The notes under the pieces: generated by a model | Seen by the model: only the letters and a program-made list of their open reading frames with translations | The model's database searches: none | What the model was told of the DNA's origin: nothing | Shown: positions 1 through 60,939 of the stretch, in pieces | How the letters are laid out: every line of letters starts with the position of its first letter | Numbering within the stretch: the stretch's first letter is position 1 | Assembly: GCA_017619535.1 (NCBI GenBank) | Contig: JAFZSD010000049.1 | Location: forward strand, 1-60,939 | From: Oscillospiraceae bacterium | GTDB lineage: Bacteria > Bacillota > Clostridia > Oscillospirales > Oscillospiraceae | Length of the DNA stretch: 60,939 bases | Direction of reading: 5' to 3' | Translations under genes and position numbers: made by a program

Positions 1-21
1 CGGTCGGTAAACCTTTTCGGC

Positions 22-95
22 GCCCCTTTAGGGGCTTTAGTCTGCATAATGCCCTTCTAGGGCTTACTCAAGCCTCCGGCTTAGCCGGAGGTTTT
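22..95. terminator. Three tandem hairpins downstream of the DUF1836 gene
   Basis: Three short inverted repeats follow each other: GCCCC-ttta-GGGGC (22-35), GCCCT-tct-AGGGC (51-63) and CCTCCGGC-tta-GCCGGAGG (73-91), the last followed by TTTT on the plus strand. They lie just past the stop codon of the minus-strand gene ending at 109 and probably end transcription from one or both sides. The succession of three similar hairpins is unusual for a simple terminator and could be the edge of a dispersed repeat. Confidence 0.6.
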
Positions 96-108
96 GACTC
101 CGGGTTTT

Positions 109-714
109 TCAGCGGCTTATCTCTATGCTCCCGCCGTTTTCAAGGGTCTTGCCCTCCAGCAGGAGCAGCTTTTCGGCCAGGAGCCTGGCAAAGCCGCTTA
201 TGACGGCGACCTGGGAGATCAGGTCGGTGGTGTTGTCCGCCGTGTACTCGGACTCCGGCTCGTGGTCCAGGATGCCGCCGGCCGCCATGCGGACCTGCTC
301 AAGGAAGTATCTGCAGGCGAGCCGGTGCCTCTCCGCATAGGCGCTGTAGGTCTCCTCGAGCTGCTTTTCAGTCAGTCCCATCGGTATCATCTTCTGCAGC
401 GTGGGTATGCTGAGGCACTGCTTGAGCGAGCATATCATGATGAGATAGGCGATGTGAGTGCGGTAGTATTTCTTTTTGACCGGCTCCGGCATTACCTTTT
501 TCCGGACATAGTTGTTGATGGTCGCAGCGGTGATGAACTGCGCCTCCTTGAGTTCCGGAGGCAGGTAGTCGAGGTACTGTTTCAGGAGAATGATGACCTG
601 CTCCATGTAAAGGCCGATATCCGGGATGTCCGACCAGAGGGGCAGTCTGTAATCGTCGAGGTATTTTTCCCAGCGGCGAAGCTTGCCGGCTATGAGTCTC
701 TTGTCGTAATTCAC
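109..714 (-). CDS. DUF1836 domain protein (putative HTH regulator)
   Basis: A 201-residue cytoplasmic protein read from a GTG at 714, chosen because a good ribosome-binding site (gagggag) lies just upstream, whereas the longer reading from 780 has none. The body, roughly residues 10-130, matches my memory of the DUF1836 family: an initial helix with RRWEKYLDD, then LPLWSDIPDIGLYMEQV, an ITAATINNYV segment that resembles a winged or MerR-like DNA-binding helix, and PVKKKYYRTHIAYL. Family members are presumed DNA-binding proteins of unknown target. The C-terminal 70 residues are acidic helices. Monocistronic; function not known. Confidence 0.8.
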   Translation of the reverse strand: MNYDKRLIAGKLRRWEKYLDDYRLPLWSDIPDIGLYMEQVIILLKQYLDYLPPELKEAQFITAATINNYVRKKVMPEPVKKKYYRTHIAYLIMICSLKQCLSIPTLQKMIPMGLTEKQLEETYSAYAERHRLACRYFLEQVRMAAGGILDHEPESEYTADNTTDLISQVAVISGFARLLAEKLLLLEGKTLENGGSIEISR

Positions 715-857
715 GGTTTTCCCTCCCTCTGGCAGTATTGTATCATATCCGCCCCGTTTTTCAAGCAGACACGGACACAAAAGCCGGTCATATGATCCGG
801 AGACCGTTCTGTAATGATCCGTGAGATCAAATGCATGAATTGTGTTGTCTGCAGAAG

Positions 858-886
858 TTTACAATCCGGCCCGGATATAGTAAAAT
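858..886 (+). promoter_or_regulatory. Promoter of the 893-1057 RNA
   Basis: TTTACA at 858-863 and TAAAAT at 881-886 with a 17-nt spacer, a near-consensus housekeeping promoter predicting a start near 893. No protein start with a ribosome site follows; a structured RNA does. Confidence 0.75.
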
Positions 887-892
887 ACAATA

Positions 893-1057
893 AATACCGG
901 TAAACGCAGGTAAAGGAACCTCGTTTACACGGCGAACGGAAACCACAGGCAGAGCCTGTACGGCGCGGGAAAAGGCGGACGAGCCTTCTTCCGGTCTTTG
1001 CACAGGGAGCGGTATGCCCTTAGGCGTGAAGATCAGAGGAAGGCGTTTTTTATTTTT
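893..1057 (+). ncRNA. Structured RNA of unknown family, about 165 nt
   Basis: Between a strong promoter and a U-rich end lie three stems. The first pairs GTAAACGcAGG with CCTCGTTTAC (900-928); the second pairs ACAGGC with GCCTGT (945-959). The third is a long 3' stem (983-1044) with GCCTTCTT pairing AGGAAGGC, GGTCTT pairing AAGATC and AGGG pairing CCCT. It is followed by TTTTTTATTTTT, the layout of an intrinsic terminator. No open frame with a ribosome site lies inside. The conserved motifs of SRP RNA, tmRNA, RNase P, T-box and common riboswitches are absent. The next gene is on the opposite strand, so this is a free-standing small RNA rather than a leader. Structure and boundaries are seen; function is unknown. 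Confidence 0.65.
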
Positions 1058-1076
1058 AATATCGTCCCGGAAAGCT

Positions 1077-1913
1077 TCAGGGCAGGATCACGCCGTGGAC
1101 GACGTAGCGGCGGGACGCGTTGTATCTGTCGCAGGTCGAGAGGGTGACTATCCTGTCGTCAGCCGTAACGAGGCCGCTCCGGTCGGTGTTGGCGTCTCCG
1201 GAGGAATCGCCGAAGATGCCGGCTATATACGCTTCGCAGCTCTCACGGTCGCTGTTCCTGCAGACGGAGAGTATATGTTCGTCGCCTACGAAGCGGGCGG
1301 AGAAGATCCGGCAGCTGAACTCTCTGTTGGGAAGATATACGGTAAAGGTCCGGTTCTCCGCGAAGAAGTCCGGATCTTCGAAACGGTGCAGCTGCCCGAA
1401 CATGCTGCCGTCGTTCATGTTGTGCCCGTATACGACGGTATTGAAGTCCGAAAAGTCGGGGCTGTTGTAGTTCTCGATGAAGATCGAGGCGGAGATGATC
1501 TCTTCACCGTAGATATCGTGGGTCAGATAATAACCGTTGTCGCCGGCGCTCATCAGTATGGGGAAGTCTATATCCGTCCCCGGGACGGTTATCCAGCCGA
1601 TCACGTCGGGATTTATCTCCCACAGGGCGTCGAAGTCCACGGGCGACACGTAAGGCGCCGCCTGCGCGTCATCTGCTTTCTGTTCACCGTCAGGCGCTTC
1701 CGGCCCGGACGGATCCGCGGGGACGGTCTCAGGAACGGTCTGCGGTGAGTACCCCGAAGGTTCGGGATCGGCCGGAGATACGATCTCCCCGGCGAGCTCT
1801 TCATACTGGCGGGCAGCCCTGCGGGAATCGGCGGCGTGTTTTATGACAGCGGCTCCGCATACGATGAGGACCGCCAGGGATATACACAGTATAACGATGT
1901 ACTTTTTACGCAT
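1077..1913 (-). CDS. Class B sortase
   Basis: Membrane-anchored transpeptidase that cuts cell-wall sorting signals and attaches surface proteins to peptidoglycan. The 278-residue protein starts at the ATG at 1913, behind ggaggaccgaat. It has an N-terminal signal anchor (residues 5-25), a Pro/Glu-rich linker (45-90) and a sortase B barrel. Catalytic His164 lies in VVYGHNM, Cys261 in TLSTCDR and Arg269 in RRYVVH. It is divergent, with 55 bp between starts, from an ABC uptake operon that ends in surface proteins. One of these carries SPKTG, the kind of signal known for Clostridioides difficile sortase B. The class is assigned from the TLSTC motif and the long region before it. Substrate pairing is inference. 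Confidence 0.93.
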   Translation of the reverse strand: MRKKYIVILCISLAVLIVCGAAVIKHAADSRRAARQYEELAGEIVSPADPEPSGYSPQTVPETVPADPSGPEAPDGEQKADDAQAAPYVSPVDFDALWEINPDVIGWITVPGTDIDFPILMSAGDNGYYLTHDIYGEEIISASIFIENYNSPDFSDFNTVVYGHNMNDGSMFGQLHRFEDPDFFAENRTFTVYLPNREFSCRIFSARFVGDEHILSVCRNSDRESCEAYIAGIFGDSSGDANTDRSGLVTADDRIVTLSTCDRYNASRRYVVHGVILP

Positions 1914-1968
1914 ATTCGGTCCTCCTTCCGGACGGATTCCGGGTAGATTATACACGCAACGAGAGTGA

Positions 1969-2964
1969 ATGACAATGAAGAAGACCGGCCGCGCCGTCAT
2001 CTTAATACTGATCCCGGTGCTGTGCATAGCGGCCGCGCTTGTCATAGGAAGGTATTCGCTTGGCTTGGCGGACACGGTGAAAGCGCTCTTTTCCCCCGCG
2101 GACGTTCCGGCTGAGAACTACCGGGTCGTGTGGTTCCTGCGTCTGCCCCGGGCTGTGGCCGCCGCCATGTGCGGAGCCGCGCTGGCCGTGTCGGGCGCTG
2201 CGTTTCAGGGAGTCTTCCGCAACCCGCTGGTGAACTCCGGCCTGCTGGGCGTGTCCAACGGCGCCGGTTTCGGAGCCTGCCTCGCCATAGTGTTCCTGGG
2301 CGGGGGAGCGTACACGTACGTACTGTCCTTCGTTTTCGCCCTGCTGGCGGTGGTCCTGAGTTATTTTTCCGGCAGAGTGGCGAAGGTGACCACATCCGTT
2401 ACGCTCATACTGGGCGGTGTCATCGTATCCAGTTTTTTCAGCGCTCTCATATCCATAATGAAATACATGGCTGACCCGTACAGCCAGCTGCCGAGCATAA
2501 CATACTGGTTCATGGGGAGCTTTGCATCCATAAACTACACCCATTTCTACGCGTTCATCCCGATGGCCGCCGGAATGCTGCTCATATTCCTGTCCCGGTG
2601 GCGCATAAACGTCCTGTCTATGGGAGATAAAGAGGCGGCGGCGCTGGGCGTCGACGTGAAAAGGTATAAATTCCTCATCGTCGGCGGAGCCACTCTTGCG
2701 ACGGCTTCCGCCGTCTGCATCAGCGGCACGATCGGCTGGGTCGGACTGGTGGTGCCCCATATAGGCAGGATGATCGTCGGAAACAACAACGTGAAGCTCA
2801 TCCCGGTGAGCATATCTCTGGGGGCGTGCTTCCTGACCGTCATGGACATACTCGCCAGGAACCTGACTACGGCGGAGCTCCCCATCGGGATACTCTGCGC
2901 GATAATCGGAACGCCGTTCTTCGTTTACCTGCTCAAGAAGACGAGAGGAGGCGGATGGAGATGA
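1969..2964 (+). CDS. FecCD/BtuC-type ABC transporter permease
   Basis: Multi-span inner-membrane permease of a siderophore, heme or corrinoid importer, 331 residues, the usual family length. Family marks are the LRLPRAVAAAMCGAALAVSGA segment after the first helices, the FRNPL(V)NSGLLGVSNGAG stretch and the coupling region with GDKEAAALGV, followed by GTIGWVGLVVPHIGR. About ten hydrophobic segments can be counted. The start at 1969 (a second ATG follows at 1975) leaves a short 5' region with no riboswitch. It overlaps the ATPase gene by four bases and is first of a run of six genes. The chelate cannot be read from the sequence. Confidence 0.93.
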   Translation: MTMKKTGRAVILILIPVLCIAAALVIGRYSLGLADTVKALFSPADVPAENYRVVWFLRLPRAVAAAMCGAALAVSGAAFQGVFRNPLVNSGLLGVSNGAGFGACLAIVFLGGGAYTYVLSFVFALLAVVLSYFSGRVAKVTTSVTLILGGVIVSSFFSALISIMKYMADPYSQLPSITYWFMGSFASINYTHFYAFIPMAAGMLLIFLSRWRINVLSMGDKEAAALGVDVKRYKFLIVGGATLATASAVCISGTIGWVGLVVPHIGRMIVGNNNVKLIPVSISLGACFLTVMDILARNLTTAELPIGILCAIIGTPFFVYLLKKTRGGGWR

Positions 2965-3749
2965 TCCTCTCGTTAAAAGACCTGTCTTTTTCCTACGGCG
3001 AAAGACCCGCGCTGTCCGGCGTAAGCCTTGAGCTCGGCAGAGGCGAGGTCCTCTGCGTGATGGGCCCGAACGGCAGCGGAAAGAGCACTCTCATAGACTG
3101 CGTGATGGGCCTCCATCCCGGATACGGCGGCACGGTCGCCCTCGACGGCAGCAGCATACGCGGGTTCTCACGCAGGGAGATCGCAAGACGCGTCGCATAC
3201 GTTCCCCAGACCCATACCGTTACTTTCCCGTATACGGTGCGGGAGGTCGTGATGATGGGGCGGACCGCATATCTTTCAGCTTTCGGCACGCCGTCCGGAG
3301 ACGGGGAAGAGCTCTGCGAGAGGGCGATGCGCCGTGTCGGCATACTCGATCTGGCTGACAAGCCCTACAATTCCATCTCCGGCGGTGAGCTGAGGCTGGT
3401 GATCCTTGCGAGGGCCCTGTGCCAGGACACGCAGCTCATTCTTATGGACGAGCCGACGGCCCACCTCGACTACCGCAACGAACTCGTCTTCCTGGAGATC
3501 GTATCCGAGCTGTGCCTCGAAGACGGCATCTCCATACTTATAGCGACCCATTCGCCTGATCAGGCGTTCTATTTCGAATCCCACGGCGTGCCGGTTTCCG
3601 CCATGTTCCTCAAGAAAGGAGTGACGGCCGCGGCCGGCAGCCCTTCCGGCATAATCACCGCTCAGCTCCTCGAGGACGTATACGGCGTCAGGGCAAAGAT
3701 ACTCGAGAGCGGCGGGGAGAAGACGATCCTTCTCCAAAGATCACTCTGA
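2961..3749 (+). CDS. ABC transporter ATPase (FepC/BtuD type)
   Basis: Cytoplasmic ATPase driving the permease encoded just before it. The start at 2961 gives an ATGA overlap with the permease stop and sits nine bases behind AGGAGG; an ATG at 2955 is too close to that site. The 262-residue protein has Walker A GPNGSGKST, Q-loop region AYVPQTHTV, signature ISGGELR, Walker B LILMDEPT with D-loop AHLDY, and the switch histidine in IATHSPD. Length and motifs fit the iron-chelate/cobalamin subfamily. The C-terminal 40 residues form the usual short tail. Confidence 0.95.
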   Translation: MILSLKDLSFSYGERPALSGVSLELGRGEVLCVMGPNGSGKSTLIDCVMGLHPGYGGTVALDGSSIRGFSRREIARRVAYVPQTHTVTFPYTVREVVMMGRTAYLSAFGTPSGDGEELCERAMRRVGILDLADKPYNSISGGELRLVILARALCQDTQLILMDEPTAHLDYRNELVFLEIVSELCLEDGISILIATHSPDQAFYFESHGVPVSAMFLKKGVTAAAGSPSGIITAQLLEDVYGVRAKILESGGEKTILLQRSL

Positions 3750-3760
3750 CGGAGACAGCC

Positions 3761-4840
3761 ATGAAAAACAGGATCATTTCATTATTGCTGATACTTTGCT
3801 GCGTCGTCCTGCTCTGCGGCTGCGCGCCTTCCGCGCCGGCCGAGGCTGACGGGATCAGGACCGTGACCGACTGCGCCGGCAGGACGGTGGAAGTGCCGGC
3901 GGATCCCCAGTCGATCTGCTGCATATGCCCGTTTTCAGGTTCGCTTATCGTTATGTTCGGCTGCGGGGACAGGCTTACCTCAACGTGCAACAATGTCGTG
4001 CGGAGCCGTCTCCTGGACGCGATCTGCCCGGGAATCGCCGACGTGCCGGTAGTGAAGAACAGCGGTTCAATCAACGGTGAAGAAGTGCTGGAGATAGGGA
4101 CCGATCTCATAATCGTCAATGACGGCGCCTATGAAACGGACGAAGAGAGAGCGAAGCTCGATTCGATGGGCATCCCTTACGTCGTCATCGGATTCACGGA
4201 TCTCGAGAGCCAGCTGGAGGCGATGCTTGTCCTGGGACGGGCGCTGGGAGCGGAGGACGAGGCACAGAAGTATGTCGACTGGTGCCGCGGCGTGTACAGC
4301 GGCGTGTCGGAAGCCGTTTCCGCATTTGACGGGGAGCCCGTCCGCCTGTACCATTCCGTGAACGAGGCCATCCGGACGGATTATTACGGAAGCATATGCG
4401 CAGAGTGGATAGCCATGACCGGCGCGGAGAACGTCTCCGTCGGTTCGGAGCTGAACAGAGAGGGCGACAAGGCGTATACCACTCTGGAGCAGATCTACGA
4501 GTGGGATCCTGATATGATAATCTGCAACGAGGCGGGCGTGGACGACTATATCCTTTCAGACGGCAAATGGGCGGGGCTCGCCTGCGTGCGCGCCGGAGAG
4601 GTGTATCAGATACCGGTGGGCATATCCCGTATGGGACATCCGACCAGCACCGAGACGCCGCTGGCGCTCATGTGGCTCACGAACCTCCTGCACCCGGACC
4701 TGTATGACATAGATCTCGTCCAGGCGCTCAAGGATTACTATCTGGATTTCTATGAATATGAGATAGACGACGACATCGCGGAGGCGATGATCGAAGCGGA
4801 CGAGATGCGCGCGGCCAAGTCCGGCGTGCACGTGGAGTGA
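3761..4840 (+). CDS. Substrate-binding lipoprotein of chelate ABC transporter
   Basis: A 359-residue exported lipoprotein with a signal peptide and lipobox LLCGC (Cys near residue 21), followed by a TroA/BtuF-like two-lobed binding domain. The start of lobe one is TVTDCAGRTVEVPADPQSI, typical of the periplasmic-binding-protein 2 domain, and lobe two ends with WLTNLLHPDLYD. Unusually many cysteines sit early in the mature chain (the CICC and CGD area). It follows the ATPase by 11 bases. Ligand unknown; iron chelate, heme or corrinoid are all possible, and the neighbourhood favours the last. Confidence 0.9.
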   Translation: MKNRIISLLLILCCVVLLCGCAPSAPAEADGIRTVTDCAGRTVEVPADPQSICCICPFSGSLIVMFGCGDRLTSTCNNVVRSRLLDAICPGIADVPVVKNSGSINGEEVLEIGTDLIIVNDGAYETDEERAKLDSMGIPYVVIGFTDLESQLEAMLVLGRALGAEDEAQKYVDWCRGVYSGVSEAVSAFDGEPVRLYHSVNEAIRTDYYGSICAEWIAMTGAENVSVGSELNREGDKAYTTLEQIYEWDPDMIICNEAGVDDYILSDGKWAGLACVRAGEVYQIPVGISRMGHPTSTETPLALMWLTNLLHPDLYDIDLVQALKDYYLDFYEYEIDDDIAEAMIEADEMRAAKSGVHVE

Positions 4841-4845
4841 CCGGC

Positions 4846-5571
4846 ATGAAGATACTTATCTGCATAGACGATACGGACAATCTCGACAGTATCGGCACTG
4901 GCCAGCTGCTGGAGGACATGTGCGCCGAGGCCGAGAACCTCGGCCTCGCGAAGGGCGGCTTCGTAACGCGCCATCAGCTCCTCATCCATGAGGATATAGA
5001 GTATACGTCCCACAACAGCTCCATGTGCTGCGAGGCGGAGACAGAGGACCTGCAGGCAGTTTCCGACTTTGCGAAGGAGTATCTCGCTTCCCATGCGGCG
5101 GAGGGCTCCGATCCCGGGATATGCATCCTCCGCCTCACTGAGGGAGCGGATCATGAAAAGCTCAGGGAGTTCGGGAAACTGGCCCAGACGGTGGTGCTTA
5201 AGAAAGCCGACGCATACAGTGTCGCGGCCATGTATCCCGGCGTTCTGTCGCTCACGGAGCACGGCGGCACAGGAGACGGGGTGATAGGAGCGCTGGCCGG
5301 TGTGGGCCTGCGCCTGACGGGCTCCGACGGAAGAGTCAAGGGCAAGATCCGCCCGGAACGTGAGAACGAGACGCTGACAGTCAGAGAGTTCTGCGGGAAA
5401 TACCCCGTGGAGCAGGTCATGACCGAGGACGGAGAACTCCTTCCGGAGGATACGGAGCTGTGTTTCACGGAGCCGACCAAAGCCGTGATGGCGGACGGCA
5501 CCGTGACGCTCATCGCCGTGCGGGACAACGGACGCTGGATACCGCGGCCCCATAAAGGAAAGAAAAAATGA
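4846..5571 (+). CDS. DDTD-motif protein, TiaS-like N-terminal domain
   Basis: A 241-residue cytoplasmic protein beginning at the ATG at 4846, eight bases behind GGAG. Residues 4-15 read LICIDDTDNLDS, the hallmark of the tRNA(Ile2) agmatinylcytidine synthetase (TiaS) family, whose archaeal members are much longer and carry nucleic-acid-binding domains. The glycine-rich SLTEHGGTGDGVIGALAGVGLR segment also agrees. The zinc-ribbon and OB parts of TiaS are missing, so tRNA modification is doubtful. Clostridia already have TilS for that codon. The gene is inside a transporter operon, with the next gene overlapping by ATGA, so a ligand-related ATP-dependent role is possible but unproven. Confidence 0.7.
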   Translation: MKILICIDDTDNLDSIGTGQLLEDMCAEAENLGLAKGGFVTRHQLLIHEDIEYTSHNSSMCCEAETEDLQAVSDFAKEYLASHAAEGSDPGICILRLTEGADHEKLREFGKLAQTVVLKKADAYSVAAMYPGVLSLTEHGGTGDGVIGALAGVGLRLTGSDGRVKGKIRPERENETLTVREFCGKYPVEQVMTEDGELLPEDTELCFTEPTKAVMADGTVTLIAVRDNGRWIPRPHKGKKK

Positions 5572-5783
5572 AGATATGGGAAACGGGAAAACGGGGAAGG
5601 CTCTTTCTCCCCGGAAGAGACGCGCCAGAGGCTGCCGCGGAGGCGGCTCTTGAGTGCGGCGGATTCAGGCGGGATTACGAGGAAGAGTGCTTTGCGGAGC
5701 AGGAAGTGACCTGCTACAACTGCAGATACAGACGCTGGACGAGAGACAGCTTCGAATGTATGAGAGCGGAGGTTGGGAAATGA
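5568..5783 (+). CDS. Small cysteine-containing protein, unknown
   Basis: A 71-residue protein translationally coupled on both sides: its ATG overlaps the previous stop (ATGA) and its stop overlaps the next ATG in the same way. The second half contains five cysteines: ECGG, EECF, then TCYNCRYRRW and FECM. The CxxC plus nearby Cys could bind a metal. No signal peptide or membrane segment. The tight coupling to the DDTD protein suggests the two act together. I do not recognise the family. Confidence 0.75.
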   Translation: MKIWETGKRGRLFLPGRDAPEAAAEAALECGGFRRDYEEECFAEQEVTCYNCRYRRWTRDSFECMRAEVGK

Positions 5784-6664
5784 AACGAATATTCGCGGCC
5801 GTTATCGCGCTGGCGCTGGCGGTGTCTTTCGGAGTATGCGCTCTCGCGGAAGGCGGAGACGGCTCCGGGGGAGGGAGCGGCAATCCGCTCACACTGGACT
5901 GGAGCTCCGTTCCGAACGGCAGCACCGACGTGTCCACCGACGTGACCATAACCCTTACGTTCACGAAGAACGTCGTGAACTTCGCCGTAAGAGACAACAA
6001 TATGGGCTGCTTCACGCTCGTGGGTCCGAACGGCAGCGTGCCGATATCCGTGATCATGGGCGACGACCAGGTGGATCCCAGCGTCAAGCGCATCATTAGC
6101 ATCGTCCCGGCCGCGCTCTCGCCCGGGGAGACATACACGCTAATTATAAGCGGGAACCTTCAGGCCAAGAACGGGACGTATCTGGGCAGCGACATAACGC
6201 TGACTTTCACCACGGCCGGAGCGCAGGAAGCGCCCCCTCCGGAGGAGGAAACTCCCGCTGAAGAGCCGCCAGCCGGGGAGACTCCGGCAGAGGAAACGCC
6301 CGCAGAGACGCCCCCAGAGCAGAACGACCCGGAGAAAAACGAGCCGGAGGAGCCCGCGGCGGAGCAGGATCCGGAAAACGTGGAACCGTCCGGGACTGAA
6401 AAGCCGGAAGAAAACGAAAAACCGTCCGACCCGGGGGATAAGGAAGAGCCCAGATCCGGCGATGAACAGAAAGACGCCGGCCCTGCCTCTTCCGACACAG
6501 CGACTGACGGCACTGCGGAAGCGCCTTCCCAGGCGGCCGCGCCCGAAGAGCCGCAGCAGGATCCCGGAGAGAAGGGCGGCGTGAACAGCGCAGTATACTA
6601 CGCGGCCGGAGGAGTCGTCGCAGCCGCTGCATTGGCGCTGGTCATATTCAGAAAAAAGAAATAA
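5780..6664 (+). CDS. Surface protein: Ig-like domain, Glu/Pro linker, membrane anchor
   Basis: 294 residues, starting at the ATG at 5780 that overlaps the previous stop. A signal peptide (1-24) ends at ALAEG. A Gly/Ser-rich stretch leads to one Ig-like fold of the bacterial Big_5 type (about 35-145: DWSSVPNGSTDV, ITLTFTKNV, SPGETYTLIISGNLQAKNG). A long Pro/Glu/Lys linker (150-260) should span the wall, and a C-terminal hydrophobic helix ends in FRKKK. No LPxTG-like motif precedes that helix, so it is probably membrane-anchored. Paralogous in layout to the following gene. Last-but-one of the first transporter operon; possible ligand-capturing role is inference. Confidence 0.85.
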   Translation: MKRIFAAVIALALAVSFGVCALAEGGDGSGGGSGNPLTLDWSSVPNGSTDVSTDVTITLTFTKNVVNFAVRDNNMGCFTLVGPNGSVPISVIMGDDQVDPSVKRIISIVPAALSPGETYTLIISGNLQAKNGTYLGSDITLTFTTAGAQEAPPPEEETPAEEPPAGETPAEETPAETPPEQNDPEKNEPEEPAAEQDPENVEPSGTEKPEENEKPSDPGDKEEPRSGDEQKDAGPASSDTATDGTAEAPSQAAAPEEPQQDPGEKGGVNSAVYYAAGGVVAAAALALVIFRKKK

Positions 6665-6695
6665 TTGAAATAATCAGAGAAAGGAAGAACACAAA

Positions 6696-7343
6696 ATGAA
6701 AAAGCTCATCACCATCGCGATCATCCTCATCATGGTCACCGCGCTCTGCGTGTGCCCGGTGCTTGCCGCCGGCGGCAACGGCGACGGTTCCGGAGGAGGC
6801 GGCGGCAACAGCCCTCTGTCTGTAGTTTCCGCGACCATCGACGGCGCTGCAGTCGACGGCGCCGAGACCGGCCCTGACGGCACCATCACCATCTCCTTCG
6901 ACCGCGGCATGAACAAGAACAGCGAAACGACGGCAGCCGCCATCAGCATAACCGGCGCCGACAGCACCGTGTCCTTCGACGGCGACCGGACCTTCACGGT
7001 CTCCTTCAGCGGCCTTGAGCCGGGCAGCTACACGCTCGTTATCGGCGCGGCGGCCACAGCGAACAACGGCAACACTCTCGGCACCGACTACACCGCGACC
7101 TTCACGGTGAAGGCCGCAGACCAGCCCGCCGATCCGGAGCCTGCGACCGATCCTGAGCCCGCGGCGGATCCCGAGCCTGCCGAACAGGAGCCCGAACCCG
7201 CGGCTCCCGACGCTCCCGACGCTCCTGCTCCCGGCGAGACCTCTCCGAAGACCGGCGAGCCCGCCGTCCTCTACGTGTTCTGCGCTGCGGCTCTTGCAGC
7301 TGCCGCATATGCAGTGATCCGTCTGAAGAAGACCGAAGACTGA
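6696..7343 (+). CDS. Surface protein: Ig-like domain with SPKTG sorting signal
   Basis: 215 residues with a signal peptide (1-25), Gly-rich segment, one Big_5-type Ig-like domain (about 40-140, with ITISFDRGMNKNS and PGSYTLVIGAAATANNGN) and a repeated Asp-Pro-Glu-Pro linker. The C terminus is a full cell-wall sorting signal: SPKTG at 183-187, a hydrophobic helix and RLKK. SPxTG-type signals are recognised by class B sortase in Clostridioides difficile, and a class B sortase gene lies 5 kb away in the same locus. Ribosome site aaaggaag. Ends the first transport operon, just before a hairpin. Confidence 0.88.
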   Translation: MKKLITIAIILIMVTALCVCPVLAAGGNGDGSGGGGGNSPLSVVSATIDGAAVDGAETGPDGTITISFDRGMNKNSETTAAAISITGADSTVSFDGDRTFTVSFSGLEPGSYTLVIGAAATANNGNTLGTDYTATFTVKAADQPADPEPATDPEPAADPEPAEQEPEPAAPDAPDAPAPGETSPKTGEPAVLYVFCAAALAAAAYAVIRLKKTED

Positions 7344-7366
7344 TCTTGAGAAAAGCCTTATAAAGA

Positions 7367-7401
7367 CAAAGACCACTGACCTGTACGGGCAGTGGTCTTT
7401 G
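7367..7401. terminator. Hairpin between convergent genes
   Basis: CAAAGACCACTG pairs with CAGTGGTCTTTG (12 bp, loop of 11). It sits between the end of the surface-protein operon and the end of the flavin reductase gene and can serve both. The plus-strand tail is T-rich but interrupted. Confidence 0.75.
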
Positions 7402-7419
7402 CTATTTAGTGTTATATTT

Positions 7420-7941
7420 TCAGCTGAGGATATACGAGTCGACTATCTCGCCGATATACGCTATGTGGCCGTCGGTTCCGGAACCGTTATCCGGATAGTA
7501 GACGTCCAGGATATGCCCGGGGATCAGACCCAGATCCTGTTCCTGACGGTAGAGGACCCTGCATTCCAGGGTCATGGGGAATTCCGCGAGCGCCGGTACC
7601 GATACGGTGCTGCCCTCGACGGGAGTCAGCCCGGCCGCAGATATCTTGTCCATATCTCTTCCGCTTTTGCTCCCGCACAGCTCGAATATGCTCCTGTCAT
7701 AGGGACCGACGGGCATATTGACGGTAAATTCGGAGATGCTGTCGAGAAGTTCTCTGGTATACCTGCTCTCACGCACGTAGCAGATGAACACCGGCTTTCC
7801 CCAGATGATCCCGACGGTGCCCCATCCTATGACCATGGTGTTTATCCTGTCTCCGGATCTGGTCGTGAGATAGACGCCCTGCTGGAGAGCGCCCAGCATC
7901 TCGGTACCGTGATCCATTATGCTTATCTTTTCCCTGTTCAA
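7420..7941 (-). CDS. Flavin reductase-like domain protein
   Basis: A 173-residue FMN-binding split-barrel protein. It starts at a TTG (7941) that overlaps the preceding stop codon as TTGA and stands nine bases behind GGAGG. Family marks are the N-terminal GVYLTTRSGDRINTMVIGWGTVGIIWGKPVF stretch (substrate-site threonine and glycines) and a following FTVNMP. Members reduce flavins with NAD(P)H or act as small ferric/flavin reductases. Translational coupling to the flavodoxin-like gene suggests a two-component redox unit. Substrate unknown. Confidence 0.88.
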   Translation of the reverse strand: MNREKISIMDHGTEMLGALQQGVYLTTRSGDRINTMVIGWGTVGIIWGKPVFICYVRESRYTRELLDSISEFTVNMPVGPYDRSIFELCGSKSGRDMDKISAAGLTPVEGSTVSVPALAEFPMTLECRVLYRQEQDLGLIPGHILDVYYPDNGSGTDGHIAYIGEIVDSYILS

Positions 7942-8597
7942 TCGACATATCCTCCTTCAGTGAGTTTTGCGCCCAGTTTCTCCGCCAGCGCGATCTTTTC
8001 GGGGAAGACCGCGTCGTGCCTTGCGCTCTTGGCAGCCGGATCGAAGAAGGTCCAGTCGAACCGCGAGTAATCGCTGACCTGTTTGGTGTCGCCGGCGACA
8101 AGGACTTCTGTCGGCCCGATGAAGCTGCTGAGAGCGCCCTGATACTTCCTGACGAGGCTCTGGAAGGAACCGCCCTGCTGATAGGCCTCATCGGGCGCGT
8201 TGCTGGTCATGATGAACAGCACAGGGATGTGGTGTTCGTTGCAGTTGGGACGTTCCGTATTATACGTTATGTACTGGAAGACGAGACGTTCGTACAGCGC
8301 CCGGAAACCGGCGGTTGCCTCCCCCAGGTAATTGGGCGTGCCGAGAATGAGGCCGTCGCAGGAGCGTATCTTCTCCAGCACTTCCGAGAGAGCGTCCCGG
8401 CAGACACAGCGCCCGCGGTTATTCCCGGTCTTGCACCCGAAGCAGGAAATGCACCCGGTGAACTGCCCCAGAGAGTACAGGTCTATGACCTCTGCCTCCG
8501 CGCCGGACGTCCGGGCGCCTTCCGCGGCGGCCCTGACGAGCGCGGCTGTGTTCCAGTCTTTCCGGGGACTTGCGTTTACGGCGATTATGTGTTTCAT
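7938..8597 (-). CDS. NADPH-dependent FMN reductase / flavodoxin-fold protein
   Basis: 219 residues. The N-terminal NASPRKDWNTAALVRAAAEGA segment is the FMN phosphate-binding loop of the NADPH-dependent FMN reductase group. The central CISCFGCKTG and CVCRDAL cysteines are common in clostridial iron-sulfur flavoprotein-like members (CxxCxxC arrangement). LGTPNYLGEATAGFRALYERL is the second flavin loop. Start behind aggaagggg. First gene of a two-gene unit with the flavin reductase. The extra cysteines may carry an iron-sulfur cluster; not certain. Confidence 0.88.
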   Translation of the reverse strand: MKHIIAVNASPRKDWNTAALVRAAAEGARTSGAEAEVIDLYSLGQFTGCISCFGCKTGNNRGRCVCRDALSEVLEKIRSCDGLILGTPNYLGEATAGFRALYERLVFQYITYNTERPNCNEHHIPVLFIMTSNAPDEAYQQGGSFQSLVRKYQGALSSFIGPTEVLVAGDTKQVSDYSRFDWTFFDPAAKSARHDAVFPEKIALAEKLGAKLTEGGYVD

Positions 8598-8643
8598 TAT
8601 GTTCCCCTTCCTGATATACTTGATTACAGAACGGTCCGCCGTT

Positions 8644-8672
8644 TTGCGGATTTATCACGATATAAGTATAAC
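8644..8672 (+). promoter_or_regulatory. Promoter for the GNAT gene
   Basis: TTGCGG at 8644-8649 and TATAAC at 8667-8672, spacer 17 nt, predicting a start near 8679 and a leader of about 65 nt before the ATG at 8745. Confidence 0.55.
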
Positions 8673-8744
8673 ATACGGCGACGTCCGGGGCAATCGCGTG
8701 GGCGGAGCTTTACCGGAGGGCCGACAAAGTATGGGAGCAGTATT

Positions 8745-9278
8745 ATGAAGATCGAGATACGGCCGATAACTGAAGAGAACGCATCCGTCCTGTCGATACC
8801 GAACGACCCCTTCCTCTGCGAGGGACGTGTGGTGCCTCTGTTCGACGGCAGCACCTGGGATCACAGGATAGAAAGATTCCCGGAGAGCGAGGTCAGGGAA
8901 GAATGCTTCCCGGATGAAAACTACAGCTTCGACGGGATGGGGGAAGGTTTTCACGGACTGGCGGTATACGCGGACGGGGTCTGCGCGGGATTCGCCGTCC
9001 TCTACGAGCAGTGGAACAGGTGGCTATATCTAGACAATATCCTGATCTCCGGGAGATACCGGGGAATGGGACTGGGCTCGGCGCTCGTCGGCGCGTGTAT
9101 CGAGCTCGCCGTGTCCCTCGATAAGATCGGCGTATGGGCGGTATGTCAGGACGACAACCTCCGGGCCGCGGAGTTCTATTTCATGAACGGATTCGTCCTG
9201 GGAGGCATGGACCAGCCTGTGTACGAGGGCACCAAGCAGGAAGGAAAGACAGATATCTATCTGTACAGAAGAGCATGA
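8745..9278 (+). CDS. GNAT family N-acetyltransferase
   Basis: 177-residue acetyl-CoA-dependent acetyltransferase. ATG at 8745 follows gggag by seven bases. The acetyl-CoA pyrophosphate loop reads RYRGMGLGSALV (about residues 104-115), preceded by the beta strand LYLDNILI and followed by the conserved NLRAAEFYFMNGFVLGG segment typical of the fold. The general look is that of streptothricin-acetyltransferase-like members, but the acceptor cannot be predicted. Monocistronic, followed by a strong terminator. Confidence 0.88.
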   Translation: MKIEIRPITEENASVLSIPNDPFLCEGRVVPLFDGSTWDHRIERFPESEVREECFPDENYSFDGMGEGFHGLAVYADGVCAGFAVLYEQWNRWLYLDNILISGRYRGMGLGSALVGACIELAVSLDKIGVWAVCQDDNLRAAEFYFMNGFVLGGMDQPVYEGTKQEGKTDIYLYRRA

Positions 9279-9304
9279 GCGTCCGCCGTCAGGCGGCACA
9301 GAGA

Positions 9305-9334
9305 AAGGCAGAGGGCGACCGCCCTCTGCCTTTT
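9305..9334 (+). terminator. Intrinsic terminator of the GNAT gene
   Basis: AAGGCAGAGGGC pairs with GCCCTCTGCCTT (12 bp, 4-nt loop) and runs into TTTTG. It lies between convergent genes, so it may also stop minus-strand transcription. Confidence 0.85.
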
Positions 9335-9356
9335 GTCATATTGATCCGTATCCGGT

Positions 9357-10586
9357 TCAGAACGCCCAGTTGCCTTTTCTGAAGACCGGCACTGTCTTGC
9401 CGTCGCGGCATATGGCGTCGATGTTCATGTCCGGGGAGCCGATCATGAAGTCCTCGTGCACCATGGAGTCGTTGACGCCCAGGGCGCGGCACTCTTCGAG
9501 GGTCTTGTCGAGGTAACCTTCGATGCAGTCTGCAAAGCCCATACCGAGGGCGAGATGGCAGGCCGCATTCTCGTCGAAGAGCGTGTTGTAGAACAGCAGG
9601 CCGCTTTTTGAGATCGGGGAGTCGTAGGGCACCAGCGCGCATTCGCCCAGGTAGGCGCTGCCCTCGTCCATGGTTATGATCTTCGTGAGGAGAGCCTCGT
9701 TCTTCTCGGCGTGCCACTCGACGGCCTTGCCGTCCTCGAAGCGGATATGGAAGTTCTCTATGAGCTGGCCCTGATAGCTGAGGGGCTTGGTGGCGTAGAC
9801 CACGCCCTCCGCCTTGCCGCGCATGGGGGAGATGAAGCACTCTTCCGTCGGCATGTTGGGATTGAAGACGACTCCGTTCTTCAGAGTCTCGCTGCCGCCG
9901 CAGAACCTGCCCTCGGGGATCATCCCCACGGTGAAGTCCGTGCCGTTCTTGCTGGTGTAGTGCAGTTTCTCTATTCCGAGGCCGTTGAGATAGTTGCAAT
10001 GTTCGCGGAGAGAGGCGTTGTGCTTTTCCCAGTTCTCCACGGCGTCGCTGTCCTCATCGACGCGGCAGGTGAAGAGGATTGCTTGCCAGAGCTTTTCCAC
10101 GGCCTGCGAGGCGCGCATGCCGGGGAAGACCTTCTTCGCCCAGGCCTTGCCTGGAACGGCGGCGATGCACCACTGGTATTTGTTCTCCATCTGATCGCGG
10201 TAGGGCTTGATGATGGGATAGATCCTCTGCTGGCTTTTAGCCATCTTTTCCTGATTGACGCCTTTGAGTCCGTCCGGATCCTCGGAAACGAGATAGATTC
10301 GGGCGGGGAGCACGTCCACATAGTGCTTCCAGCGAGCTATCTGATAGTCGTCCAGCTTCGACAGCGTGGTGAGCGTGCGGTAGCGGTAATGAAGCTTGGC
10401 GAGAGGCTGGTACTCAAAGTCGACGGTGACTTTCTTCGCGCCGAGTTTGTAGCAGGCCTCGACGACCAGCTTTACGAATTCCGGCTGATCCAGATCGGCC
10501 AGGATGAAGACCTCCTGCCCCTTCTGCACGTTCGCGCCCATCTTGGCTATGAGCTGCGCATACTGACGTAAAACGCTCTGTTTCAT
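9357..10586 (-). CDS. M29 family aminopeptidase
   Basis: 409-residue cytoplasmic metallo-aminopeptidase of the thermophilic-aminopeptidase group. Start at the ATG at 10586, behind aaaggag. The N-terminal half has the family opening QYAQLIAKMGANVQKGQEV. The metal site lies in the second half: MPTEECFISP gives one Glu, LGECALVPYDSPISKSG the second, FYNTLFDENAACHLALG a Glu and His, and SMVHEDFMIGSPDMNID a His and Asp. All expected ligands are present. A promoter and the next gene's promoter are divergent upstream. Role: general peptide turnover. Confidence 0.93.
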   Translation of the reverse strand: MKQSVLRQYAQLIAKMGANVQKGQEVFILADLDQPEFVKLVVEACYKLGAKKVTVDFEYQPLAKLHYRYRTLTTLSKLDDYQIARWKHYVDVLPARIYLVSEDPDGLKGVNQEKMAKSQQRIYPIIKPYRDQMENKYQWCIAAVPGKAWAKKVFPGMRASQAVEKLWQAILFTCRVDEDSDAVENWEKHNASLREHCNYLNGLGIEKLHYTSKNGTDFTVGMIPEGRFCGGSETLKNGVVFNPNMPTEECFISPMRGKAEGVVYATKPLSYQGQLIENFHIRFEDGKAVEWHAEKNEALLTKIITMDEGSAYLGECALVPYDSPISKSGLLFYNTLFDENAACHLALGMGFADCIEGYLDKTLEECRALGVNDSMVHEDFMIGSPDMNIDAICRDGKTVPVFRKGNWAF

Positions 10587-10619
10587 GTTTTCAGTCTCCT
10601 TTGATTTCGATCTAACCCC

Positions 10620-10648
10620 ATTATAGTGATATGTTCTGGAAAATTCAA
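10620..10648 (-). promoter_or_regulatory. Promoter of the M29 aminopeptidase gene
   Basis: On the minus strand TTGAAT (10648-10643) and TATAAT (10625-10620) are separated by 17 nt, close to consensus. Confidence 0.7.
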
Positions 10649-10736
10649 TATTCGGAGGGGGCTCGCGGGCGAAACAACGGCGGCGGGAGCGGTCGGCCGG
10701 ACCGCGCATTTTTGATCAGAAATGTGGTCGAAAGTC

Positions 10737-10765
10737 TTGTTTTTGATAACAGAAATATGTATAAT
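10737..10765 (+). promoter_or_regulatory. Promoter of the URO-D-like gene
   Basis: TTGTTT at 10737-10742 and TATAAT at 10760-10765, spacer 17 nt. The start near 10772 gives a leader of about 57 nt with AGGAGG at 10813-10818. Confidence 0.7.
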
Positions 10766-10828
10766 CGGCTTATAGTTAGCATACGTTATCGGGATATCAT
10801 AATTATCTATACAGGAGGACTACTACTA

Positions 10829-11911
10829 ATGAATATGGATGCCTGGATCCGCGAACAGATCGCGACTCAGAACAAGAAAGCCATGCCCCTCTGTTCCTTC
10901 CCTGCAGTTCAGGAGCTGTTCATAACGGTGGAAGAGCTCGTCAAGTCTTCGACCGAAATGGCGCTGGGCGTGCGCCTTATCGCGGACAGATACGATATGC
11001 CGTTCGCGATCACCTATATGGACCTGTCCGTAGAGGCGGAGGCCTTCGGCGCGACCTGCACCTATCATACTGAAGACGTGCCCACCATAACCGGCCAGCT
11101 CGTTTCCGACGAGGACGAGGTGGCAGCTCTGCAGATCCCCGAGATCGGAGCCGGCCGCACGGGAAAGGTGCTGAGAGCTCTAGGCAAATCGATCAGACTC
11201 GTAACCGACAGGCCAGTATTCGGAAACTGCATCGGACCATTCTCCCTTGCCGGCCGTCTGATGGACGTGAACGAAGTCCTCATCATGACTTATGAGGAGC
11301 CCGAACTCGTCCACGCCGTCCTGGAAAAGGCGACGGCGTTCCTGCTGAAATACATCAAGACCATGAAGGATCTCGGCGCAAACGGCGTAGTTCTGGCAGA
11401 GCCGCTCGCCGGCCTCATGTCCGAAGCTGCCATGCAGGAGTTCTCCTCCGATTACGTGCGCAGGATAGTCGACGAGCTTCAGGACGAGAGCTTCGTCGTT
11501 CTGTATCACAACTGCTCCAACGCGCTCGAGAAAAAGATCGACGCTGTCGTATCAACCGGCGCGAAGATGTTCCATTTCGGCGACAAGGCTGACATGTGGC
11601 AGATACTCAACTCCATGCCGAGGGACGTGATCGTCATGGGCAACATCAGCCCGTCCGCGGTCTTCATGTGCGACAGCACCGACAAGATGGCCAGGGATAC
11701 CCAGACGCTCCTGCGCAAGTGCATGGTATTTGAGAACTTCATGATCTCCTCCGGCTGCGATATCCCCGCCATGACGCCGCTGGAGAACATCGACAAGTTC
11801 TTCGAGGTCGTAAGGCTCGGATACAACAAGGCGAAGTATGTCAGCAAGATCAAGGGCATGTATGTGCATGACACCTCCGCTGCGGGCATGCTGCTGCAGA
11901 ACGACAGATAA
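10829..11911 (+). CDS. Uroporphyrinogen decarboxylase-like methyltransferase (MtaA/CmuA type)
   Basis: 360-residue TIM-barrel protein of the URO-D superfamily. The start at 10829 lies ten bases behind AGGAGG. The sequence opens with AMPLCSFPAVQELFI and has FGNCIGPFSLAGRLMDVNE, ANGVVLAEPLAGLMSEAAMQEFSSDYV and VLYHNCSN, and near the end SSGCDIPAMTPLENIDKFFE. In MtaA/CmuA-type methylcobamide:coenzyme M methyltransferases a His-x-Cys-x(n)-Cys zinc site occurs in this position, and the HNCSN plus GCDIP residues match that pattern. It is therefore more likely a corrinoid-linked methyl carrier than a heme enzyme. It lies directly upstream of a cobalamin-riboswitch operon, which fits. Confidence 0.85.
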   Translation: MNMDAWIREQIATQNKKAMPLCSFPAVQELFITVEELVKSSTEMALGVRLIADRYDMPFAITYMDLSVEAEAFGATCTYHTEDVPTITGQLVSDEDEVAALQIPEIGAGRTGKVLRALGKSIRLVTDRPVFGNCIGPFSLAGRLMDVNEVLIMTYEEPELVHAVLEKATAFLLKYIKTMKDLGANGVVLAEPLAGLMSEAAMQEFSSDYVRRIVDELQDESFVVLYHNCSNALEKKIDAVVSTGAKMFHFGDKADMWQILNSMPRDVIVMGNISPSAVFMCDSTDKMARDTQTLLRKCMVFENFMISSGCDIPAMTPLENIDKFFEVVRLGYNKAKYVSKIKGMYVHDTSAAGMLLQNDR

Positions 11912-11949
11912 ACACGGCCGCCGGCCTGACCGGCAGCAACGGGAATACA

Positions 11950-11998
11950 CGGACCTCATCCTCCGCAGATCTACAGGGCGGGGGATGAGGTCCGATTC
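11950..11998 (+). terminator. Terminator of the URO-D-like gene
   Basis: CGGACCTCATCC pairs with GGATGAGGTCCG around a 20-nt loop and is followed by ATTCGTTTT. The stem shares GACCTCATCC/GGATGAGGTC with another terminator at 20655-20702. Confidence 0.8.
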
Positions 11999-12035
11999 GT
12001 TTTCCGGATATGGCTGTGCACGCTCCATATAGCTA

Positions 12036-12064
12036 TTGTAATGTAAATATATAACTGATATAAT
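12036..12064 (+). promoter_or_regulatory. Promoter of the first cobalamin riboswitch
   Basis: TTGTAA at 12036-12041 and TATAAT at 12059-12064, spacer 17 nt, predicting a start near 12071, four bases before the first riboswitch stem. Confidence 0.8.
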
Positions 12065-12074
12065 AACAATCTAA

Positions 12075-12265
12075 GCTTTCAGTGCTTCCGGACACCGCGG
12101 CTGTCTGCCGCGGCGCGTCCGGTCGAGAGAGGGAATCAGGTGAGAATCCTGAGCGATCCGGTCACTGTGAGCGGGGAGCGGAAACGGCGGTATGCCATTG
12201 TGCCGCGAGGCATGAGAAGGCGCTGTTTCCGCATCGATCCGCGAGCCAGGAAACCTGCTGAGAGC
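12075..12265 (+). ncRNA. Cobalamin riboswitch aptamer 1
   Basis: All landmarks of the adenosylcobalamin-type aptamer are present: closing stem GCTTTCAG (12075-12082) with CTGAGAGC (12258-12265), GGGAATCAGGTGAGAATCC, GGTCACTGTGAGCG, the GCCATTGTG loop, GAGAAGGCG, and the B12 box GAGCCAGGAAACCTGC (12243-12258). A platform follows: a hairpin around TACGCCG/CGGCGTA (about 12307-12323) and an intrinsic terminator at 12341-12373. Ligand binding should favour the terminator and shut off the transporter operon when corrinoid is plentiful. Confidence 0.96.
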
Positions 12266-12340
12266 CGAACTGGCACCTCCGAAGAAGGCGCGACCGGTCC
12301 GCACCCTACGCCGTGAACGGCGTATGGTCTTTCTGTCATG

Positions 12341-12373
12341 CCTGCTTCCGGCGGAAGCGGGCTTTTTGTTTTT
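12341..12373 (+). terminator. Riboswitch-controlled intrinsic terminator
   Basis: CCTGCTTCC pairs with GGAAGCGGG (9 bp) followed by CTTTTTGTTTTT. It lies between the cobalamin aptamer and the AGGAGAG ribosome site at 12381, so the switch most likely works by transcription attenuation. Confidence 0.88.
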
Positions 12374-12394
12374 AATGTTAAGGAGAGATGAAGA

Positions 12395-13234
12395 ATGAGA
12401 CTGAGAAAAAGCGTTTTATGCGTTTTTCTGTCCCTGCTCGTTATCTGCGGATGCAGCCTGTTCCTTTTGCCCGCCGCTTCCGCGGCCGAGTATGAGGACG
12501 GCGTATACACCGCAGACGTCGGCATGGTTGGAGAGGGATGGCACAACTCGATAGTCTCGCCGACGACCGTTTACATAGAAGACGGCAACATCTATATCGA
12601 CATCATATTCGTGCGCACGTCGTCCCCGTGGCATGCGCCGGCGTATGTTTCCCTCACCACGGCCTACGGTACGTATTACGATCCCGCCGTCAGCGATACG
12701 AATTATACCTGCGCATTCTATCATGTGCACGTGAGCTCCCTCGGCGAGATCCCGTTTTCCGCCGTCACCGAAGCGATGTCGATGCCCTACAGCGTGGATT
12801 ATGCCATATATATCGATCCCGACTCAGTGCCGGTGAAGACATCCGAAGATCCGGCACCTGCGGAAGACCCGGAGCCGGCCGGTGACCCTGTATCTGCCGA
12901 AGACCCAGAGCCGTCCGAGGACCCCGAGCCGGCTGAAAATGAAGAGCCGGCGCCGGAAAAGGATCCCGAACCGGCACCGGAAAAGGATCCTGCGCCCGCG
13001 GAGCCGGAGAAGTCCGATACTGTGCCCGGAAAGGACGAGCCTGAAGAAGACGTCGAACCCGTCCCGACCACCGGACCCGATGCTGCACCTGCAGAGGATG
13101 CTGCGCCTGCCGCTGACAGTGCCGTTCCGGAGGAGAGCGCGTCAAAGCTGGGCACCGGAGCCGTCATCGGCATCGCGTGCGCCGCGGTCGTGGTAATAGC
13201 TGCGGCCGCGCTGCTGCTGAAGAAAAAGAAATAA
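12395..13234 (+). CDS. NEAT-like domain surface protein with Pro/Glu linker and membrane anchor
   Basis: 279 residues under a cobalamin riboswitch. The start at 12395 is seven bases behind AGGAGAG. Signal peptide 1-30, then one beta-sandwich domain (about 32-145). Its pattern, EDGVYTADVGM, VSPTTVYIEDGNIYIDIIF, FYHVHVSSLGEIPF, TEAMSMPYSVDYAIYID, resembles NEAT/iron-transport-associated domains. A long Glu-Asp-Pro-Ala linker (150-240) and a C-terminal helix ending KKKK follow. A VPTTG sequence occurs in the linker but too far from the helix to be a sorting signal. Probable role: extracellular corrinoid capture and hand-over to the lipoprotein encoded next. The NEAT assignment is by pattern only. 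Confidence 0.78.
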   Translation: MRLRKSVLCVFLSLLVICGCSLFLLPAASAAEYEDGVYTADVGMVGEGWHNSIVSPTTVYIEDGNIYIDIIFVRTSSPWHAPAYVSLTTAYGTYYDPAVSDTNYTCAFYHVHVSSLGEIPFSAVTEAMSMPYSVDYAIYIDPDSVPVKTSEDPAPAEDPEPAGDPVSAEDPEPSEDPEPAENEEPAPEKDPEPAPEKDPAPAEPEKSDTVPGKDEPEEDVEPVPTTGPDAAPAEDAAPAADSAVPEESASKLGTGAVIGIACAAVVVIAAAALLLKKKK

Positions 13235-13255
13235 GCTGTGAAAGGTCCCCGATAC

Positions 13256-14395
13256 ATGAAGCTGAAAAAGTGTCTGCTGCTGTTCCTCGCTCTATGTCTG
13301 CTGATCCCGGCGGGCGGCTGCGCCGATAAAGACGAGTCTTCCGACGTTCCCGTCGTAGGCGATCTCAAATACGAGAGCACTGTACCTCTGGAATACGCCG
13401 ACCAGTTTGCCATCTATAAATACGAAGGCGGCTACTCGTTCATCGATATGGTGAACAGCGACCGCATGCTCGTCGTCCCCGAGGGCAAACCCGTTCCGGA
13501 AGGGCTCGACCCGGATATAGTGGTGGTGCAGCAGCCCCTTAACGACATCTATCTGGTATCCACCGCCTGCATGGCGCTCTTCGATGCTATGGACGCCCTG
13601 GACCGCATCGCCTTCGTCGGCACCCAGCGCTGGTACATAGAGAACGCGCAGCAGGCTCTGGACGAGGGCAGATTCCAGTATGCCGGCAAGTACAGCGCCC
13701 CTGATTACGAGATGCTCATCCACCACGGATGCGAGCTGGCGATCGAAAACACGATGATACTGCACACTCCGGAGGTCAAGGAGAAACTTATAGAACTCGG
13801 GATTAAGACTGTAGTGGAGCGCTCCAGCTACGAGGCGCATCCTCTCGGGCGCACGGAATGGGTTAAGCTCTTCGGCGCGCTGCTCGGCCTTGAAGATAAA
13901 GCCGACGAGGTCTTCGAGCGGGAAGCGGAAAAGATAAAGGCGCTGGAGTCCCTCGAGAACACGGGCAAGACCGTGGCGTTCTTCTACGTCAGCTCGACAG
14001 GCAACGTGGTGACATACAAGACGGAGGCTTACGTGCCCGCCATGATACGCATCGCCGGCGGAGAATACATATTCAGCGACCTGGGAGTCGGTGACGACAG
14101 CAAGCTCAGCACGGTGAGCATGAACATGGAGGAATTCTATTACACGGCCAAGAACGCCGACATTATCATCTATAACTGCAGCATCACGTCCCAGCTGCAC
14201 ACCCTTCAGGATTTCTTCGACCAGAATCCGGTCCTGGAGAACTTCAAGGCGGTGGCCGAGGACAACGTGTGGTGCACCAGCAAGAGCATGTTCCAGCAGA
14301 CGGACAAGATGGGCACCATAATCCAGGAGATGAACAGGATCTTCACCGGCGAATCGGACGGTACGGATCTGGAATACATATTCAAGCTTCAGTGA
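13256..14395 (+). CDS. Substrate-binding lipoprotein of the riboswitch-controlled ABC importer
   Basis: 379-residue lipoprotein; signal peptide with lipobox PAGGC (Cys about 22). The ATG at 13256 is preferred to a GTG at 13238 because it stands behind aaagg and gives a clean signal sequence. The mature part is a periplasmic-binding-protein fold of the FecB/BtuF group: LVSTACMALFDAMDALDRIAFVGT opens the first lobe and the last helix ends near FTGESDGTDLEY. It sits between the surface protein and the permease with short gaps. Corrinoid is the expected ligand because the operon is under a cobalamin riboswitch. Confidence 0.9.
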   Translation: MKLKKCLLLFLALCLLIPAGGCADKDESSDVPVVGDLKYESTVPLEYADQFAIYKYEGGYSFIDMVNSDRMLVVPEGKPVPEGLDPDIVVVQQPLNDIYLVSTACMALFDAMDALDRIAFVGTQRWYIENAQQALDEGRFQYAGKYSAPDYEMLIHHGCELAIENTMILHTPEVKEKLIELGIKTVVERSSYEAHPLGRTEWVKLFGALLGLEDKADEVFEREAEKIKALESLENTGKTVAFFYVSSTGNVVTYKTEAYVPAMIRIAGGEYIFSDLGVGDDSKLSTVSMNMEEFYYTAKNADIIIYNCSITSQLHTLQDFFDQNPVLENFKAVAEDNVWCTSKSMFQQTDKMGTIIQEMNRIFTGESDGTDLEYIFKLQ

Positions 14396-14411
14396 CAAGG
14401 AGCAGACTTCA

Positions 14412-15452
14412 ATGAACAAGCTCGAAACGAACGGCGCTGGCACCCGCAGGGCGAGATATCTTGCCGTCTTCATCGGCCTTCTCGTCGCTTTCGCAGTGCT
14501 CACGGTCTGGAATATAAACTCCGGCAGCGTCCGTATCCCCGTTACGAATATCGCGAGGATCATCTTCACGCGGCAGGGGGACCAGACGGAGTACGACATC
14601 ATCTGGGCCCTCCGTATGCCCAGGATAATCACATCCGCGATACTCGGGGGCGGGCTCGCCCTTTCGGGCTTTCTGATGCAGACGTTCTTCGGAAACCCGA
14701 TAGCAGGCCCGTTCGTGCTGGGCATCTCCTCGGGGTCCAAGCTCTTCGTCGCCCTTGTGATGATAGTTGCTCTTCGCTTCGTATCATATGTGAGTTCGTG
14801 GATGATGATACTTGCGGCCTTCGTCGGAGCCCTCATCGCCATGTCCTTCGTGCTGCTTGCAGCCCGGTCGATAAAGCAGATGTCGATGCTGCTGGTCGCC
14901 GGCATAATGATCAGCTATATCTGCTCAGCGATAACGGAGTTTCTCATAACCTTCGCTCAGGATACGGACATAGTGAACCTCCACAACTGGTCCATGGGCA
15001 GCTTTTCCGGCATCAAGTGGAGCGGCGTGAGGATCTCGTCGTTCATAGTTCTGGTATCCTTCGTCGTGGTCTTTCTGATGTCCAAACCGATCGGAGCGTA
15101 CCAGATGGGCGAATCCTACGCCCAGAGCATGGGCGTGAACGTAAAGAGGTTCCGCGTCGTCCTCATCCTCATGTCCAGTCTGCTCGCCGGCTGCGTCACC
15201 GCATACGCGGGACCCATCTCCTTCGTGGGCATAGCGGTGCCGCACCTCATAAAGATGCTGCTGAAAACGGCCAAACCCATACTCGTCATACCCGCCTGCT
15301 TCCTCGGTGGAGGAGTGTTCTGCATGTTCTGCGACTATATAGCGCGGACGGCCTTCGCCCCGACGGAACTGTCGATAAGCACCGTGACGGCCCTCTTCGG
15401 AGCGCCCGTCGTCATCGCCATGCTGATTAAGCGGCACAGCGCGAAAGCTTAA
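14412..15452 (+). CDS. FecCD/BtuC-type permease, corrinoid importer
   Basis: 346-residue multi-span permease. ALRMPRIITSAILGGGLALSGFLMQ and FGNPIAGPFVLGISSG are the conserved permease segments. GESYAQSMGVNVKR is the loop that contacts the ATPase, followed by AGPISFVGIAVPHLIK. AAGGAGC ribosome site; 12 bases to the ATPase gene. Partner of the preceding lipoprotein and following ATPase, and paralogous to the permease at 1969. Confidence 0.94.
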   Translation: MNKLETNGAGTRRARYLAVFIGLLVAFAVLTVWNINSGSVRIPVTNIARIIFTRQGDQTEYDIIWALRMPRIITSAILGGGLALSGFLMQTFFGNPIAGPFVLGISSGSKLFVALVMIVALRFVSYVSSWMMILAAFVGALIAMSFVLLAARSIKQMSMLLVAGIMISYICSAITEFLITFAQDTDIVNLHNWSMGSFSGIKWSGVRISSFIVLVSFVVVFLMSKPIGAYQMGESYAQSMGVNVKRFRVVLILMSSLLAGCVTAYAGPISFVGIAVPHLIKMLLKTAKPILVIPACFLGGGVFCMFCDYIARTAFAPTELSISTVTALFGAPVVIAMLIKRHSAKA

Positions 15453-15464
15453 GGGGGCGGATAT

Positions 15465-16592
15465 ATGAGCGAGTATTATTTCCGGACCTCCGATCTTGCC
15501 GTCGGATACAACGGCAAGACGCTTATCCACGATATCGAGATCAACATACGCGCAGGCGAGATACTCACGCTTATAGGGCCCAACGGATCCGGAAAATCCA
15601 CGATCCTCAAGAGCATCACCAAGCATCTTGCAGTCATACGCGGAGACAGCTTCATCGCAGACGCCTCCGTCAATTCCATGAATTACAAGGAGCCCTCCCA
15701 GAAGCTCGCGGTGGTGCTCACCGAACGCATAAAGGGAGAACTTCTGACATGCTACGACGTGGTCGCCACTGGCCGGTATCCGTATACGAACACGCTGGGT
15801 CTTCTCAGCCCGGAGGACCGGGAGAAGGTCTACGACGCGATGAGACGGGTCAATGCGGATGATCTCGCGGAGAAGGACTTCACCGCCATAAGCGACGGCC
15901 AGCGCCAGCGCATCCTGCTCGCCCGCGCCATATGCCAGGAGCCTGAGATAATCGTTCTGGACGAGCCCACGTCTTTCCTGGACATAAAGCACAAGCTGGA
16001 ACTGCTGAGCATACTGCGGTCCATGGCCAAGGAGAAGGGCATAACGGTCATAATGTCGCTGCACGAGATAGACTTTGCCCAGAAGGTATCCGACAAGATC
16101 ATGTGCGTGAAAGGGGACGTCATATCCCACTTCGGCACGCCGGACGAGATATTCCGGGAGGATATAATTAACGAGCTTTACGGCATAACCGCCGGAACGT
16201 TCAACATAGCCTTCGGCAGCGTGGAACTGCCGCGGCCCGCCGGCGAGCCGGAGGTGTTCGTGATCTCCGGATGCGGGAGCGGGATAAACACTTTCCGCCG
16301 CCTGCAGAAGGAGAACAGACCTTTTTACGCCGGCATACTCTATGAGAACGACATAGACTGTCAGGTCGCGCGGTCCCTGGCGGCCGAGGTCGTCACGGAA
16401 GCGCCTTTCATGCCCGTAAGCGACGCCGCGTACGAACGGGCGCTGGCGCTCATGAAAAAATGTGATTCAGTGATCTGTACGGGAGTCCCCATAGGGGAGA
16501 CCAACCGGCGGATCGCAAGCTTGATCGAGGCCGCGAAAGGCCTCGGGATCCTGCAGACGGAAGGAGGAACGGAAGATCTCCCTGAAGGATAA
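15465..16592 (+). CDS. ABC ATPase with extra C-terminal domain, corrinoid importer
   Basis: 375 residues, about 110 longer than a plain FepC-type ATPase. Residues 1-255 hold Walker A GPNGSGKST, signature ISDGQRQRILLARAI (Asp in place of the second Gly), Walker B IIVLDEPT and the H-loop in MSLHEIDFA. From about 262 a separate alpha/beta domain begins with VFVISGCGSGINTFRRLQ and continues through FYAGILYENDIDCQVAR to VICTGVPIGETNRR, with the look of a small Rossmann-like nucleotide or ligand sensor. Such a tail could sense corrinoid or bind an assembly intermediate. Last gene of the riboswitch operon. Confidence 0.9.
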   Translation: MSEYYFRTSDLAVGYNGKTLIHDIEINIRAGEILTLIGPNGSGKSTILKSITKHLAVIRGDSFIADASVNSMNYKEPSQKLAVVLTERIKGELLTCYDVVATGRYPYTNTLGLLSPEDREKVYDAMRRVNADDLAEKDFTAISDGQRQRILLARAICQEPEIIVLDEPTSFLDIKHKLELLSILRSMAKEKGITVIMSLHEIDFAQKVSDKIMCVKGDVISHFGTPDEIFREDIINELYGITAGTFNIAFGSVELPRPAGEPEVFVISGCGSGINTFRRLQKENRPFYAGILYENDIDCQVARSLAAEVVTEAPFMPVSDAAYERALALMKKCDSVICTGVPIGETNRRIASLIEAAKGLGILQTEGGTEDLPEG

Positions 16593-16627
16593 AGGGCTGA
16601 TCACCCCGGTTTTACTATCATTTGGCG

Positions 16628-16793
16628 GCTTTTTCAGTACCGGAACTTCCGGTGAAAAGGGAATCGGGTGGAAATCCCGAGCGATCCGGTCACTGTGAGC
16701 GAGGAGCAGCGCGGAACGAGCCATTGTGCCGTACGGCATGAGAAGGCCCGCGCAGAGCGTCGATACGTAAGCCAGGAGACCTGCTGAAAAAGC
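16628..16793 (+). ncRNA. Cobalamin riboswitch aptamer 2
   Basis: A second complete aptamer: perfect closing stem GCTTTTTCAG (16628-16637) with CTGAAAAAGC (16784-16793), GGGAATCGGGTGGAAATCCC, GGTCACTGTGAGCG, GCCATTGTG, GAGAAGG, and B12 box GCCAGGAGACCTGC (16771-16784). Downstream, CGGACGA/TCGTCCG (16800-16817) and CGGGCTG/CGGCCCG (16829-16849) fold directly before the ribosome site GGAGGAGG. No U-tract follows either hairpin, so control is probably at translation, unlike riboswitch 1. Confidence 0.95.
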
Positions 16794-16861
16794 AAAAAAC
16801 GGACGACCGTTCGTCCGACATCTAATAACGGGCTGCCTGAGACGGCCCGGGAGGAGGAAAA

Positions 16862-18568
16862 ATGAAAAAGAATACCCGAAGACTGCTTTCACTGCTGCTC
16901 ACCGTCATGATGATCGCGTCCCTGGCGGTCACTGCTCTGGCGGCCGAATCCTTCGCCTATGACGGCGATGAAGTGACCTTTATAAAGGAAGACGGCTCCG
17001 CGTTCGGTATGTTCACCGCGCAGGAGGGCACTTCCGCCGTTCTCGCGGGCGACGACGTTGTCATCCACTATGTCCCGAAGAACACGACGGTCTACAACGC
17101 TATCCACTGGGGCGCAGTAGATGACGCCGAGCTCACCGCTGATCTCGCTTTCAACGAGGACGGCACTTTTGATATAACGCTCCCGAAGACCGAGTGCGGC
17201 AAAGCCATCCCGATCGCTCCCATCAAAGTCAAGGACGGCGGCACTACCGACAAGCAGTATTATCTTGCAATCCCTGCGGCTGAGAAGCTCAACGAGCGCA
17301 TCGAGCTCGCCGTCACGAACAACACCAAGATGTTCAAGGTCGAGACCGCAAGGCTCGACGGCAGCGTTCTCGTGTTCACGCTCTCCGGTTCCGGATATCA
17401 CGAGCTCGTAAAGGGCACTTATGAAGAAGCTGTTGCCATCGGCGACGATTATGACAAATGGATCCACGGCGCTGAGAACGCCGACGGCAAGTGGGAATTC
17501 CGTATGAGCGTTGCCGGCGATGAGAGCTTCATCCCTGTCGTGGCTATCTCCAACAGCAAATATACAAGCTATCTGAACGGCGAGGCTCCGCTTGCCGGCG
17601 CCTTCTATCCGCGTCAGTTTGAGCTCGACCGTGAGGCAAAGACTCTTGTCACCGGCGATTACGAGTACACGGCAGAGCTTGCTGTTACCAATAACGTAAA
17701 GATGTTCAAGGTCGACTCCGCCTCCCTCTATACCGTCGGCGGACCGAACTCAAACAACTATAAGGCAAACCTCATCCTCACCATGGGCAGCGAATCCTTT
17801 GACGGCGCCTACGTCGGCAAGGGCGAAGATATAGCCGAAGGCACAGAGACCATAGCCATCGGCGAGGGCAACGTTTTTGAGATCCCCGTAAAGTGGGTCA
17901 AGGAGTTCGGCAAGCCCGAGACTCTCGAGAGCCAGGTCGGCAAGCCCTTCATAATGAGCTTCCATTCCGTCAAGAAGGACGCCTGGTATGACCGTCAGTT
18001 CATCATCAGCGAGGCTGACGGAACGCTCGTTATCAACGAAGCTCCCGCCGTGACGTTCACCGACGTGCCGTACGGCGACTGGTATTACGACTCTGTCTAT
18101 TACTGCGCCGGCATCGGTCTCGTCAAGGGCATGCCCGACGGCTCCTTTGCCCCCGCGAAGAATATGAACATGGCGGAACTCACCCAGCTCCTCTACCGTA
18201 TGGCAGGCAATGAAGACGCCGAAGGAGAGTACTGGTGGTCCGCCGCCGAGAAGTGGGCGGTCGAGGTCGGTATCGTGACGGCAGACGAGTTCAAACCTGC
18301 GGAGAACGTTACCCGCGAGTTCTTCTTCCGCATGTTCTACGCGACCGCGGCGAAGACCGGCAAGTTCGACATGACTCCGCGTGCGGACATCACCGGCGCT
18401 GTCGATTACGCCGATATCGACGCGGCGAACGTAGACGCGATCTCCTGGGCCGTAGCAGCCGGAATGGTCAAAGGCACGAGCGCGACCGAGCTCAAGATAG
18501 ATCCGGACTTCGAGATGAACCGTGCGACAGCATGCGAGATCATCATGCGTTATCTCAAAGCAGCCTGA
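16862..18568 (+). CDS. SLH-anchored surface protein with repeated NEAT-like domains
   Basis: 568 residues under cobalamin riboswitch 2. Signal peptide 1-28. Residues about 30-140, 143-255 and 257-385 appear to be three beta domains. The second and third share an opening of the type ELAVTNNxKMFKV, and the third ends with SFHSVKKDAWYDRQF, a motif I associate with NEAT-like ligand-binding repeats of clostridial surface proteins. From about 395 come three S-layer homology repeats (FTDVPYGDWYYDSVYYCAGIG, and two weaker ones) that bind secondary wall polymer. It is likely the outermost receptor for corrinoids, which are then passed inward. Ligand not proven. Confidence 0.85.
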   Translation: MKKNTRRLLSLLLTVMMIASLAVTALAAESFAYDGDEVTFIKEDGSAFGMFTAQEGTSAVLAGDDVVIHYVPKNTTVYNAIHWGAVDDAELTADLAFNEDGTFDITLPKTECGKAIPIAPIKVKDGGTTDKQYYLAIPAAEKLNERIELAVTNNTKMFKVETARLDGSVLVFTLSGSGYHELVKGTYEEAVAIGDDYDKWIHGAENADGKWEFRMSVAGDESFIPVVAISNSKYTSYLNGEAPLAGAFYPRQFELDREAKTLVTGDYEYTAELAVTNNVKMFKVDSASLYTVGGPNSNNYKANLILTMGSESFDGAYVGKGEDIAEGTETIAIGEGNVFEIPVKWVKEFGKPETLESQVGKPFIMSFHSVKKDAWYDRQFIISEADGTLVINEAPAVTFTDVPYGDWYYDSVYYCAGIGLVKGMPDGSFAPAKNMNMAELTQLLYRMAGNEDAEGEYWWSAAEKWAVEVGIVTADEFKPAENVTREFFFRMFYATAAKTGKFDMTPRADITGAVDYADIDAANVDAISWAVAAGMVKGTSATELKIDPDFEMNRATACEIIMRYLKAA

Positions 18569-18700
18569 CGGCAGAACAGAAAATAAACATCTAAAACTAA
18601 AGGATGCGGATCGGAAACGGTCCTTTATACATGTGTGCCTTTTTCAGAATAATGAAAGTTCCGCACAGGGATCTACGCGTTTTCGAAAACCGTAATCATG

Positions 18701-18738
18701 TACGAACTGCGGCCGGCTTTCGCCGGCCGCAGTTCGTA
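18701..18738. terminator. 17-bp perfect hairpin between convergent genes
   Basis: A 17-bp perfect inverted repeat (18701-18717 with 18722-18738) closes a TTTC loop between the SLH gene and the aldehyde dehydrogenase. There is no U-tract on either strand. It most likely serves as a bidirectional terminator or mRNA-end stabiliser. The remaining 18569-18700 holds a small AAAGGA/TCCTTT hairpin and nothing coding. Confidence 0.7.
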
Positions 18739-18749
18739 TTAAGAGGCAG

Positions 18750-20195
18750 TCACTCATCAAGAGAGATGGTAATAAGCTTGTCGTCCATATATCCGAGAAT
18801 GCCCTCGTAGCCGCCCTCCTTCTGGCCGATCCCGGACTGGCGAACGCCGCCCCACGGCGCTTCGGGAGAAACGTTGTTGTGGCAGTTGATCGAAAATGTT
18901 CCGACCTGGAACCGCTCGCCCAGCTTCAGAGCGTGTGCGATATTAGTTGACCAGATCGAAGCGGTGAGGCCATAGACGTTATCGGTAGCGAGATCCATGA
19001 CCTCGTCCTCGTCCTTCCATTTGACGATAACGGACACGGGCCCGAAGATCTCGTCTCGGTATATACGCATCCCGGGCGTGACGTCGGTGAAAACGGTCGG
19101 GCCGACGAAATTCGGCTTGTCGGTTCGGCCGTCGATAAACAGGGTCGCGCCGTCTTCGATCCCGTATTCTATATATGAGGTCACCTTCCTGTAATGTGAG
19201 CCCGATACGAGCGGACCCATCCTGGTGGTCGGGAGCATGGGATCACCGAGACCGTCGGCGAAGACCTTGCACGCCGCGGCGTACTTCTCAAGGAATCTGT
19301 CGTAGCAGTCCTCGTGGACGTAAATGCGCCCGGGGCTGCCGCAGGCCTGTCCGCAGTTGTTGAACTGGTGGTGGCTGAGCGTTTTGACGGCCAGGTCCAG
19401 ATTTGCGTCAGGGAATACTATAGCCGGATTCTTGCCTCCGAGCTCCATCGTGAGCTTTTTGAGCGTGGGAGCGGCGGCCTTCATGATGTCGACGCCGGTC
19501 TCGGTGGAGCCGGTAAATCCGACGCAGTCTATATCCTTGTGGCTTGCGAGATATGTGCCTATCGTGCTGCCGGGGCCGGTTATGACGTTTACAGCGCCCT
19601 TCGGCAGTTCTTCGATAGAATCAAGCAGCTCGGCAAATTTTACAGAGGTAACTGCGTTGATGCTCGGCGCTTTGAGAACGCTGGTACAGCCGGCCGCAAG
19701 ACTCAGCGCGACTTTCTGCGCCATGAGAAAGAACGGAAGGTTCCACGGCGTGATAAGCGCGCAGACGCCGACCGGCACCTTGGTGAGACAGTACATCGTG
19801 CCGCGCTTTGACGGGATGACAGTGCCGGTCAGATGGCGACAGAATGCCGCGGCGGCTTCAAAGTTCCCGGACGCCGCGATAACGTCAGGCGCATCGGCAA
19901 GATGCTTGGGCATGCCGTGTTCGAGCGCGTCGAGTTCCATGAATTCCTCGCCGCGTCTGCGTATCTCGTCCGCGATCTTTGACAGTATCCGGCTGCGCTC
20001 CGCAACTGTTTTTCTGCTCCAGACAGGGAACGCGGCTTTGGCAGCGGCTACCGCTCTGTCGGCATCGGCCGTATCGGCAAGCGGCACACTGCCGAGATCC
20101 TCGCCGGTCGTCACGTTTTTGGTAGTAAAAGTCTGTCCCGATACGGCGTCGACCCATTCTCCGCCGATCCACATTTTCAGATTACCGTATTTCAT
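18750..20195 (-). CDS. Aldehyde dehydrogenase (NAD-dependent family)
   Basis: 481 residues, normal family length, from the ATG at 20195 (aaaggaac upstream). Oxidises an aldehyde to a carboxylate. Landmarks: TPWNLPFFL (about 149-157), cofactor loop GFTGSTETG (226-234), general-base Glu251 in ELGGKNP and nucleophile Cys285 in NNCGQACGSPGR. EIFGPVSVI and PWGGVRQSGIGQKEGG near the C-terminus are also typical. It resembles betaine/aminobutyraldehyde-type enzymes, but the substrate cannot be fixed. It stands alone between a convergent hairpin and a 560-bp gene-free stretch. Confidence 0.93.
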   Translation of the reverse strand: MKYGNLKMWIGGEWVDAVSGQTFTTKNVTTGEDLGSVPLADTADADRAVAAAKAAFPVWSRKTVAERSRILSKIADEIRRRGEEFMELDALEHGMPKHLADAPDVIAASGNFEAAAAFCRHLTGTVIPSKRGTMYCLTKVPVGVCALITPWNLPFFLMAQKVALSLAAGCTSVLKAPSINAVTSVKFAELLDSIEELPKGAVNVITGPGSTIGTYLASHKDIDCVGFTGSTETGVDIMKAAAPTLKKLTMELGGKNPAIVFPDANLDLAVKTLSHHQFNNCGQACGSPGRIYVHEDCYDRFLEKYAAACKVFADGLGDPMLPTTRMGPLVSGSHYRKVTSYIEYGIEDGATLFIDGRTDKPNFVGPTVFTDVTPGMRIYRDEIFGPVSVIVKWKDEDEVMDLATDNVYGLTASIWSTNIAHALKLGERFQVGTFSINCHNNVSPEAPWGGVRQSGIGQKEGGYEGILGYMDDKLITISLDE

Positions 20196-20757
20196 ATCTG
20201 TTCCTTTCTGAATACTATATATGCTTGACTGTCGAAAATATATTTTAAGAGCGCGCATGTCCGGAAAACAGCGGACGCTGCGCGCTCCCAAAACCACATA
20301 GTATGGCCGCAATTTGACACAGCAAAACAAAAGACCTGCTGTGAGAATTCATAGCAGGCCAAACCAAAGCCAGGTATGCTTTGCATACGGAGCATACTGA
20401 CGAAGTGACAAGTTTCCTTCTCAAATACGGAGTGCTGCGTCCTTTCGGGCATTGCAGCATGGAAGCCGGTAAGCGGCTTCGGCCAGACGGCCATAGGCAA
20501 AAGCCCTTAGGCCGGAGGCTTGGGAAACGCATATTCAGTTATATGGAAGGATCACATGAATGGATACGCGACGCCCTTCCGATAAAAAGATACCATGGCG
20601 GCGGGTAACGAAACAAGTAACCGCGAGAACATACATCGTGATTTCGTTAATAAAACAGACCTCATCCCCAAGCAAAATCACACATTCAGGGATGAGGTCT
20701 GTATCATTTTCCCATACATAGCAAAAACCCTTGAAAACGCAGTGTTTTCAAGGGTTT
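20196..20757. other. Gene-free stretch with several hairpins
   Basis: I see no credible gene here. It holds a GAGCGCGCA/TGCGCGCTC hairpin with an inner GTCCG/CGGAC stem (20249-20287), CCTGCT/AGCAGG (20335-20358), GTATGC-ttt-GCATAC near 20372 and GAAGCCG/CGGCTTC near 20465, then the terminator at 20655-20702. The density of inverted repeats and the lack of codon structure suggest a dispersed intergenic repeat. Some segments (AAGCCTCCGGC, AGGGCTT on the minus strand) recur in the first 100 bp of the window. Confidence 0.5.
20655..20706 (+). terminator. Strong terminator-like hairpin
   Basis: ACAGACCTCATCCC pairs with GGGATGAGGTCTGT (14 bp) around a 20-nt loop and is followed by ATCATTTT. No plus-strand gene is directly upstream, so what it terminates is unclear. 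On the minus strand it lies downstream of the two tRNAs and could end their transcript. Confidence 0.65.
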
Positions 20758-20833
<76 letters not shown>

Positions 20834-20866
20834 ATGTGCGCCCCCAGTGCCTGAGCAGGGAGGGCG

Positions 20867-20943
20867 TGGCGACCCAGAACGGGCTCGAACCGTCGACCTC
20901 CAGCGTGACAGGCTGGCGTTCTAACCAACTGAACTACTGGGCC
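20867..20943 (-). tRNA. tRNA-Asp (GTC)
   Basis: Acceptor GGCCCAG/CTGGGTC, anticodon stem CCAGC/GCTGG with loop CTGTCAC, T-loop TTCGAGC, encoded CCA. It is upstream of tRNA-Thr on the same strand, 33 bp away, so the two are probably cotranscribed. Confidence 0.96.
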
Positions 20944-20999
20944 ATCTTTCGTCCATCTTTAAGGCGCTTTGCCATTATACATGCGGTTTGCAGAAATTG

Positions 21000-21929
21000 T
21001 CAATACCTAAAATCCAAAGTTTCGATTATATGTCTCATATCCTCTCTGGTCACCGGCGCGGTCAGATCGATCCGGGCCCCTGTGAGCGGTTCCGTGAAGC
21101 GGAGCCGGTACGCGTGGAGCTGCTGTGCGGTAAGGCCGAGAGACGAGGAGAGTTCTCTGGATTGGTCTGAATAATACAGGATGTCGCCAAGGATCGGAAT
21201 GCCAAGTGCAAGGCAGTGCACACGGATCTGATGGGTCCTTCCGGTCTCGAGCCTGAACCTGAGAAGAGATACAGTTCCGTTCCCGGAATCTCCGGTTCCC
21301 AGAAGTTCATAATGTGTAACGGCGCGCTGGCCGTCCGGCGCAACGGCCCGGAACATGTCGCCCTCGGTGAGCCGCTTTATAGGCATATCTATCGTACCGT
21401 TTTCCTCGGGCGGGACTCCGCAGACGAGAGCGAGATACTCTTTCTCACCGGTCACCGCGAGCGCCCGGGATGCACGGGCCTTCATATAGCTGTTTTTTGA
21501 AAACAGGACGACCCCGCTGGTATCGCGGTCTATACGGTTTACAGCGTGGCAGACGGGCGGTTCGCCGTTTTTCTGAAGGTATCCCACCACATAATTTGCT
21601 TCCGTCCCTGTGAATCTGGCGCGGGAAGGATGTACGATCCGGCCGGCGGGCTTGTTGACCGCTATGAGGCCGTCGTCTTCGTAGAGGATGTCCGGGCACC
21701 CCTCTTCAGGAACTATATCGCAGGGAGGCTCGGCGGCGGAGATATCCGCGGTGACGGTCTCGCCGGGAGAGAGCCTGCGCACTGTAAACGCAGGCACGCC
21801 GTCGACGTAGACGCCGCCGCACTGCTTGAGACGGCGCACAAGAGCGGCGGAAGCGTCAAACTCCCGCCGCAGAATGCTGTATACCTTGCGGCCTTCGCCG
21901 CTTTCCGGGACCGTGTAGCTGAGTATCAC
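21000..21929 (-). CDS. RluA/RluD-family pseudouridine synthase
   Basis: 309 residues, converting uridine to pseudouridine in rRNA or tRNA. GTG start at 21929, seven bases after the murF stop. An S4-like RNA-binding segment (about 15-65, with FDASAALVRRLKQCGGVYVDG) is followed by the catalytic domain: VNKPAGRIVHPS, then the signature HAVNRIDRDTSGVVLF with the catalytic Asp, and ETGRTHQIRVHCLALGIPILGD. Third gene of a ddl-murF-rlu unit. The exact RNA site is unknown. Confidence 0.93.
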   Translation of the reverse strand: MILSYTVPESGEGRKVYSILRREFDASAALVRRLKQCGGVYVDGVPAFTVRRLSPGETVTADISAAEPPCDIVPEEGCPDILYEDDGLIAVNKPAGRIVHPSRARFTGTEANYVVGYLQKNGEPPVCHAVNRIDRDTSGVVLFSKNSYMKARASRALAVTGEKEYLALVCGVPPEENGTIDMPIKRLTEGDMFRAVAPDGQRAVTHYELLGTGDSGNGTVSLLRFRLETGRTHQIRVHCLALGIPILGDILYYSDQSRELSSSLGLTAQQLHAYRLRFTEPLTGARIDLTAPVTREDMRHIIETLDFRY

Positions 21930-21935
21930 AGGCGG

Positions 21936-23309
21936 TCACCGGAGCTTTTTGAGTTCTTCGACTATCTCGCCGAAGTTCATGCTGTGAGACGCCTTCACGA
22001 GAACGTTGTCGCCCTTCTTTATGAGCGAGGGCAGCACGGAGAAAAGGGCTTCCTTGAGAGGGAAGTGCCATGCCTCTACGGGACATCCGCTGGAGATAAG
22101 GCCCTTATAGATGAACTCCGCCTCTTCACCGAGGCAGACGAGACAGTCGGTGCCGCTCTGCCCGACCATCTGGCCGACAGCATGGTGCAGATCGCGGGAG
22201 GCGGGACCCAGTTCCTTCATGTCGCCGAGTATTGCCACTTTGCGCCCTTCGAGAGTGCAGAGGGAGTGTATTGCCGCGGTCACGGAGTGAGGATTGGCGT
22301 TGTAGCAGTCGTCGATTATGCGGACATAGCCGGTGTCGATTATGTGGGCGCGGCCTTCGACCGGGACATATGACGCGAGCCCGTCCGTTATCTCCTTCGG
22401 GGTGAGGCCCAGCAGATCTCCGACCGCTGCGGCGGGAAGAGCGCCGAGGACGAGATGGCTCCCGAAGGCGGGGATGCTGGCGTGGGTGATCGTGCCGTGG
22501 GCGCGGATATCGAAAGAGATGCCGTCGGCGCCCTGGTTCTCGACGTTCTCGCCTCTGAAATCGTTCTGCACGTCGAGTCCGAAAGTAACCTTTTTAGTGC
22601 CGGTGTCAAAGTTCCTGAGCATGTCGTCGTCACCGCAGACGACGGCGTATGAGTCGGGAGACATGAACGAGAAGACCTCGCTCTTCGCCTTGAGCACTCC
22701 GTCAAGGTCGCGCAGGTTCTCCAGGTGGCAGCATCCGATGTTGGTCATGATGCAGATGTCGGGACGGACCATCTCAGCCAGACGGGTCATCTCGCCGAAG
22801 TCGCTTATGCCCATCTCGATAACGGCGGCCTCATGCTCTTCGCGTAGGGAAAGCAGGGTGAGGGGAACGCCGACCTCATTGTTCAGGTTGAGAGGCGTTT
22901 TGAGGACGCAGAATTTCTGCGAGAGGACCGCCGCGGTGAGCTCCTTGGCGGTGGTCTTGCCGACGCTTCCAGTCACGCCGACGAAGGGAATGTCGAAGAG
23001 GCTCCTGTAATACGCTCCGAGAGCCTTCAGAGCCTGAAGGGTGGAGTCCACGAGGATATAGGGACCTGCCGGATCGGCAAGTTCGCGCTCGGCGATGCAG
23101 CAGGCTGCGCCGGCAGCGTACGCCGCGGCGGCGAAATCATGTCCGTCGACCCGCTCGCCCGGTATGCAGAGGAAAAGACTGCCCTCTTCGACCTTGCGGC
23201 TGTCCTGCACTACGGACGTTATGAGCTTGTTTTCAAGCGCGGGATCGCCGACATACCTGCCGCCGGTGACTTCCGCAGCTTTTATGAGAGGCAGGGGCTT
23301 CATTCTCAT
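21936..23309 (-). CDS. murF: UDP-N-acetylmuramoyl-tripeptide--D-alanyl-D-alanine ligase
   Basis: 457 residues. Adds D-Ala-D-Ala to the UDP-MurNAc-tripeptide in the cytoplasmic stage of peptidoglycan synthesis. N-terminal substrate domain with VVQDSRKVEEGSLFLCIPGERVDGHDF, Mur-ligase P-loop GVTGSVGKTTAKE (about 111-123), NLNNEVGVPLTLL, EMGISDFGEM, TNIGCCHLENL, and the C-terminal IDDCYNANPHSV. All agree with MurF rather than MurC-E. It follows ddl directly, supplying the enzyme that uses the Ddl product. Confidence 0.97.
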   Translation of the reverse strand: MRMKPLPLIKAAEVTGGRYVGDPALENKLITSVVQDSRKVEEGSLFLCIPGERVDGHDFAAAAYAAGAACCIAERELADPAGPYILVDSTLQALKALGAYYRSLFDIPFVGVTGSVGKTTAKELTAAVLSQKFCVLKTPLNLNNEVGVPLTLLSLREEHEAAVIEMGISDFGEMTRLAEMVRPDICIMTNIGCCHLENLRDLDGVLKAKSEVFSFMSPDSYAVVCGDDDMLRNFDTGTKKVTFGLDVQNDFRGENVENQGADGISFDIRAHGTITHASIPAFGSHLVLGALPAAAVGDLLGLTPKEITDGLASYVPVEGRAHIIDTGYVRIIDDCYNANPHSVTAAIHSLCTLEGRKVAILGDMKELGPASRDLHHAVGQMVGQSGTDCLVCLGEEAEFIYKGLISSGCPVEAWHFPLKEALFSVLPSLIKKGDNVLVKASHSMNFGEIVEELKKLR

Positions 23310-23324
23310 TTCAAAGGCCTCGGT

Positions 23325-24353
23325 TCAGTATTTTTTGAGAGATTCCTCAATGATTATGGCGCACAGATCGTCGTAGGAGATGCCGTACGCCGCAGCCTCC
23401 TGGGGCATCAGGCTCGTGGGAGTCATGCCGGGGAGGGTGTTGGCTTCCAGACACCAGATGTCGCCGTTCTCCTCGATGATGAAATCCATCCTCGCGTAGA
23501 CGCTGAGCTGAAGCGCGTTGAAGATGCGCTCGGCGGTATCCTTGAGCTTCGCGGTCACGTCGGGAGGCAGATCAGCGGGGCAGTACTCGTTGGCGAGCCC
23601 GCTCTGGTATTTATGTTTGTAATCGTAGAAACCGCCCTCGGGACAGATCTCGATGACGGGGAGCGCACGCCCGCAGAGGACGCCGACGTCGCATTCGCGT
23701 CCGGAAATGTATCTCTCGACGATGGCGGAGTCCTCATAGGAGAACGCCAGGTCCAGTGCGGGGGCGTATTCGGATTCCGTCCTGACGATGGACGTGCCCA
23801 CCGAGCTGCCGCCGTTCTTCGGCTTTACGACGCAGGGGAAGCCGACGGGGCACTCGTATCCGTCGCCCTTGCTGACGACGGTGCCCGGAGGTGTGGGGAT
23901 CCCGTTCTGCAGAAAGACCTGTTTTGCGATGCCCTTGTCCATCGCCATGGCGCTGCCGAGGTGGCCGCTGCCGGTGTATTTAATGCCGTGGAGGTCGAAC
24001 ATGGCCTGGACCTTTCCGTCCTCGCCGTCCTCGCCGTGGAGAGCCAGGAAGACCAGGTCGGCCGCGGCGCAGAGTTCAAGTATGTTGTCGCCTATGCGGC
24101 TGTTTCCTCCACGCAGTTTTCTGACGGCGTCGAGGTCGGGGATCTCCTCGCCCACGGGGGCGACGGAGCTGTCGTCGGGTTCCCGGAGAAAGACCTCGGA
24201 GGGATCGGAGTAGGGCTTCGTGTATCCGAAGAAAAGGTCCACGAGCACCGCCCGGTGTCCGAGCCTTCGGAGCGCGGCGGATATCATACCGCCGCTGGTT
24301 ATGGAGACGTCTCTTTCGGAGGAAAGGCCGCCGCAAAGTACAATTATATTCAT
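23325..24353 (-). CDS. ddl: D-alanine--D-alanine ligase
   Basis: 342 residues from the ATG at 24353 behind ggaggcag. ATP-grasp enzyme joining two D-alanines. Landmarks: IIVLCGGLSSERDVSITSG at the N-terminus, LALHGEDGEDGKVQAMFDLHGIKYTGSG, FPCVVKPKNGGSSVGT (ATP-grasp), MDFIIEENGDIWCLEANTLPGMTPTSLMPQEAAAYGI at the metal and dipeptide site. First gene of the unit with its own promoter at 24448-24476. Confidence 0.96.
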   Translation of the reverse strand: MNIIVLCGGLSSERDVSITSGGMISAALRRLGHRAVLVDLFFGYTKPYSDPSEVFLREPDDSSVAPVGEEIPDLDAVRKLRGGNSRIGDNILELCAAADLVFLALHGEDGEDGKVQAMFDLHGIKYTGSGHLGSAMAMDKGIAKQVFLQNGIPTPPGTVVSKGDGYECPVGFPCVVKPKNGGSSVGTSIVRTESEYAPALDLAFSYEDSAIVERYISGRECDVGVLCGRALPVIEICPEGGFYDYKHKYQSGLANEYCPADLPPDVTAKLKDTAERIFNALQLSVYARMDFIIEENGDIWCLEANTLPGMTPTSLMPQEAAAYGISYDDLCAIIIEESLKKY

Positions 24354-24447
24354 TCTCTGCCTCCGGAAATCGGCCACGGGAGAGCAGGTGACCGGGATGC
24401 GCCGCGGGTCGCGGCGGTATGGACAAAAGGATGTTTTTAACATGTTC

Positions 24448-24476
24448 AGTATACACTATGAGGGCGCTCAATACAA
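24448..24476 (-). promoter_or_regulatory. Promoter of the ddl-murF-rlu unit
   Basis: On the minus strand TTGTAT (24476-24471) and TATACT (24453-24448) with 17 nt between, back-to-back with the tRNA promoter at 24490. Confidence 0.75.
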
Positions 24477-24489
24477 TCAAAAATAGTTA

Positions 24490-24518
24490 TTGACAATTGA
24501 AGAGCCATATCGTATACT
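24490..24518 (+). promoter_or_regulatory. Promoter of the tRNA Met-Glu-Val cluster
   Basis: TTGACA at 24490-24495 and TATACT at 24513-24518, spacer 17 nt, about 25 bp before the first tRNA. Confidence 0.88.
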
Positions 24519-24548
24519 AAATCCTGCCCATTGCGGCGGAAGGTATCT

Positions 24549-24625
24549 GGCGGCTTAGCTCAGTTGGCTAGAGCACTCGGTTCATACCCGTGGTGTCACT
24601 GGTTCAAATCCAGTAGCCGCTACCA
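24549..24625 (+). tRNA. tRNA-Met (CAT), elongator type
   Basis: Acceptor GGCGGCT/AGCCGCT, loop TTCATAC giving CAT, T-arm ACTGG-TTCAAAT-CCAGT, encoded CCA. The first acceptor pair is G-T and the anticodon stem has one T-T mismatch. It lacks the three G-C pairs of initiator tRNA. Confidence 0.93.
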
Positions 24626-24664
24626 TTTGCGGGGACGGTTTTTGCTCCGTCCCCGTGTTTTCCC

Positions 24665-24739
24665 GGCCCGTTGGTCAAGTGGTTAAGACACCGCCCTTTC
24701 ACGGCGGTAACATGGGTTCGAGTCCCGTACGGGTCACCA
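24665..24739 (+). tRNA. tRNA-Glu (TTC)
   Basis: Acceptor GGCCCGT/ACGGGTC, anticodon stem CCGCC/GGCGG with loop CTTTCAC, T-loop TTCGAGT, encoded CCA. Confidence 0.96.
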
Positions 24740-24744
24740 GAAAA

Positions 24745-24767
24745 AAGGGGAGGCCATGCCTCCCCTT
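24745..24767 (+). terminator. Small hairpin between tRNA-Glu and tRNA-Val
   Basis: AAGGGGAGG-ccatg-CCTCCCCTT without a U-tract; probably a processing or spacer element within the tRNA transcript. Confidence 0.5.
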
Positions 24768-24771
24768 AAAT

Positions 24772-24848
24772 GGAGGCTTAGCTCAGCTGGTTAGAGCGCA
24801 TGCTTCACACGCATGAGGTCACTGGTTCGAGTCCAGCAGTCTCCACCA
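24772..24848 (+). tRNA. tRNA-Val (CAC)
   Basis: Acceptor GGAGGCT/AGTCTCC, anticodon stem CATGC/GCATG with loop TTCACAC, T-loop TTCGAGT, encoded CCA. Last of the cluster; an AT-richer accessory patch starts behind it. Confidence 0.95.
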
Positions 24849-24885
24849 AAGCCCCTGAAATTCCTGGAATTTCAGGGGCTTTTTG
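24848..24885 (+). terminator. Terminator of the tRNA cluster
   Basis: A 16-bp perfect stem (24848-24863 with 24867-24882, three-base loop) runs into TTTTT. Very strong intrinsic terminator. Confidence 0.92.
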
Positions 24886-24979
24886 CAAAGTGTGTCACAA
24901 AATGTGCCACAATTTTTCGATTATGAAGTGTTGTATATTATGCTTGGAATTAAAACGACTGTTATGCTGTTCTCAAGGT

Positions 24980-26320
24980 TTATTGAAGCGGCTGCAGGAT
25001 CGGAAGCTGAACATCATCTCGGATAAAGGCCGCCAAATAGACCGGCAGATAGCAAAGTTTCCCTTCCTGGGACACATTGCAGTTCGCCAGGATATAGGCC
25101 GTCTGCACACCGTATTCAGCATTGTCCGCCACTTTTGAGATTGCCGAATGAACATAGTAATCCTTGCCGCTCTTCACCTCGATGGGCAGGACATTCAGGC
25201 CCTTCTCGATAACAAAATCCAGTTCCCCCACCTTGTGACTATTATAGAAGTACATGGGGAAACCATGCGTATTCAATTCCTGCGCAACGGCATTTTCGTA
25301 CACCCCACCGATGTTGACCGAGCTATCCCCCAGCAGCACCTTCATGCGAATCGCATTGCCATATTGACAGGTCAGAAGCCCTACATCAGAGGAATACAGC
25401 TTAAGAAGGCTGCTCTTCGCGTTTTGATTCAGCGCAACTCGCGGCTCTGTCGCATTGTACACAGGGATGGCAACACCTGCGGTGGATAACCAAAGGAAGC
25501 TGTCCTCCAATCGTTCAAATCGGAGGCCCTTTTTAATATCGCTGTAATTGAAACGTCGGTTCTGTTTCAAAAGGCGGGATGGAATCTGATCATATATCGC
25601 AATCAGCATGAGCTTTTTTTCCTGCTCTTCATACTTCGTGAAATCCAGCTTGTACAGCTCAATGATGTTGCGCTGGATGATAGAGACCTGGTTGATATTG
25701 CCGGTGCTCACATACTCTTGTACCGCTGCAGGCATGCCACCGACGACCAAGTACCGCTGAAAATGCTGCATCATCTTCTGATGGACAAGCTCTTTTACAG
25801 GCTTGCGCCGGTGAAAGCAGTCCCGCAGATGCTCCAGCGTCTCCGCAGGAACGCTGGAAGCGGTGAGGAACTCCTCAAAATCCAGCGGGAACATATTGAC
25901 TTCCGTCAGATAACCGACTGGGGCCGAACGCAGACTACGCAGTTCGATTCCAAGCAGTGACCCGCTCAGAACATAGCGGAAGCTGCCTTCATCCACCCAG
26001 AACTTCACTCGCGTTACGATATCCTTTAACTCCTGAACCTCATCGATAAACAGGATAGTTTCGCCTTTCCGGAAACTAAAGTTTTTGGCAGCGGAGAGGT
26101 TGATGATCAGATCCTCCACCGAACGGCAATGCTCAAGCACAGGAATCAGTTCCGGCTCTTGAATGAGATTCAGTTCAAGATAGTGACAGCCTTCCTGTTC
26201 TAAGCAGCGGCGAATCGACCATGTTTTGCCGACCTGCCTCGCCCCACTGACCAGAAGCGCAGTGTTACCCTTGTGAATCCACGATTTAATCTCATTTTCC
26301 GCTTTGCGTTCCAGCATCAA
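24980..26320 (-). CDS. AAA_14/DUF4143 ATP-binding protein
   Basis: 446 residues. The N-terminal AAA module has Walker A SGARQVGKTWSIR (about 25-37), Walker B ILFIDEVQELKD and the YVLSGSLLGIELR sensor segment. The C-terminal DUF4143 part contains a restriction-nuclease-like core: GGVYENAVAQEL, FYNSHKVGELDFVIEKG, LPIEVKSGKD (E...D...ExK). Such proteins are frequent in mobile and accessory DNA of gut Firmicutes; their job is unknown, perhaps nucleic-acid related or toxin-like. Codon use is AT-richer than neighbours, and it sits just behind tRNA-Val. Confidence 0.9.
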   Translation of the reverse strand: MMLERKAENEIKSWIHKGNTALLVSGARQVGKTWSIRRCLEQEGCHYLELNLIQEPELIPVLEHCRSVEDLIINLSAAKNFSFRKGETILFIDEVQELKDIVTRVKFWVDEGSFRYVLSGSLLGIELRSLRSAPVGYLTEVNMFPLDFEEFLTASSVPAETLEHLRDCFHRRKPVKELVHQKMMQHFQRYLVVGGMPAAVQEYVSTGNINQVSIIQRNIIELYKLDFTKYEEQEKKLMLIAIYDQIPSRLLKQNRRFNYSDIKKGLRFERLEDSFLWLSTAGVAIPVYNATEPRVALNQNAKSSLLKLYSSDVGLLTCQYGNAIRMKVLLGDSSVNIGGVYENAVAQELNTHGFPMYFYNSHKVGELDFVIEKGLNVLPIEVKSGKDYYVHSAISKVADNAEYGVQTAYILANCNVSQEGKLCYLPVYLAAFIRDDVQLPILQPLQ

Positions 26321-26660
26321 ACAATTATCCTTTCTTGTTGGTAGCTATATAATACCACTATCATCGCACTATTTCAACGAAATATTATTAAATAATTGCA
26401 ATTATTCAATTAATTAATCATAAAATTATACACTTTTTCAAACTGCCATATAGCTGTTTGTACCAGTCAAGAATAGTAGACATCAAATATTCTTCTTTGA
26501 TTCTTTTTTCATTAGTGGACAAGAAACCCTTATTAATGTTTCCTTTTTCTAAAAGTAGACATTACTGGTTTATCGGTATATACTTGGAAACCTCCGGTAT
26601 ACCGCACTGAAACAGCGAAATAACAGAAGGAAACCATCCTCTGTAGACAAGAGGGAACCT
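26321..26660. other. AT-rich gene-free stretch
   Basis: About 340 bp of AT-rich sequence, with runs such as AATTGCAATTATTCAATTAATTAATCAT, between two divergent accessory genes. It probably holds promoters for both. I find no RNA gene or complete repeat. The CCTCCGGTATACCG block near 26592 is a short partial palindrome. Confidence 0.5.
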
Positions 26661-28295
26661 ATGAAGCTATCCAACTGGAAAAACCTGTTCGCGCCGCATA
26701 TTCTGAAGCGGGGCGAGGCATATTATGACGCAGGATTTGTTACGATTAAGGAGATCGGCGAAGAAAAGATCACTGCAGTCGTTGAGGGAAGCGAGCTTTA
26801 TGAAGTCCATATTTGGATGGATTACGGGCACGTTAACGGTATGAACTGCACCTGCCCCTATGCTGCGGAGGGCAACGCCTGCAAACACATGGCGGCTGTT
26901 TTGTATGAAGTAGAGGACAAAGACTTCGCGGATGCGGAAACAACCGACATGCAGAACTGGAAAGAACTCGAGCAGGCGATCGCAAAGCTGTCAAAGAAGG
27001 ACGCACATAAACTGCTGCTTGAGTTGGCGGAAGCGTATCCCGATACCGGTGAATTCGTTCTGCTCCATACGGCGAAGCAGCTTCCCAAATCCTCGATAAC
27101 GCAGTGGCGCAGAAAGCTGAAGGACGTGGAAAACCGCTATTCAGATCGCTCCGGATTTATAGATTATTACAACGCCTTAGCCTTTACAGACGAACTGGAG
27201 GCGCTTCTGGATTCTGCGCTTCCGGATATGATACAGGCCGGTTTACTGGAGGACGCTTTCCACTGGGTCTGCGATGTATATCTCACCGCAACGAATGTGG
27301 AGATGGATGATTCCGATGGCGGACTCGGGATGCTGATCGGCTGCTGTGAAGGACATTGGGAGGACATCCTCGCGCACGCGGGCCAAGATCTAAGCAGCGA
27401 GATGTATCAATGGTTTTCCGAGCAAAGTGAAACAGATCCGTATGGGTTTATTGAACCGTTTATGCTGCGCTCTTTCCGGGATGAGGATTCGCTTAAAAGG
27501 AATCTTGCGTATATCGACAGCAAAATCGAATCGTCAAAAGACGACGACTGGCGATTAATGGATTATGTCTGTCAAAAGCTTAATATCATGGAGGAAATGG
27601 ACCTGCCTCGGGCAGAAATCGATCACGTGATTCGGCAGTACTATCGCTTTCCCGATGTTCGCAGGCATTTGATCGAGCGCACGCTATCAGAGAAGCGATT
27701 TGATGACGCGATTACGCTGCTTGAGGAAAGCAAAGGCATCGACAAGGACGCATACAACGGCGCTGACCGGTGGTGCAAACGGCTGATCGCGCTCTATCAG
27801 GAACTGGGCAGAGAAGAAGAGCTGAAAAAAGAACTGCGGTTCTATCTGACGCACTGTTCTCCAAGAGACCTGGAATATGTGACGATGCTGAAGGAGCTGA
27901 CAGATGAGGATTCTTGGCCGGAAGTACGCGAAACGCTTTTGCGCTCGCCGTCTATTGCATCTATAGCAAACCTGCTTCTGGAATCGGAAGGACTCTATGA
28001 CAGACTGATGGAAAGCATCCGAAAGAGCGGCTTGATATCATTGGTAGATCGTTTTACGGATACGCTGCTTCCGCATTATCCAGATGAGCTGCTGGCGCTG
28101 AACCTCGACTATTTACGCAGAGAAATGAAAACCGCGAACAGCCGGAAGCATTATTATACTTTGATCCAACGGATGAAAACTCTGAAACGGTATCCCTGCG
28201 GAAAGCTGGAAGCAAAGAAACTGGCGGACGAATGGAGAGCGGCCTATCCGCGCAGAAGCAGCATGTTTGACGAGCTGAAAAAAGCGGGGTTTTGA
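26661..28295 (+). CDS. SWIM zinc-finger protein
   Basis: 544 residues, start behind gaggg. The N-terminus is a SWIM domain: ligands Cys63, Cys65 in MNCTCPYAAEG, Cys74 and His76 in ACKHMA. SWIM domains bind DNA or proteins and occur beside SNF2-type helicases, none of which is present here. The rest (about 100-544) is all helical with HEAT/TPR-like repeats of Leu-rich pairs (LLELAEAYPD, LIALYQELGREEELKKE). Composition is AT-richer than the surrounding chromosome. Role unknown. Confidence 0.88.
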   Translation: MKLSNWKNLFAPHILKRGEAYYDAGFVTIKEIGEEKITAVVEGSELYEVHIWMDYGHVNGMNCTCPYAAEGNACKHMAAVLYEVEDKDFADAETTDMQNWKELEQAIAKLSKKDAHKLLLELAEAYPDTGEFVLLHTAKQLPKSSITQWRRKLKDVENRYSDRSGFIDYYNALAFTDELEALLDSALPDMIQAGLLEDAFHWVCDVYLTATNVEMDDSDGGLGMLIGCCEGHWEDILAHAGQDLSSEMYQWFSEQSETDPYGFIEPFMLRSFRDEDSLKRNLAYIDSKIESSKDDDWRLMDYVCQKLNIMEEMDLPRAEIDHVIRQYYRFPDVRRHLIERTLSEKRFDDAITLLEESKGIDKDAYNGADRWCKRLIALYQELGREEELKKELRFYLTHCSPRDLEYVTMLKELTDEDSWPEVRETLLRSPSIASIANLLLESEGLYDRLMESIRKSGLISLVDRFTDTLLPHYPDELLALNLDYLRREMKTANSRKHYYTLIQRMKTLKRYPCGKLEAKKLADEWRAAYPRRSSMFDELKKAGF

Positions 28296-28366
28296 GAATC
28301 GCAGACAGAAAAGCAGTATTCACTCGGTCATCCGTTCCGAATAAACGAAAAACGAGGAGATGTTAC

Positions 28367-28690
28367 TTGATAAAACTAAAGGGAAATGCAAAAAACGAGG
28401 AGCTGTCTTTGCCGGAAGAACTAACCTTGATGCTGATGTATTTGACATCGTGGAAGGAGAGTAAAGCGGTGTCGCTCAGAGCGAATCCGCCGGTCAATGA
28501 TGGCAATGATTATTTCCAGCGCAGCTGGACGGACTATTAGTTTGATGCTTTGAACGCCCTCTTGGAAAAGGGTTCTAATTCCGTGGTTCGCTCATGGCAA
28601 CCGGCATTGATTTCTCTGGCATGGGAACTCACGGCTTGCGAGCTTCTTGGAAAATGCGAGATTGCGCTTGACAGAGAAACTGCCTCAGGA
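28367..28690 (+). pseudogene. Decayed DUF6429-like gene
   Basis: A TTG at 28367 behind gaggag opens a frame reading LSLPEELTLMLMYLTSWKE, then RSWTDY. An in-frame TAG (28538-28540) follows, and the same frame continues FDALNALLEKG. These segments match my memory of the short DUF6429 proteins common in accessory DNA. The interruption at a conserved place and the loss of similarity after LLEKG (perhaps a frameshift) point to a pseudogene. The following 28691-28870 shows nothing coding. Confidence 0.55.
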
Positions 28691-28870
28691 TAGTAGTTTT
28701 AATTGTTTACACCAAAATCTCTTTTGCCCGACCGGGCAGGAGAGGTTTTCTTCATGTTCCAGCGCGGAGACAACGCGTACCGCCGACGTGACGGAGCGGC
28801 TCTTTCCGTTTTTGCCTTTTTCTGCTATGTTCAGATCGTGATCCTGCGTAGCGAGGAAGGCGGGACAGGG

Positions 28871-29533
28871 ATGAAAGAAAACGAAAAAAGATATCTTAAG
28901 GCCGGCGTATACCTGATCGTCGCCTTCGTCGTATGGACGGCAATTATATGTTTCGTCGACGTTCAGGCCGCCGGACCGAACGGGACGGAGATAGGCCTTG
29001 CGGCGGTGAACACATGGTTCCACAGGCTGACCGGCGTGCATATGGGACTCTACACGGTCACGGACTGGCTCGGTCTCGTCCCGATCCTGATCTGCTTCGG
29101 CTTCGGAGCTCTGGGAGCTATACAGCTCATGAGCCGAAAGAGCCTTTTTCGTGTCGACGCGGATATCATAATGCTGGGCGTCTACTACGTGCTGATCATC
29201 ATCCTGTACCTGCTGTTCGAGATGATCCCGATAAATTACAGGCCGGTCCTGATAGACGGAAGGCTCGAGCCTTCGTATCCCTCGTCCACCGCTTTGCTGG
29301 TGCTGAGCGTGATGCCTACGCTGGAGTTTCAGATGGGACGGAGAGCGGGACGGACCGTCAGAACAGCCGCTTCGGTCTTTTCAGCCGCGTTTTCCCTGTT
29401 CATGGTGGCGGGAAGGGCGGTATCCGGAGTACACTGGCTATCGGATATAATCGGTTCTGTGCTGCTGAGCACGGGGATGTTCACGCTTTACAGATACGGC
29501 GTCTGCCTGCTGGACAGGCGGCGGGAGGAATAG
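28871..29533 (+). CDS. PAP2-like membrane phosphatase
   Basis: 220 residues with five or six membrane spans, from the ATG at 28871. The PAP2 motifs are recognisable: YPSSTALLVLSV in place of the usual PSGHT, and RAVSGVHWLSDIIG with the conserved Arg, His and Asp. The first motif (KxxxxxxRP) may be ISYRPVLIDGR-like (NYRPVLIDGRLEP). The PSGH histidine is missing (PSSTA), which would weaken catalysis. Acts probably on a lipid phosphate such as undecaprenyl pyrophosphate. One base before an XRE gene, so cotranscribed. Confidence 0.75.
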   Translation: MKENEKRYLKAGVYLIVAFVVWTAIICFVDVQAAGPNGTEIGLAAVNTWFHRLTGVHMGLYTVTDWLGLVPILICFGFGALGAIQLMSRKSLFRVDADIIMLGVYYVLIIILYLLFEMIPINYRPVLIDGRLEPSYPSSTALLVLSVMPTLEFQMGRRAGRTVRTAASVFSAAFSLFMVAGRAVSGVHWLSDIIGSVLLSTGMFTLYRYGVCLLDRRREE

Positions 29534-29534
29534 T

Positions 29535-30137
29535 ATGGAGTTCAGTAAAAAGCTTCAGGAACTGAGAAAGAACAGAGGAGTCACCCAGGAGGAACTGGCG
29601 GACGCAATCTTCGTGACAAGAACGGCCGTTTCCAAATGGGAATCCGGACGCGGTTATCCGAGCATCGACTCGCTGAAAGCCCTGTCGCGCTATTTCTCAG
29701 TGACGGTGGATGAGCTCATCCGCACCGAAGAGATAATGCTCGCAGCCGAAGACGATAAGAAAGATTACAAAGACAGATACAGGACCCTTATCTGCGGGCT
29801 TCTGGATGTGCTTCACGCGGTGCTGCTGTTCGTTCCGGTGTTCGGTGACGGAGCGGGCTCCGGTACGTCCGTGCCCCTGTTCGGGTTGACCGGCGTGAGC
29901 CCGTGGATAAGAACGGTCTTCATCGTCATCATCTGCCTGACGGTCGTAAACGGTGTCTGCGGAGCCGTCATGAGCCGGTTCGCAAGGCCGGTCTGTCACA
30001 GACACAGGCTCGTTACCGGAATGGCGCTTTCAGTGCTGTGTTCGGCGGTTTTTGTTCTGACGAGGCAGCCCTACGCGGGGATCATCTGCTTCGCGATACT
30101 GGTCATCAAGGGGATACTCTTCATAAAAACTGAATAA
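29535..30137 (+). CDS. XRE-family HTH protein with membrane tail
   Basis: 200 residues. Residues 4-60 form a typical Cro/CI helix-turn-helix (LRKNRGVTQEELADAIFVTRTAVSKWESGRGYPSIDSLK). After a charged linker there are three hydrophobic segments (about 85-105, 120-145, 165-195). Membrane-bound XRE proteins of this kind are common in Firmicutes and may sense envelope state. Start behind gggagg; one base after the PAP2 gene. Confidence 0.88.
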   Translation: MEFSKKLQELRKNRGVTQEELADAIFVTRTAVSKWESGRGYPSIDSLKALSRYFSVTVDELIRTEEIMLAAEDDKKDYKDRYRTLICGLLDVLHAVLLFVPVFGDGAGSGTSVPLFGLTGVSPWIRTVFIVIICLTVVNGVCGAVMSRFARPVCHRHRLVTGMALSVLCSAVFVLTRQPYAGIICFAILVIKGILFIKTE

Positions 30138-30214
30138 CGGCTGAAGGGCAACAGCGGGTTGCGTGCAATCGCGTATCATCTGTGATAATATCTCTCATGA
30201 CGGAGGCGATAAAC

Positions 30215-30979
30215 ATGGAAACCAAAGACGTGATACTCAGTCTCAGGACTAAAAAAGGCCTTTCCCAGGACGAACTGGCCGAAAAGGTCTTCGTGACGCG
30301 GCAGGCCGTTTCACGATGGGAGACCGGAGAGACGATCCCCGGTACGGATACGCTCAAGCTGCTGTCCGAGTTCTTCAACGTGTCCATAAACACGCTGCTG
30401 GGTTCTCCGCGGCAGCTCATATGCCAGTGCTGCGGGATGCCGCTGGATGACTCCCTGATCAGCAGGGACAAGGACGGATCGTTCAACGAAGACTACTGCA
30501 AGTGGTGCTACGCCGACGGCGAATACACCTACAGCGACATGGACGATCTGATCGACGTCTGCGTCGCGCATATGACCGGCGAGAACTTCACGGAGGAACA
30601 GGCCCGCGCATACATGAAGAGCGTTCTGCCGAAACTGGACTACTGGAAACGGTATGAAGAGCTGGGCGGCGGGGAAAAGTTCGAGGAACTCAAGAAGCAG
30701 CTCATAGACGAGTTCAACGCCCTTCATATCGAGGGGATGCCGAAGGTCGAAAAACTCAACGCTCTGGTCGGCAGCTACGTCAATCTGGAGTACCGGCTCC
30801 CGAACGGAAGGACGGTCAAGTTCCTGGACGACGATACGACGTACCTCGGCAATCAGCTGGAATGCGAGTTCGGCGGCGACCGCTGCTTTGGGATACTCGC
30901 AAATATGGACTTCCTCCTCGTCTGCACCTACGGCGAAGGCGGGACGGATCCCGAACTGGTCCTGTACAGGAAGAGATGA
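30215..30979 (+). CDS. XRE-family HTH protein with zinc-ribbon 2 domain
   Basis: 254 residues from the ATG at 30215, eight bases behind GGAGG. HTH at about 4-58 (LRTKKGLSQDELAEKVFVTRQAVSRWETG), then a putative zinc-ribbon domain (CQCCGMPLDD ... CKWCYADGEYTY) followed by its usual helical extension (FTEEQARAYMKSVLPKLDYW). The C-terminal 70 residues form a small beta-rich module of unknown kind (YRLPNGRTVKFLDDDTTYLGNQLEC). Probably a regulator that binds a metal or small ligand. Ends at a clear terminator. Confidence 0.88.
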   Translation: METKDVILSLRTKKGLSQDELAEKVFVTRQAVSRWETGETIPGTDTLKLLSEFFNVSINTLLGSPRQLICQCCGMPLDDSLISRDKDGSFNEDYCKWCYADGEYTYSDMDDLIDVCVAHMTGENFTEEQARAYMKSVLPKLDYWKRYEELGGGEKFEELKKQLIDEFNALHIEGMPKVEKLNALVGSYVNLEYRLPNGRTVKFLDDDTTYLGNQLECEFGGDRCFGILANMDFLLVCTYGEGGTDPELVLYRKR

Positions 30980-31017
30980 CGGCCTGCACCTGCATCTGTC
31001 AGATATGTGAATACAGT

Positions 31018-31050
31018 GAAGGCAGGCGCTTTCCAGTGCCTGCCTTCTTT
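31018..31050 (+). terminator. Terminator of the XRE/zinc-ribbon gene
   Basis: GAAGGCAGGC pairs with GCCTGCCTTC, loop of 10, then TTTC. Lies between convergent genes. Confidence 0.8.
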
Positions 31051-31065
31051 CCGTGATATGAGTTT

Positions 31066-33333
31066 TCAGTTCGCCAGAGTGTGTATGATCTCGTATATGT
31101 CGTCGATGCTCCCGAATGCGTTCTCATCATATGCCGATGTCGAGACGTCGGCCTCGAGCCTCATCTGAACGGTGGCGCCCGGAACTGCCCGCCCGGCAAG
31201 GAAATCGTCCACGAGGCCGAAATCGCCGGCGTTTATAAAGCCGTTTGCGCCGCAGTTGACGTTTCCGTCCCGTCTGACGGATATGTTCTCGCCCGGACCC
31301 GCCGAAAGCGCCGCGGCTGTCTCTTCCGCGGCCTGTCCGCCGGCTATGATATAAAGATACGCGCGTTCGTACTGCGTGGCTTTCTTGCCGTTGCCGTCGG
31401 CGCCGGCGTACGTCCCGTCGGCGGAGTTAAGGAGATCGAGATAGTGCTGATCCTCCGTAAAGAACGCGGGGCTGCCGTCATAGAATACCGCGCTGCCGCT
31501 GCCCAATCCTCTGACGCCGATCAGAAGGAGCGCGTTCCCGCTGCCGGCGTACGCGTAATCGGCGAAGACCAGGTGCGCGCTGACGTCGGGACCTATCATG
31601 AAGGAATTATCGCTGTAGTTATTCGCGAACCACAGGGAACGGGTCGTAATGAACGTTATCAGATTGGCGGCATAATTCGGCCAGTCGGTCCTGGAGTCCG
31701 TGGTGGCCAGATAGTTCTGCGTATACACGCCGGACCCGAGAGTGGCGGGGGAGCTGTACTTGTGGTCGTTGTTCCAGAGCTCGTCGACCTTTATATGGTT
31801 CATCGTGGCCGAGGCCGAGATATCGCTGATCATCCGGGAGGTGTCGCCCGCAATGCTGTCGAAGGCAGCCCGGTGCAGATTATACTGCCGGTAGACTTCA
31901 GCCATGAAATCCTCGTGTCTGCTGAGAGTCTTGTACACGGAGGTCTTGTATTCCGTGATGTTGGCTATGAAATCGCCTTCGCCGCTCCTTCGGTCGCCGT
32001 CTCTCCTGTTGTCCGCGAGCCCGAGCCGGGTGTTCTGCAAAGTGGCGCCCATGGCGTTGTCGAGATCCCAGAGCGGTCCGGCGATCAGCTTGTCCGCGTC
32101 CGTATTGCCGTCACGGTGGTACAGGATGCTGCCCGCACACACGTCGTAGCTCTTGACGTACTCGTGCATAAGGTACATCTTCGCGAAGCTCTCCATGTCG
32201 ATGTAATCGGTATAGTATTTGCCCTTTGAGTTGTATCCGTCGGCGGCTCTTATGGCGTCCCATGCGTCCTGCAGCCAGGGCTTTATCGTGTTCAGCGCCA
32301 CGGCCTCGGTGTTTTCCGGGCTGTCGTCCACTTCTCCCGCTTCGTTCTTCAGCAGATTGTCGCCGATCTTCTTGACGGTGATGAGGTTATACCTTGACGT
32401 GGACCAGTCGTTGGAGGCACCGTTCAGGCCTTCGAGGGAGAACTGAGGGTCGCCGCCCTGGGCGACGGAAGGTTCCTGGTAGTTGTCCTGCTCTATCATG
32501 AATCCGTTTTTGGTCACGAAGGAATCCGTCTTGGGGGTGACGGTATAGCATCCCTGGTACTCGCCGTTCATCCAGACGTCCGCAGAGGTGGTGTCCTGCC
32601 CGACGCCCAGTTCGTGGGCGAGCCGGAATCCGGAACGGTTGCAGAGAAGACTATGGTCGAGGATCTCGGCAAGGAAAGACCACTTTTTGGACTTTTCGGA
32701 ATCTATGCCGGGGAATTTGATCTTCGAATCAAGCGTGATGTTGTACGGCCGTTTGTCGCTGGCCTGGGACCATGTCACGTTGCCGCGGCCCTTCATCTTT
32801 ATGTTTTCGTACCAGGTGCCGTTTATGTTGATCCTGCCGTAGCACTGCGTGTTGTGGCTTGTGTCCCCGTCCATGGCCGCGATGGAGCCTCTGCTCTCGT
32901 CTATGTCTATGAAGACGCGCTGGACGTTCCCGGATCCCTGATACGTCGTGATGTCGATCGAGCTGCCGTTCTGGAAGGCGTAGGTCTTCGACGTGCCGGC
33001 AGGCGGCACTGGGCAGGCTCCGGCGGGATATGAGACGCCGTCGACGGTCGCCTGCATGTCGTCATCCCAGGAGAAGAAACACGACGCCGTATCCACGCCT
33101 CCGGGCAGGTACAGCTGATAATAATACGTATAGGTGGGATTCCAGTAATTCCCGCCGGTCTGGACCCTGGACTCAAACACGTCTATCCCGGCGGGCAGCC
33201 CGTTTGCATCCGTCGGCTCCACCCATATCTCTGACGGCGCGTCGGCCGCGAAAGCAGACGGAGCGCCGGGGATCAGGGCGATGACGAGAACGGCTGCCAG
33301 GCAGGCGGATAAAGCGCGGAGCCCGCGTTTCAC
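31066..33333 (-). CDS. Secreted CotH-kinase family protein with dockerin-like tail
   Basis: 755 residues, GTG start at 33333 behind agaaggtg. Signal peptide 1-29. A beta-rich stretch (30-145) precedes the CotH-kinase domain (about 148-560): GRININGTWYENIKMKGRGNVTWSQASDKRPYNI, then IDYIDMESFAKMYLMHEYVKSYD-like helices, and the acidic active-site run GPLWDLDNAMGA. The last 75 residues look like a dockerin: two loops (DGNVNCGANGFINAGDFGLV and a degenerate DENAFGSIDDIYEII). CotH family proteins are atypical protein kinases of spore coats and surface assemblies. The tail could bind a cohesin, though no scaffoldin is seen here. Confidence 0.85.
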   Translation of the reverse strand: MKRGLRALSACLAAVLVIALIPGAPSAFAADAPSEIWVEPTDANGLPAGIDVFESRVQTGGNYWNPTYTYYYQLYLPGGVDTASCFFSWDDDMQATVDGVSYPAGACPVPPAGTSKTYAFQNGSSIDITTYQGSGNVQRVFIDIDESRGSIAAMDGDTSHNTQCYGRININGTWYENIKMKGRGNVTWSQASDKRPYNITLDSKIKFPGIDSEKSKKWSFLAEILDHSLLCNRSGFRLAHELGVGQDTTSADVWMNGEYQGCYTVTPKTDSFVTKNGFMIEQDNYQEPSVAQGGDPQFSLEGLNGASNDWSTSRYNLITVKKIGDNLLKNEAGEVDDSPENTEAVALNTIKPWLQDAWDAIRAADGYNSKGKYYTDYIDMESFAKMYLMHEYVKSYDVCAGSILYHRDGNTDADKLIAGPLWDLDNAMGATLQNTRLGLADNRRDGDRRSGEGDFIANITEYKTSVYKTLSRHEDFMAEVYRQYNLHRAAFDSIAGDTSRMISDISASATMNHIKVDELWNNDHKYSSPATLGSGVYTQNYLATTDSRTDWPNYAANLITFITTRSLWFANNYSDNSFMIGPDVSAHLVFADYAYAGSGNALLLIGVRGLGSGSAVFYDGSPAFFTEDQHYLDLLNSADGTYAGADGNGKKATQYERAYLYIIAGGQAAEETAAALSAGPGENISVRRDGNVNCGANGFINAGDFGLVDDFLAGRAVPGATVQMRLEADVSTSAYDENAFGSIDDIYEIIHTLAN

Positions 33334-33380
33334 GGCTGGAACACCTTCTTTCCGGAAAAAATCGATAAAACGTCGCGGCT

Positions 33381-33462
33381 TTTAGTACACAAGTTTACTA
33401 AAACGATATATTTAGTACAGATATTTACTAAAAGATTAATTCTAGTACAGATGTTTACTACA
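33381..33462. promoter_or_regulatory. Three palindromic operator-like repeats, 30-bp period
   Basis: TTTAGTA-N8-TACTAAA starts at 33381 and 33411 and a degenerate copy (TCTAGTA-N8-TACTACA) at 33441, exactly 30 bp apart. They lie immediately downstream of the -10 of the cotH promoter and upstream of the divergent methyltransferase promoter. The phased palindromes look like sites for a cooperative dimeric repressor. The regulator is not identified. Confidence 0.8.
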
Positions 33463-33464
33463 AG

Positions 33465-33492
33465 ATTATATAAAAAATGAGAGAAAAATCAA
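33465..33492 (-). promoter_or_regulatory. Promoter of the CotH-kinase gene
   Basis: On the minus strand TTGATT (33492-33487) and TATAAT (33470-33465), spacer 16 nt. The predicted start falls in the third operator repeat. Confidence 0.7.
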
Positions 33493-33526
33493 CGCAATCA
33501 TATACCGGCCGGGACCGGAGTGCACT

Positions 33527-33554
33527 TTGCGTCCTGCGGATTATCAGTTATAAT
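33527..33554 (+). promoter_or_regulatory. Promoter of the methyltransferase operon
   Basis: TTGCGT at 33527-33532 and TATAAT at 33549-33554, spacer 16 nt. It implies a start near 33561, supporting the ATG at 33610. Confidence 0.6.
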
Positions 33555-33609
33555 AATGGATATGACCGCAGATGCTTCTGGAGAACGGACCATATTATCG
33601 GAGGTAGAA

Positions 33610-34371
33610 ATGGAAAACAGAGAACCGTCGTTTCTCGATCTGCTGCTGGAAACGCACATAGGCCTTGAAAGACAGGGGCCGGGAAGTCCCGAGGCCGTCG
33701 ACAGGGCGCTGGGGTTCCTTGGACCGCTCGACCGGTTCAGGGAAACAGCCGATCTGGGATGCGGCACGGGAGGACAGACCCTTCTTCTGGCGGAACGCCT
33801 GCCGGGAAGGATAACGGGTCTGGACATGTTCCCCGCGTTCGCGGAGGAGCTCAGCAGAAAGGCCGGAGAAAGAGGACTGGGGGATAGAGTGTCTGGAATC
33901 GCCGGAGACATGGCCCGGCTTCCTTTTGAAAAGGATTCTCTCGATCTCATATGGTCGGAGGGAGCGATAGACAACATCGGATTCAGGGAGGGCCTCAGCC
34001 ACTGGCGCGGTTTTCTCAGAGAGAACGGATGTATCGCGGTCACCTGCCCGTCGTGGCTGACGGAGGAACGCCCAGAAGAAGCGGAGCGGTTCTGGACCGA
34101 CGCCGGAAGCCGTCTCGACCCGGTGGAGGACAACACCGGGATCATGCAGGAGTGCGGCTACGCGTTCATCGCGGCCTTCGCGCTGCCGGAGGAGTGCTGG
34201 ACGGACAACTACTACGCTCCGAGAGCGAAGGCGATAGAGAGCCTGCTGAAAAAGTATCCCGGGAGCGAAACGGCGAAGCAGTACGCCGAGCTCAACCGGC
34301 GCGAGGTCGATCTTTACATGAAATATAAGCAGCACTACGGGTATGTGTTCTACATAGGCAGGGCCGTATAA
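33610..34371 (+). CDS. Class I SAM-dependent methyltransferase
   Basis: 253 residues from the ATG at 33610 with GGAGG five bases upstream; earlier in-frame ATGs lie in or before the promoter. SAM-binding motif I is TADLGCGTGGQTLLLAERL (about 48-66), the acidic end of strand two is ITGLDMFP, and motif IV is DLIWSEGAIDNIGF. The C-terminal part is helical. The acceptor is unknown. First gene of a four-gene operon (hydrolase-GNAT, SDR, SGNH hydrolase). Confidence 0.88.
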   Translation: MENREPSFLDLLLETHIGLERQGPGSPEAVDRALGFLGPLDRFRETADLGCGTGGQTLLLAERLPGRITGLDMFPAFAEELSRKAGERGLGDRVSGIAGDMARLPFEKDSLDLIWSEGAIDNIGFREGLSHWRGFLRENGCIAVTCPSWLTEERPEEAERFWTDAGSRLDPVEDNTGIMQECGYAFIAAFALPEECWTDNYYAPRAKAIESLLKKYPGSETAKQYAELNRREVDLYMKYKQHYGYVFYIGRAV

Positions 34372-34394
34372 AGAAAGAGGACAGAGGAAACGCT

Positions 34395-35510
34395 ATGGAA
34401 GCGGTGTTATACGTACACGGCAGGGGCGGCTCAGCCGCGGAGGCGGAGCATTACATGCCGCTGTTTCCCGGCTGCGAAGTAATCGGACTGGACTACCGGG
34501 GCTCGAAGCCATGGACGGCCGGCCCGGAGATACTGGCGGCGGTCACGGAAGCAAAAAAAGAATACGGATGCGTCACTCTGATAGCGAACAGCATCGGCGC
34601 ATATTTCAGCCTGTGCGCCGGCATCGGCGGCATGATTCGGAAAGCGTATCTTATATCGCCAGTCACGGACATGGAAGGGATGATCCTCGGCATGATGGCC
34701 GCGGAAAACGTCTCCGAGGCGGAACTTGAGGAAAAGGGCCGCGTGCCCACCGCCTTCGGAGAGGACCTTTCATGGGAATACCTGTCCTACGTTCGGGAGC
34801 ATCCCGTCGAATGGGAGGCTCCGACCGACATCCTTTACGGGAGCCGCGATACGCTCGTGCCGTATGATTCGGTACATGAGTTCGCGGAGAAGCACGGCTG
34901 CGGTCTGACGGTCATGGAAGACGGCGAGCACTGGTTCCACACCGGGGAGCAGATGCGTTTCCTCGACGGCTGGATCACTGAGAAGCAGAAAAAGCGCAGC
35001 AGGATGCTGACCGCACCGAGGCTCGTCCTTAAAGGTCTGCGGGACGGAGACAGGGACGCTTTTCTTCACATCGTTTCAGACCCCCGTGTAAAGAAGACGT
35101 ACATGCTCCCCGATCTTCAGGGACGGGAGCAGGAGGACGCGTTCTTCGGAAGGCTGAAGGACCTGTGCGGCGACGATGAGCATTTCGTCTACGGTATATA
35201 CCTGGAAGGGAAGCCCATAGGGTTCCTCAACGACTGCGAGTCCGATGGCAAAAGCATAGAGATCGGCTACTTCATATCGCCGGAGCACTGGGGACGCGGA
35301 TACGCGACTGAAGCCCTTAAGGCGGCGGTGGAGGAACTGTTCAGGATGGGATACGAACGGGTGACCGCCGGATATTTCGAAGAGAACGAGGCGAGCCGCA
35401 GGGTCATGGAGAAGGCCGGGATGCATCCGCTGCCGGAAGAAACGGAGATAACCTACAGGGGCGCTGTCCACAGGTGCCTGTATTTCGGGATGGAGCGGGA
35501 AGAAACGTAA
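34395..35510 (+). CDS. Alpha/beta hydrolase fused to GNAT acetyltransferase
   Basis: 371 residues with two enzymes in one chain. Residues 1-198 are a compact alpha/beta hydrolase: VLYVHGRGGSAAEAE oxyanion region, nucleophile elbow LIANSIGAYFS (Ser in N-S-I-G), TDILYGSRDTLVPYDSV with the Asp, and MEDGEHWFHT with the His. Residues 205-371 are a RimJ/RimL-type GNAT: LVLKGLRDGDRDAFLHIVSD, EIGYFISPEHWGRGYATEALKA (acetyl-CoA loop) and NEASRRVMEKAGM. The fusion suggests release and acetylation of a common small substrate. The gene order is coherent with no frameshift. Confidence 0.88.
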   Translation: MEAVLYVHGRGGSAAEAEHYMPLFPGCEVIGLDYRGSKPWTAGPEILAAVTEAKKEYGCVTLIANSIGAYFSLCAGIGGMIRKAYLISPVTDMEGMILGMMAAENVSEAELEEKGRVPTAFGEDLSWEYLSYVREHPVEWEAPTDILYGSRDTLVPYDSVHEFAEKHGCGLTVMEDGEHWFHTGEQMRFLDGWITEKQKKRSRMLTAPRLVLKGLRDGDRDAFLHIVSDPRVKKTYMLPDLQGREQEDAFFGRLKDLCGDDEHFVYGIYLEGKPIGFLNDCESDGKSIEIGYFISPEHWGRGYATEALKAAVEELFRMGYERVTAGYFEENEASRRVMEKAGMHPLPEETEITYRGAVHRCLYFGMEREET

Positions 35511-35523
35511 GGGAGATGTTCTC

Positions 35524-36420
35524 ATGGGACTCTCGGAAAAGACGATCAGTTATATAAAAGAAAACTGCGGCCGTTCCCTGACGGGGATGACAGTGCTCAT
35601 AACCGGCGCGAACAGCGGGATCGGCTTCAAGACCGCCGAAACGATGGTATATATGGGCGCGGCCGTCATCATGGCGTGCAGGAACCGGGAGAAGGCGGAA
35701 AACGCCAGGGAACAGCTTCTGGCGGACTACCCCGGCGCGGATATCCGCATCATGATGCTGGATCTTGCGGATCTGGATTCCATAGACGCTTTTGCGGAAC
35801 AGATGCCGGACGTCGACGTGTTCGTCAACAACGCCGGCCTTTACCACCGCCCCGGACAGAAGACGAGGGACGGGTTCGAGATGGTGATGGGCACCAACTA
35901 TCTCGGGGTCTATTACCTCTGCGAGAAGGTGCTGCCCAAACTCAGAGAGTGCGGGCACGACGTGGTGCTCGTAAACACCATATCCGTCGTCCACAAGATA
36001 GCCAGCGTGGACCTGGACCGCTTTTATGAAGAGCGGGGGGATTACTTCCGCTCCAAGCTGTGCCTGGCCAGATACACCGAGCACCTCGTAAAACAGTGCG
36101 AAGGAACGAACGTGCATGTCTATATGAACCATCCGGGGCTCTCCGTCACGCCCATAGCCAGCCACGTGCTCGGAGGCATGTATGTCCTTGCGAAGTTCGT
36201 GCCGATCAATTCGGCTGAAAAGTCCTCTCTCTCCGTCGCGTGGCTGCTGTCGAATCCTGTCCCGGACGGGAGCGTGGTGGGCCCGAACGGGCTGCTTTGC
36301 GGATGGGGATATCCCGGTATAAACAGGAAGAGTCCGAGAGCGTCCAGGGACATAGACGAGCTGGTGAAATTCTCCAGAGCGGAGATAGAGAAGAAACATC
36401 CTTCCGGAGGTAACATATGA
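35524..36420 (+). CDS. Short-chain dehydrogenase/reductase
   Basis: 298 residues. Cofactor motif TGANSGIGFKTAE (about 28-40), an ACRNREKAENA turn suggesting NADP, DVFVNNAGLYHRP, and catalytic Tyr/Lys in DYFRSKLCLARY. MVMGTNYLGVYYL agrees with the classical/extended retinol-dehydrogenase-like group. Start behind gggagatg. Its stop overlaps the next gene's ATG. Substrate unknown; likely lipophilic alcohol or ketone. Confidence 0.9.
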   Translation: MGLSEKTISYIKENCGRSLTGMTVLITGANSGIGFKTAETMVYMGAAVIMACRNREKAENAREQLLADYPGADIRIMMLDLADLDSIDAFAEQMPDVDVFVNNAGLYHRPGQKTRDGFEMVMGTNYLGVYYLCEKVLPKLRECGHDVVLVNTISVVHKIASVDLDRFYEERGDYFRSKLCLARYTEHLVKQCEGTNVHVYMNHPGLSVTPIASHVLGGMYVLAKFVPINSAEKSSLSVAWLLSNPVPDGSVVGPNGLLCGWGYPGINRKSPRASRDIDELVKFSRAEIEKKHPSGGNI

Positions 36421-37052
36421 AACGCATACTTTGTTACGGGGACTCCAACACCTTCGGCTGCACGTCGATCTTCGCGGAGGGCGGCCCCGGAAGACTGGAC
36501 AGGGAACACAGATGGCCGTGCCTGCTGCAGAAGGAGCTGGGCGGCGGTTATGAGATCATAGAGGAAGGACTGAACGGCAGGACGACGGCCTACGACGAGC
36601 CGGGAAGGCCGGAGCGCAACGGAGCCGGATTTCTGCCCGGCTGCATCGACGCCCGTATGCCTCTCGACCTCGTAATAATCACTCTCGGCACCAACGACGC
36701 GAAGCACGGGTTCGGCCTGTCTTCCGACGATACCGCAAACGGTATCCGCAGGCTCGTCGGGATAATCCGGGAGAGGACTGCCGGCAGAGAGTCCGCCATC
36801 CTGATCGCGGCTCCGGTCCCCATGACGGAGGAAGCGCTGAAAGACCCCGTCAACACGGACATGGATTCGATCCTCAAGACCCGCGAGTTTGCCGCGAAGT
36901 TCGAAAGACTGGCGGAAGAGCTCGGCTGCGGGTTCATGGATCTGGCCGAGATCGCCTGTACGGAGCTGGTCGACGGCATACATCTGTCGGAAAGAGCTCA
37001 TGCAGCGGCGGCGAAGGCGTACGCCGCGAAGATCCGGGAGTTGGGATTCTGA
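36417..37052 (+). CDS. SGNH-hydrolase (GDSL-type esterase)
   Basis: 211 residues. Block I RILCYGDSNTFGC carries the nucleophilic Ser, block III LGTNDAKHGF the Asn, and block V DGIHLSERAH the Asp and His. This arrangement is shared by lysophospholipase/acetyl-xylan-esterase-like members. No signal peptide, so cytoplasmic. ATGA overlap with the SDR gene; last of the operon. Confidence 0.92.
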   Translation: MKRILCYGDSNTFGCTSIFAEGGPGRLDREHRWPCLLQKELGGGYEIIEEGLNGRTTAYDEPGRPERNGAGFLPGCIDARMPLDLVIITLGTNDAKHGFGLSSDDTANGIRRLVGIIRERTAGRESAILIAAPVPMTEEALKDPVNTDMDSILKTREFAAKFERLAEELGCGFMDLAEIACTELVDGIHLSERAHAAAAKAYAAKIRELGF

Positions 37053-37069
37053 ATAACGCAGAAAACAGA

Positions 37070-37103
37070 CAGGAGCCTGAGTCCACACGGACCCAGGCTC
37101 CTG
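37070..37103 (+). terminator. Terminator of the methyltransferase operon
   Basis: CAGGAGCCTG (with inner GTCC) pairs with (GGAC) CAGGCTCCTG. The tail is poor in T, so it may serve the convergent gene too. Confidence 0.7.
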
Positions 37104-37132
37104 CTTGCTGTATATGTTCCTTTAGATATATG

Positions 37133-38683
37133 TCAGATAAGCTCGAGCTGGTCTCCCGCAGCCTTGCAGAGCGGGCAGACCGCCGCCTCCGAGTCATAGA
37201 CCTCGAAAACCTGGCCGCAGACCTTGCATCTGTATCTGCGCACGGATTTTTCGGCGGCCTCCGGTTCGGGCTCGAAGGTCGGGGCGAAGCCGGCGTGAGG
37301 GATGGCGGCATATTTTGCTATGTCCCGGTTCAGCGTTACCAGATCATTGACGGAAAGTTCGTGGACGGAGGGGTGGCCCGTGATACGCGCGAAGGTCCGA
37401 AGCTCCTTTGTGGAAACGTTCAGGAAATTCGCCACTCTCTGGGCGGCGGCGTCTTCGCGGAGACGCTCCCGGAGCTCGGGCTTCTGGGTCGCGATGCCGA
37501 CGGGGCAGTCGCCGGTGCCGCATATGCGGTACTGCTGGCAGGCGGCGGCGATGAGAGCCGCGCTGGCTATCGCTATCGCATCGGCGCCCATGGCGAGAGC
37601 CTTGGCGAAGTCCGACGACACCCGCAGACCGCCGGTGATGACGAGCTCCATATCGGAACCGACGGAGTCGAGATACCTGCGGGCGCGGCGGAGAGCGAAG
37701 ATCGTAGGTACGGAGGTCGACTCGCGGAGCAGCAGGGGACTGGAGCCGGTGGCGCCGCCCCGGCCGTCGATCGTAACGAAATCCGCGCCGGCGTAGACGC
37801 AGCACGCGAGATCGCGCTCGATGCGTCCTGCGGCGATCTTTATTCCTATCGGCCGTCCGCCGGAGCGTTCGCGGAGCATGGCGACCATGGCCCGGAGATC
37901 GTCTTTTGAGTTGATCTCCCTGAAACGGCTGGGGCTCTGGATGTCCTCGCCCACGTTTTTGCCGCGGAGCGCCGCGATCTCGGGCGTGACCTTCTCGCCG
38001 GGCAGATGACCGCCCATTCCGGGTTTCGTGCCCTGGCCGATCTTGATCTCGATGGCGTCAGAGGACTGAAGGTTCTCGTCCGTAACGCTGTATTTGTTGG
38101 GTATGTACTCGAAAATGTATTTATACGATGCGGCCTTCTCTTCCGGCAGGATGCCGCCCTCGCCGCTGCACATGGCGGTCTTCGCCATGGCGCTGCCACG
38201 GGCGAGCGCCACCTTTATCTCGCGGGAGAGGGCGCCGAAGGACATGTGGGAGATATAGACGGGGGTCCCCAAGACCATCGGCTTTGCCGCGTGCTTTCCT
38301 ATGACAGTCTTCGTGTCGACGGGATCATCGTCGAGGAGCGGAGGGGGATCCAGCTGAGCGCCGAGCAGGAGGACATCGTCCCAGCCGGGCATGGGCATCA
38401 GCGTTCCCATGGCGCCGTCTATGCTCTTTCCGGATACGGCCATCTCGTGGATCTCGGCCATATAGCGGCAACTCCTGTCCAGACGCGCGTACTGAGGATC
38501 GTACGCAAGACCGCCCTGCACCGGGGCGGGCGCCGGCTCCGCCGGAGCCTCACCGTCGGAGATCTTTTCAAATTTGGAGATCGGCTGCTTGCATATGGGG
38601 CAGCAGTCCAGCTCGGAAAGCTTTTTGCCCTCTTTCTCCTCGTCGAATATCATACCGCAGATGCTGCATTTGTATACTGCCAT
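37133..38683 (-). CDS. Glutamate-synthase-like FMN protein with two rubredoxin-like modules
   Basis: 516 residues. Residues 1-35 form a rubredoxin-like module (YKCSICGMIF ... DCCPICKQ). Residues about 75-455 are the FMN/iron-sulfur barrel of glutamate synthase: IKIGQGTKPGMGGHLPGEKVT, RPIGIKIAAGRI, DGRGGATGSSPLLLRE, and the cluster region RICGTGDCPVGIATQ. The last 35 residues are a second rubredoxin-like module (YRCKVCGQVFEVYDSEAAVCPLCK). The glutaminase domain of true GltB is absent. It probably takes electrons through the terminal modules for an amination or other reduction. Ribosome site aaaggagg. Confidence 0.9.
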   Translation of the reverse strand: MAVYKCSICGMIFDEEKEGKKLSELDCCPICKQPISKFEKISDGEAPAEPAPAPVQGGLAYDPQYARLDRSCRYMAEIHEMAVSGKSIDGAMGTLMPMPGWDDVLLLGAQLDPPPLLDDDPVDTKTVIGKHAAKPMVLGTPVYISHMSFGALSREIKVALARGSAMAKTAMCSGEGGILPEEKAASYKYIFEYIPNKYSVTDENLQSSDAIEIKIGQGTKPGMGGHLPGEKVTPEIAALRGKNVGEDIQSPSRFREINSKDDLRAMVAMLRERSGGRPIGIKIAAGRIERDLACCVYAGADFVTIDGRGGATGSSPLLLRESTSVPTIFALRRARRYLDSVGSDMELVITGGLRVSSDFAKALAMGADAIAIASAALIAAACQQYRICGTGDCPVGIATQKPELRERLREDAAAQRVANFLNVSTKELRTFARITGHPSVHELSVNDLVTLNRDIAKYAAIPHAGFAPTFEPEPEAAEKSVRRYRCKVCGQVFEVYDSEAAVCPLCKAAGDQLELI

Positions 38684-38748
38684 GTTGTTCCTCCTTTGAC
38701 CGGAAACGTGTATCCTGTTATGGCTTTTCAGCCTGCCGGTCTGATTAG

Positions 38749-38777
38749 ATTCTGAAGACCGTACTGGGCTTTGTCAA
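38749..38777 (-). promoter_or_regulatory. Promoter of the glutamate-synthase-like gene
   Basis: On the minus strand TTGACA (38777-38772) and CAGAAT (38754-38749), spacer 17 nt. The first MarR-type site lies 24 bp further upstream, so the two divergent genes may share control. Confidence 0.6.
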
Positions 38778-38800
38778 GTTCTTTGTAAACAAATTATTAA

Positions 38801-38861
38801 TTCGGAACCGAACTAATTGACAACTTACGTTCTCGGGAGCATTATTTATTTCGGTACCGAA
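38801..38861 (+). promoter_or_regulatory. MarR promoter with two TTCGGnnCCGAA operators
   Basis: TTCGGAACCGAA (38801-38812) and the perfect palindrome TTCGGTACCGAA (38850-38861) flank a promoter with TTGACA at 38817-38822 and CATTAT at 38840-38845 (17-nt spacer). One site ends just before the -35 and the other begins just after the -10. This is the classic arrangement for autorepression by the MarR protein encoded next. Confidence 0.85.
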
Positions 38862-38904
38862 CAAAATGAAAACTATCGGCTCACTGAAAGGAGAGATAAC
38901 AGAT

Positions 38905-39525
38905 ATGGAAAGAACTGCTGATCAGATACTTATGGAAAAGCTCCGCCGCGCCGCGCACGTGATGCGCTGCTGCCACGGACACGGCCCCATGCCCGGACGC
39001 CCGATGGGCCCCTGTCACGGTCACGGTCCCGCCCCCTTCGGCGGACCCGGCCCTATGCCCGGACCCGGTCCCTTCCCGGGACCCGCGCCTTTCCCGGCAC
39101 CCGCTTTCGGCCCCGGACCCGGTACGTGCCGTAAGCACGAGGGACCGTTCCCTCCGCGCCCTGAGCACGGCGGAAAGCCCTGCGGACACCGCGGATTTCC
39201 CCGTGAGAGGATACTGCTGACGGTGCTCGACATGGGCGGCAGCGGTGCCCGTCAGAAGGACATCGCAGAGAAGCTCGGCATCGGCCCGTCCTCGCTCTCT
39301 GAGCAGATCGACCGCCTAGAGGCCGACCGCTATATCGAGCGCATTCCGAATCCCGACGACGGACGTTCCACGCTGATCGCCCTGACGGAAAAGGGGAGAG
39401 CACGCGCATATGAGGTCTCCGACGAGCGCAGGGAGCGCGCGGAGAGCTTCTGCGGCCGGCTCACCGACGAGGAGAAGGAGACGCTCATCGTCCTTCTCGG
39501 CAAGCTTCTCGGCGAGCAGGAATAA
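38905..39525 (+). CDS. MarR-family regulator with Pro/Gly/His/Cys-rich insert
   Basis: 206 residues from the ATG at 38905 behind aaaggag. Residues 1-22 form the first dimer helix. Residues 23-100 are a low-complexity insert of Pro, Gly, His and Cys (CCHGHGPMPGRPMG, PCHGHG, many GPGP units, TCRKHE, PCGHRG). From 101 the winged helix resumes: RILLTVLDMGGSGARQKDIAEKLGIGPSSLSEQIDRLEADRYIERIPNPDDGRSTLIALTEKGR. The insert may bind metal or sense redox state. Two palindromic sites flank its promoter. Cys/His content suggests Cu, Zn or Ni, but this is inference. Confidence 0.9.
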   Translation: MERTADQILMEKLRRAAHVMRCCHGHGPMPGRPMGPCHGHGPAPFGGPGPMPGPGPFPGPAPFPAPAFGPGPGTCRKHEGPFPPRPEHGGKPCGHRGFPRERILLTVLDMGGSGARQKDIAEKLGIGPSSLSEQIDRLEADRYIERIPNPDDGRSTLIALTEKGRARAYEVSDERRERAESFCGRLTDEEKETLIVLLGKLLGEQE

Positions 39526-39552
39526 GCTCAGACAGATCAGAAGCAAAACGCA

Positions 39553-39590
39553 AAAGCCGTCCGGCGGCCGAACAGGCGCCGGGCGGCTTT
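39553..39590 (+). terminator. Terminator of the marR gene
   Basis: AAAGCCGTCCGGCG pairs with CGCCGGGCGGCTTT (14 bp, one G-T), weak T-tail. Separates the regulator from the permease. Confidence 0.8.
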
Positions 39591-39619
39591 CCGCTGTTTC
39601 CGGACAGGACGACAAACAC

Positions 39620-39648
39620 TTGCATTTGCCGGGGCGGAACATTATAAT
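39620..39648 (+). promoter_or_regulatory. Promoter of the permease gene
   Basis: TTGCAT at 39620-39625 and TATAAT at 39643-39648, spacer 17 nt. No MarR-type site near it. Confidence 0.7.
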
Positions 39649-39701
39649 TGACGGCATCGGCCCCCATGCAGGGGGCACTTGACTGGGAAAAAGGCAGAAC
39701 G

Positions 39702-40814
39702 ATGAAACGAGTGACGTCATTCATTAAAAAGGAACCGGTGCTGACCGCGGCCTGGGTGCTCGCGGTGCTGTCCGCGTTCTGGGTAAAACCGAATATCGGA
39801 TACCTGTCGTACATCGACTGGCGCTCGCTCTGCATACTCTGGAGCCTCATGGCCATCATGCAGGGGTTCAGAGATAACGGCGTGTTCGACGTGATAGGGG
39901 AGCGCCTGCTGAAGAAGACGGACACTGTGCGGCAGCTGGCCGCGATACTCATCGCCCTCTGTTTCTTCGGTTCTATGCTGATGACGAACGACGTGGCTCT
40001 CATAGCTTTCGTGCCCTTTTCCATCGCCACTCTGCTCAGCTGCGGCAGACGCGAGGCCGTAATACCGGTCGTGGTGCTGCAGACGGTGGCGGCCAACATG
40101 GGCAGCATGCTCACGCCGATAGGCAGTCCGCAGAACCTCTATATATACGGCGCCTCCGGCTTCTCCGTGGGCGAGTTCATCATGATCATGCTCCCGTACT
40201 CCGCGGCGTCGGCGGTGCTGCTCGCCATAGGCGTTCTTGTTCTGAAGGGCGGTAAAAAACGGGCGGATCCCGCCGTGGGGCAGAGACCCCGGATTTATTC
40301 AAAGCTTGACCTCGCGCTGTATATCGCCCTTTTCTGCGCGGCGCTCCTGACGGTCGCCAGAGTTCTGCCGTACTACGTCACCGGCGCCCTGGTCCTTATC
40401 GTCGCGCTGGCGGTACAGCGGAAGTCGCTCCTCCGTGTGGACTACTCGCTGCTCTTCATATTCATCGGATTCTTCATCTTCACCGGGAACGTAGGGAACA
40501 TCCCGGAGATAAAGGAGCTCCTGACGGGAGCCGTAGCCGGCCGCGAGAAGCTGCTCGGGATACTGATGAGCCAGGTCATAAGCAACGTTCCCGCGACGCT
40601 CCTCCTCAGCGAATTCACTGACGATTACCGGAACCTGCTCATAGGCGTGGACGTCGGCGGGCTCGGCACGCTCATCGCGTCTATGGCGAGCCTGATCTCA
40701 TATAAGTACTATTCCCGCTCGCCCGGAGCGAAGAAGGGAAGATATGTTCTCGACTTCACCCTCGTGTGCATAGTCCTTCTCATCGTTCTGGTCCCTATAT
40801 CCGTACTGCTTTGA
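39702..40814 (+). CDS. SLC13/ArsB-NhaD-type ion permease
   Basis: 370 residues, about ten membrane spans. The superfamily signature is the half-helix loop NMGSMLTPIGSPQNLYIYGASGF (about 135-157) and a matching one near SQVISNVPATLLLSEF. FFGSMLMTNDVALIAFVPF is also conserved. Members carry anions (citrate, sulfate, arsenite) or exchange Na+ and H+. The next cluster concerns sulfate activation, so an anion role is possible but there is a terminator between. The start at 39702 follows aaagg. Confidence 0.85.
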   Translation: MKRVTSFIKKEPVLTAAWVLAVLSAFWVKPNIGYLSYIDWRSLCILWSLMAIMQGFRDNGVFDVIGERLLKKTDTVRQLAAILIALCFFGSMLMTNDVALIAFVPFSIATLLSCGRREAVIPVVVLQTVAANMGSMLTPIGSPQNLYIYGASGFSVGEFIMIMLPYSAASAVLLAIGVLVLKGGKKRADPAVGQRPRIYSKLDLALYIALFCAALLTVARVLPYYVTGALVLIVALAVQRKSLLRVDYSLLFIFIGFFIFTGNVGNIPEIKELLTGAVAGREKLLGILMSQVISNVPATLLLSEFTDDYRNLLIGVDVGGLGTLIASMASLISYKYYSRSPGAKKGRYVLDFTLVCIVLLIVLVPISVLL

Positions 40815-40840
40815 AAAGCGCCCTCCGGGGCGCTTTTTTG
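40814..40840 (+). terminator. Terminator of the permease gene
   Basis: AAAAGCGCCC-tcc-GGGGCGCTTTTTT, a compact strong terminator right at the stop codon. Confidence 0.92.
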
Positions 40841-40948
40841 ATGTCCCGGTTTACCGGCTGGCATTTCACACATGGTTCACATTAACGTTTTATTTTATAT
40901 TGTAACAATGCATCATTGCGGCTTTTTGCCGCAAAAGCGGTGATAGAA

Positions 40949-42085
40949 ATGAAGAAACTTATCAGCAGCGAGCACTATCTCCTGCCCGTCAGGCTGGACA
41001 ACTGGATAAGGCTGCTTTCCCAGAACGGGTTCCATATAAGGCCGGGAAGGATACCCCAGGCCCTCTGGATATCCCTGGTGTCGCTGGTGCTGAGCCCCTT
41101 CGCCCTGGCGGAGGCGCTCATATACAGAAAGCGCATCAAAGAAACGAAGATAGAAAAGGGTCCGCTTTTCGTTATCGGCCACTGGCGCTCGGGCACCACG
41201 TACCTGCAGAACGTCCTGTCCAGGGACCCGCAGTTCGGATGGTTCGATCCCGTTCATACCATCACCTTCAGCAACTGCCTTCTCCTGGGCTGGCTCGTCG
41301 GCCCTCCCCAGAAGAAGCTCCTGAAGAACGCCCGCCCGATGGACAACCTCAGATATGACCTGGACCTGCCCATGGAGGAGGTCTTCGCCCAGGCGAACAT
41401 ATCCACGAACGCCATTATCCTTATGCTCACCTTCCCCCGCGTGTACAGGAGATACTTCGAGTCCGCCTTCGTCACGACTCTGCCGGAGAAGGAGCAGCGG
41501 GACTGGCACCGCTCCTACCGCTACATCATAAAGAAGTTGACCTACGCCTGCGGCGGAAAGCCTCTGCTCCTCAAGAGCCCGGACAACACCTGCAGGGTCG
41601 GGGTCCTGCTGGACGAGTATCCGGACGCGAAGTTCATAAACATCCACCGGGATCCCTACGTCACCATAATGTCCACTATCAACATGTTCCGCATCGAGAC
41701 GGACGTGTTCTCCCTGAACGATCCTCCCGAGGGGGACTACCAGGAGATGATGGAGGACGCCATCGTCGAGATCTTCGAGAGGATGTACAGAGGGCTCTTC
41801 GCATTGGAGGAGAAGCTCCCGAAGGGCGTCATATACGATATAGCCTACGACGATTTCGTGAAGGACCCGGTGGGGAGCCTTAAGGACATCTACGGAGAGC
41901 TGGGGATAGGCGGCTTCGAAGACGCGAAGCCGCGCTTCGAGAGCTACATAGAGAGCCTCGGCCACTACAAAAAGAACCATTTCGAATTGTACGAGCGTCT
42001 CAGAAAGAAGATAAACGAAAAGCTCGGGTTCTACTTCGAGCACTACGGATATGAGATGCAGACGGAAGAGATAGAGGAGAGCTGA
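40949..42085 (+). CDS. PAPS-dependent sulfotransferase
   Basis: 378 residues from the ATG at 40949. Transfers sulfate from PAPS to an acceptor. The 5'-phosphosulfate loop is VIGHWRSGTTYLQNVL (RSGTT at 80-84) and the 3'-phosphate region is FINIHRDPYVTIMST. A hydrophobic N-terminal stretch (36-60) could attach it to the membrane. It belongs to the Sulfotransf_3-like group, whose acceptors include glycans, lipids and sterols. First gene of a four-gene run with only 3 bp to cysD, so sulfation is the probable purpose of the whole cluster. A possible promoter TTCACA-16-TATTGT lies near 40876-40903. Confidence 0.88.
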   Translation: MKKLISSEHYLLPVRLDNWIRLLSQNGFHIRPGRIPQALWISLVSLVLSPFALAEALIYRKRIKETKIEKGPLFVIGHWRSGTTYLQNVLSRDPQFGWFDPVHTITFSNCLLLGWLVGPPQKKLLKNARPMDNLRYDLDLPMEEVFAQANISTNAIILMLTFPRVYRRYFESAFVTTLPEKEQRDWHRSYRYIIKKLTYACGGKPLLLKSPDNTCRVGVLLDEYPDAKFINIHRDPYVTIMSTINMFRIETDVFSLNDPPEGDYQEMMEDAIVEIFERMYRGLFALEEKLPKGVIYDIAYDDFVKDPVGSLKDIYGELGIGGFEDAKPRFESYIESLGHYKKNHFELYERLRKKINEKLGFYFEHYGYEMQTEEIEES

Positions 42086-42088
42086 ACC

Positions 42089-42970
42089 ATGGATCATCTC
42101 GACAAGCTTGAAGCCAAGAGCGTACACATCCTGCGGGAGGCGTACGCCGCTTTCGACAACCTTTGCATGCTCTGGTCCATCGGAAAGGACTCCACGGTGC
42201 TGCTGTGGCTCGCCCGCAAGGCGTTCTACGGACACGTCCCGTTCCCCCTCGTCCACATAGACACCCATTTCAAGATCCCGGAAATGATCGAGTACCGCGA
42301 CAGGCTCGCCAAAGAGTACGGGCTCTACATGGTGTACGGCGAGAACAGGGAGGCCCTGGACAGCAAACAGACATTCCCGGACGGCGCCGTCTCCAGAGTC
42401 GAGTGCTGCCGCCTCCTGAAGACGGAGGCCCTGACCAACACCCTCAACGGGAGCTGGCCGCGCTACAGGCTCAATCTGAAGACCGGAGAATACGAGCGGG
42501 ACACCAACACGGCGCAGTACACCGGCGTCATAGTCGGCGCGCGCTCCGACGAGGAGGGCTCCAGATCCAAGGAGCGTTACTTCTCTCCCCGGGACAAGAA
42601 CAACGACTGGGACATCGACGACCAGCCGCCCGAGTTCTGGAACCAGTTCAAGACGGATTTCGCGCCCGGCACCCACGTGCGCATCCATCCTCTCCTCGAC
42701 TGGACTGAACTCAATATCTGGGAGTATATCGACCGCGAGAACATCCCCACGGTCTCTCTCTACTACAACCAGGGCGACGGCACCCGCTACCGCAGCCTGG
42801 GCTGCGCACCCTGCACGGGACCCATAAAGTCCGAGTCCCGCAACCCCAAGGAGATAATCGAGGAGCTCCGCACCGGTGCGCTCTCCAACATAGCGGAGCG
42901 CAGCGGAAGGGCCCAGGACAAGGAAGACGGCGGCGGGCTCGAGACGCTGCGCCGCAACGGCTACATGTGA
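42089..42970 (+). CDS. cysD: Sulfate adenylyltransferase subunit 2
   Basis: 293 residues. The PP-loop ATP pyrophosphatase subunit that forms APS from ATP and sulfate with Cys[20 protein letters not shown] is the PP-loop (about 28-46); [28 protein letters not shown] and [27 protein letters not shown] are near-invariant. [14 protein letters not shown] carries the late cysteines, and the tail is the usual [16 protein letters not shown]. It is complete and of normal length. Confidence 0.97.
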
Positions 42971-42984
42971 TCGGAGGCGGCGGT

Positions 42985-44856
42985 ATGGAAAACATGGATG
43001 AGATACTGAACATCGTCACCGTCGGCCACGTGGACCACGGCAAGAGCACGGTAATCGGCAGGCTCCTGGCGGACGCCAACGCCCTTCCGGAGGGCAAGCT
43101 CGAGATGGTGCGGGAGAACTGCCGCCGCAACTCGAAGCCCTTCGAGTACGCGTTCCTTCTCGACGCGCTGAAGAACGAGCAGGCCCAGGGAATCACCATA
43201 GACACGGCGCGCTGCTTCTTCAAGAGCGACAAGCGGAATTACATAATAATCGACGCCCCCGGCCATATAGAGTTCCTGAAGAACATGGTCACCGGCGCCT
43301 CCCGCGCGGAGGCGGCGCTTCTGGTCATAGACGCTTCCAGGGGCGTGGAGGAGAACACACGCCGTCACGGATACTTCCTCTCCATGCTGGGCATCAGGCA
43401 GGTCTCCGTCCTGGTCAACAAGATGGATCTCGTGGGATTCAGCGAGAGGGTCTTCACGGACATCCGCAGCGAATACGCTGAGTTCCTCAAAAAGATCAAG
43501 ATACATCCGGAATCCTTCATCCCGGTGAGCGGTTTCGAGGGCGATAACGTGGCGATCCGCTCCGGGCGCATGCCCTGGTACGACGGCCCCACCGTGCTGG
43601 AGCAGATGGACGCTTTCAGGACCGTACCGGAGCCGGAGCGCATGCCTATGCGCCTCCCGGTGCAGGGAGTTTACAAATTCACCGAGAACAACGACAGCCG
43701 CAGGATCATAGCCGGCACCATGGAGTCCGGCTCGGTCCGCGCCGGCGACGCCATAGTGTTCTATCCTTCCGGCAAGAAGACCCACGTCAAATCCCTGGAG
43801 GTGTTCAGCGCCCCCGAGCCGGAGTGCTTCACGGCGGGCCAGGCGGCGGGATTCACGATGACGGAGCAGATCTTCGTCAGGCGCGGCGAGATCGCCTGCC
43901 TCCAGAGCGAGCAGCCTCCCTGCGTGGGAGTGCGGCTGCGTGCGAACCTCTTCTGGCTCGGCAAGCAGCCTCTGTCCTCCGGCAGGACATACTTCTTCAA
44001 ATGCGGCACGGCCAAGACGGAAGTCCGTCTAGAGAGGATCGAGCGCATAGTCGATGCCTCCAGCCTCGGGCACATCGAGCGGGGATACGTGGACAAGAAC
44101 GAGGTGGCCGAGTGCATCCTCACTCTTGAGAGCCCGATAGCTTTCGACATCGCCGGCGGCGTGGAGGCCACCGGAAGGTTCGTCATAGTCGACGATTATG
44201 AGATCGCCGGCGGAGGCATCATAACCGAGGCTCTGGAGGAGTACGATTTCAATACCCGCAACATCCGCTGGTCAGGCGACGCCATGACCCGCAGCGAGCG
44301 GGCGAAGTATACCGGCAGCACCGGCCTCGTGGTCTGGATGACGGGCCTGTCCGGCGCCGGCAAGACCACCATAGCCCAGGAGACCGAGCGAAGGCTCCTC
44401 GAGGCGGGCGTTCGGGCCTATGTGCTGGACGGCGACAAGCTTCGCCGCGGCCTCAACAGCGACCTCGGCTTTTCCGACGCGGACCGCACCGAGAACATTC
44501 GCAGGGCTGCCAATGTTGCCAACATGTTCCGCGACGCGGGCCTCGTGACCATCGTCACCCTAATATCTCCCTTCGAGGAGAGCCGGGAGAACGCCCGCAG
44601 GATAATAGGGAAGGATTTCATGGAGGTCTACGTGAAGGCCGACGTGAAGACCTGCATCCAGCGGGACCCGAAGCAGCTGTACAAAAAAGCGCTGGACGGG
44701 ACGATAAAGTCCTTTACAGGTATAGATTCGGCTTATGAAGAGCCGAAGAACCCCGACCTCGTCATCGACACCGAGAGATGGCAGGAGGAGGAATGCGCCG
44801 AGTCGCTGTTCTCCGCCATCATGACGAGGCTAGGCAACGGAGAGAGCGTGCTATGA
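42985..44856 (+). CDS. cysNC: Sulfate adenylyltransferase subunit 1 fused to APS kinase
   Basis: 623 residues. The start at 42985 follows GGAGG by seven bases; a GTG at 42967 lacks such spacing. Residues 1-425 are the EF-Tu-like GTPase CysN (VGHVDHGKST at 13-22, QGITIDTA, DAPGH, NKMD), whose GTP hydrolysis drives APS formation. Residues about 447-623 are the APS kinase CysC (MTGLSGAGKTTIAQE, LDGDKLRRGLNSDLGFS, and RENARRIIG). The fused form, as in NodQ, makes PAPS directly. No cysH, cysIJ or asr follows, so PAPS is probably not destined for reduction here. Confidence 0.97.
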   Translation: MENMDEILNIVTVGHVDHGKSTVIGRLLADANALPEGKLEMVRENCRRNSKPFEYAFLLDALKNEQAQGITIDTARCFFKSDKRNYIIIDAPGHIEFLKNMVTGASRAEAALLVIDASRGVEENTRRHGYFLSMLGIRQVSVLVNKMDLVGFSERVFTDIRSEYAEFLKKIKIHPESFIPVSGFEGDNVAIRSGRMPWYDGPTVLEQMDAFRTVPEPERMPMRLPVQGVYKFTENNDSRRIIAGTMESGSVRAGDAIVFYPSGKKTHVKSLEVFSAPEPECFTAGQAAGFTMTEQIFVRRGEIACLQSEQPPCVGVRLRANLFWLGKQPLSSGRTYFFKCGTAKTEVRLERIERIVDASSLGHIERGYVDKNEVAECILTLESPIAFDIAGGVEATGRFVIVDDYEIAGGGIITEALEEYDFNTRNIRWSGDAMTRSERAKYTGSTGLVVWMTGLSGAGKTTIAQETERRLLEAGVRAYVLDGDKLRRGLNSDLGFSDADRTENIRRAANVANMFRDAGLVTIVTLISPFEESRENARRIIGKDFMEVYVKADVKTCIQRDPKQLYKKALDGTIKSFTGIDSAYEEPKNPDLVIDTERWQEEECAESLFSAIMTRLGNGESVL

Positions 44857-45605
44857 ATTTCGTACTCTTCATCATCATAGGCTTCGTGGCCCAGCTCATC
44901 GACGGAACGATGGGCATGGCGTACGGCGTGAGCTGCAGGACGTTCCTAAAGAGCGTGGCGGGACTTCCCTCCGCGCTTGCGAGCGCTGTCGTCCACTGCA
45001 GCGAGATACCGACCACGCTGGCCTCCGGAATATCTCACTGGAGACTCAAGAACATATCCAAGGAGATACTCTGGAAGCTCCTCATACCCGGCGTCCTCGG
45101 CGGCGTCCTCGGCGCCTATTTCCTCTCGAACGTCGGAGACTATCTGGAGCCGTTCATCGACGTGTACCTCATAATCATGGGCATCGTGATCCTGACCCGC
45201 GCCTTCAAGAAGGCGCGATCCGCGCCCCGCAAGGTAGGACCGTACATCTATCCTCTCGGCTTCGCCGGGGGATTTCTGGACGCCACCGGCGGCGGAGGAT
45301 GGGGCCCCGTCGTGACATCCACGATGATAGCCACCGGACACGACGTAAAGAAGACCATCGGGTCCGTCAACACGGCCGAGTTCATAGTCACCGTGGCTGA
45401 GACCACCGCTTTCGCGGCGCTGATGGTGGACTTCACCAGCTATCTGAAGATCATCCTGGGGCTCGTCATCGGCGGCGTCATAGCCTCGCCCATAGCCGCG
45501 ATCCTCTGCAAGAAGATACCGGTAAAGCCCCTCATGTGCACAGTTGGCATACTCATCATCGGCCTGAACGTGTACAACCTTGTAAAGCTCATCATCGGAG
45601 CGTGA
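44853..45605 (+). CDS. TSUP family transporter (TauE/SafE)
   Basis: 250 residues with about eight membrane spans, starting at the ATG at 44853 that overlaps the cysNC stop. FVAQLIDGTMGMAYGVSCRTFL and GFAGGFLDATGGGGWGPVVTSTM are the paired glycine-rich signature repeats. Family members move sulfite, sulfonates, sulfate or related small acids. Position at the end of the PAPS cluster suggests sulfate uptake for it. Strong terminator follows. Confidence 0.92.
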   Translation: MNFVLFIIIGFVAQLIDGTMGMAYGVSCRTFLKSVAGLPSALASAVVHCSEIPTTLASGISHWRLKNISKEILWKLLIPGVLGGVLGAYFLSNVGDYLEPFIDVYLIIMGIVILTRAFKKARSAPRKVGPYIYPLGFAGGFLDATGGGGWGPVVTSTMIATGHDVKKTIGSVNTAEFIVTVAETTAFAALMVDFTSYLKIILGLVIGGVIASPIAAILCKKIPVKPLMCTVGILIIGLNVYNLVKLIIGA

Positions 45606-45620
45606 TCATGACATAACGAA

Positions 45621-45657
45621 ACGATCCGGAGACGCCGCCGTCTCCGGATCGTGTTTT
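45621..45657 (+). terminator. Terminator of the PAPS cluster
   Basis: ACGATCCGGAGACG pairs with CGTCTCCGGATCGT (14 bp, 4-nt loop) followed by GTTTT. Confidence 0.9.
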
Positions 45658-45675
45658 ATGCGCGGGTCAGGAGGA

Positions 45676-46221
45676 TCATCTCCTGTATTCCTCCAGTTCC
45701 TTTTTGAAGGCTTCGGTCTTATCGTAGCCGCAGCCGAACATCTCCGGGCAGAAGCCCCTGTAGACGCACTCTCTCACCATGCACCGGGCGAGCTCGGGCT
45801 CGCACTCCGCGACCTTGTCCCGGACGAGCTGCCACGCCTGGCGGGTCTCGGGGCTCGCGCAGCTGCAGAGGCGCTTTCTGCTTATGGTGATGAGAGCCTG
45901 GGCGTTTGCCTCGCACTCGTGGGAGACGAGAGCGCCCTGTTCCAGGACCTGGCGGTCGATGCCCGTGCGGTCGGTCCGCTGGCTCTTGACGAAATGCTCT
46001 ATGCCGATCTTATGACGCACGAAGTGGACGGACACCCAGTAGGGGAGGTCCTGCCATCTCCATGAAAAACGCAGCTTGCGTATTGGCGAATGCTCCGCGC
46101 GGATAAGCTTGAGCTTCCACTCGGAGTCGGGATAGGCGCCGGTGCTCCTGCCTATGGTGTTCATGGTGGCGTTCTTTATGTCCTGCCAGTTGTCCTCGTG
46201 CTTCAGCCATTCTATATACAT
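45676..46221 (-). CDS. ThyX-like flavin-dependent thymidylate synthase family protein
   Basis: 181 residues, start behind ggaggt. LIRAEHSPIRKLRFSW and SVHFVRHKIGIEHFVKSQRTDRT match the ThyX core, where the RHRxxS...SQRYSR signature lies, but with RHK and SQRTDR. HECEANAQALITISRKRLCSCAS and the C-terminal cysteines (CVYRGFCPEMFGCGY) are not part of canonical ThyX and may bind a metal. It may be an authentic but divergent dTMP synthase or a related FAD enzyme. Single gene. Confidence 0.75.
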   Translation of the reverse strand: MYIEWLKHEDNWQDIKNATMNTIGRSTGAYPDSEWKLKLIRAEHSPIRKLRFSWRWQDLPYWVSVHFVRHKIGIEHFVKSQRTDRTGIDRQVLEQGALVSHECEANAQALITISRKRLCSCASPETRQAWQLVRDKVAECEPELARCMVRECVYRGFCPEMFGCGYDKTEAFKKELEEYRR

Positions 46222-46356
46222 AGGGGACCTCCGTTCAAAACGCTGTTCGTCTGTTACTATTCTAAACGCTCATGCTCGGGGGTGTCAACTCCACGGAGCG
46301 TGGGTTGTTAAAAGCCGGCCGTGATGTTAGGATAGCGGCATAAGGAGTTGTTTAAT

Positions 46357-46956
46357 ATGGACAGATACGTGACAGGCGGCATGATACGCAGCCTGAGAGA
46401 AAAGAGGAACATGACCCAGGAGGAGCTGGCCGCGAAGATATTCGTGAGCGGAAAGGCCGTCAGCAAATGGGAGACGGGACAGGGTTTTCCCGACATAACC
46501 CTCCTTGAGCCGCTGGCCGGGGCTCTGGGGATATCCGTGATCGAACTGATGTCCGGCGAGAACGTGCAGAACGCCAACAGATCGGCAAACATGCTGAAGA
46601 CGAACTTCTACGTATGCCCGGTCTGCGGGAACGTCATACATTCCTGCGGCGGAGCGGTCATAAGCTGCTGCGGGCTGACACTGCCCGCGCTCCAGGCGGA
46701 GGAACCCGACGGGGAACACGTCCTGAGCATATCCGAAGTCGAGGATGAGTACTTCGTCAGGGCGGAGCACCCCATGACCAGGGAGCACTACATATCCTTC
46801 CTGGCCGCCGTATCCGACAGCAGCGTGGAGATAGTGAAGCTGTATCAGGAGTGGAACGCCGAGGCGAGGTTCAGACGGAGCTGCGTAAGCCGGATATACG
46901 CCTACTGCAACAGGCACGGCCTTTTCGTTACCGATCTGCGCAGATTGAAAAAGTGA
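46357..46956 (+). CDS. XRE HTH fused to a desulfoferrodoxin-like domain
   Basis: 199 residues from the ATG at 46357, nine bases behind AAGGAG. HTH at about 8-62 (LREKRNMTQEELAAKIFVSGKAVSKWETG). Residues about 84-110 are desulforedoxin-like (YVCPVCGNVIHSCGGAVISCCG), and about 128-195 fit the iron site of superoxide reductase: EHPMTREHYISFLA and the terminal YCNRHGLF (Cys-Asn-x-His). This is a DNA-binding protein whose sensor is an iron protein that meets superoxide. The likely role is oxidative-stress regulation. Confidence 0.88.
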   Translation: MDRYVTGGMIRSLREKRNMTQEELAAKIFVSGKAVSKWETGQGFPDITLLEPLAGALGISVIELMSGENVQNANRSANMLKTNFYVCPVCGNVIHSCGGAVISCCGLTLPALQAEEPDGEHVLSISEVEDEYFVRAEHPMTREHYISFLAAVSDSSVEIVKLYQEWNAEARFRRSCVSRIYAYCNRHGLFVTDLRRLKK

Positions 46957-46969
46957 ATCCGTGACAAAG

Positions 46970-47006
46970 AAAGGCGGAGCGGTCCGGACCGGACTGCTCC
47001 GCCTTT
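46970..47006. terminator. Bidirectional terminator
   Basis: AAAGGCGGAGC pairs with GCTCCGCCTTT, with an inner imperfect GGTCC/GGACT stem, between convergent genes. Confidence 0.82.
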
Positions 47007-47025
47007 ATCAATTCATGCGGTATGC

Positions 47026-49005
47026 TCAGGCGTCTATATCCAGGCAGACGCGGTAAGCGGAATTCGTGGCTCCGCCTATGAGCCCGACCTTTTCGGCGTC
47101 GCCTATGACGTAGGTGACGGGAACGACGTCGGAGAGCTCTTCGATGAGCTTCGTGTTCGGCCTGAGACCGAAGGAGGTGATGACCGTGTCGGCCTCCAGG
47201 AGCTTCTCGCTGCCTCCGGGAAGCTGTACCAGAACGCCCTTGTCGGTTATCTCAAGGACGGAGGTGCCGCAGAGACGCTTGACTCCGCTCTCCTCGAGAC
47301 GGCGGTTGAAGATGGCCTCGGTGAAGATGTTCACGTTCTTGCGGAGCTGCTCGAAGGTGAGCTGGTCGACTACGGTGACTTCCTTGCCCTCGTGGCCCAG
47401 TTCCATGGCGCACTCGCTGCCGGACATGCCGGCGCCGCATACGACGACCTTCTTGCCGATCTTGGCGGTCTTGCGGTCGGCGTCCACGACACTGATGACG
47501 TTCTTGCCCTTGATGCCCTTGATGGGCGGTACGAACTCTTCCGCGCCGATGGCTATGATGACGACGTCGGGAGCGACCTCGCGGATGAGGTCAGGGGTGA
47601 CTTCGGTGTTGAGATGGATCTCGGCGCCGCATTCCATGGTCTTGCGCACGTCGTACTCATAGAAACGGCGGAAACCGTCCTTGAGCCACAGAGCGCTGGC
47701 TTCGGGGAGACGTCCGCCGAGGCGGTCGCTCTTCTCGTACAGACTGACCTTGTGTCCGCGGTCGGCAAGGATCTGGGCAGCCTGCATTCCGCCCGGGCCG
47801 CCGCCGATGATCATTATCTTCTTTATCTTTCTCGCGGGGATGTAGCGCGGATAGCGGTACTCCCAGCCCCAGCGCGGGTTTACTGCGCAGCCGCGCTTGT
47901 GGGCCTGCGAGCCGGGGGTGCCGACGTAGCGCAGGCAGTACAGGCAGCGCATGCAGGGGGTGATGTCCTCCTCCTGGCCCCGCTGGCCCTTGACCACCAT
48001 GCGGTCGTCAGCTATGAGGCCCTTGGCCATGGCCACTATATCCGCCTTGCCGCTCTTGATGATCTCCTCGGCCTTTTCCAGAGTGGTGATGCCGCCAACG
48101 ACGGAGACAGCCAGCTTGTCGCCCAGGGCTTCCTTGAAAGCGGCCGCGGCTTCAACGTTGCAGCACTCCTCGACGTAGTAGCCGGGCATGTTGTAGCTGA
48201 ACGCGCAGTTGTCGGGCAGTATGAGGGTGCCGGTGGAGACGCACAGCATGTCGATGTACTTGGAGGCTTCCTTCAGGAACGCGATGCGCTCCTCGATGGG
48301 AGTGCCGCCGGGGATGCGCTCGTCCCCGACGACGCGCATCTCGATGGGGATCTTTCCCTGGGTCACGGAGTACATGGCCTCAAGGACCTCGAGGGGGAAT
48401 CTCCAGCGGTTCTCGGGGGAGCCGCCGTATTCATCGGTGCGCTGGTTCCAGAGGGTGGAGAGGAAACCGGACAGCAGGTTGCCGTGAGCGAAGTGGGCCA
48501 TGACCATGTCGAAGCCGGCTTTCATGCAGCGCTCGGCGGCCTTCATGTAATGCTCGACTACGATGTCCATTTCCTGGCGGGTGATCTCATGGTAGAGAGC
48601 GGGATTCTTGTGGTATTTGGGGATAACGGAGGGCACCCATGCCTCGATGCCGTTGAGAGCGGCCCACTGGCCCGCGTGGATGAGCTCGGCGGAGAGGTTG
48701 CAGCCGTATCTGTGGGCCTCGTCGGCAAGCAGCGCCATATCCGGGATGTCGAGGTCGTTCGTGGCGGACATGCAGCTGTAGAAGTCGCGTCCGTGCTCAA
48801 AGTCGATGGGGGTGGAGCCGATTGTCACAAGGCCGCAGCCCGTCTGGACCTGTCCGCTTACGAAATCCAGCATCTCCTGGCCGATGCGTCCGGACTGGAC
48901 GTCGCAGTGGTTGGAGACGATCGGTGAGAACTGGATCCTGTTCTTCATCCGCATGGTGCCGACCTGTATCGGTTCGTAGACGTGCGGATACTTCGTGAAT
49001 GACAT
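47026..49005 (-). CDS. Old-yellow-enzyme / FAD oxidoreductase (2,4-dienoyl-CoA reductase type)
   Basis: 659 residues. Residues 1-340 are an FMN TIM barrel of the old yellow enzyme family (VGTMRMKNRIQFSPIVSN, AHFAHGNLLSGFLSTLWNQRTDEYGGS). A [4Fe-4S] motif follows (CMRCLYCLRYVGTPGSQ ... GCAVNP, about 343-370). Residues 385-659 are an FAD/NAD(P) module (IMIIGGGPGGMQAAQILADRGHKVSLYEKS; VVVCGAGMSGSECAMEL). Enoate reductases and bile-acid dehydrogenase/reductases BaiCD and BaiH share this layout. The substrate is an unsaturated acid or steroid-like compound of unknown identity. Start behind aaaggag. Confidence 0.9.
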   Translation of the reverse strand: MSFTKYPHVYEPIQVGTMRMKNRIQFSPIVSNHCDVQSGRIGQEMLDFVSGQVQTGCGLVTIGSTPIDFEHGRDFYSCMSATNDLDIPDMALLADEAHRYGCNLSAELIHAGQWAALNGIEAWVPSVIPKYHKNPALYHEITRQEMDIVVEHYMKAAERCMKAGFDMVMAHFAHGNLLSGFLSTLWNQRTDEYGGSPENRWRFPLEVLEAMYSVTQGKIPIEMRVVGDERIPGGTPIEERIAFLKEASKYIDMLCVSTGTLILPDNCAFSYNMPGYYVEECCNVEAAAAFKEALGDKLAVSVVGGITTLEKAEEIIKSGKADIVAMAKGLIADDRMVVKGQRGQEEDITPCMRCLYCLRYVGTPGSQAHKRGCAVNPRWGWEYRYPRYIPARKIKKIMIIGGGPGGMQAAQILADRGHKVSLYEKSDRLGGRLPEASALWLKDGFRRFYEYDVRKTMECGAEIHLNTEVTPDLIREVAPDVVIIAIGAEEFVPPIKGIKGKNVISVVDADRKTAKIGKKVVVCGAGMSGSECAMELGHEGKEVTVVDQLTFEQLRKNVNIFTEAIFNRRLEESGVKRLCGTSVLEITDKGVLVQLPGGSEKLLEADTVITSFGLRPNTKLIEELSDVVPVTYVIGDAEKVGLIGGATNSAYRVCLDIDA

Positions 49006-49062
49006 GAGTATCTCTCCTTTTCGGTCGTAATTGATACGTTGTTGTCTGTATTTTCAACTATG

Positions 49063-49092
49063 ATTTTACTTGTACGGGGCGCGGGTTGTCAA
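49063..49092 (-). promoter_or_regulatory. Promoter of the enoate-reductase-like gene
   Basis: On the minus strand TTGACA (49092-49087) and TAAAAT (49068-49063), spacer 18 nt. The gene is thus transcribed apart from the upstream flavodoxin-like gene. Confidence 0.65.
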
Positions 49093-49110
49093 TGATAACG
49101 CGAAAGACCA

Positions 49111-49650
49111 TCACACGGATCTGCCCATTCTGTACGCCTCTTCCAGCGCCGGATGCTGCGGGTTCTCGCCGGGGGCGTCGACGCCGCCCATGAAGACGCT
49201 TCCGGCGAAGCGGGCCTTGTCAAAGCACTCGATCCATCCGCCCAGGCCCGTTATGGCCCGTTCGGGCACCTCCGGACCGTCGTCGGCCGCAGCGGACAGA
49301 AGGTAGATGTCCCGGAAGGCGTAATCGGATTTGTAGAGAGGGTTGGAGCGGTCCAGGAGCGTCTTCATCTGGCCGCTCATCTCATAATAGTAGATTGGAG
49401 TCGCGAAGACTATGACGTCCGCGTGCAGCATCTTCTGCCGGATGGGTTCGGTGTCGTCGCTGATGACGCAGCGAAGGGTCTTTACGCAGGTAAGGCAGCC
49501 GATGCAGAAGTTTATGGTCTTGCCGCGCAGGGATATCTGCTCAACGGTGTTCCCCGCGGAGAGAGCCCCCTCGGCGAAGGCTGTCGCAAGAGATTCGGAA
49601 TTGCTGTTTTTTCGCGGACTCGTCGAGATAATAAGAACGTTTTTTCCCAT
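49111..49650 (-). CDS. NADPH-dependent FMN reductase / flavodoxin-fold protein
   Basis: 179 residues, start behind ggagg. IISTSPRKNSNSESLATAFAEGA is the FMN phosphate loop, CIGCLTCVKTLRCVISDD carries a CxxCxxxxxC cluster motif, and FATPIYYYEMSGQMKTLLDRSNPL is the second flavin loop. Typical clostridial iron-sulfur-like flavoprotein. It may supply electrons to the neighbouring OYE-like enzyme. Confidence 0.9.
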   Translation of the reverse strand: MGKNVLIISTSPRKNSNSESLATAFAEGALSAGNTVEQISLRGKTINFCIGCLTCVKTLRCVISDDTEPIRQKMLHADVIVFATPIYYYEMSGQMKTLLDRSNPLYKSDYAFRDIYLLSAAADDGPEVPERAITGLGGWIECFDKARFAGSVFMGGVDAPGENPQHPALEEAYRMGRSV

Positions 49651-49687
49651 GGTATCCTCCCGTGTGTTATTCTGTCCGTCCGCCGTT

Positions 49688-50731
49688 TCAGAGGACGGAT
49701 ATGAGAGCGTCTATCTCTTCGTCTGTCGTGTACCAGTCGGTGGCGAACCGCACCACGGTGTGCTCATCGTCGAACTTCTCCCAGAAGCCGTATTCCACCT
49801 TTTCAGCGATCTTTTCAAGCGCTTTGTTCTCCATCACGCAGAAGACCTGGTTGGTGGGGGAGTTGAAGCAGAGACGGTATCCCTTCTCCGTGAGAGCGCC
49901 TCGCAGCCTTTCCGCCGCCTTTATCGCGGTCTCGCCGATCCTGCCGTAGAGGCCGCCCCTGAAGAGCTCGTCGAACTGGAGCCCCAGGAGCCAGCCCTTC
50001 GCCAGCAGGGCGCCGTGCTGTTTTATCATGGTGAAGAAGCCGTCGACCGCCTTCGCGTCCGGTATGACCACGGCCTCGCCGAACAGCAGGCCGCACTTTG
50101 TTCCGCCTATGTAGAATACGTCGCATAGTTTGGCTATATCCGGCAGGGAGACGTCGTTTGACGGACATGCAAGGGCGTAGGCCAGGCGGGCCCCGTCGAG
50201 ATAGAGAGGTATCTTATAATCGTCGCACACCTTCCGCAGGGCTACGATCTCGCTCTTCGAGTAAAGTGTTCCGGATTCCGTGGGCTGGGAGATATATACC
50301 ATGCCGGGCATCACCATATGTTCGTGGTTCTCGTCGCCGTAGAAGTCCTGAAGGAAACCGCGGACCGTATCGGCCTGAAGCTTCCCGTCCACCTGGGGCA
50401 GCGCCAGTACCTTGTGGCCGCCTGCCTCTATGGCGCCGGCCTCGTGACCGCTGACGTGTCCCGTCACGGCCGCTATGACGCCCTGGTACGGCCGTAGGAA
50501 GGCGCCTATCACCACGGCGTTTGCCTGAGTGCCGCCCACGAGGAATTCCACCATCGCGTCCGGAGATCCGCAGACGCTGCGGATCCTGTCCCGGGCGGTT
50601 TCTGTTATCCCGTCGCGTCCGTATCCGGACACCTTTTCGAGATTCGATTCCTCCAGCCTGCGCAGGATGTCCGGGTGGGCGCCCCGCATGTAGTCGCTGG
50701 CGAAAGACAGCCGTTTTTCCTGTTTACTCAT
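49688..50731 (-). CDS. Low-specificity L-threonine aldolase-like PLP enzyme
   Basis: 347 residues. PLP enzyme of the beta-eliminating-lyase/threonine aldolase fold. FLVGGTQANAVVIGAFL binds the cofactor phosphate, YLDGARLAYAL holds the PLP-ring Asp, and the Schiff-base Lys is in FYIGGTKCGLLFGE. TGHVSGHEAGAIEAGGHKVLAL contains the conserved His pair. Cleaves threonine (or related hydroxy amino acids) to glycine and acetaldehyde. Its ATG overlaps the end of the upstream gene; ribosome site aggaggag. Confidence 0.92.
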   Translation of the reverse strand: MSKQEKRLSFASDYMRGAHPDILRRLEESNLEKVSGYGRDGITETARDRIRSVCGSPDAMVEFLVGGTQANAVVIGAFLRPYQGVIAAVTGHVSGHEAGAIEAGGHKVLALPQVDGKLQADTVRGFLQDFYGDENHEHMVMPGMVYISQPTESGTLYSKSEIVALRKVCDDYKIPLYLDGARLAYALACPSNDVSLPDIAKLCDVFYIGGTKCGLLFGEAVVIPDAKAVDGFFTMIKQHGALLAKGWLLGLQFDELFRGGLYGRIGETAIKAAERLRGALTEKGYRLCFNSPTNQVFCVMENKALEKIAEKVEYGFWEKFDDEHTVVRFATDWYTTDEEIDALISVL

Positions 50732-51488
50732 CGTCTCCTCCTGCCTTCGCCGGACCCTCTATCTCCTCGATGAGGCTCTCCGGCATGTAGCGGGGCCCGC
50801 GCACGGTGGTGACGCCGTGGTCCCGCAGGATATCTCTTCCTATCTGCCTTTCAAAAGTCTTCTCGGCCTTCAGGCGCATTACTTTCGTTATGCGGATGTG
50901 TCTGTCGGAATAGCTGTAGGGCATGTCCGTCTCCACGGCCCTGCATCTGTAGCGTATGCCGGAGACCGGAGCTCCGACGTAGATGTACAGCGTATCTCCG
51001 GGGACCACCTTCGAGGACTGCTTCCAGAGGAAGCACCCGTCTTCAGACTCCCGGATGGCTTTGTCGAGATCGAACAGCCTTGGGTTTGCCGGAATAAGCC
51101 AGCTGACTTTGCGGTTCCGCCGCTTCCTGTCGGCCGTGAGCTCGAAGCTTAAGTCTACGAGGGGACAGATCTCATCTATCGGGACCGTGCCGTCCAGGAG
51201 GACGGTCACCCAGTTCTCCCTGTGCATGTGGTAGGCGGGGAAGATGCCCTCCCTCATCCTCAGCGCGCCGGACAGCATCGGCCCGCATTTGAGGTTCACC
51301 ACGTCCGTCCGGACCGCACCCTTCAGGCCCAGCTTCTCCCGGGACACTTCCATGAAGATGGCGAACCACTTGCGGTTGTCCCTGTGACGCAGGACTGGGG
51401 TGTCTGGATCCGTCGCGAAGGGGCAGTCCGGCTCCACGTCGTAGGTCTTTTTCACGTATTCGAATATCTGTTTTCTCAGAGAGTCCAT
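50724..51488 (-). CDS. MmcQ/YjbR domain fused to an EVE-like domain
   Basis: 254 residues. Residues 1-118 are YjbR-like: FEYVKKTYDVEPDCPFATDPDTPVLRHRDNRKWFAIFM, then GIFPAYHMHRENWVTVLLDGTV. Residues about 125-240 look like an EVE/PUA-type modified-base reader: WLIPANPRLFDLDKAIRES (family opening), CFLWKQSSKVVPGDTLYIYVGAPVSGIRYRCRAVE and RGPRYMPESLIEEIE. Together a possible nucleic-acid or nucleotide-binding adaptor. Overlaps the threonine-aldolase-like gene by eight bases. Confidence 0.85.
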   Translation of the reverse strand: MDSLRKQIFEYVKKTYDVEPDCPFATDPDTPVLRHRDNRKWFAIFMEVSREKLGLKGAVRTDVVNLKCGPMLSGALRMREGIFPAYHMHRENWVTVLLDGTVPIDEICPLVDLSFELTADRKRRNRKVSWLIPANPRLFDLDKAIRESEDGCFLWKQSSKVVPGDTLYIYVGAPVSGIRYRCRAVETDMPYSYSDRHIRITKVMRLKAEKTFERQIGRDILRDHGVTTVRGPRYMPESLIEEIEGPAKAGGDDE

Positions 51489-51586
51489 ATCCGGATATCT
51501 GCCTTTCTCATCGATATGCCTCCGATACTGTATATTACCATACGTTCAGGCTCTCTGCATAGTGCATCGGGAGGTTTTCGCCGGTA

Positions 51587-51615
51587 TTTGCTACCCGTCC
51601 GCTTTGTGATATAAT
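51587..51615 (+). promoter_or_regulatory. Promoter of the radical SAM pair
   Basis: TTTGCT at 51587-51592 (or TTGCTA one base on) and TATAAT at 51610-51615, spacer 17 or 16 nt. The predicted start is near 51622. Confidence 0.6.
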
Positions 51616-51665
51616 AAATTTTACAGCATACAAAAGACCACTTTGACAGATATCGGGGTGTTCAT

Positions 51666-53057
51666 ATGAAATCATCGAGAAGGGAACTAGCCTACGCCGA
51701 ACAGAACTTCAACGAGGTCCATCATACGACCCTCAATCCCGAAGGACCCGGCGTGGTGCGGATACATCTGGTGCCGCCCCTCGTCACGGACGGGGAGATA
51801 GGCGCCAGCGTGGCGATCCTGAACGGACAGGACGTCATACCGGTCAACACTTCGTGGAGCATCCTGCTCACGGAGTTCATACGCTCGGTGAACGAATACG
51901 CCGGGAGGCCGATCACCGACGAGGAGGCCGCAGACATAGTCGAGTCCGCGTGCTCGAGCGTAAAGAAGGTATATCCCTTCACCAGGAAGAAACGCCTGAG
52001 AAGGGACATCTACACGATCATGGAGACGTTCCGCCAGGTGGCTGCGGGAGAGACGCCGGACGTCCCGATCGGATATCTGAAGCTCCGGGATTACGCGCCC
52101 AAGATGCGCGCGCCCCACAGGATGGACCTGCTGGTCAGCGCCATGACGTCGGGCGGATGCTGGAACTGCAACCAGAGATGCATACACTGCTACGCCGCGG
52201 GACAGGAGCAGGCGGAGGAGCGGGAGCTCTCCACGGAGGAGTGGAAGGTGATAATCGACAGGTGCCGCGAGGCCGGGATCCCCCAGGTCACTTTCACGGG
52301 CGGCGAGCCCACGATGCGGAGCGATCTGTTCGAGCTCATCGACCACGCCAAATGGTTCATCACCCGCCTCAATACGAACGGCGTGCTCCTTACGCCGGAA
52401 TACTGCAGGAAGCTGCGGGAGGCATCCCTCGACAGCGCCCAGATAACCTTCTATTCGGCGGACGAGGAGATACACAACACCCTCGTCGGGGCGCCCCGGT
52501 TCAGAGACACCGTCGCCGGCATAGAGAACGCCATCGCGGCCGGCATAAACATAAGCGTCAACACGCCTCTCTGCACACTCAACAGAGACTATGTGAAGAC
52601 CCTCGAATTCCTCAAGGGGAAGGGCGTCATCTACGTTACGTGCTCCGGCCTCATAACCACAGGCAACGCGGCCACCGAGCAGTCCCAGAACCTGCAGCTG
52701 ACCCACGACGAGATACGCGACGTCCTGCGGGACGCGGTGGAGTACTGCTTCGCAAACGGCATGGAGATAAGCTTCACGTCGCCCGGCTGGGTCAGCGACG
52801 AGTACTGTCAGGAGCTGGGCATAGTCACTCCCAACTGCGGCGCGTGCCTCAGCAACATGGCCGTAACGCCGGGAGGAAACGTCGTGCCCTGCCAGAGCTG
52901 GCTGTCGGACGGAGTCCTGGGCAGCATGCTCACAGACGACTGGAAGGATATATGGAACGGGCAGCGCTGCCGGGAGATACGCGAAGTCTCCTCGCAGATG
53001 CGCTGCGAGTGTCCGCTGCGGATCGCCCGCACGGGCGCGGCGAACAGCGCGGACTGA
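51666..53057 (+). CDS. Radical SAM/SPASM-type maturase with RRE-like N-terminus
   Basis: 463 residues. Residues about 45-105 (SVAILNGQDVIPVNTSWSILLTEFI, then ITDEEAADIVES) resemble the PqqD-like RiPP recognition element. The radical SAM barrel begins at 160, with the cluster cysteines 168, 172 and 175 in CNQRCIHCY (Cys165 just before), then FTGGEPTMRSDLFELIDHAKW and NTNGVLLTPEYCRKL. The C-terminal part (390-455) has NCGACLSNMAVTPGGNVVPCQSW and RCREI...MRCECPLR, a SPASM-like auxiliary-cluster domain. Such enzymes form carbon or thioether crosslinks in peptides. It is followed after 19 bases by a gene with a Cys-Ala tail, which I take as its substrate. Confidence 0.9.
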   Translation: MKSSRRELAYAEQNFNEVHHTTLNPEGPGVVRIHLVPPLVTDGEIGASVAILNGQDVIPVNTSWSILLTEFIRSVNEYAGRPITDEEAADIVESACSSVKKVYPFTRKKRLRRDIYTIMETFRQVAAGETPDVPIGYLKLRDYAPKMRAPHRMDLLVSAMTSGGCWNCNQRCIHCYAAGQEQAEERELSTEEWKVIIDRCREAGIPQVTFTGGEPTMRSDLFELIDHAKWFITRLNTNGVLLTPEYCRKLREASLDSAQITFYSADEEIHNTLVGAPRFRDTVAGIENAIAAGINISVNTPLCTLNRDYVKTLEFLKGKGVIYVTCSGLITTGNAATEQSQNLQLTHDEIRDVLRDAVEYCFANGMEISFTSPGWVSDEYCQELGIVTPNCGACLSNMAVTPGGNVVPCQSWLSDGVLGSMLTDDWKDIWNGQRCREIREVSSQMRCECPLRIARTGAANSAD

Positions 53058-53076
53058 CCCGGGGGAGGTGGGTATG

Positions 53077-54351
53077 ATGAAAAAACGATTTATAATACTT
53101 GCTCTTTCCATCGCTCTGCTTATAGCCTTCGCCCCTGCTCTGTCTGTGGACGCCCAGGCGAAGGATCTGGATGAGATACTGAACTATGAGATAACCGCCG
53201 AGGTGAACGAGGACGCCACGGTCACGCTGGTGTATCACATAGACTGGCTGGTGCTGGATTCCACATCCGAAGGACCTCTGGCATGGGTGCAGATCGGCAT
53301 ACCAAACAGCCACTGCCTGTCGTGCCGCGGCCTCAGCAGCGTAGCTGATTTCGTGTCGGCCCCCTATAACGGGAGCTATGCCAGGATCGATCTGGACCGG
53401 GAGTACGAAGCCGGCGAGACGGCGGTCATAGAGTTCGAGATCGTTCAGGACTATATGTACCAGGTGGACATGCTGGCGGAGGGCGAGACGTCCTATGTCT
53501 TCACTCCGGGCTGGTTCGATGATATAGACGTCGACAACTTCACCCTGAGATGGAAGGCCGACAAGGTCTCGAGCCAGACGCCCGAGTGCATCGTCGAGGA
53601 CAGCTACCTCACGTGGAACAGGCCTCTCGGCAGAGGCGAGCGCTTCACGGTCACCCTGACTTATCCCAACGACGCCTACGCATTCGATCTCAGCAAGTCC
53701 ATAGACCTCGGCGGCGACGATTACGATTATGATTATGACTATGACTATGACGATTACGGCGGCTACGGCAACGACATCGGCTCAGCTGTAGGCGGCGTGT
53801 TCGGATTCGTATTCATCTTTATAATTATCACAACATTACTCACGGGTTCCAAGCTCTTCAGCAGGAGCGCGAACTTCTCAGGGGAATCCGGAAAGAAGAT
53901 CACCCGCACCAAAGTCGAATACTATCCGGTATGCCAGGGCTGCGGCAGCCCGCGTCCCGACGGCGCGAACAACTGCTCCTACTGCGGACGCAGCTTCATA
54001 AAGAGCGAGGAGATCATCGAGGAGAAGGACATCCCGAAGGAGGAAAAAGAGCTCCGCAGACAGACCAGCGACGGCCTGTACAGGTATTCCACCGTTCCGA
54101 ATACATTCATGCGCGTCCATGTGGTGAACGTGCCCGTGGTGAGGTCCTCCGGGTCCGCGTTCCGCGGAGGCTCGTCTTCCCGCGGCGGCGGGCACTCGTC
54201 CTGCGCCCACAGTTCGTGCGCCTGCGCCTGTGCGTGCGCCTGCGCCTGCGCCGGAGGCGGCAGAGCCGGATGCACAGCCAAGGATTTCTACAACACCGGC
54301 CTGAAGCTGAAGCAGCTCGAGAAGAAGTGTATCAGGCACGGCCGCGGATAA
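53077..54351 (+). CDS. Membrane protein with cytoplasmic (Cys-Ala)6 tail, probable substrate of the radical SAM enzyme
   Basis: 424 residues. The start at 53077 is eight bases behind GGGGGAGG (an ATG at 53074 is also possible). Signal peptide 1-27, extracellular beta-rich domain about 30-210 resembling DUF2207-like modules, an Asp/Tyr run DYDYDYDYDYDDYGG (about 215-229), one membrane span (234-256), and a cytoplasmic zinc ribbon (Cys286, 289, 300, 303). The tail ends in Gly/Ser-rich sequence, then Cys376, AHSS, CACACACACACA (Cys381-391), GGGRAG, Cys399 and TAKDFY. Alternating Cys-Ala in the compartment where the maturase works, right next to its gene, suggests thioether or similar modification. 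Substrate status and crosslink are inference. Confidence 0.85.
   Translation: MKKRFIILALSIALLIAFAPALSVDAQAKDLDEILNYEITAEVNEDATVTLVYHIDWLVLDSTSEGPLAWVQIGIPNSHCLSCRGLSSVADFVSAPYNGSYARIDLDREYEAGETAVIEFEIVQDYMYQVDMLAEGETSYVFTPGWFDDIDVDNFTLRWKADKVSSQTPECIVEDSYLTWNRPLGRGERFTVTLTYPNDAYAFDLSKSIDLGGDDYDYDYDYDYDDYGGYGNDIGSAVGGVFGFVFIFIIITTLLTGSKLFSRSANFSGESGKKITRTKVEYYPVCQGCGSPRPDGANNCSYCGRSFIKSEEIIEEKDIPKEEKELRRQTSDGLYRYSTVPNTFMRVHVVNVPVVRSSGSAFRGGSSSRGGGHSSCAHSSCACACACACACAGGGRAGCTAKDFYNTGLKLKQLEKKCIRHGRG
54202..54273 (+). repeat. Cys-Ala codon repeat
   Basis: Six TGC/TGT-GCC/GCG pairs in tandem encode CACACACACACA, preceded by TGC GCC CAC AGT TCG and followed by the GGGRAGC codons. The third pair uses different codons, arguing that the peptide repeat is selected rather than recent DNA slippage. 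Confidence 0.9.
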
Positions 54352-54375
54352 ATTGCAGGTCATCAGAAAAAATGA

Positions 54376-54405
54376 AGCGGGGAGCAGTCTGAACTGCTCC
54401 CCGCT
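54376..54405 (+). terminator. Hairpin after the Cys-Ala protein
   Basis: AGCGGGGAGCAG pairs with CTGCTCCCCGCT, no U-tract. The true stop may be the next hairpin. Confidence 0.7.
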
Positions 54406-54455
54406 GCCGCATCCGGAGAGATCATTGCCAAACTGTATCACCGATGAATAAAACG

Positions 54456-54488
54456 AACCGTCTGACGTAAGAAATCAGGCGGTTTTCT
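54456..54488 (+). terminator. Terminator of the radical SAM pair
   Basis: AACCGTCTGA pairs with TCAGGCGGTT (10 bp) followed by TTCTG. A clean stop between the pair and the relaxase. Confidence 0.72.
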
Positions 54489-54509
54489 GTTTGTTAACGG
54501 AAAATTTAC

Positions 54510-54538
54510 GTATTGAAGGGTACCAAAGCGGTATTGAA
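54510..54538 (+). other. Candidate transfer-origin region
   Basis: GTATTGAA occurs twice (54510-54517 and 54531-54538), flanking GGGTACCAAAGC, about 60 bp before the relaxase gene. Relaxases usually nick near such short repeats beside their own gene. Evidence is positional only. Confidence 0.3.
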
Positions 54539-54600
54539 ATGTCCGTAGTAGAGTGGAGGGGGTATTCTTCTCCGATACATTCTGATATGAAGGTGATATT

Positions 54601-56160
54601 ATGCCGTGTCCGTATTTCGAGATTAAGAAGTTAACAAGAAAACTGAAGTCGCATGTCGTAGACCGCGCCGCATATCTGGCAGGCGAACGTCTTCGTGAAG
54701 AGCTTACCAATGAAACGAAAAACCACACCGACAAGGATGATGTCATCTGCTCCGAAATCCTGCTGCCGGATAACGCGCCCCGGGAATATGCCGACCGCGG
54801 TACTCTCTGGAACGCCGTCGACGCGGTCGAGAGCAGAAAGAACGCGAAGATCGCGAGGGAAGTGATTATGGCCGTGCCAAAAGAACTGACGATGGAAGAT
54901 AACATAAAGATGGTAAGGGAGTACTGCATGGAGCAGTTCGTATCACGGGGGATGATCGCGGATATTTCCTTTCACGATCCCAAACACGATTATCATAATC
55001 CGCACGCGCACGTCCTGCTGACGGTGAGAGCGCTGGACGAGAACGGCCAATGGATGCTGAAGCGCCATCTCGAGTACGAGCGTGATGAAGAGGGCAATAA
55101 AATAAGGACCGATGACGGGAAGTGGAAAGTCAGGATCATTCGTCTGGACTGGGATGAACGTGACCTTTTCGAGAAACTGAGACAGGCCTGGGAAGACATC
55201 CAGAACGCGTTTCTGGAAGCGGCGGGCCGCCCCGAACGCGTCAGCATGAAGTCGTATAAGGAACAGGGGATCGACAGAATACCGCAGATCCATATGACCC
55301 CTGCCGTGGTGGCCATGGAGAGAAAGGGTATCAGGACCAGGATCGGGCAGCGGAACGAATTGATAAAGAAACTGAATGCGCAGAAAGAAGCTGAAGAGCG
55401 GGCCGCGGCCGGCAAAGGAGAACCGGCGAAAGAAACGGCGCTCATCGAACGTCTTTTACAGCGATTCAGTGAGCGGCAGAAGGAAACGGGAAGCAGTGTT
55501 TTCCTCTTTCGTCGGGAAGGGGTCAGCGACTCTCAGCGGTTCGAAGAGATCATGGACTATATGAGAGCCAACGGGATCTGCTCATTGGAAGACATCGACA
55601 GCAGGCATACAAGGGCTGATTCCGAGCGGAGGCGGGCCAGAGAACAGGTGACGGCTGTGAAAAACCGTTTGAAAACAGTAAACAGACTGTTGGAAGCGGG
55701 CAGAAGGAGAGCAAAGTCCAAACCTGTCCATGATGAGTATCTGAGAATCCGCAGCAAAAAACGAAGAGAGAAGTTTGCAGAGGAACACCGGTCTGAGCTG
55801 GACGATTGGGAGCAGGCGGACAGTTTCATAAAAAAGACGCTTCAGCACCGGCCGTTCGACGCCAAAGCGCTGCGGTCCGAACTTGCCTCGCTGAACGAGC
55901 GTCTCGACAAGCTGAACAAGGCGTCGAACAATGCTGACAAGGAGTTCCGGATACTGCGGGATATGCGTGACCTGGTGCAGGTCCTCATGCCTGAAGGCGA
56001 GCACGAGATCAGGAGATTCATATCAGGCGTGAAGGGCTGGCATGTGACTCTCGAAGAGTGGGTTGCGGTAGCAATGCCGGTATTACCGGAAGTGCCTGAC
56101 GGCGTTGAGATACAGCAGTTCGTCAAACCGCAAAGAACAGAGACAGACATGGAACTTTAA
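54601..56160 (+). CDS. MobA/MobL-family relaxase
   Basis: 519 residues. N-terminal relaxase domain: VVDRAAYLAGERLREE, then EILLPDNAPREYADRGTLWNAVDAVESRKNAKIAREV, and the metal-binding HNPHAHVLLTVRAL (HxH). It nicks and holds DNA for conjugative transfer. From about 270 the chain is a long coiled helix rich in Arg/Lys/Glu, with a final folded segment near 470-505. No partner mob genes, replication gene or integrase are nearby, and codon use is slightly AT-richer. Likely a mobilisable element remnant or a minimal IME core. Ribosome site aaggtgat. Confidence 0.92.
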   Translation: MPCPYFEIKKLTRKLKSHVVDRAAYLAGERLREELTNETKNHTDKDDVICSEILLPDNAPREYADRGTLWNAVDAVESRKNAKIAREVIMAVPKELTMEDNIKMVREYCMEQFVSRGMIADISFHDPKHDYHNPHAHVLLTVRALDENGQWMLKRHLEYERDEEGNKIRTDDGKWKVRIIRLDWDERDLFEKLRQAWEDIQNAFLEAAGRPERVSMKSYKEQGIDRIPQIHMTPAVVAMERKGIRTRIGQRNELIKKLNAQKEAEERAAAGKGEPAKETALIERLLQRFSERQKETGSSVFLFRREGVSDSQRFEEIMDYMRANGICSLEDIDSRHTRADSERRRAREQVTAVKNRLKTVNRLLEAGRRRAKSKPVHDEYLRIRSKKRREKFAEEHRSELDDWEQADSFIKKTLQHRPFDAKALRSELASLNERLDKLNKASNNADKEFRILRDMRDLVQVLMPEGEHEIRRFISGVKGWHVTLEEWVAVAMPVLPEVPDGVEIQQFVKPQRTETDMEL

Positions 56161-56163
56161 CAG

Positions 56164-56259
56164 AAAAGCACCTGCAGTGAAAAAACCGACCTCCATTCGT
56201 TAGATTCTTGGTCTAACTTTTGGGGGTCGGTTCACCTTCCGGAAACAGCAGGTGCTTTT
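56164..56259. terminator. Three-tier nested hairpin
   Basis: Outer stem AAAAGCACCTGC/GCAGGTGCTTTT (56164-56175, 56248-56259), middle stem ACCGACCTCC/GGGGGTCGGT with flanking GTGAA/TTCAC, and inner GTTAGA-N7-TCTAAC. Both ends give T-rich tails, so it can end transcription in both directions. The size and nesting exceed a normal terminator and may mark the end of a mobile element. Confidence 0.75.
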
Positions 56260-56317
56260 GATTCAGGTGGCGGTTATCTATGGGAGCCTGGCTGGACAGA
56301 CTGAACGCCGGAGAGCA

Positions 56318-56506
56318 TCAGTCGCCGACAGGCATGATCAGGGCGGCTATAAGATAGACGAGCAGACCGAATCCGTAGACCAGGACGCTTACTGCCCAGA
56401 TGATCCGGATGATCGTGGGATCGACGTCGAAATACTTTCCAAGGCCGCCGCATACTCCGAAGATCTTCTTGTCGCTGAGGGATCGCGTAAGACGTTTCTT
56501 TTCCAT
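56318..56506 (-). CDS. PspC-domain small membrane protein
   Basis: 62 residues, start behind ggagg. RLTRSLSDKKIFGVCGGLGKYF at the N-terminus and one long membrane segment (VDPTIIRIIWAVSVLVYGFGLLVYLIAALIMP) define the PspC domain, a membrane-stress associated module. Single gene, ending before the nested hairpin. Complete and of ordinary length for stand-alone members. Confidence 0.93.
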   Translation of the reverse strand: MEKKRLTRSLSDKKIFGVCGGLGKYFDVDPTIIRIIWAVSVLVYGFGLLVYLIAALIMPVGD

Positions 56507-56627
56507 GGATAATCCTCCGCATTAATGAAGTCGTAAAGCGTTTTATTCTGACAGACGCAGTATAGCATACAGGCAAAAAAGGTAAAGAGGAGCTCGCATG
56601 AATTTACCGAAAATTCAAAAATACGAT

Positions 56628-56655
56628 AAGAGGGCTGCTCTGAGGCAGCCCTCTT
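56628..56655. terminator. Hairpin downstream of the STAS gene
   Basis: AAGAGGGCTGC-N6-GCAGCCCTCTT (11 bp). It ends the minus-strand STAS unit; the tail on that strand is short. Confidence 0.75.
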
Positions 56656-56722
56656 ACTGAATTTTCAGTCTGTCTTATAAGTAATTGTTCAGTGGCCGCT
56701 GTCAAAAGGACTTCGCTTCTGA

Positions 56723-57019
56723 TCATTCGATGGTGAGGATGTCGGAGAAACCCGTGACCTCGAAGATCTCCATGATCTGATCTTTCACGTTCGTAAGTTT
56801 CATTTTACCCTGTTTGTTCATGATCTTCTGCGCTGAGAGCAGGACTCTCAGCCCGGCGGAGGAAATGTACTCCAGTCCGGCAAAATCAAGATTGAGCTCG
56901 GTTACCCCGTCAAGGGAAGCGCGAAGGGCGGCGTCCAGTTCGGGAGCCGTGGTCGTATCCAGCCGGCCTTCCAGCGCAAGATTCAGTTCGTTTCCGTTTT
57001 TGTTCTGATTGATTTTCAC
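56723..57019 (-). CDS. STAS-domain anti-sigma factor antagonist
   Basis: 98 residues, GTG start at 57019 eight bases behind gggagg. Single STAS fold: LALEGRLDTTTAPELDAAL, LNLDFAGLEYISSAGLRVLLSA with the phosphorylatable Ser53 or Ser54. In partner switching, an anti-sigma kinase phosphorylates this serine and a PP2C phosphatase reverses it. A SpoIIE-type phosphatase gene lies 1.8 kb upstream on the same strand, separated by the GH3 gene, so the three probably form one unit. Confidence 0.93.
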   Translation of the reverse strand: MKINQNKNGNELNLALEGRLDTTTAPELDAALRASLDGVTELNLDFAGLEYISSAGLRVLLSAQKIMNKQGKMKLTNVKDQIMEIFEVTGFSDILTIE

Positions 57020-57060
57020 AGCATTTGCCTCCCAGAAGTCAGTGTTTCACTTTATACATG

Positions 57061-58800
57061 TCAATCTGTCTGTACTTTTTCGGAGAGCAGTTCCCGACCG
57101 GAACCTTCTTCGAGCATGCCGAAGAAGAACTTCTCCTTATTTGGTGCGTCGATGATCCTTACAGGCTTCACCTGGTTGGGCGAAGCGCCTTTGTATATCT
57201 TGAATTCTCTCCAGAGAGCGTGGGTCTCCTGCTGCTGAAGCAGCACCATTGGATGGCCGATGCTCCTGTCGTCGCGGCAGACGGAGTATTCGACGTTCGC
57301 GTGGCGGAGCTTTTCCTCGAACACCCGGGCGTACTCGCCGAGCCTGTCCACGGGCAGGGGCTGGTCGGGTTCGACAAGCAGCACGTATCTCGCGGGGTCG
57401 ACGTCGTAATCGATATACAGGCAGTAGTCGTCGATCTGACATCCGATGGCCTTCGAGAACTCTGTGACCGCGTGGCTCAGATGTTCCTCGGTCGTCTTCT
57501 CGGCTGCCAGGTTGACCATCTGGCTGATGCGGTAGGCGAAGGTTATCTGGGGCGTAGTATTATGGTAGCCCAGAACGCGGACGACGTCTTTAATACGGTA
57601 GCGGTAGAAGCCGGAGAGGTTCGTGATGATGATCTCGTATTCCTTTCCGACTTCCAGTTTGTCCAGCGTCAGGGGGTGGGCCTCGTCTCCCGAGCCGTCG
57701 GTCGGAAGGAATTCGAAGAAACAGCTGTCGGTCAGAAGATCGTATTTCGGATCGTTCATCGCGCTGGCGGAGGCGAAGATGCCCTCGGACGCGGCGTAGA
57801 CGGAATAATCGATCGGGATGTCGCCGATGAACTGCTTTACCTTCTCGGTATAGACGGCGAAACCGCCGGTGCCGATCGCGCAGACATAGGACAGTTTCGG
57901 CCAGAGCCGCGGGACGATGGGAGTGTCGAAGCCATCCTCGAAGACTTTGCGGAGCTCGGCTGCGCGCTCCGGCCTCTTTTTCAGATAGGGGAGGATCGGC
58001 TTGAGATATTCGTCGCCTTTTACCATATCCGGATTCACGGTGCCGTTCTCTATGTCGTCTACGATCATCTCCCAGTTGTTCTTCATGAAGTTCATCATGT
58101 CCGAGATGTTCGTCATGAAGGAGGAGACCATGTAGCTCATGTCCCGGTCCTCGAGAGCAAAGCGGACGCGCATGTACTGCATGTTCATTCCGCCGGTCGG
58201 GAAGATCACGGGGATGGGAGAGGTCAGGAAATACGGCATGACGTTCTTGAACTTCTTTATCGCGGAACCGGAAACGGAGCCTTTCGGCGTGCCGTCCTCC
58301 ATCGTTCCGGATTCCACCTCCATGGCGTTGAGGCCGCGGCCCACCGGGATGGATCTGTGATACTTCTCTTTATAGTATCTGTCCGCCAGCGCGAACATAC
58401 GGATTCCGGAGTAGTCCTGATATACCTTCATGGCGCGGTCCGTCAGCGGGATGCGTTTCTGCACGCCGATGCTTCCGGAGGTCTCCGCGTACTGTATGAC
58501 CGGGTAGGCTGTGATCAGGTCCTTCTCGCCGTTTTTCACCATGCGGTCGATGTAGGGCGCATAGTCGTCGAACGTCGTGAAGGGAACCTTCTCCTGGAAT
58601 TCCCGGACGGAATGGATGTCCGCAAAGCCGTATTTCTTTCCGTATTCAGTATTGCTGTTGTCGCGCAGGAGCTCCATCAGCAGCTTTTCGTTCGACGCCA
58701 TGGCGTCCCTGCTGTGCTCGTCGATCCTGCGTAGCGCCGAATTGCCCTTCATGACCATGCCTCTCAGCATGGCCCACGTGATGATGCCGCTCGCTTTCAT
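57061..58800 (-). CDS. GH3-family acyl-adenylating enzyme
   Basis: 579 residues. Family marks: AETSGSIGVQKRIPLT (adenylate-binding P-loop-like motif), YAASEGIFA (motif 2) and LSGFYRYRIKDVV (motif 3), which together define GH3/acyl-acid-amido synthetases of the ANL superfamily. Plant members conjugate hormone acids to amino acids; bacterial members have mostly unknown substrates. VYKD-like C-terminal portions are present. Start behind gggggacc. Between the STAS and phosphatase genes. Confidence 0.9.
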   Translation of the reverse strand: MKASGIITWAMLRGMVMKGNSALRRIDEHSRDAMASNEKLLMELLRDNSNTEYGKKYGFADIHSVREFQEKVPFTTFDDYAPYIDRMVKNGEKDLITAYPVIQYAETSGSIGVQKRIPLTDRAMKVYQDYSGIRMFALADRYYKEKYHRSIPVGRGLNAMEVESGTMEDGTPKGSVSGSAIKKFKNVMPYFLTSPIPVIFPTGGMNMQYMRVRFALEDRDMSYMVSSFMTNISDMMNFMKNNWEMIVDDIENGTVNPDMVKGDEYLKPILPYLKKRPERAAELRKVFEDGFDTPIVPRLWPKLSYVCAIGTGGFAVYTEKVKQFIGDIPIDYSVYAASEGIFASASAMNDPKYDLLTDSCFFEFLPTDGSGDEAHPLTLDKLEVGKEYEIIITNLSGFYRYRIKDVVRVLGYHNTTPQITFAYRISQMVNLAAEKTTEEHLSHAVTEFSKAIGCQIDDYCLYIDYDVDPARYVLLVEPDQPLPVDRLGEYARVFEEKLRHANVEYSVCRDDRSIGHPMVLLQQQETHALWREFKIYKGASPNQVKPVRIIDAPNKEKFFFGMLEEGSGRELLSEKVQTD

Positions 58801-58834
58801 AAAGGTCCCCCATTATTATTTATGTACGGCGTTC

Positions 58835-60939
58835 TCAGCCGTGATACTCCAGACAGAGCATGGTCAGATCGTCGAACTGCTCCGCGTCTTTGACGAAGGC
58901 GTCGACCGCCGCGCGGACGTTCTTGAGGATCTGCTCCGGAGCAGCCTCAGGATCGGTGTTCAGCGCTGCGACCATACGGTCGGCGCCGAACATGTTGTTG
59001 TCCGCGTCCGTCGCTTCCGGAACGCCGTCAGTGTAGAGGAAGAGCTTGGAGCCCGGCTCCATCTGCAGCTCGTACTCCCTGTATCTGACGCCTTCCATAC
59101 CGCCGATGACGAGTCCGTGCTTGTCTTTGACAAGTTCGAACCCGCCGCCCGGCTTTCTGAGCACGGGGTACTCGTGCCCGGCGTTCGCCGCCGTGAGTTT
59201 TCCGGTGGATATCTCGAGGATGCCGAGCCAGACCGTGACGAACATCTCGGCCTGGTTGTTCGAGCAGATGGCCTCGTTCGTTTTCGTAAGTATCTCCGCT
59301 GCGGACTGTCCCATGTTCCCGTAGCTCTGCAGGATGACCTTGGAGACCATCATGAACAGCGCCGCGGGCACGCCCTTTCCGCTGACGTCCGCCATCACCA
59401 GACAGAGGTGATCGTCGTCGACGAGGAAGAAATCGTAAAAGTCGCCGCCGACCTCCTTGGCGGGATCCATGGAGGCGTAGAGATCGAACTCTTTCCTGTC
59501 GGGGAAGGGCGGGAACAGATGCGGGAGCATGCTGCTCTGTATCTTGTTCGCCATGGTGAGTTCGTTTTCGATGCGCTCGCGCTCTTTCTCCTCACGGTGC
59601 TTTTCCTCCAGAGCGCGCATCTTACGGCGCACGTAGGAGCGGACCAGCAGGGCGATGATCAGGGCGGCGGCAAGCCCCGCGAGGATGTGCACCCACGCAA
59701 GTTCGTAGAACGCCTTTTCCTTGACGATGGGGACCGAGAGGGTCTTGCTCTCCTGGCCCAGAGCGTCTTTAAGTTCCATCACGAACCGGTAGGAGCCGCC
59801 GGGCAGGTTGGTATAGGACACGGGCCCCAGCTCGCTGCGGCTCACCGTCGCCGCCTCGCGGTCGAAACCATCCAGATAATAGGATACCTGCGGATCGGTG
59901 AGCGAGTAACTGTATACATGGCCGTGGATAGTGAGTTTACGGACGTTTGAGGGAATAGTGAATCCGCCCGTCTCGTCGGGATAGATCCGAACGTCGTCCG
60001 CGTCGACGTACGGGACTGACTGCCTTATATCGCCGACTTTCTCCGGATCCTCCTCGATATTGACCTTCGCCACGCCTGAGCTTCCCGCGATGTAGAGATC
60101 GCCGTCATCAGTCAGCGCGCTGTATGAGTTGCTGGTCGCGATGCACGGCAGGCCGTTGGCCATGCCGTAGTGCAGGGGGCTCATCCTGCCGTTTTCGATG
60201 AGTTCGTCGGCAGGAAGCACGTAGATGCCGTCGCCGCTGAGGATCCACATGTCGCCGCGGCTGTTCTCATACATGTCGAAGTTGTTGGAGAACGGGAAGT
60301 TGCTCACCGTGGTCACGCGGTAATCCGAGGTCATATAAGCGAGAGAATTGCTGGTCACGAGCCAGTAGAGATCCCGCGCCTCGTCGTATTTTATGCGCAT
60401 TATGATGCCGGAACTGAGCCCGTCGTTTTTCCCGACGCAGCGGACTCCGTCCTTGTTTATCACGTAGATGCCGCCGCCGTTGGAGCCCAGGACGATGTCG
60501 CCGTTCGGCGCCGATACCACCGAGAGGCTCTCCGGATTGGCTATGCCGTCGCCGGTGCCGTAGGCTGCCGTGACGCGGTCGCCCTCGATGACGTTGACGC
60601 CGCCGGTGCAGGCGATGAGCATCGCGCCGTCCGGCGTCTCGCAGGCGATGCGGACATGCTCGGACAAAAGGCCGTCGGCCGCGGTGAAGGCCGTTATCTC
60701 TCCGCGGTCATACCGCAGCAGGCCGTGGGCCTGCCAGGTGGAGATCCACAGCCGTCCCTGACTGTCGGAGACGATGGAGCGGATGCGGCATCCGTTAAGG
60801 AGTTCCAGCAGGTCGTCAGCGCCCAGATCCTCACCGGACGCGGTCTTTGCCGAGGTCAGGGGGACGGAGGACACTGGCCCGTTCCCGTCGAGGATCATAA
60901 GCCCCGTGTCAGTTGCGACATACAGCTCGCCGTTATACA
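58835..60939 (-). CDS. Propeller-sensor SpoIIE-type protein phosphatase (5' end cut by window edge)
   Basis: At least 700 residues in frame to the window edge. The N-terminal part is a series of propeller blades (RIRSIVSDSQGRLWISTWQAHGLLRYDRG, LLIACTGGVNVIEG, YNGELYVATDTGLM at the edge). A Y_Y_Y-type Ig-like module (VYSYSLTDPQVSYYLDGFD) follows, with one membrane span (VHILAGLAAALIIALLV) and a C-terminal SpoIIE/RsbU phosphatase (GGDFYDFFLVDDDHLCLVMADVSGKGVPAALFM, FVTVWLGILEISTG, LFLYTDGVPEA). Outside ligand sensing would control dephosphorylation of the nearby STAS protein. The start codon is beyond the edge. Confidence 0.9.
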   Translation of the reverse strand, partial: YNGELYVATDTGLMILDGNGPVSSVPLTSAKTASGEDLGADDLLELLNGCRIRSIVSDSQGRLWISTWQAHGLLRYDRGEITAFTAADGLLSEHVRIACETPDGAMLIACTGGVNVIEGDRVTAAYGTGDGIANPESLSVVSAPNGDIVLGSNGGGIYVINKDGVRCVGKNDGLSSGIIMRIKYDEARDLYWLVTSNSLAYMTSDYRVTTVSNFPFSNNFDMYENSRGDMWILSGDGIYVLPADELIENGRMSPLHYGMANGLPCIATSNSYSALTDDGDLYIAGSSGVAKVNIEEDPEKVGDIRQSVPYVDADDVRIYPDETGGFTIPSNVRKLTIHGHVYSYSLTDPQVSYYLDGFDREAATVSRSELGPVSYTNLPGGSYRFVMELKDALGQESKTLSVPIVKEKAFYELAWVHILAGLAAALIIALLVRSYVRRKMRALEEKHREEKERERIENELTMANKIQSSMLPHLFPPFPDRKEFDLYASMDPAKEVGGDFYDFFLVDDDHLCLVMADVSGKGVPAALFMMVSKVILQSYGNMGQSAAEILTKTNEAICSNNQAEMFVTVWLGILEISTGKLTAANAGHEYPVLRKPGGGFELVKDKHGLVIGGMEGVRYREYELQMEPGSKLFLYTDGVPEATDADNNMFGADRMVAALNTDPEAAPEQILKNVRAAVDAFVKDAEQFDDLTMLCLEYHG

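Follow-up and report, generated by a model that had tools for sequence, protein, structure and literature searches.

A radical SAM enzyme paired with a Cys-Ala-tailed membrane protein in gut Clostridia: a candidate two-gene maturation unit

Introduction

Radical SAM maturases have been studied almost solely as makers of small released peptides, and the SPASM enzymes among them carry out many reactions. A locus of an Oscillospiraceae bacterium (GenBank assembly GCA_017619535.1, contig JAFZSD010000049.1, of which the whole analysed stretch of 60,939 nucleotides is here termed the window) raises the question of what such an enzyme does when the adjoining gene encodes a membrane protein ending in six alternating Cys-Ala units. 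An initial annotation proposed that the enzyme acts on this membrane-anchored tail, which would make it a fixed, post-translationally modified surface device of distinct architecture. The question is addressed here by a comparison set of about 46 loci belonging to four enzyme groups (A–D), with the window in group A.

The gene pair and its surroundings

The two genes were found at the positions first assigned to them, as were the (Cys-Ala)6 repeat, its flanking cysteines and a zinc ribbon. The radical SAM/SPASM enzyme (463 aa; PF04055, 1.3e-24; PF13186, 1.4e-8) occupies 51666–53057 on the plus strand, which also carries all features of the pair given below. Next comes the gene for a type I membrane protein of 425 aa that bears the tail (53074–54351; 22 complete relatives aligned); its ATG lies at 53074 or perhaps at 53077, 16 or 19 nt past the enzyme stop. 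A promoter-like site with an extended TG (TTGCTA-16-TATAAT, 51588–51615, 10 of 12 consensus matches) lies 5' of the enzyme gene, a weak signal given that the region holds three such sites against 1.4 in shuffled sequence. Just 3' of the tail gene, a perfect 13-bp hairpin (54376–54405) has its T-run on the minus strand, and so resembles a terminator of transcription in that direction.

Directly 3' of the tail gene is a MobA/MobL (MobQ-type) relaxase (54601–56160). It is a settled neighbor in the near relative L009, with 81% identity at the DNA level, but is not conserved at the other loci. Side by side on the minus strand (56723–60898) are a STAS-domain protein (56723–57019), a GH3-family protein (57061–58800) and a protein with propeller, Y_Y_Y and SpoIIE-phosphatase domains (58835–60898), a putative, unusual cluster of the partner-switching type with a GH3 acyl-adenylating enzyme.

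The enzyme resembles sactisynthases

The CxxxCxxC motif and the PF04055 fold place the enzyme in the radical SAM superfamily. The motif reads CNQRCIHC (52167–52190), and its three cysteines, which coordinate the SAM-binding [4Fe-4S] cluster, do not vary among 23 relatives. Against the NCBIfam radical SAM equivalogs the protein scored far under every cut-off (best TIGR04055, 108 bits vs 500). A SPASM-like C-terminus had been noted, and indeed the SPASM Pfam score of the window's enzyme (35.3 bits) exceeds the cut-off of 21.5, but this domain (52836–53012) is a reduced one: Cys391, Cys394, Cys409 and Cys449 are invariant in the 23 relatives, while the CxxCxxxxxC part of the full seven-cysteine ligand set, present in groups B and C, is missing from group A, whose enzymes therefore probably hold fewer auxiliary clusters. 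Two further cysteines, Cys303 and Cys326, are conserved across group A in addition to the expected cluster ligands.

The closest solved relative is the sactisynthase SkfB, both by profile comparison (E 8.4e-17) and in the AF2 model (pLDDT 81.6), which it matches with Z 23.4 and rmsd 5.2 over 337 residues (range 31–446), followed by SuiB (Z 22.7, 347 residues, range 31–451). Both alignments reach into the N-terminal domain (about residues 31–130, 51756–52055) and are some 50–90 residues longer than those of enzymes such as anSME and viperin, which align only from about residue 145. In the model, this supports the RRE-like N-terminus originally proposed. By sequence, a Pfam search of the enzyme gave no PqqD family match, and there was a weak profile match to the N-terminus of group C. 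The second PDB match by sequence, an archaeal tetraether lipid synthase, could be taken to mean that the enzyme's target is a membrane lipid or some other component of the membrane, and that the tail protein brings the enzyme there. Since that match is confined to some 100 residues of the core that radical SAM proteins have in common, and similarity over the full length of the structure is to RiPP maturases, we regard this as very improbable. A PADLOC similarity to viperin is likewise generic to radical SAM proteins, and an assignment as a defence system was set aside.

The membrane carrier is predicted to present its tail to the cytoplasm

In the window and most of its relatives, the tail protein is predicted to have a signal peptide, a single span and a cytoplasmic C-terminus, as supported by hydropathy and the positive-inside rule, in agreement with the layout initially described. 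The signal peptide (53074–53157) has its hydropathy peak at residues 7–25, after MMKKR, and is followed by an outer domain of 180 residues (53164–53688), a β-sandwich modeled with pLDDT mostly above 85 whose fold is that of OST1/ribophorin I (Z 15.0 and rmsd 2.9 vs 6ezn_A, 169 residues aligned). The span (53779–53859; hydropathy peak 238–256) is preceded by 20 residues with no Lys or Arg and followed by 20 containing four. Thus, in most members the tail is predicted to lie on the same side of the membrane as the enzyme, and the term 'surface', as applied earlier to the device, suits the outer domain only. In Pfam and NCBIfam the protein matched nothing above the cut-offs; its resemblance to DUF2207 (PF09972; 12.2 bits vs a cut-off of 24.4, E 0.22) is one of similar layout only.

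Between span and tail lies a cytoplasmic zinc ribbon (CxxC...CxxC, residues 287–304, 53932–53985), present in most group A carriers. Six loci at the base of group A (L006, L028 and L035–L038) encode a shorter cytoplasmic part lacking it, so that the ribbon seems, on the sequences, to have been acquired later, within a single well-supported branch of 21, and its absence from these deep branches rules it out as a part of the core mechanism.

Conservation is concentrated in the tail

In the window the tail reads SSCAHSS(CA)6GGGRAGCTAKDFY, the repeat being accompanied by one cysteine five residues upstream and another eight residues downstream. The presumed modification site is the (Cys-Ala)6 stretch (54217–54252), whose last five units are invariant in 22 relatives. 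In the second half of the core (GGGRAGC, 54253–54273), GRAGC is likewise invariant and the first two glycines are replaced by serine in one relative. Of the TAKDFY that follows (54274–54291), K and F are invariant and D and Y at least 90% conserved; the motif is retained also in carriers without the zinc ribbon, and is a possible docking element. Across the 22-protein alignment, 15 of 17 core positions are invariant; the outer domain has only 20 such positions among its 180, and the span, the zinc ribbon and the linker have none. A wider set of 31 loci showed CACACACA..GRAGC..K.F unchanged, the only core differences being SS for GG and N for the D of KDF in one locus each; since these rows were gathered by a search demanding most of the core letters, the claim of invariance rests on the unfiltered 22-protein alignment.

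This constancy belongs to the protein. Synonymous codons for Cys, Ala, Gly and Arg are interchanged freely across the 31 loci, to saturation within the repeat, with TGC about as frequent as TGT, and a (CA)4 DNA pattern matched the window once, at the tail, against a mean of 0.00 in 100 shuffles. An invariant protein sequence with freely varying synonymous codons rules out chance or a DNA repeat as the origin of the tail. Formylglycine formation was also rejected, the tail having neither a CxPxR nor a CxAxR motif. In the AF2 model the tail is disordered (pLDDT about 30).

Enzyme and tail occur together

When a single genome of each species was scanned, 23 further loci emerged, which with the window and L006, from the same order, make up 25 first-round loci. 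Those from the scan come from bins labelled Clostridia, Lachnospiraceae, Oscillospiraceae, Coriobacteriota and, in one case, Spirochaetes. In all 25 the enzyme gene lies directly 5' of the tail protein gene, 22 of these being complete and three cut inside the carrier by the contig end with its N-terminal domain present; in most, the tail gene begins no more than 16 nt before or 20 nt after the enzyme stop. Throughout the comparison set of some 46 loci, the gene for a Cys-Ala-tailed protein adjoins that of the enzyme wherever the sequence suffices.

The initial annotation had called for a test of co-occurrence, which bore it out: the same genomes carry both partners. In the window's order the enzyme was found in 2 of 197 genomes and the tail in the same two, and in Lachnospirales in 7 of 295 and the same seven (Fisher p 3e-14, or slightly weaker when the centre genome is left out), while in Coriobacteriales the single enzyme-bearing genome among 95 is the centre genome itself; these order-level samples are small, and each includes a centre genome picked for having the pair. 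Across a phylum sample of 398 genomes, all 15 with an enzyme match of E <1e-50 have the partner adjoining. No real tail without an enzyme was found in the 197, 295 and 95 genomes sampled from the three orders; five further (CA)4 DNA matches in Coriobacteriales were out-of-frame or antisense, lacked the Gly-Cys end and were dismissed as tails. An all-against-all comparison of the flanks revealed no third conserved gene, and no protease, exporter or regulator. The distances between enzymes correlate with those between outer domains (Mantel r 0.73, p 1e-4), which fits inheritance of the pair as a unit.

Co-occurrence of this kind denotes a functional link, the direction of which it does not give. 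CxCxC stretches are good metal binders in known proteins, and the tail might accordingly be an unmodified metal-binding or redox segment, the enzyme working elsewhere and the membrane protein serving it by sensing, anchoring or supplying metal. The zinc ribbon in most group A carriers is in keeping with such a function, but the deep branches do without it, plain binding would allow variation of the CxC pattern and have no need for an invariant GRAGC and KxF, and the tail never appears without the enzyme in the samples. We therefore judge it quite unlikely that the tail stays unmodified.

The loci stem mostly from metagenome bins, and their cross-phylum members may in part reflect binning errors. 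Three enzymes from bins assigned to Atopobiaceae, Coriobacteriaceae and Spirochaetes (L018, L021 and L023, respectively) nest within the Clostridia branch of group A, a placement that reflects either lateral transfer or such errors. One pair resides on a record filed in GenBank as 'Bacteriophage sp.' (L097, MT837216.1, UNVERIFIED, from human faeces), beside a release factor 3-like gene and other bacterial genes, and appears to be a bacterial contig wrongly classed as phage. Carriage by phages or plasmids was discounted, there being no plasmid match and no close viral contig apart from this bacterial-looking record.

The tail recurs on a different carrier

More distant enzymes, found in the phylum sample, extend the association beyond group A. 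Group B comprises ten genomes (enzyme E 1e-84 to 1e-97) with a homologous carrier directly downstream, ending in GCACVSCACACVSCACACACAGG[R/G]GAGCxxKF, except that one tail is unreadable (masked N) and one is cut by the sequence end. One group B carrier, L084, shows a weak Pfam match to a YxzE-like putative bacteriocin (residues 241–318, E 1.5e-4, 23 bits vs a cut-off of 40), probably due to low complexity. Groups C and D, in four genomes (enzyme E 1e-52 to 1e-60), have the gene order reversed, with the carrier upstream of the enzyme. Their outer domain is remotely related to the others (profile comparison E 8e-7, probability 92%) and their cytoplasmic half is different, yet these carriers end in SSCACACACACASSGGCT or SCACACACACAGGGGCT.

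Other distant radical SAM matches (L068–L082) were examined as possible members and rejected, as no CxCxC protein adjoins them and they fall outside the tail-linked groups in the tree. The maximum-likelihood tree sets groups A, B and C apart from the other radical SAM matches of the sample, a separation that ignores two badly extracted paralogue rows (L002 and L003) and whose dividing branch is weak (77/97). With the same tail on a different carrier in groups C and D, and radical SAM matches elsewhere having no CxCxC neighbor, it is the tail, and not the remainder of the carrier, that tracks this enzyme lineage.

Proposed mechanism and the nature of the reaction

Obligate pairing, codon-saturated invariance, the carrier swap and the lack of any other conserved neighbor together make the tail very probably the enzyme's substrate, and the proposal that the enzyme acts on a membrane-anchored tail, in part supported as a whole, draws on the first three of these. 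A minimal two-gene maturation unit with a modified, membrane-retained tail is the best overall explanation, and on balance a probable one. The carrier would insert as a type I membrane protein with its outer domain outside and its tail in the cytoplasm, where the RRE-like N-terminal domain of the enzyme may dock on the tail region, allowing the radical SAM center and the SPASM-type auxiliary cluster to modify the Cys-Ala stretch. Most likely, hydrogen would be abstracted from neighboring small residues and the cysteine sulfurs joined to their carbons as thioethers, giving a rigid sulfur-rich segment at the inner membrane face that is neither cut off nor exported. The lack of a conserved protease or exporter fits such a fixed device, as first suggested, rather than a released peptide.

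Thioether crosslinking is the leading guess because the nearest characterized enzymes form thioethers, and we give it roughly even chances or slightly better. Weighing against the overall explanation are the many reactions of which SPASM enzymes are capable, the reduced auxiliary-cluster ligands of this group, an RRE discernible in the model but not by Pfam and, as regards crosslinking, a repeat in which Ala and Gly are the only conserved acceptor residue types. The main rival has the enzyme act on the tail without crosslinking it, by epimerizing alternate residues to D-amino acids or, e.g., by oxidizing cysteines. Radical SAM epimerases in proteusins turn alternate residues into D-amino acids, and Cys-Ala alternation is strict in all groups; moreover, Cys303 and Cys326 of group A could donate hydrogen, and part of the auxiliary-cluster ligands is lost in this group. 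However, of these two cysteines group B has only Cys326 and group C lacks both, the closest solved relative is a sactisynthase, and the step from alternation to epimerization is itself made by analogy with other systems. A reaction on the tail other than crosslinking is thus considered unlikely.

Relation to known systems and implications

With carriers of 303–546 aa and only two conserved genes, the short precursor, released product and nearby protease or exporter that mark a RiPP cluster are lacking, and the enzyme-tail unit is not such a cluster in the usual sense. SkfB and other sactisynthases combine RRE, radical SAM and SPASM domains, and the window's enzyme resembles them in domain order and fold, its RRE-like part being one of the model. 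The substrate of SkfB is a small released precursor, whereas here a large membrane protein carries the presumed substrate as its tail and neither a protease nor an exporter is encoded close by. Ranthipeptides such as SCIFF and freyrasin similarly have thioethers installed by radical SAM enzymes in ribosomal sequences rich in Cys (PMC8172795), but come from small free precursors with no membrane carrier. A closer precedent as to the fate of the product is QhpD, a SPASM enzyme that forms thioether crosslinks on the γ subunit of QHNDH, which remains a working part of the protein (PMC8172795). The subunit is small and soluble, and its links join Cys to Asp or Glu, in contrast to a membrane protein whose Cys-Ala repeat has no acidic acceptors.

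A precedent for the carrier is found in the TIGR04222 integral membrane proteins, whose low-complexity, Cys-rich C-terminal tails have been proposed as substrates of the adjoining MNIO enzymes (PMC12452194). There the modifying enzyme is of another class, the tails are Ser/Gly-rich and predicted periplasmic, and one third of TIGR04222 genomes lack the enzyme (PMC12452194), as opposed to the present pair, for which no enzyme-free tail was seen. The tail protein has no NCBIfam match to the TIGR04222 domain, its partner is a radical SAM enzyme and no third gene is conserved in the flanks. These two precedents soften the initial view of a distinct architecture. A literature search, the coverage of which leaves out most subscription papers, found no prior description of a radical SAM enzyme paired with such a tail, or with DUF2207.

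As to the cellular role, sulfur content alone prompts a low-confidence guess at a function related to metals or redox on the inner side of the membrane. Somewhat short of even odds, in our estimate, is the wider notion of a portable module, (Cys-Ala)n-small residues-Gly-Cys, carried by different membrane proteins and recognized by one radical SAM lineage, which would convert it to a crosslinked or D/L-alternating, sulfur-lined rod serving as a permanent cellular part. The Cys-Ala tail is in any case an unusually regular substrate candidate for studying how an enzyme progresses along a repeat. This simple two-gene unit is widespread in gut Clostridia and beyond, and what it probably yields is a part that stays fixed in a membrane protein, suggesting that modifications of the kind found in peptides may also build permanent components of the membrane.
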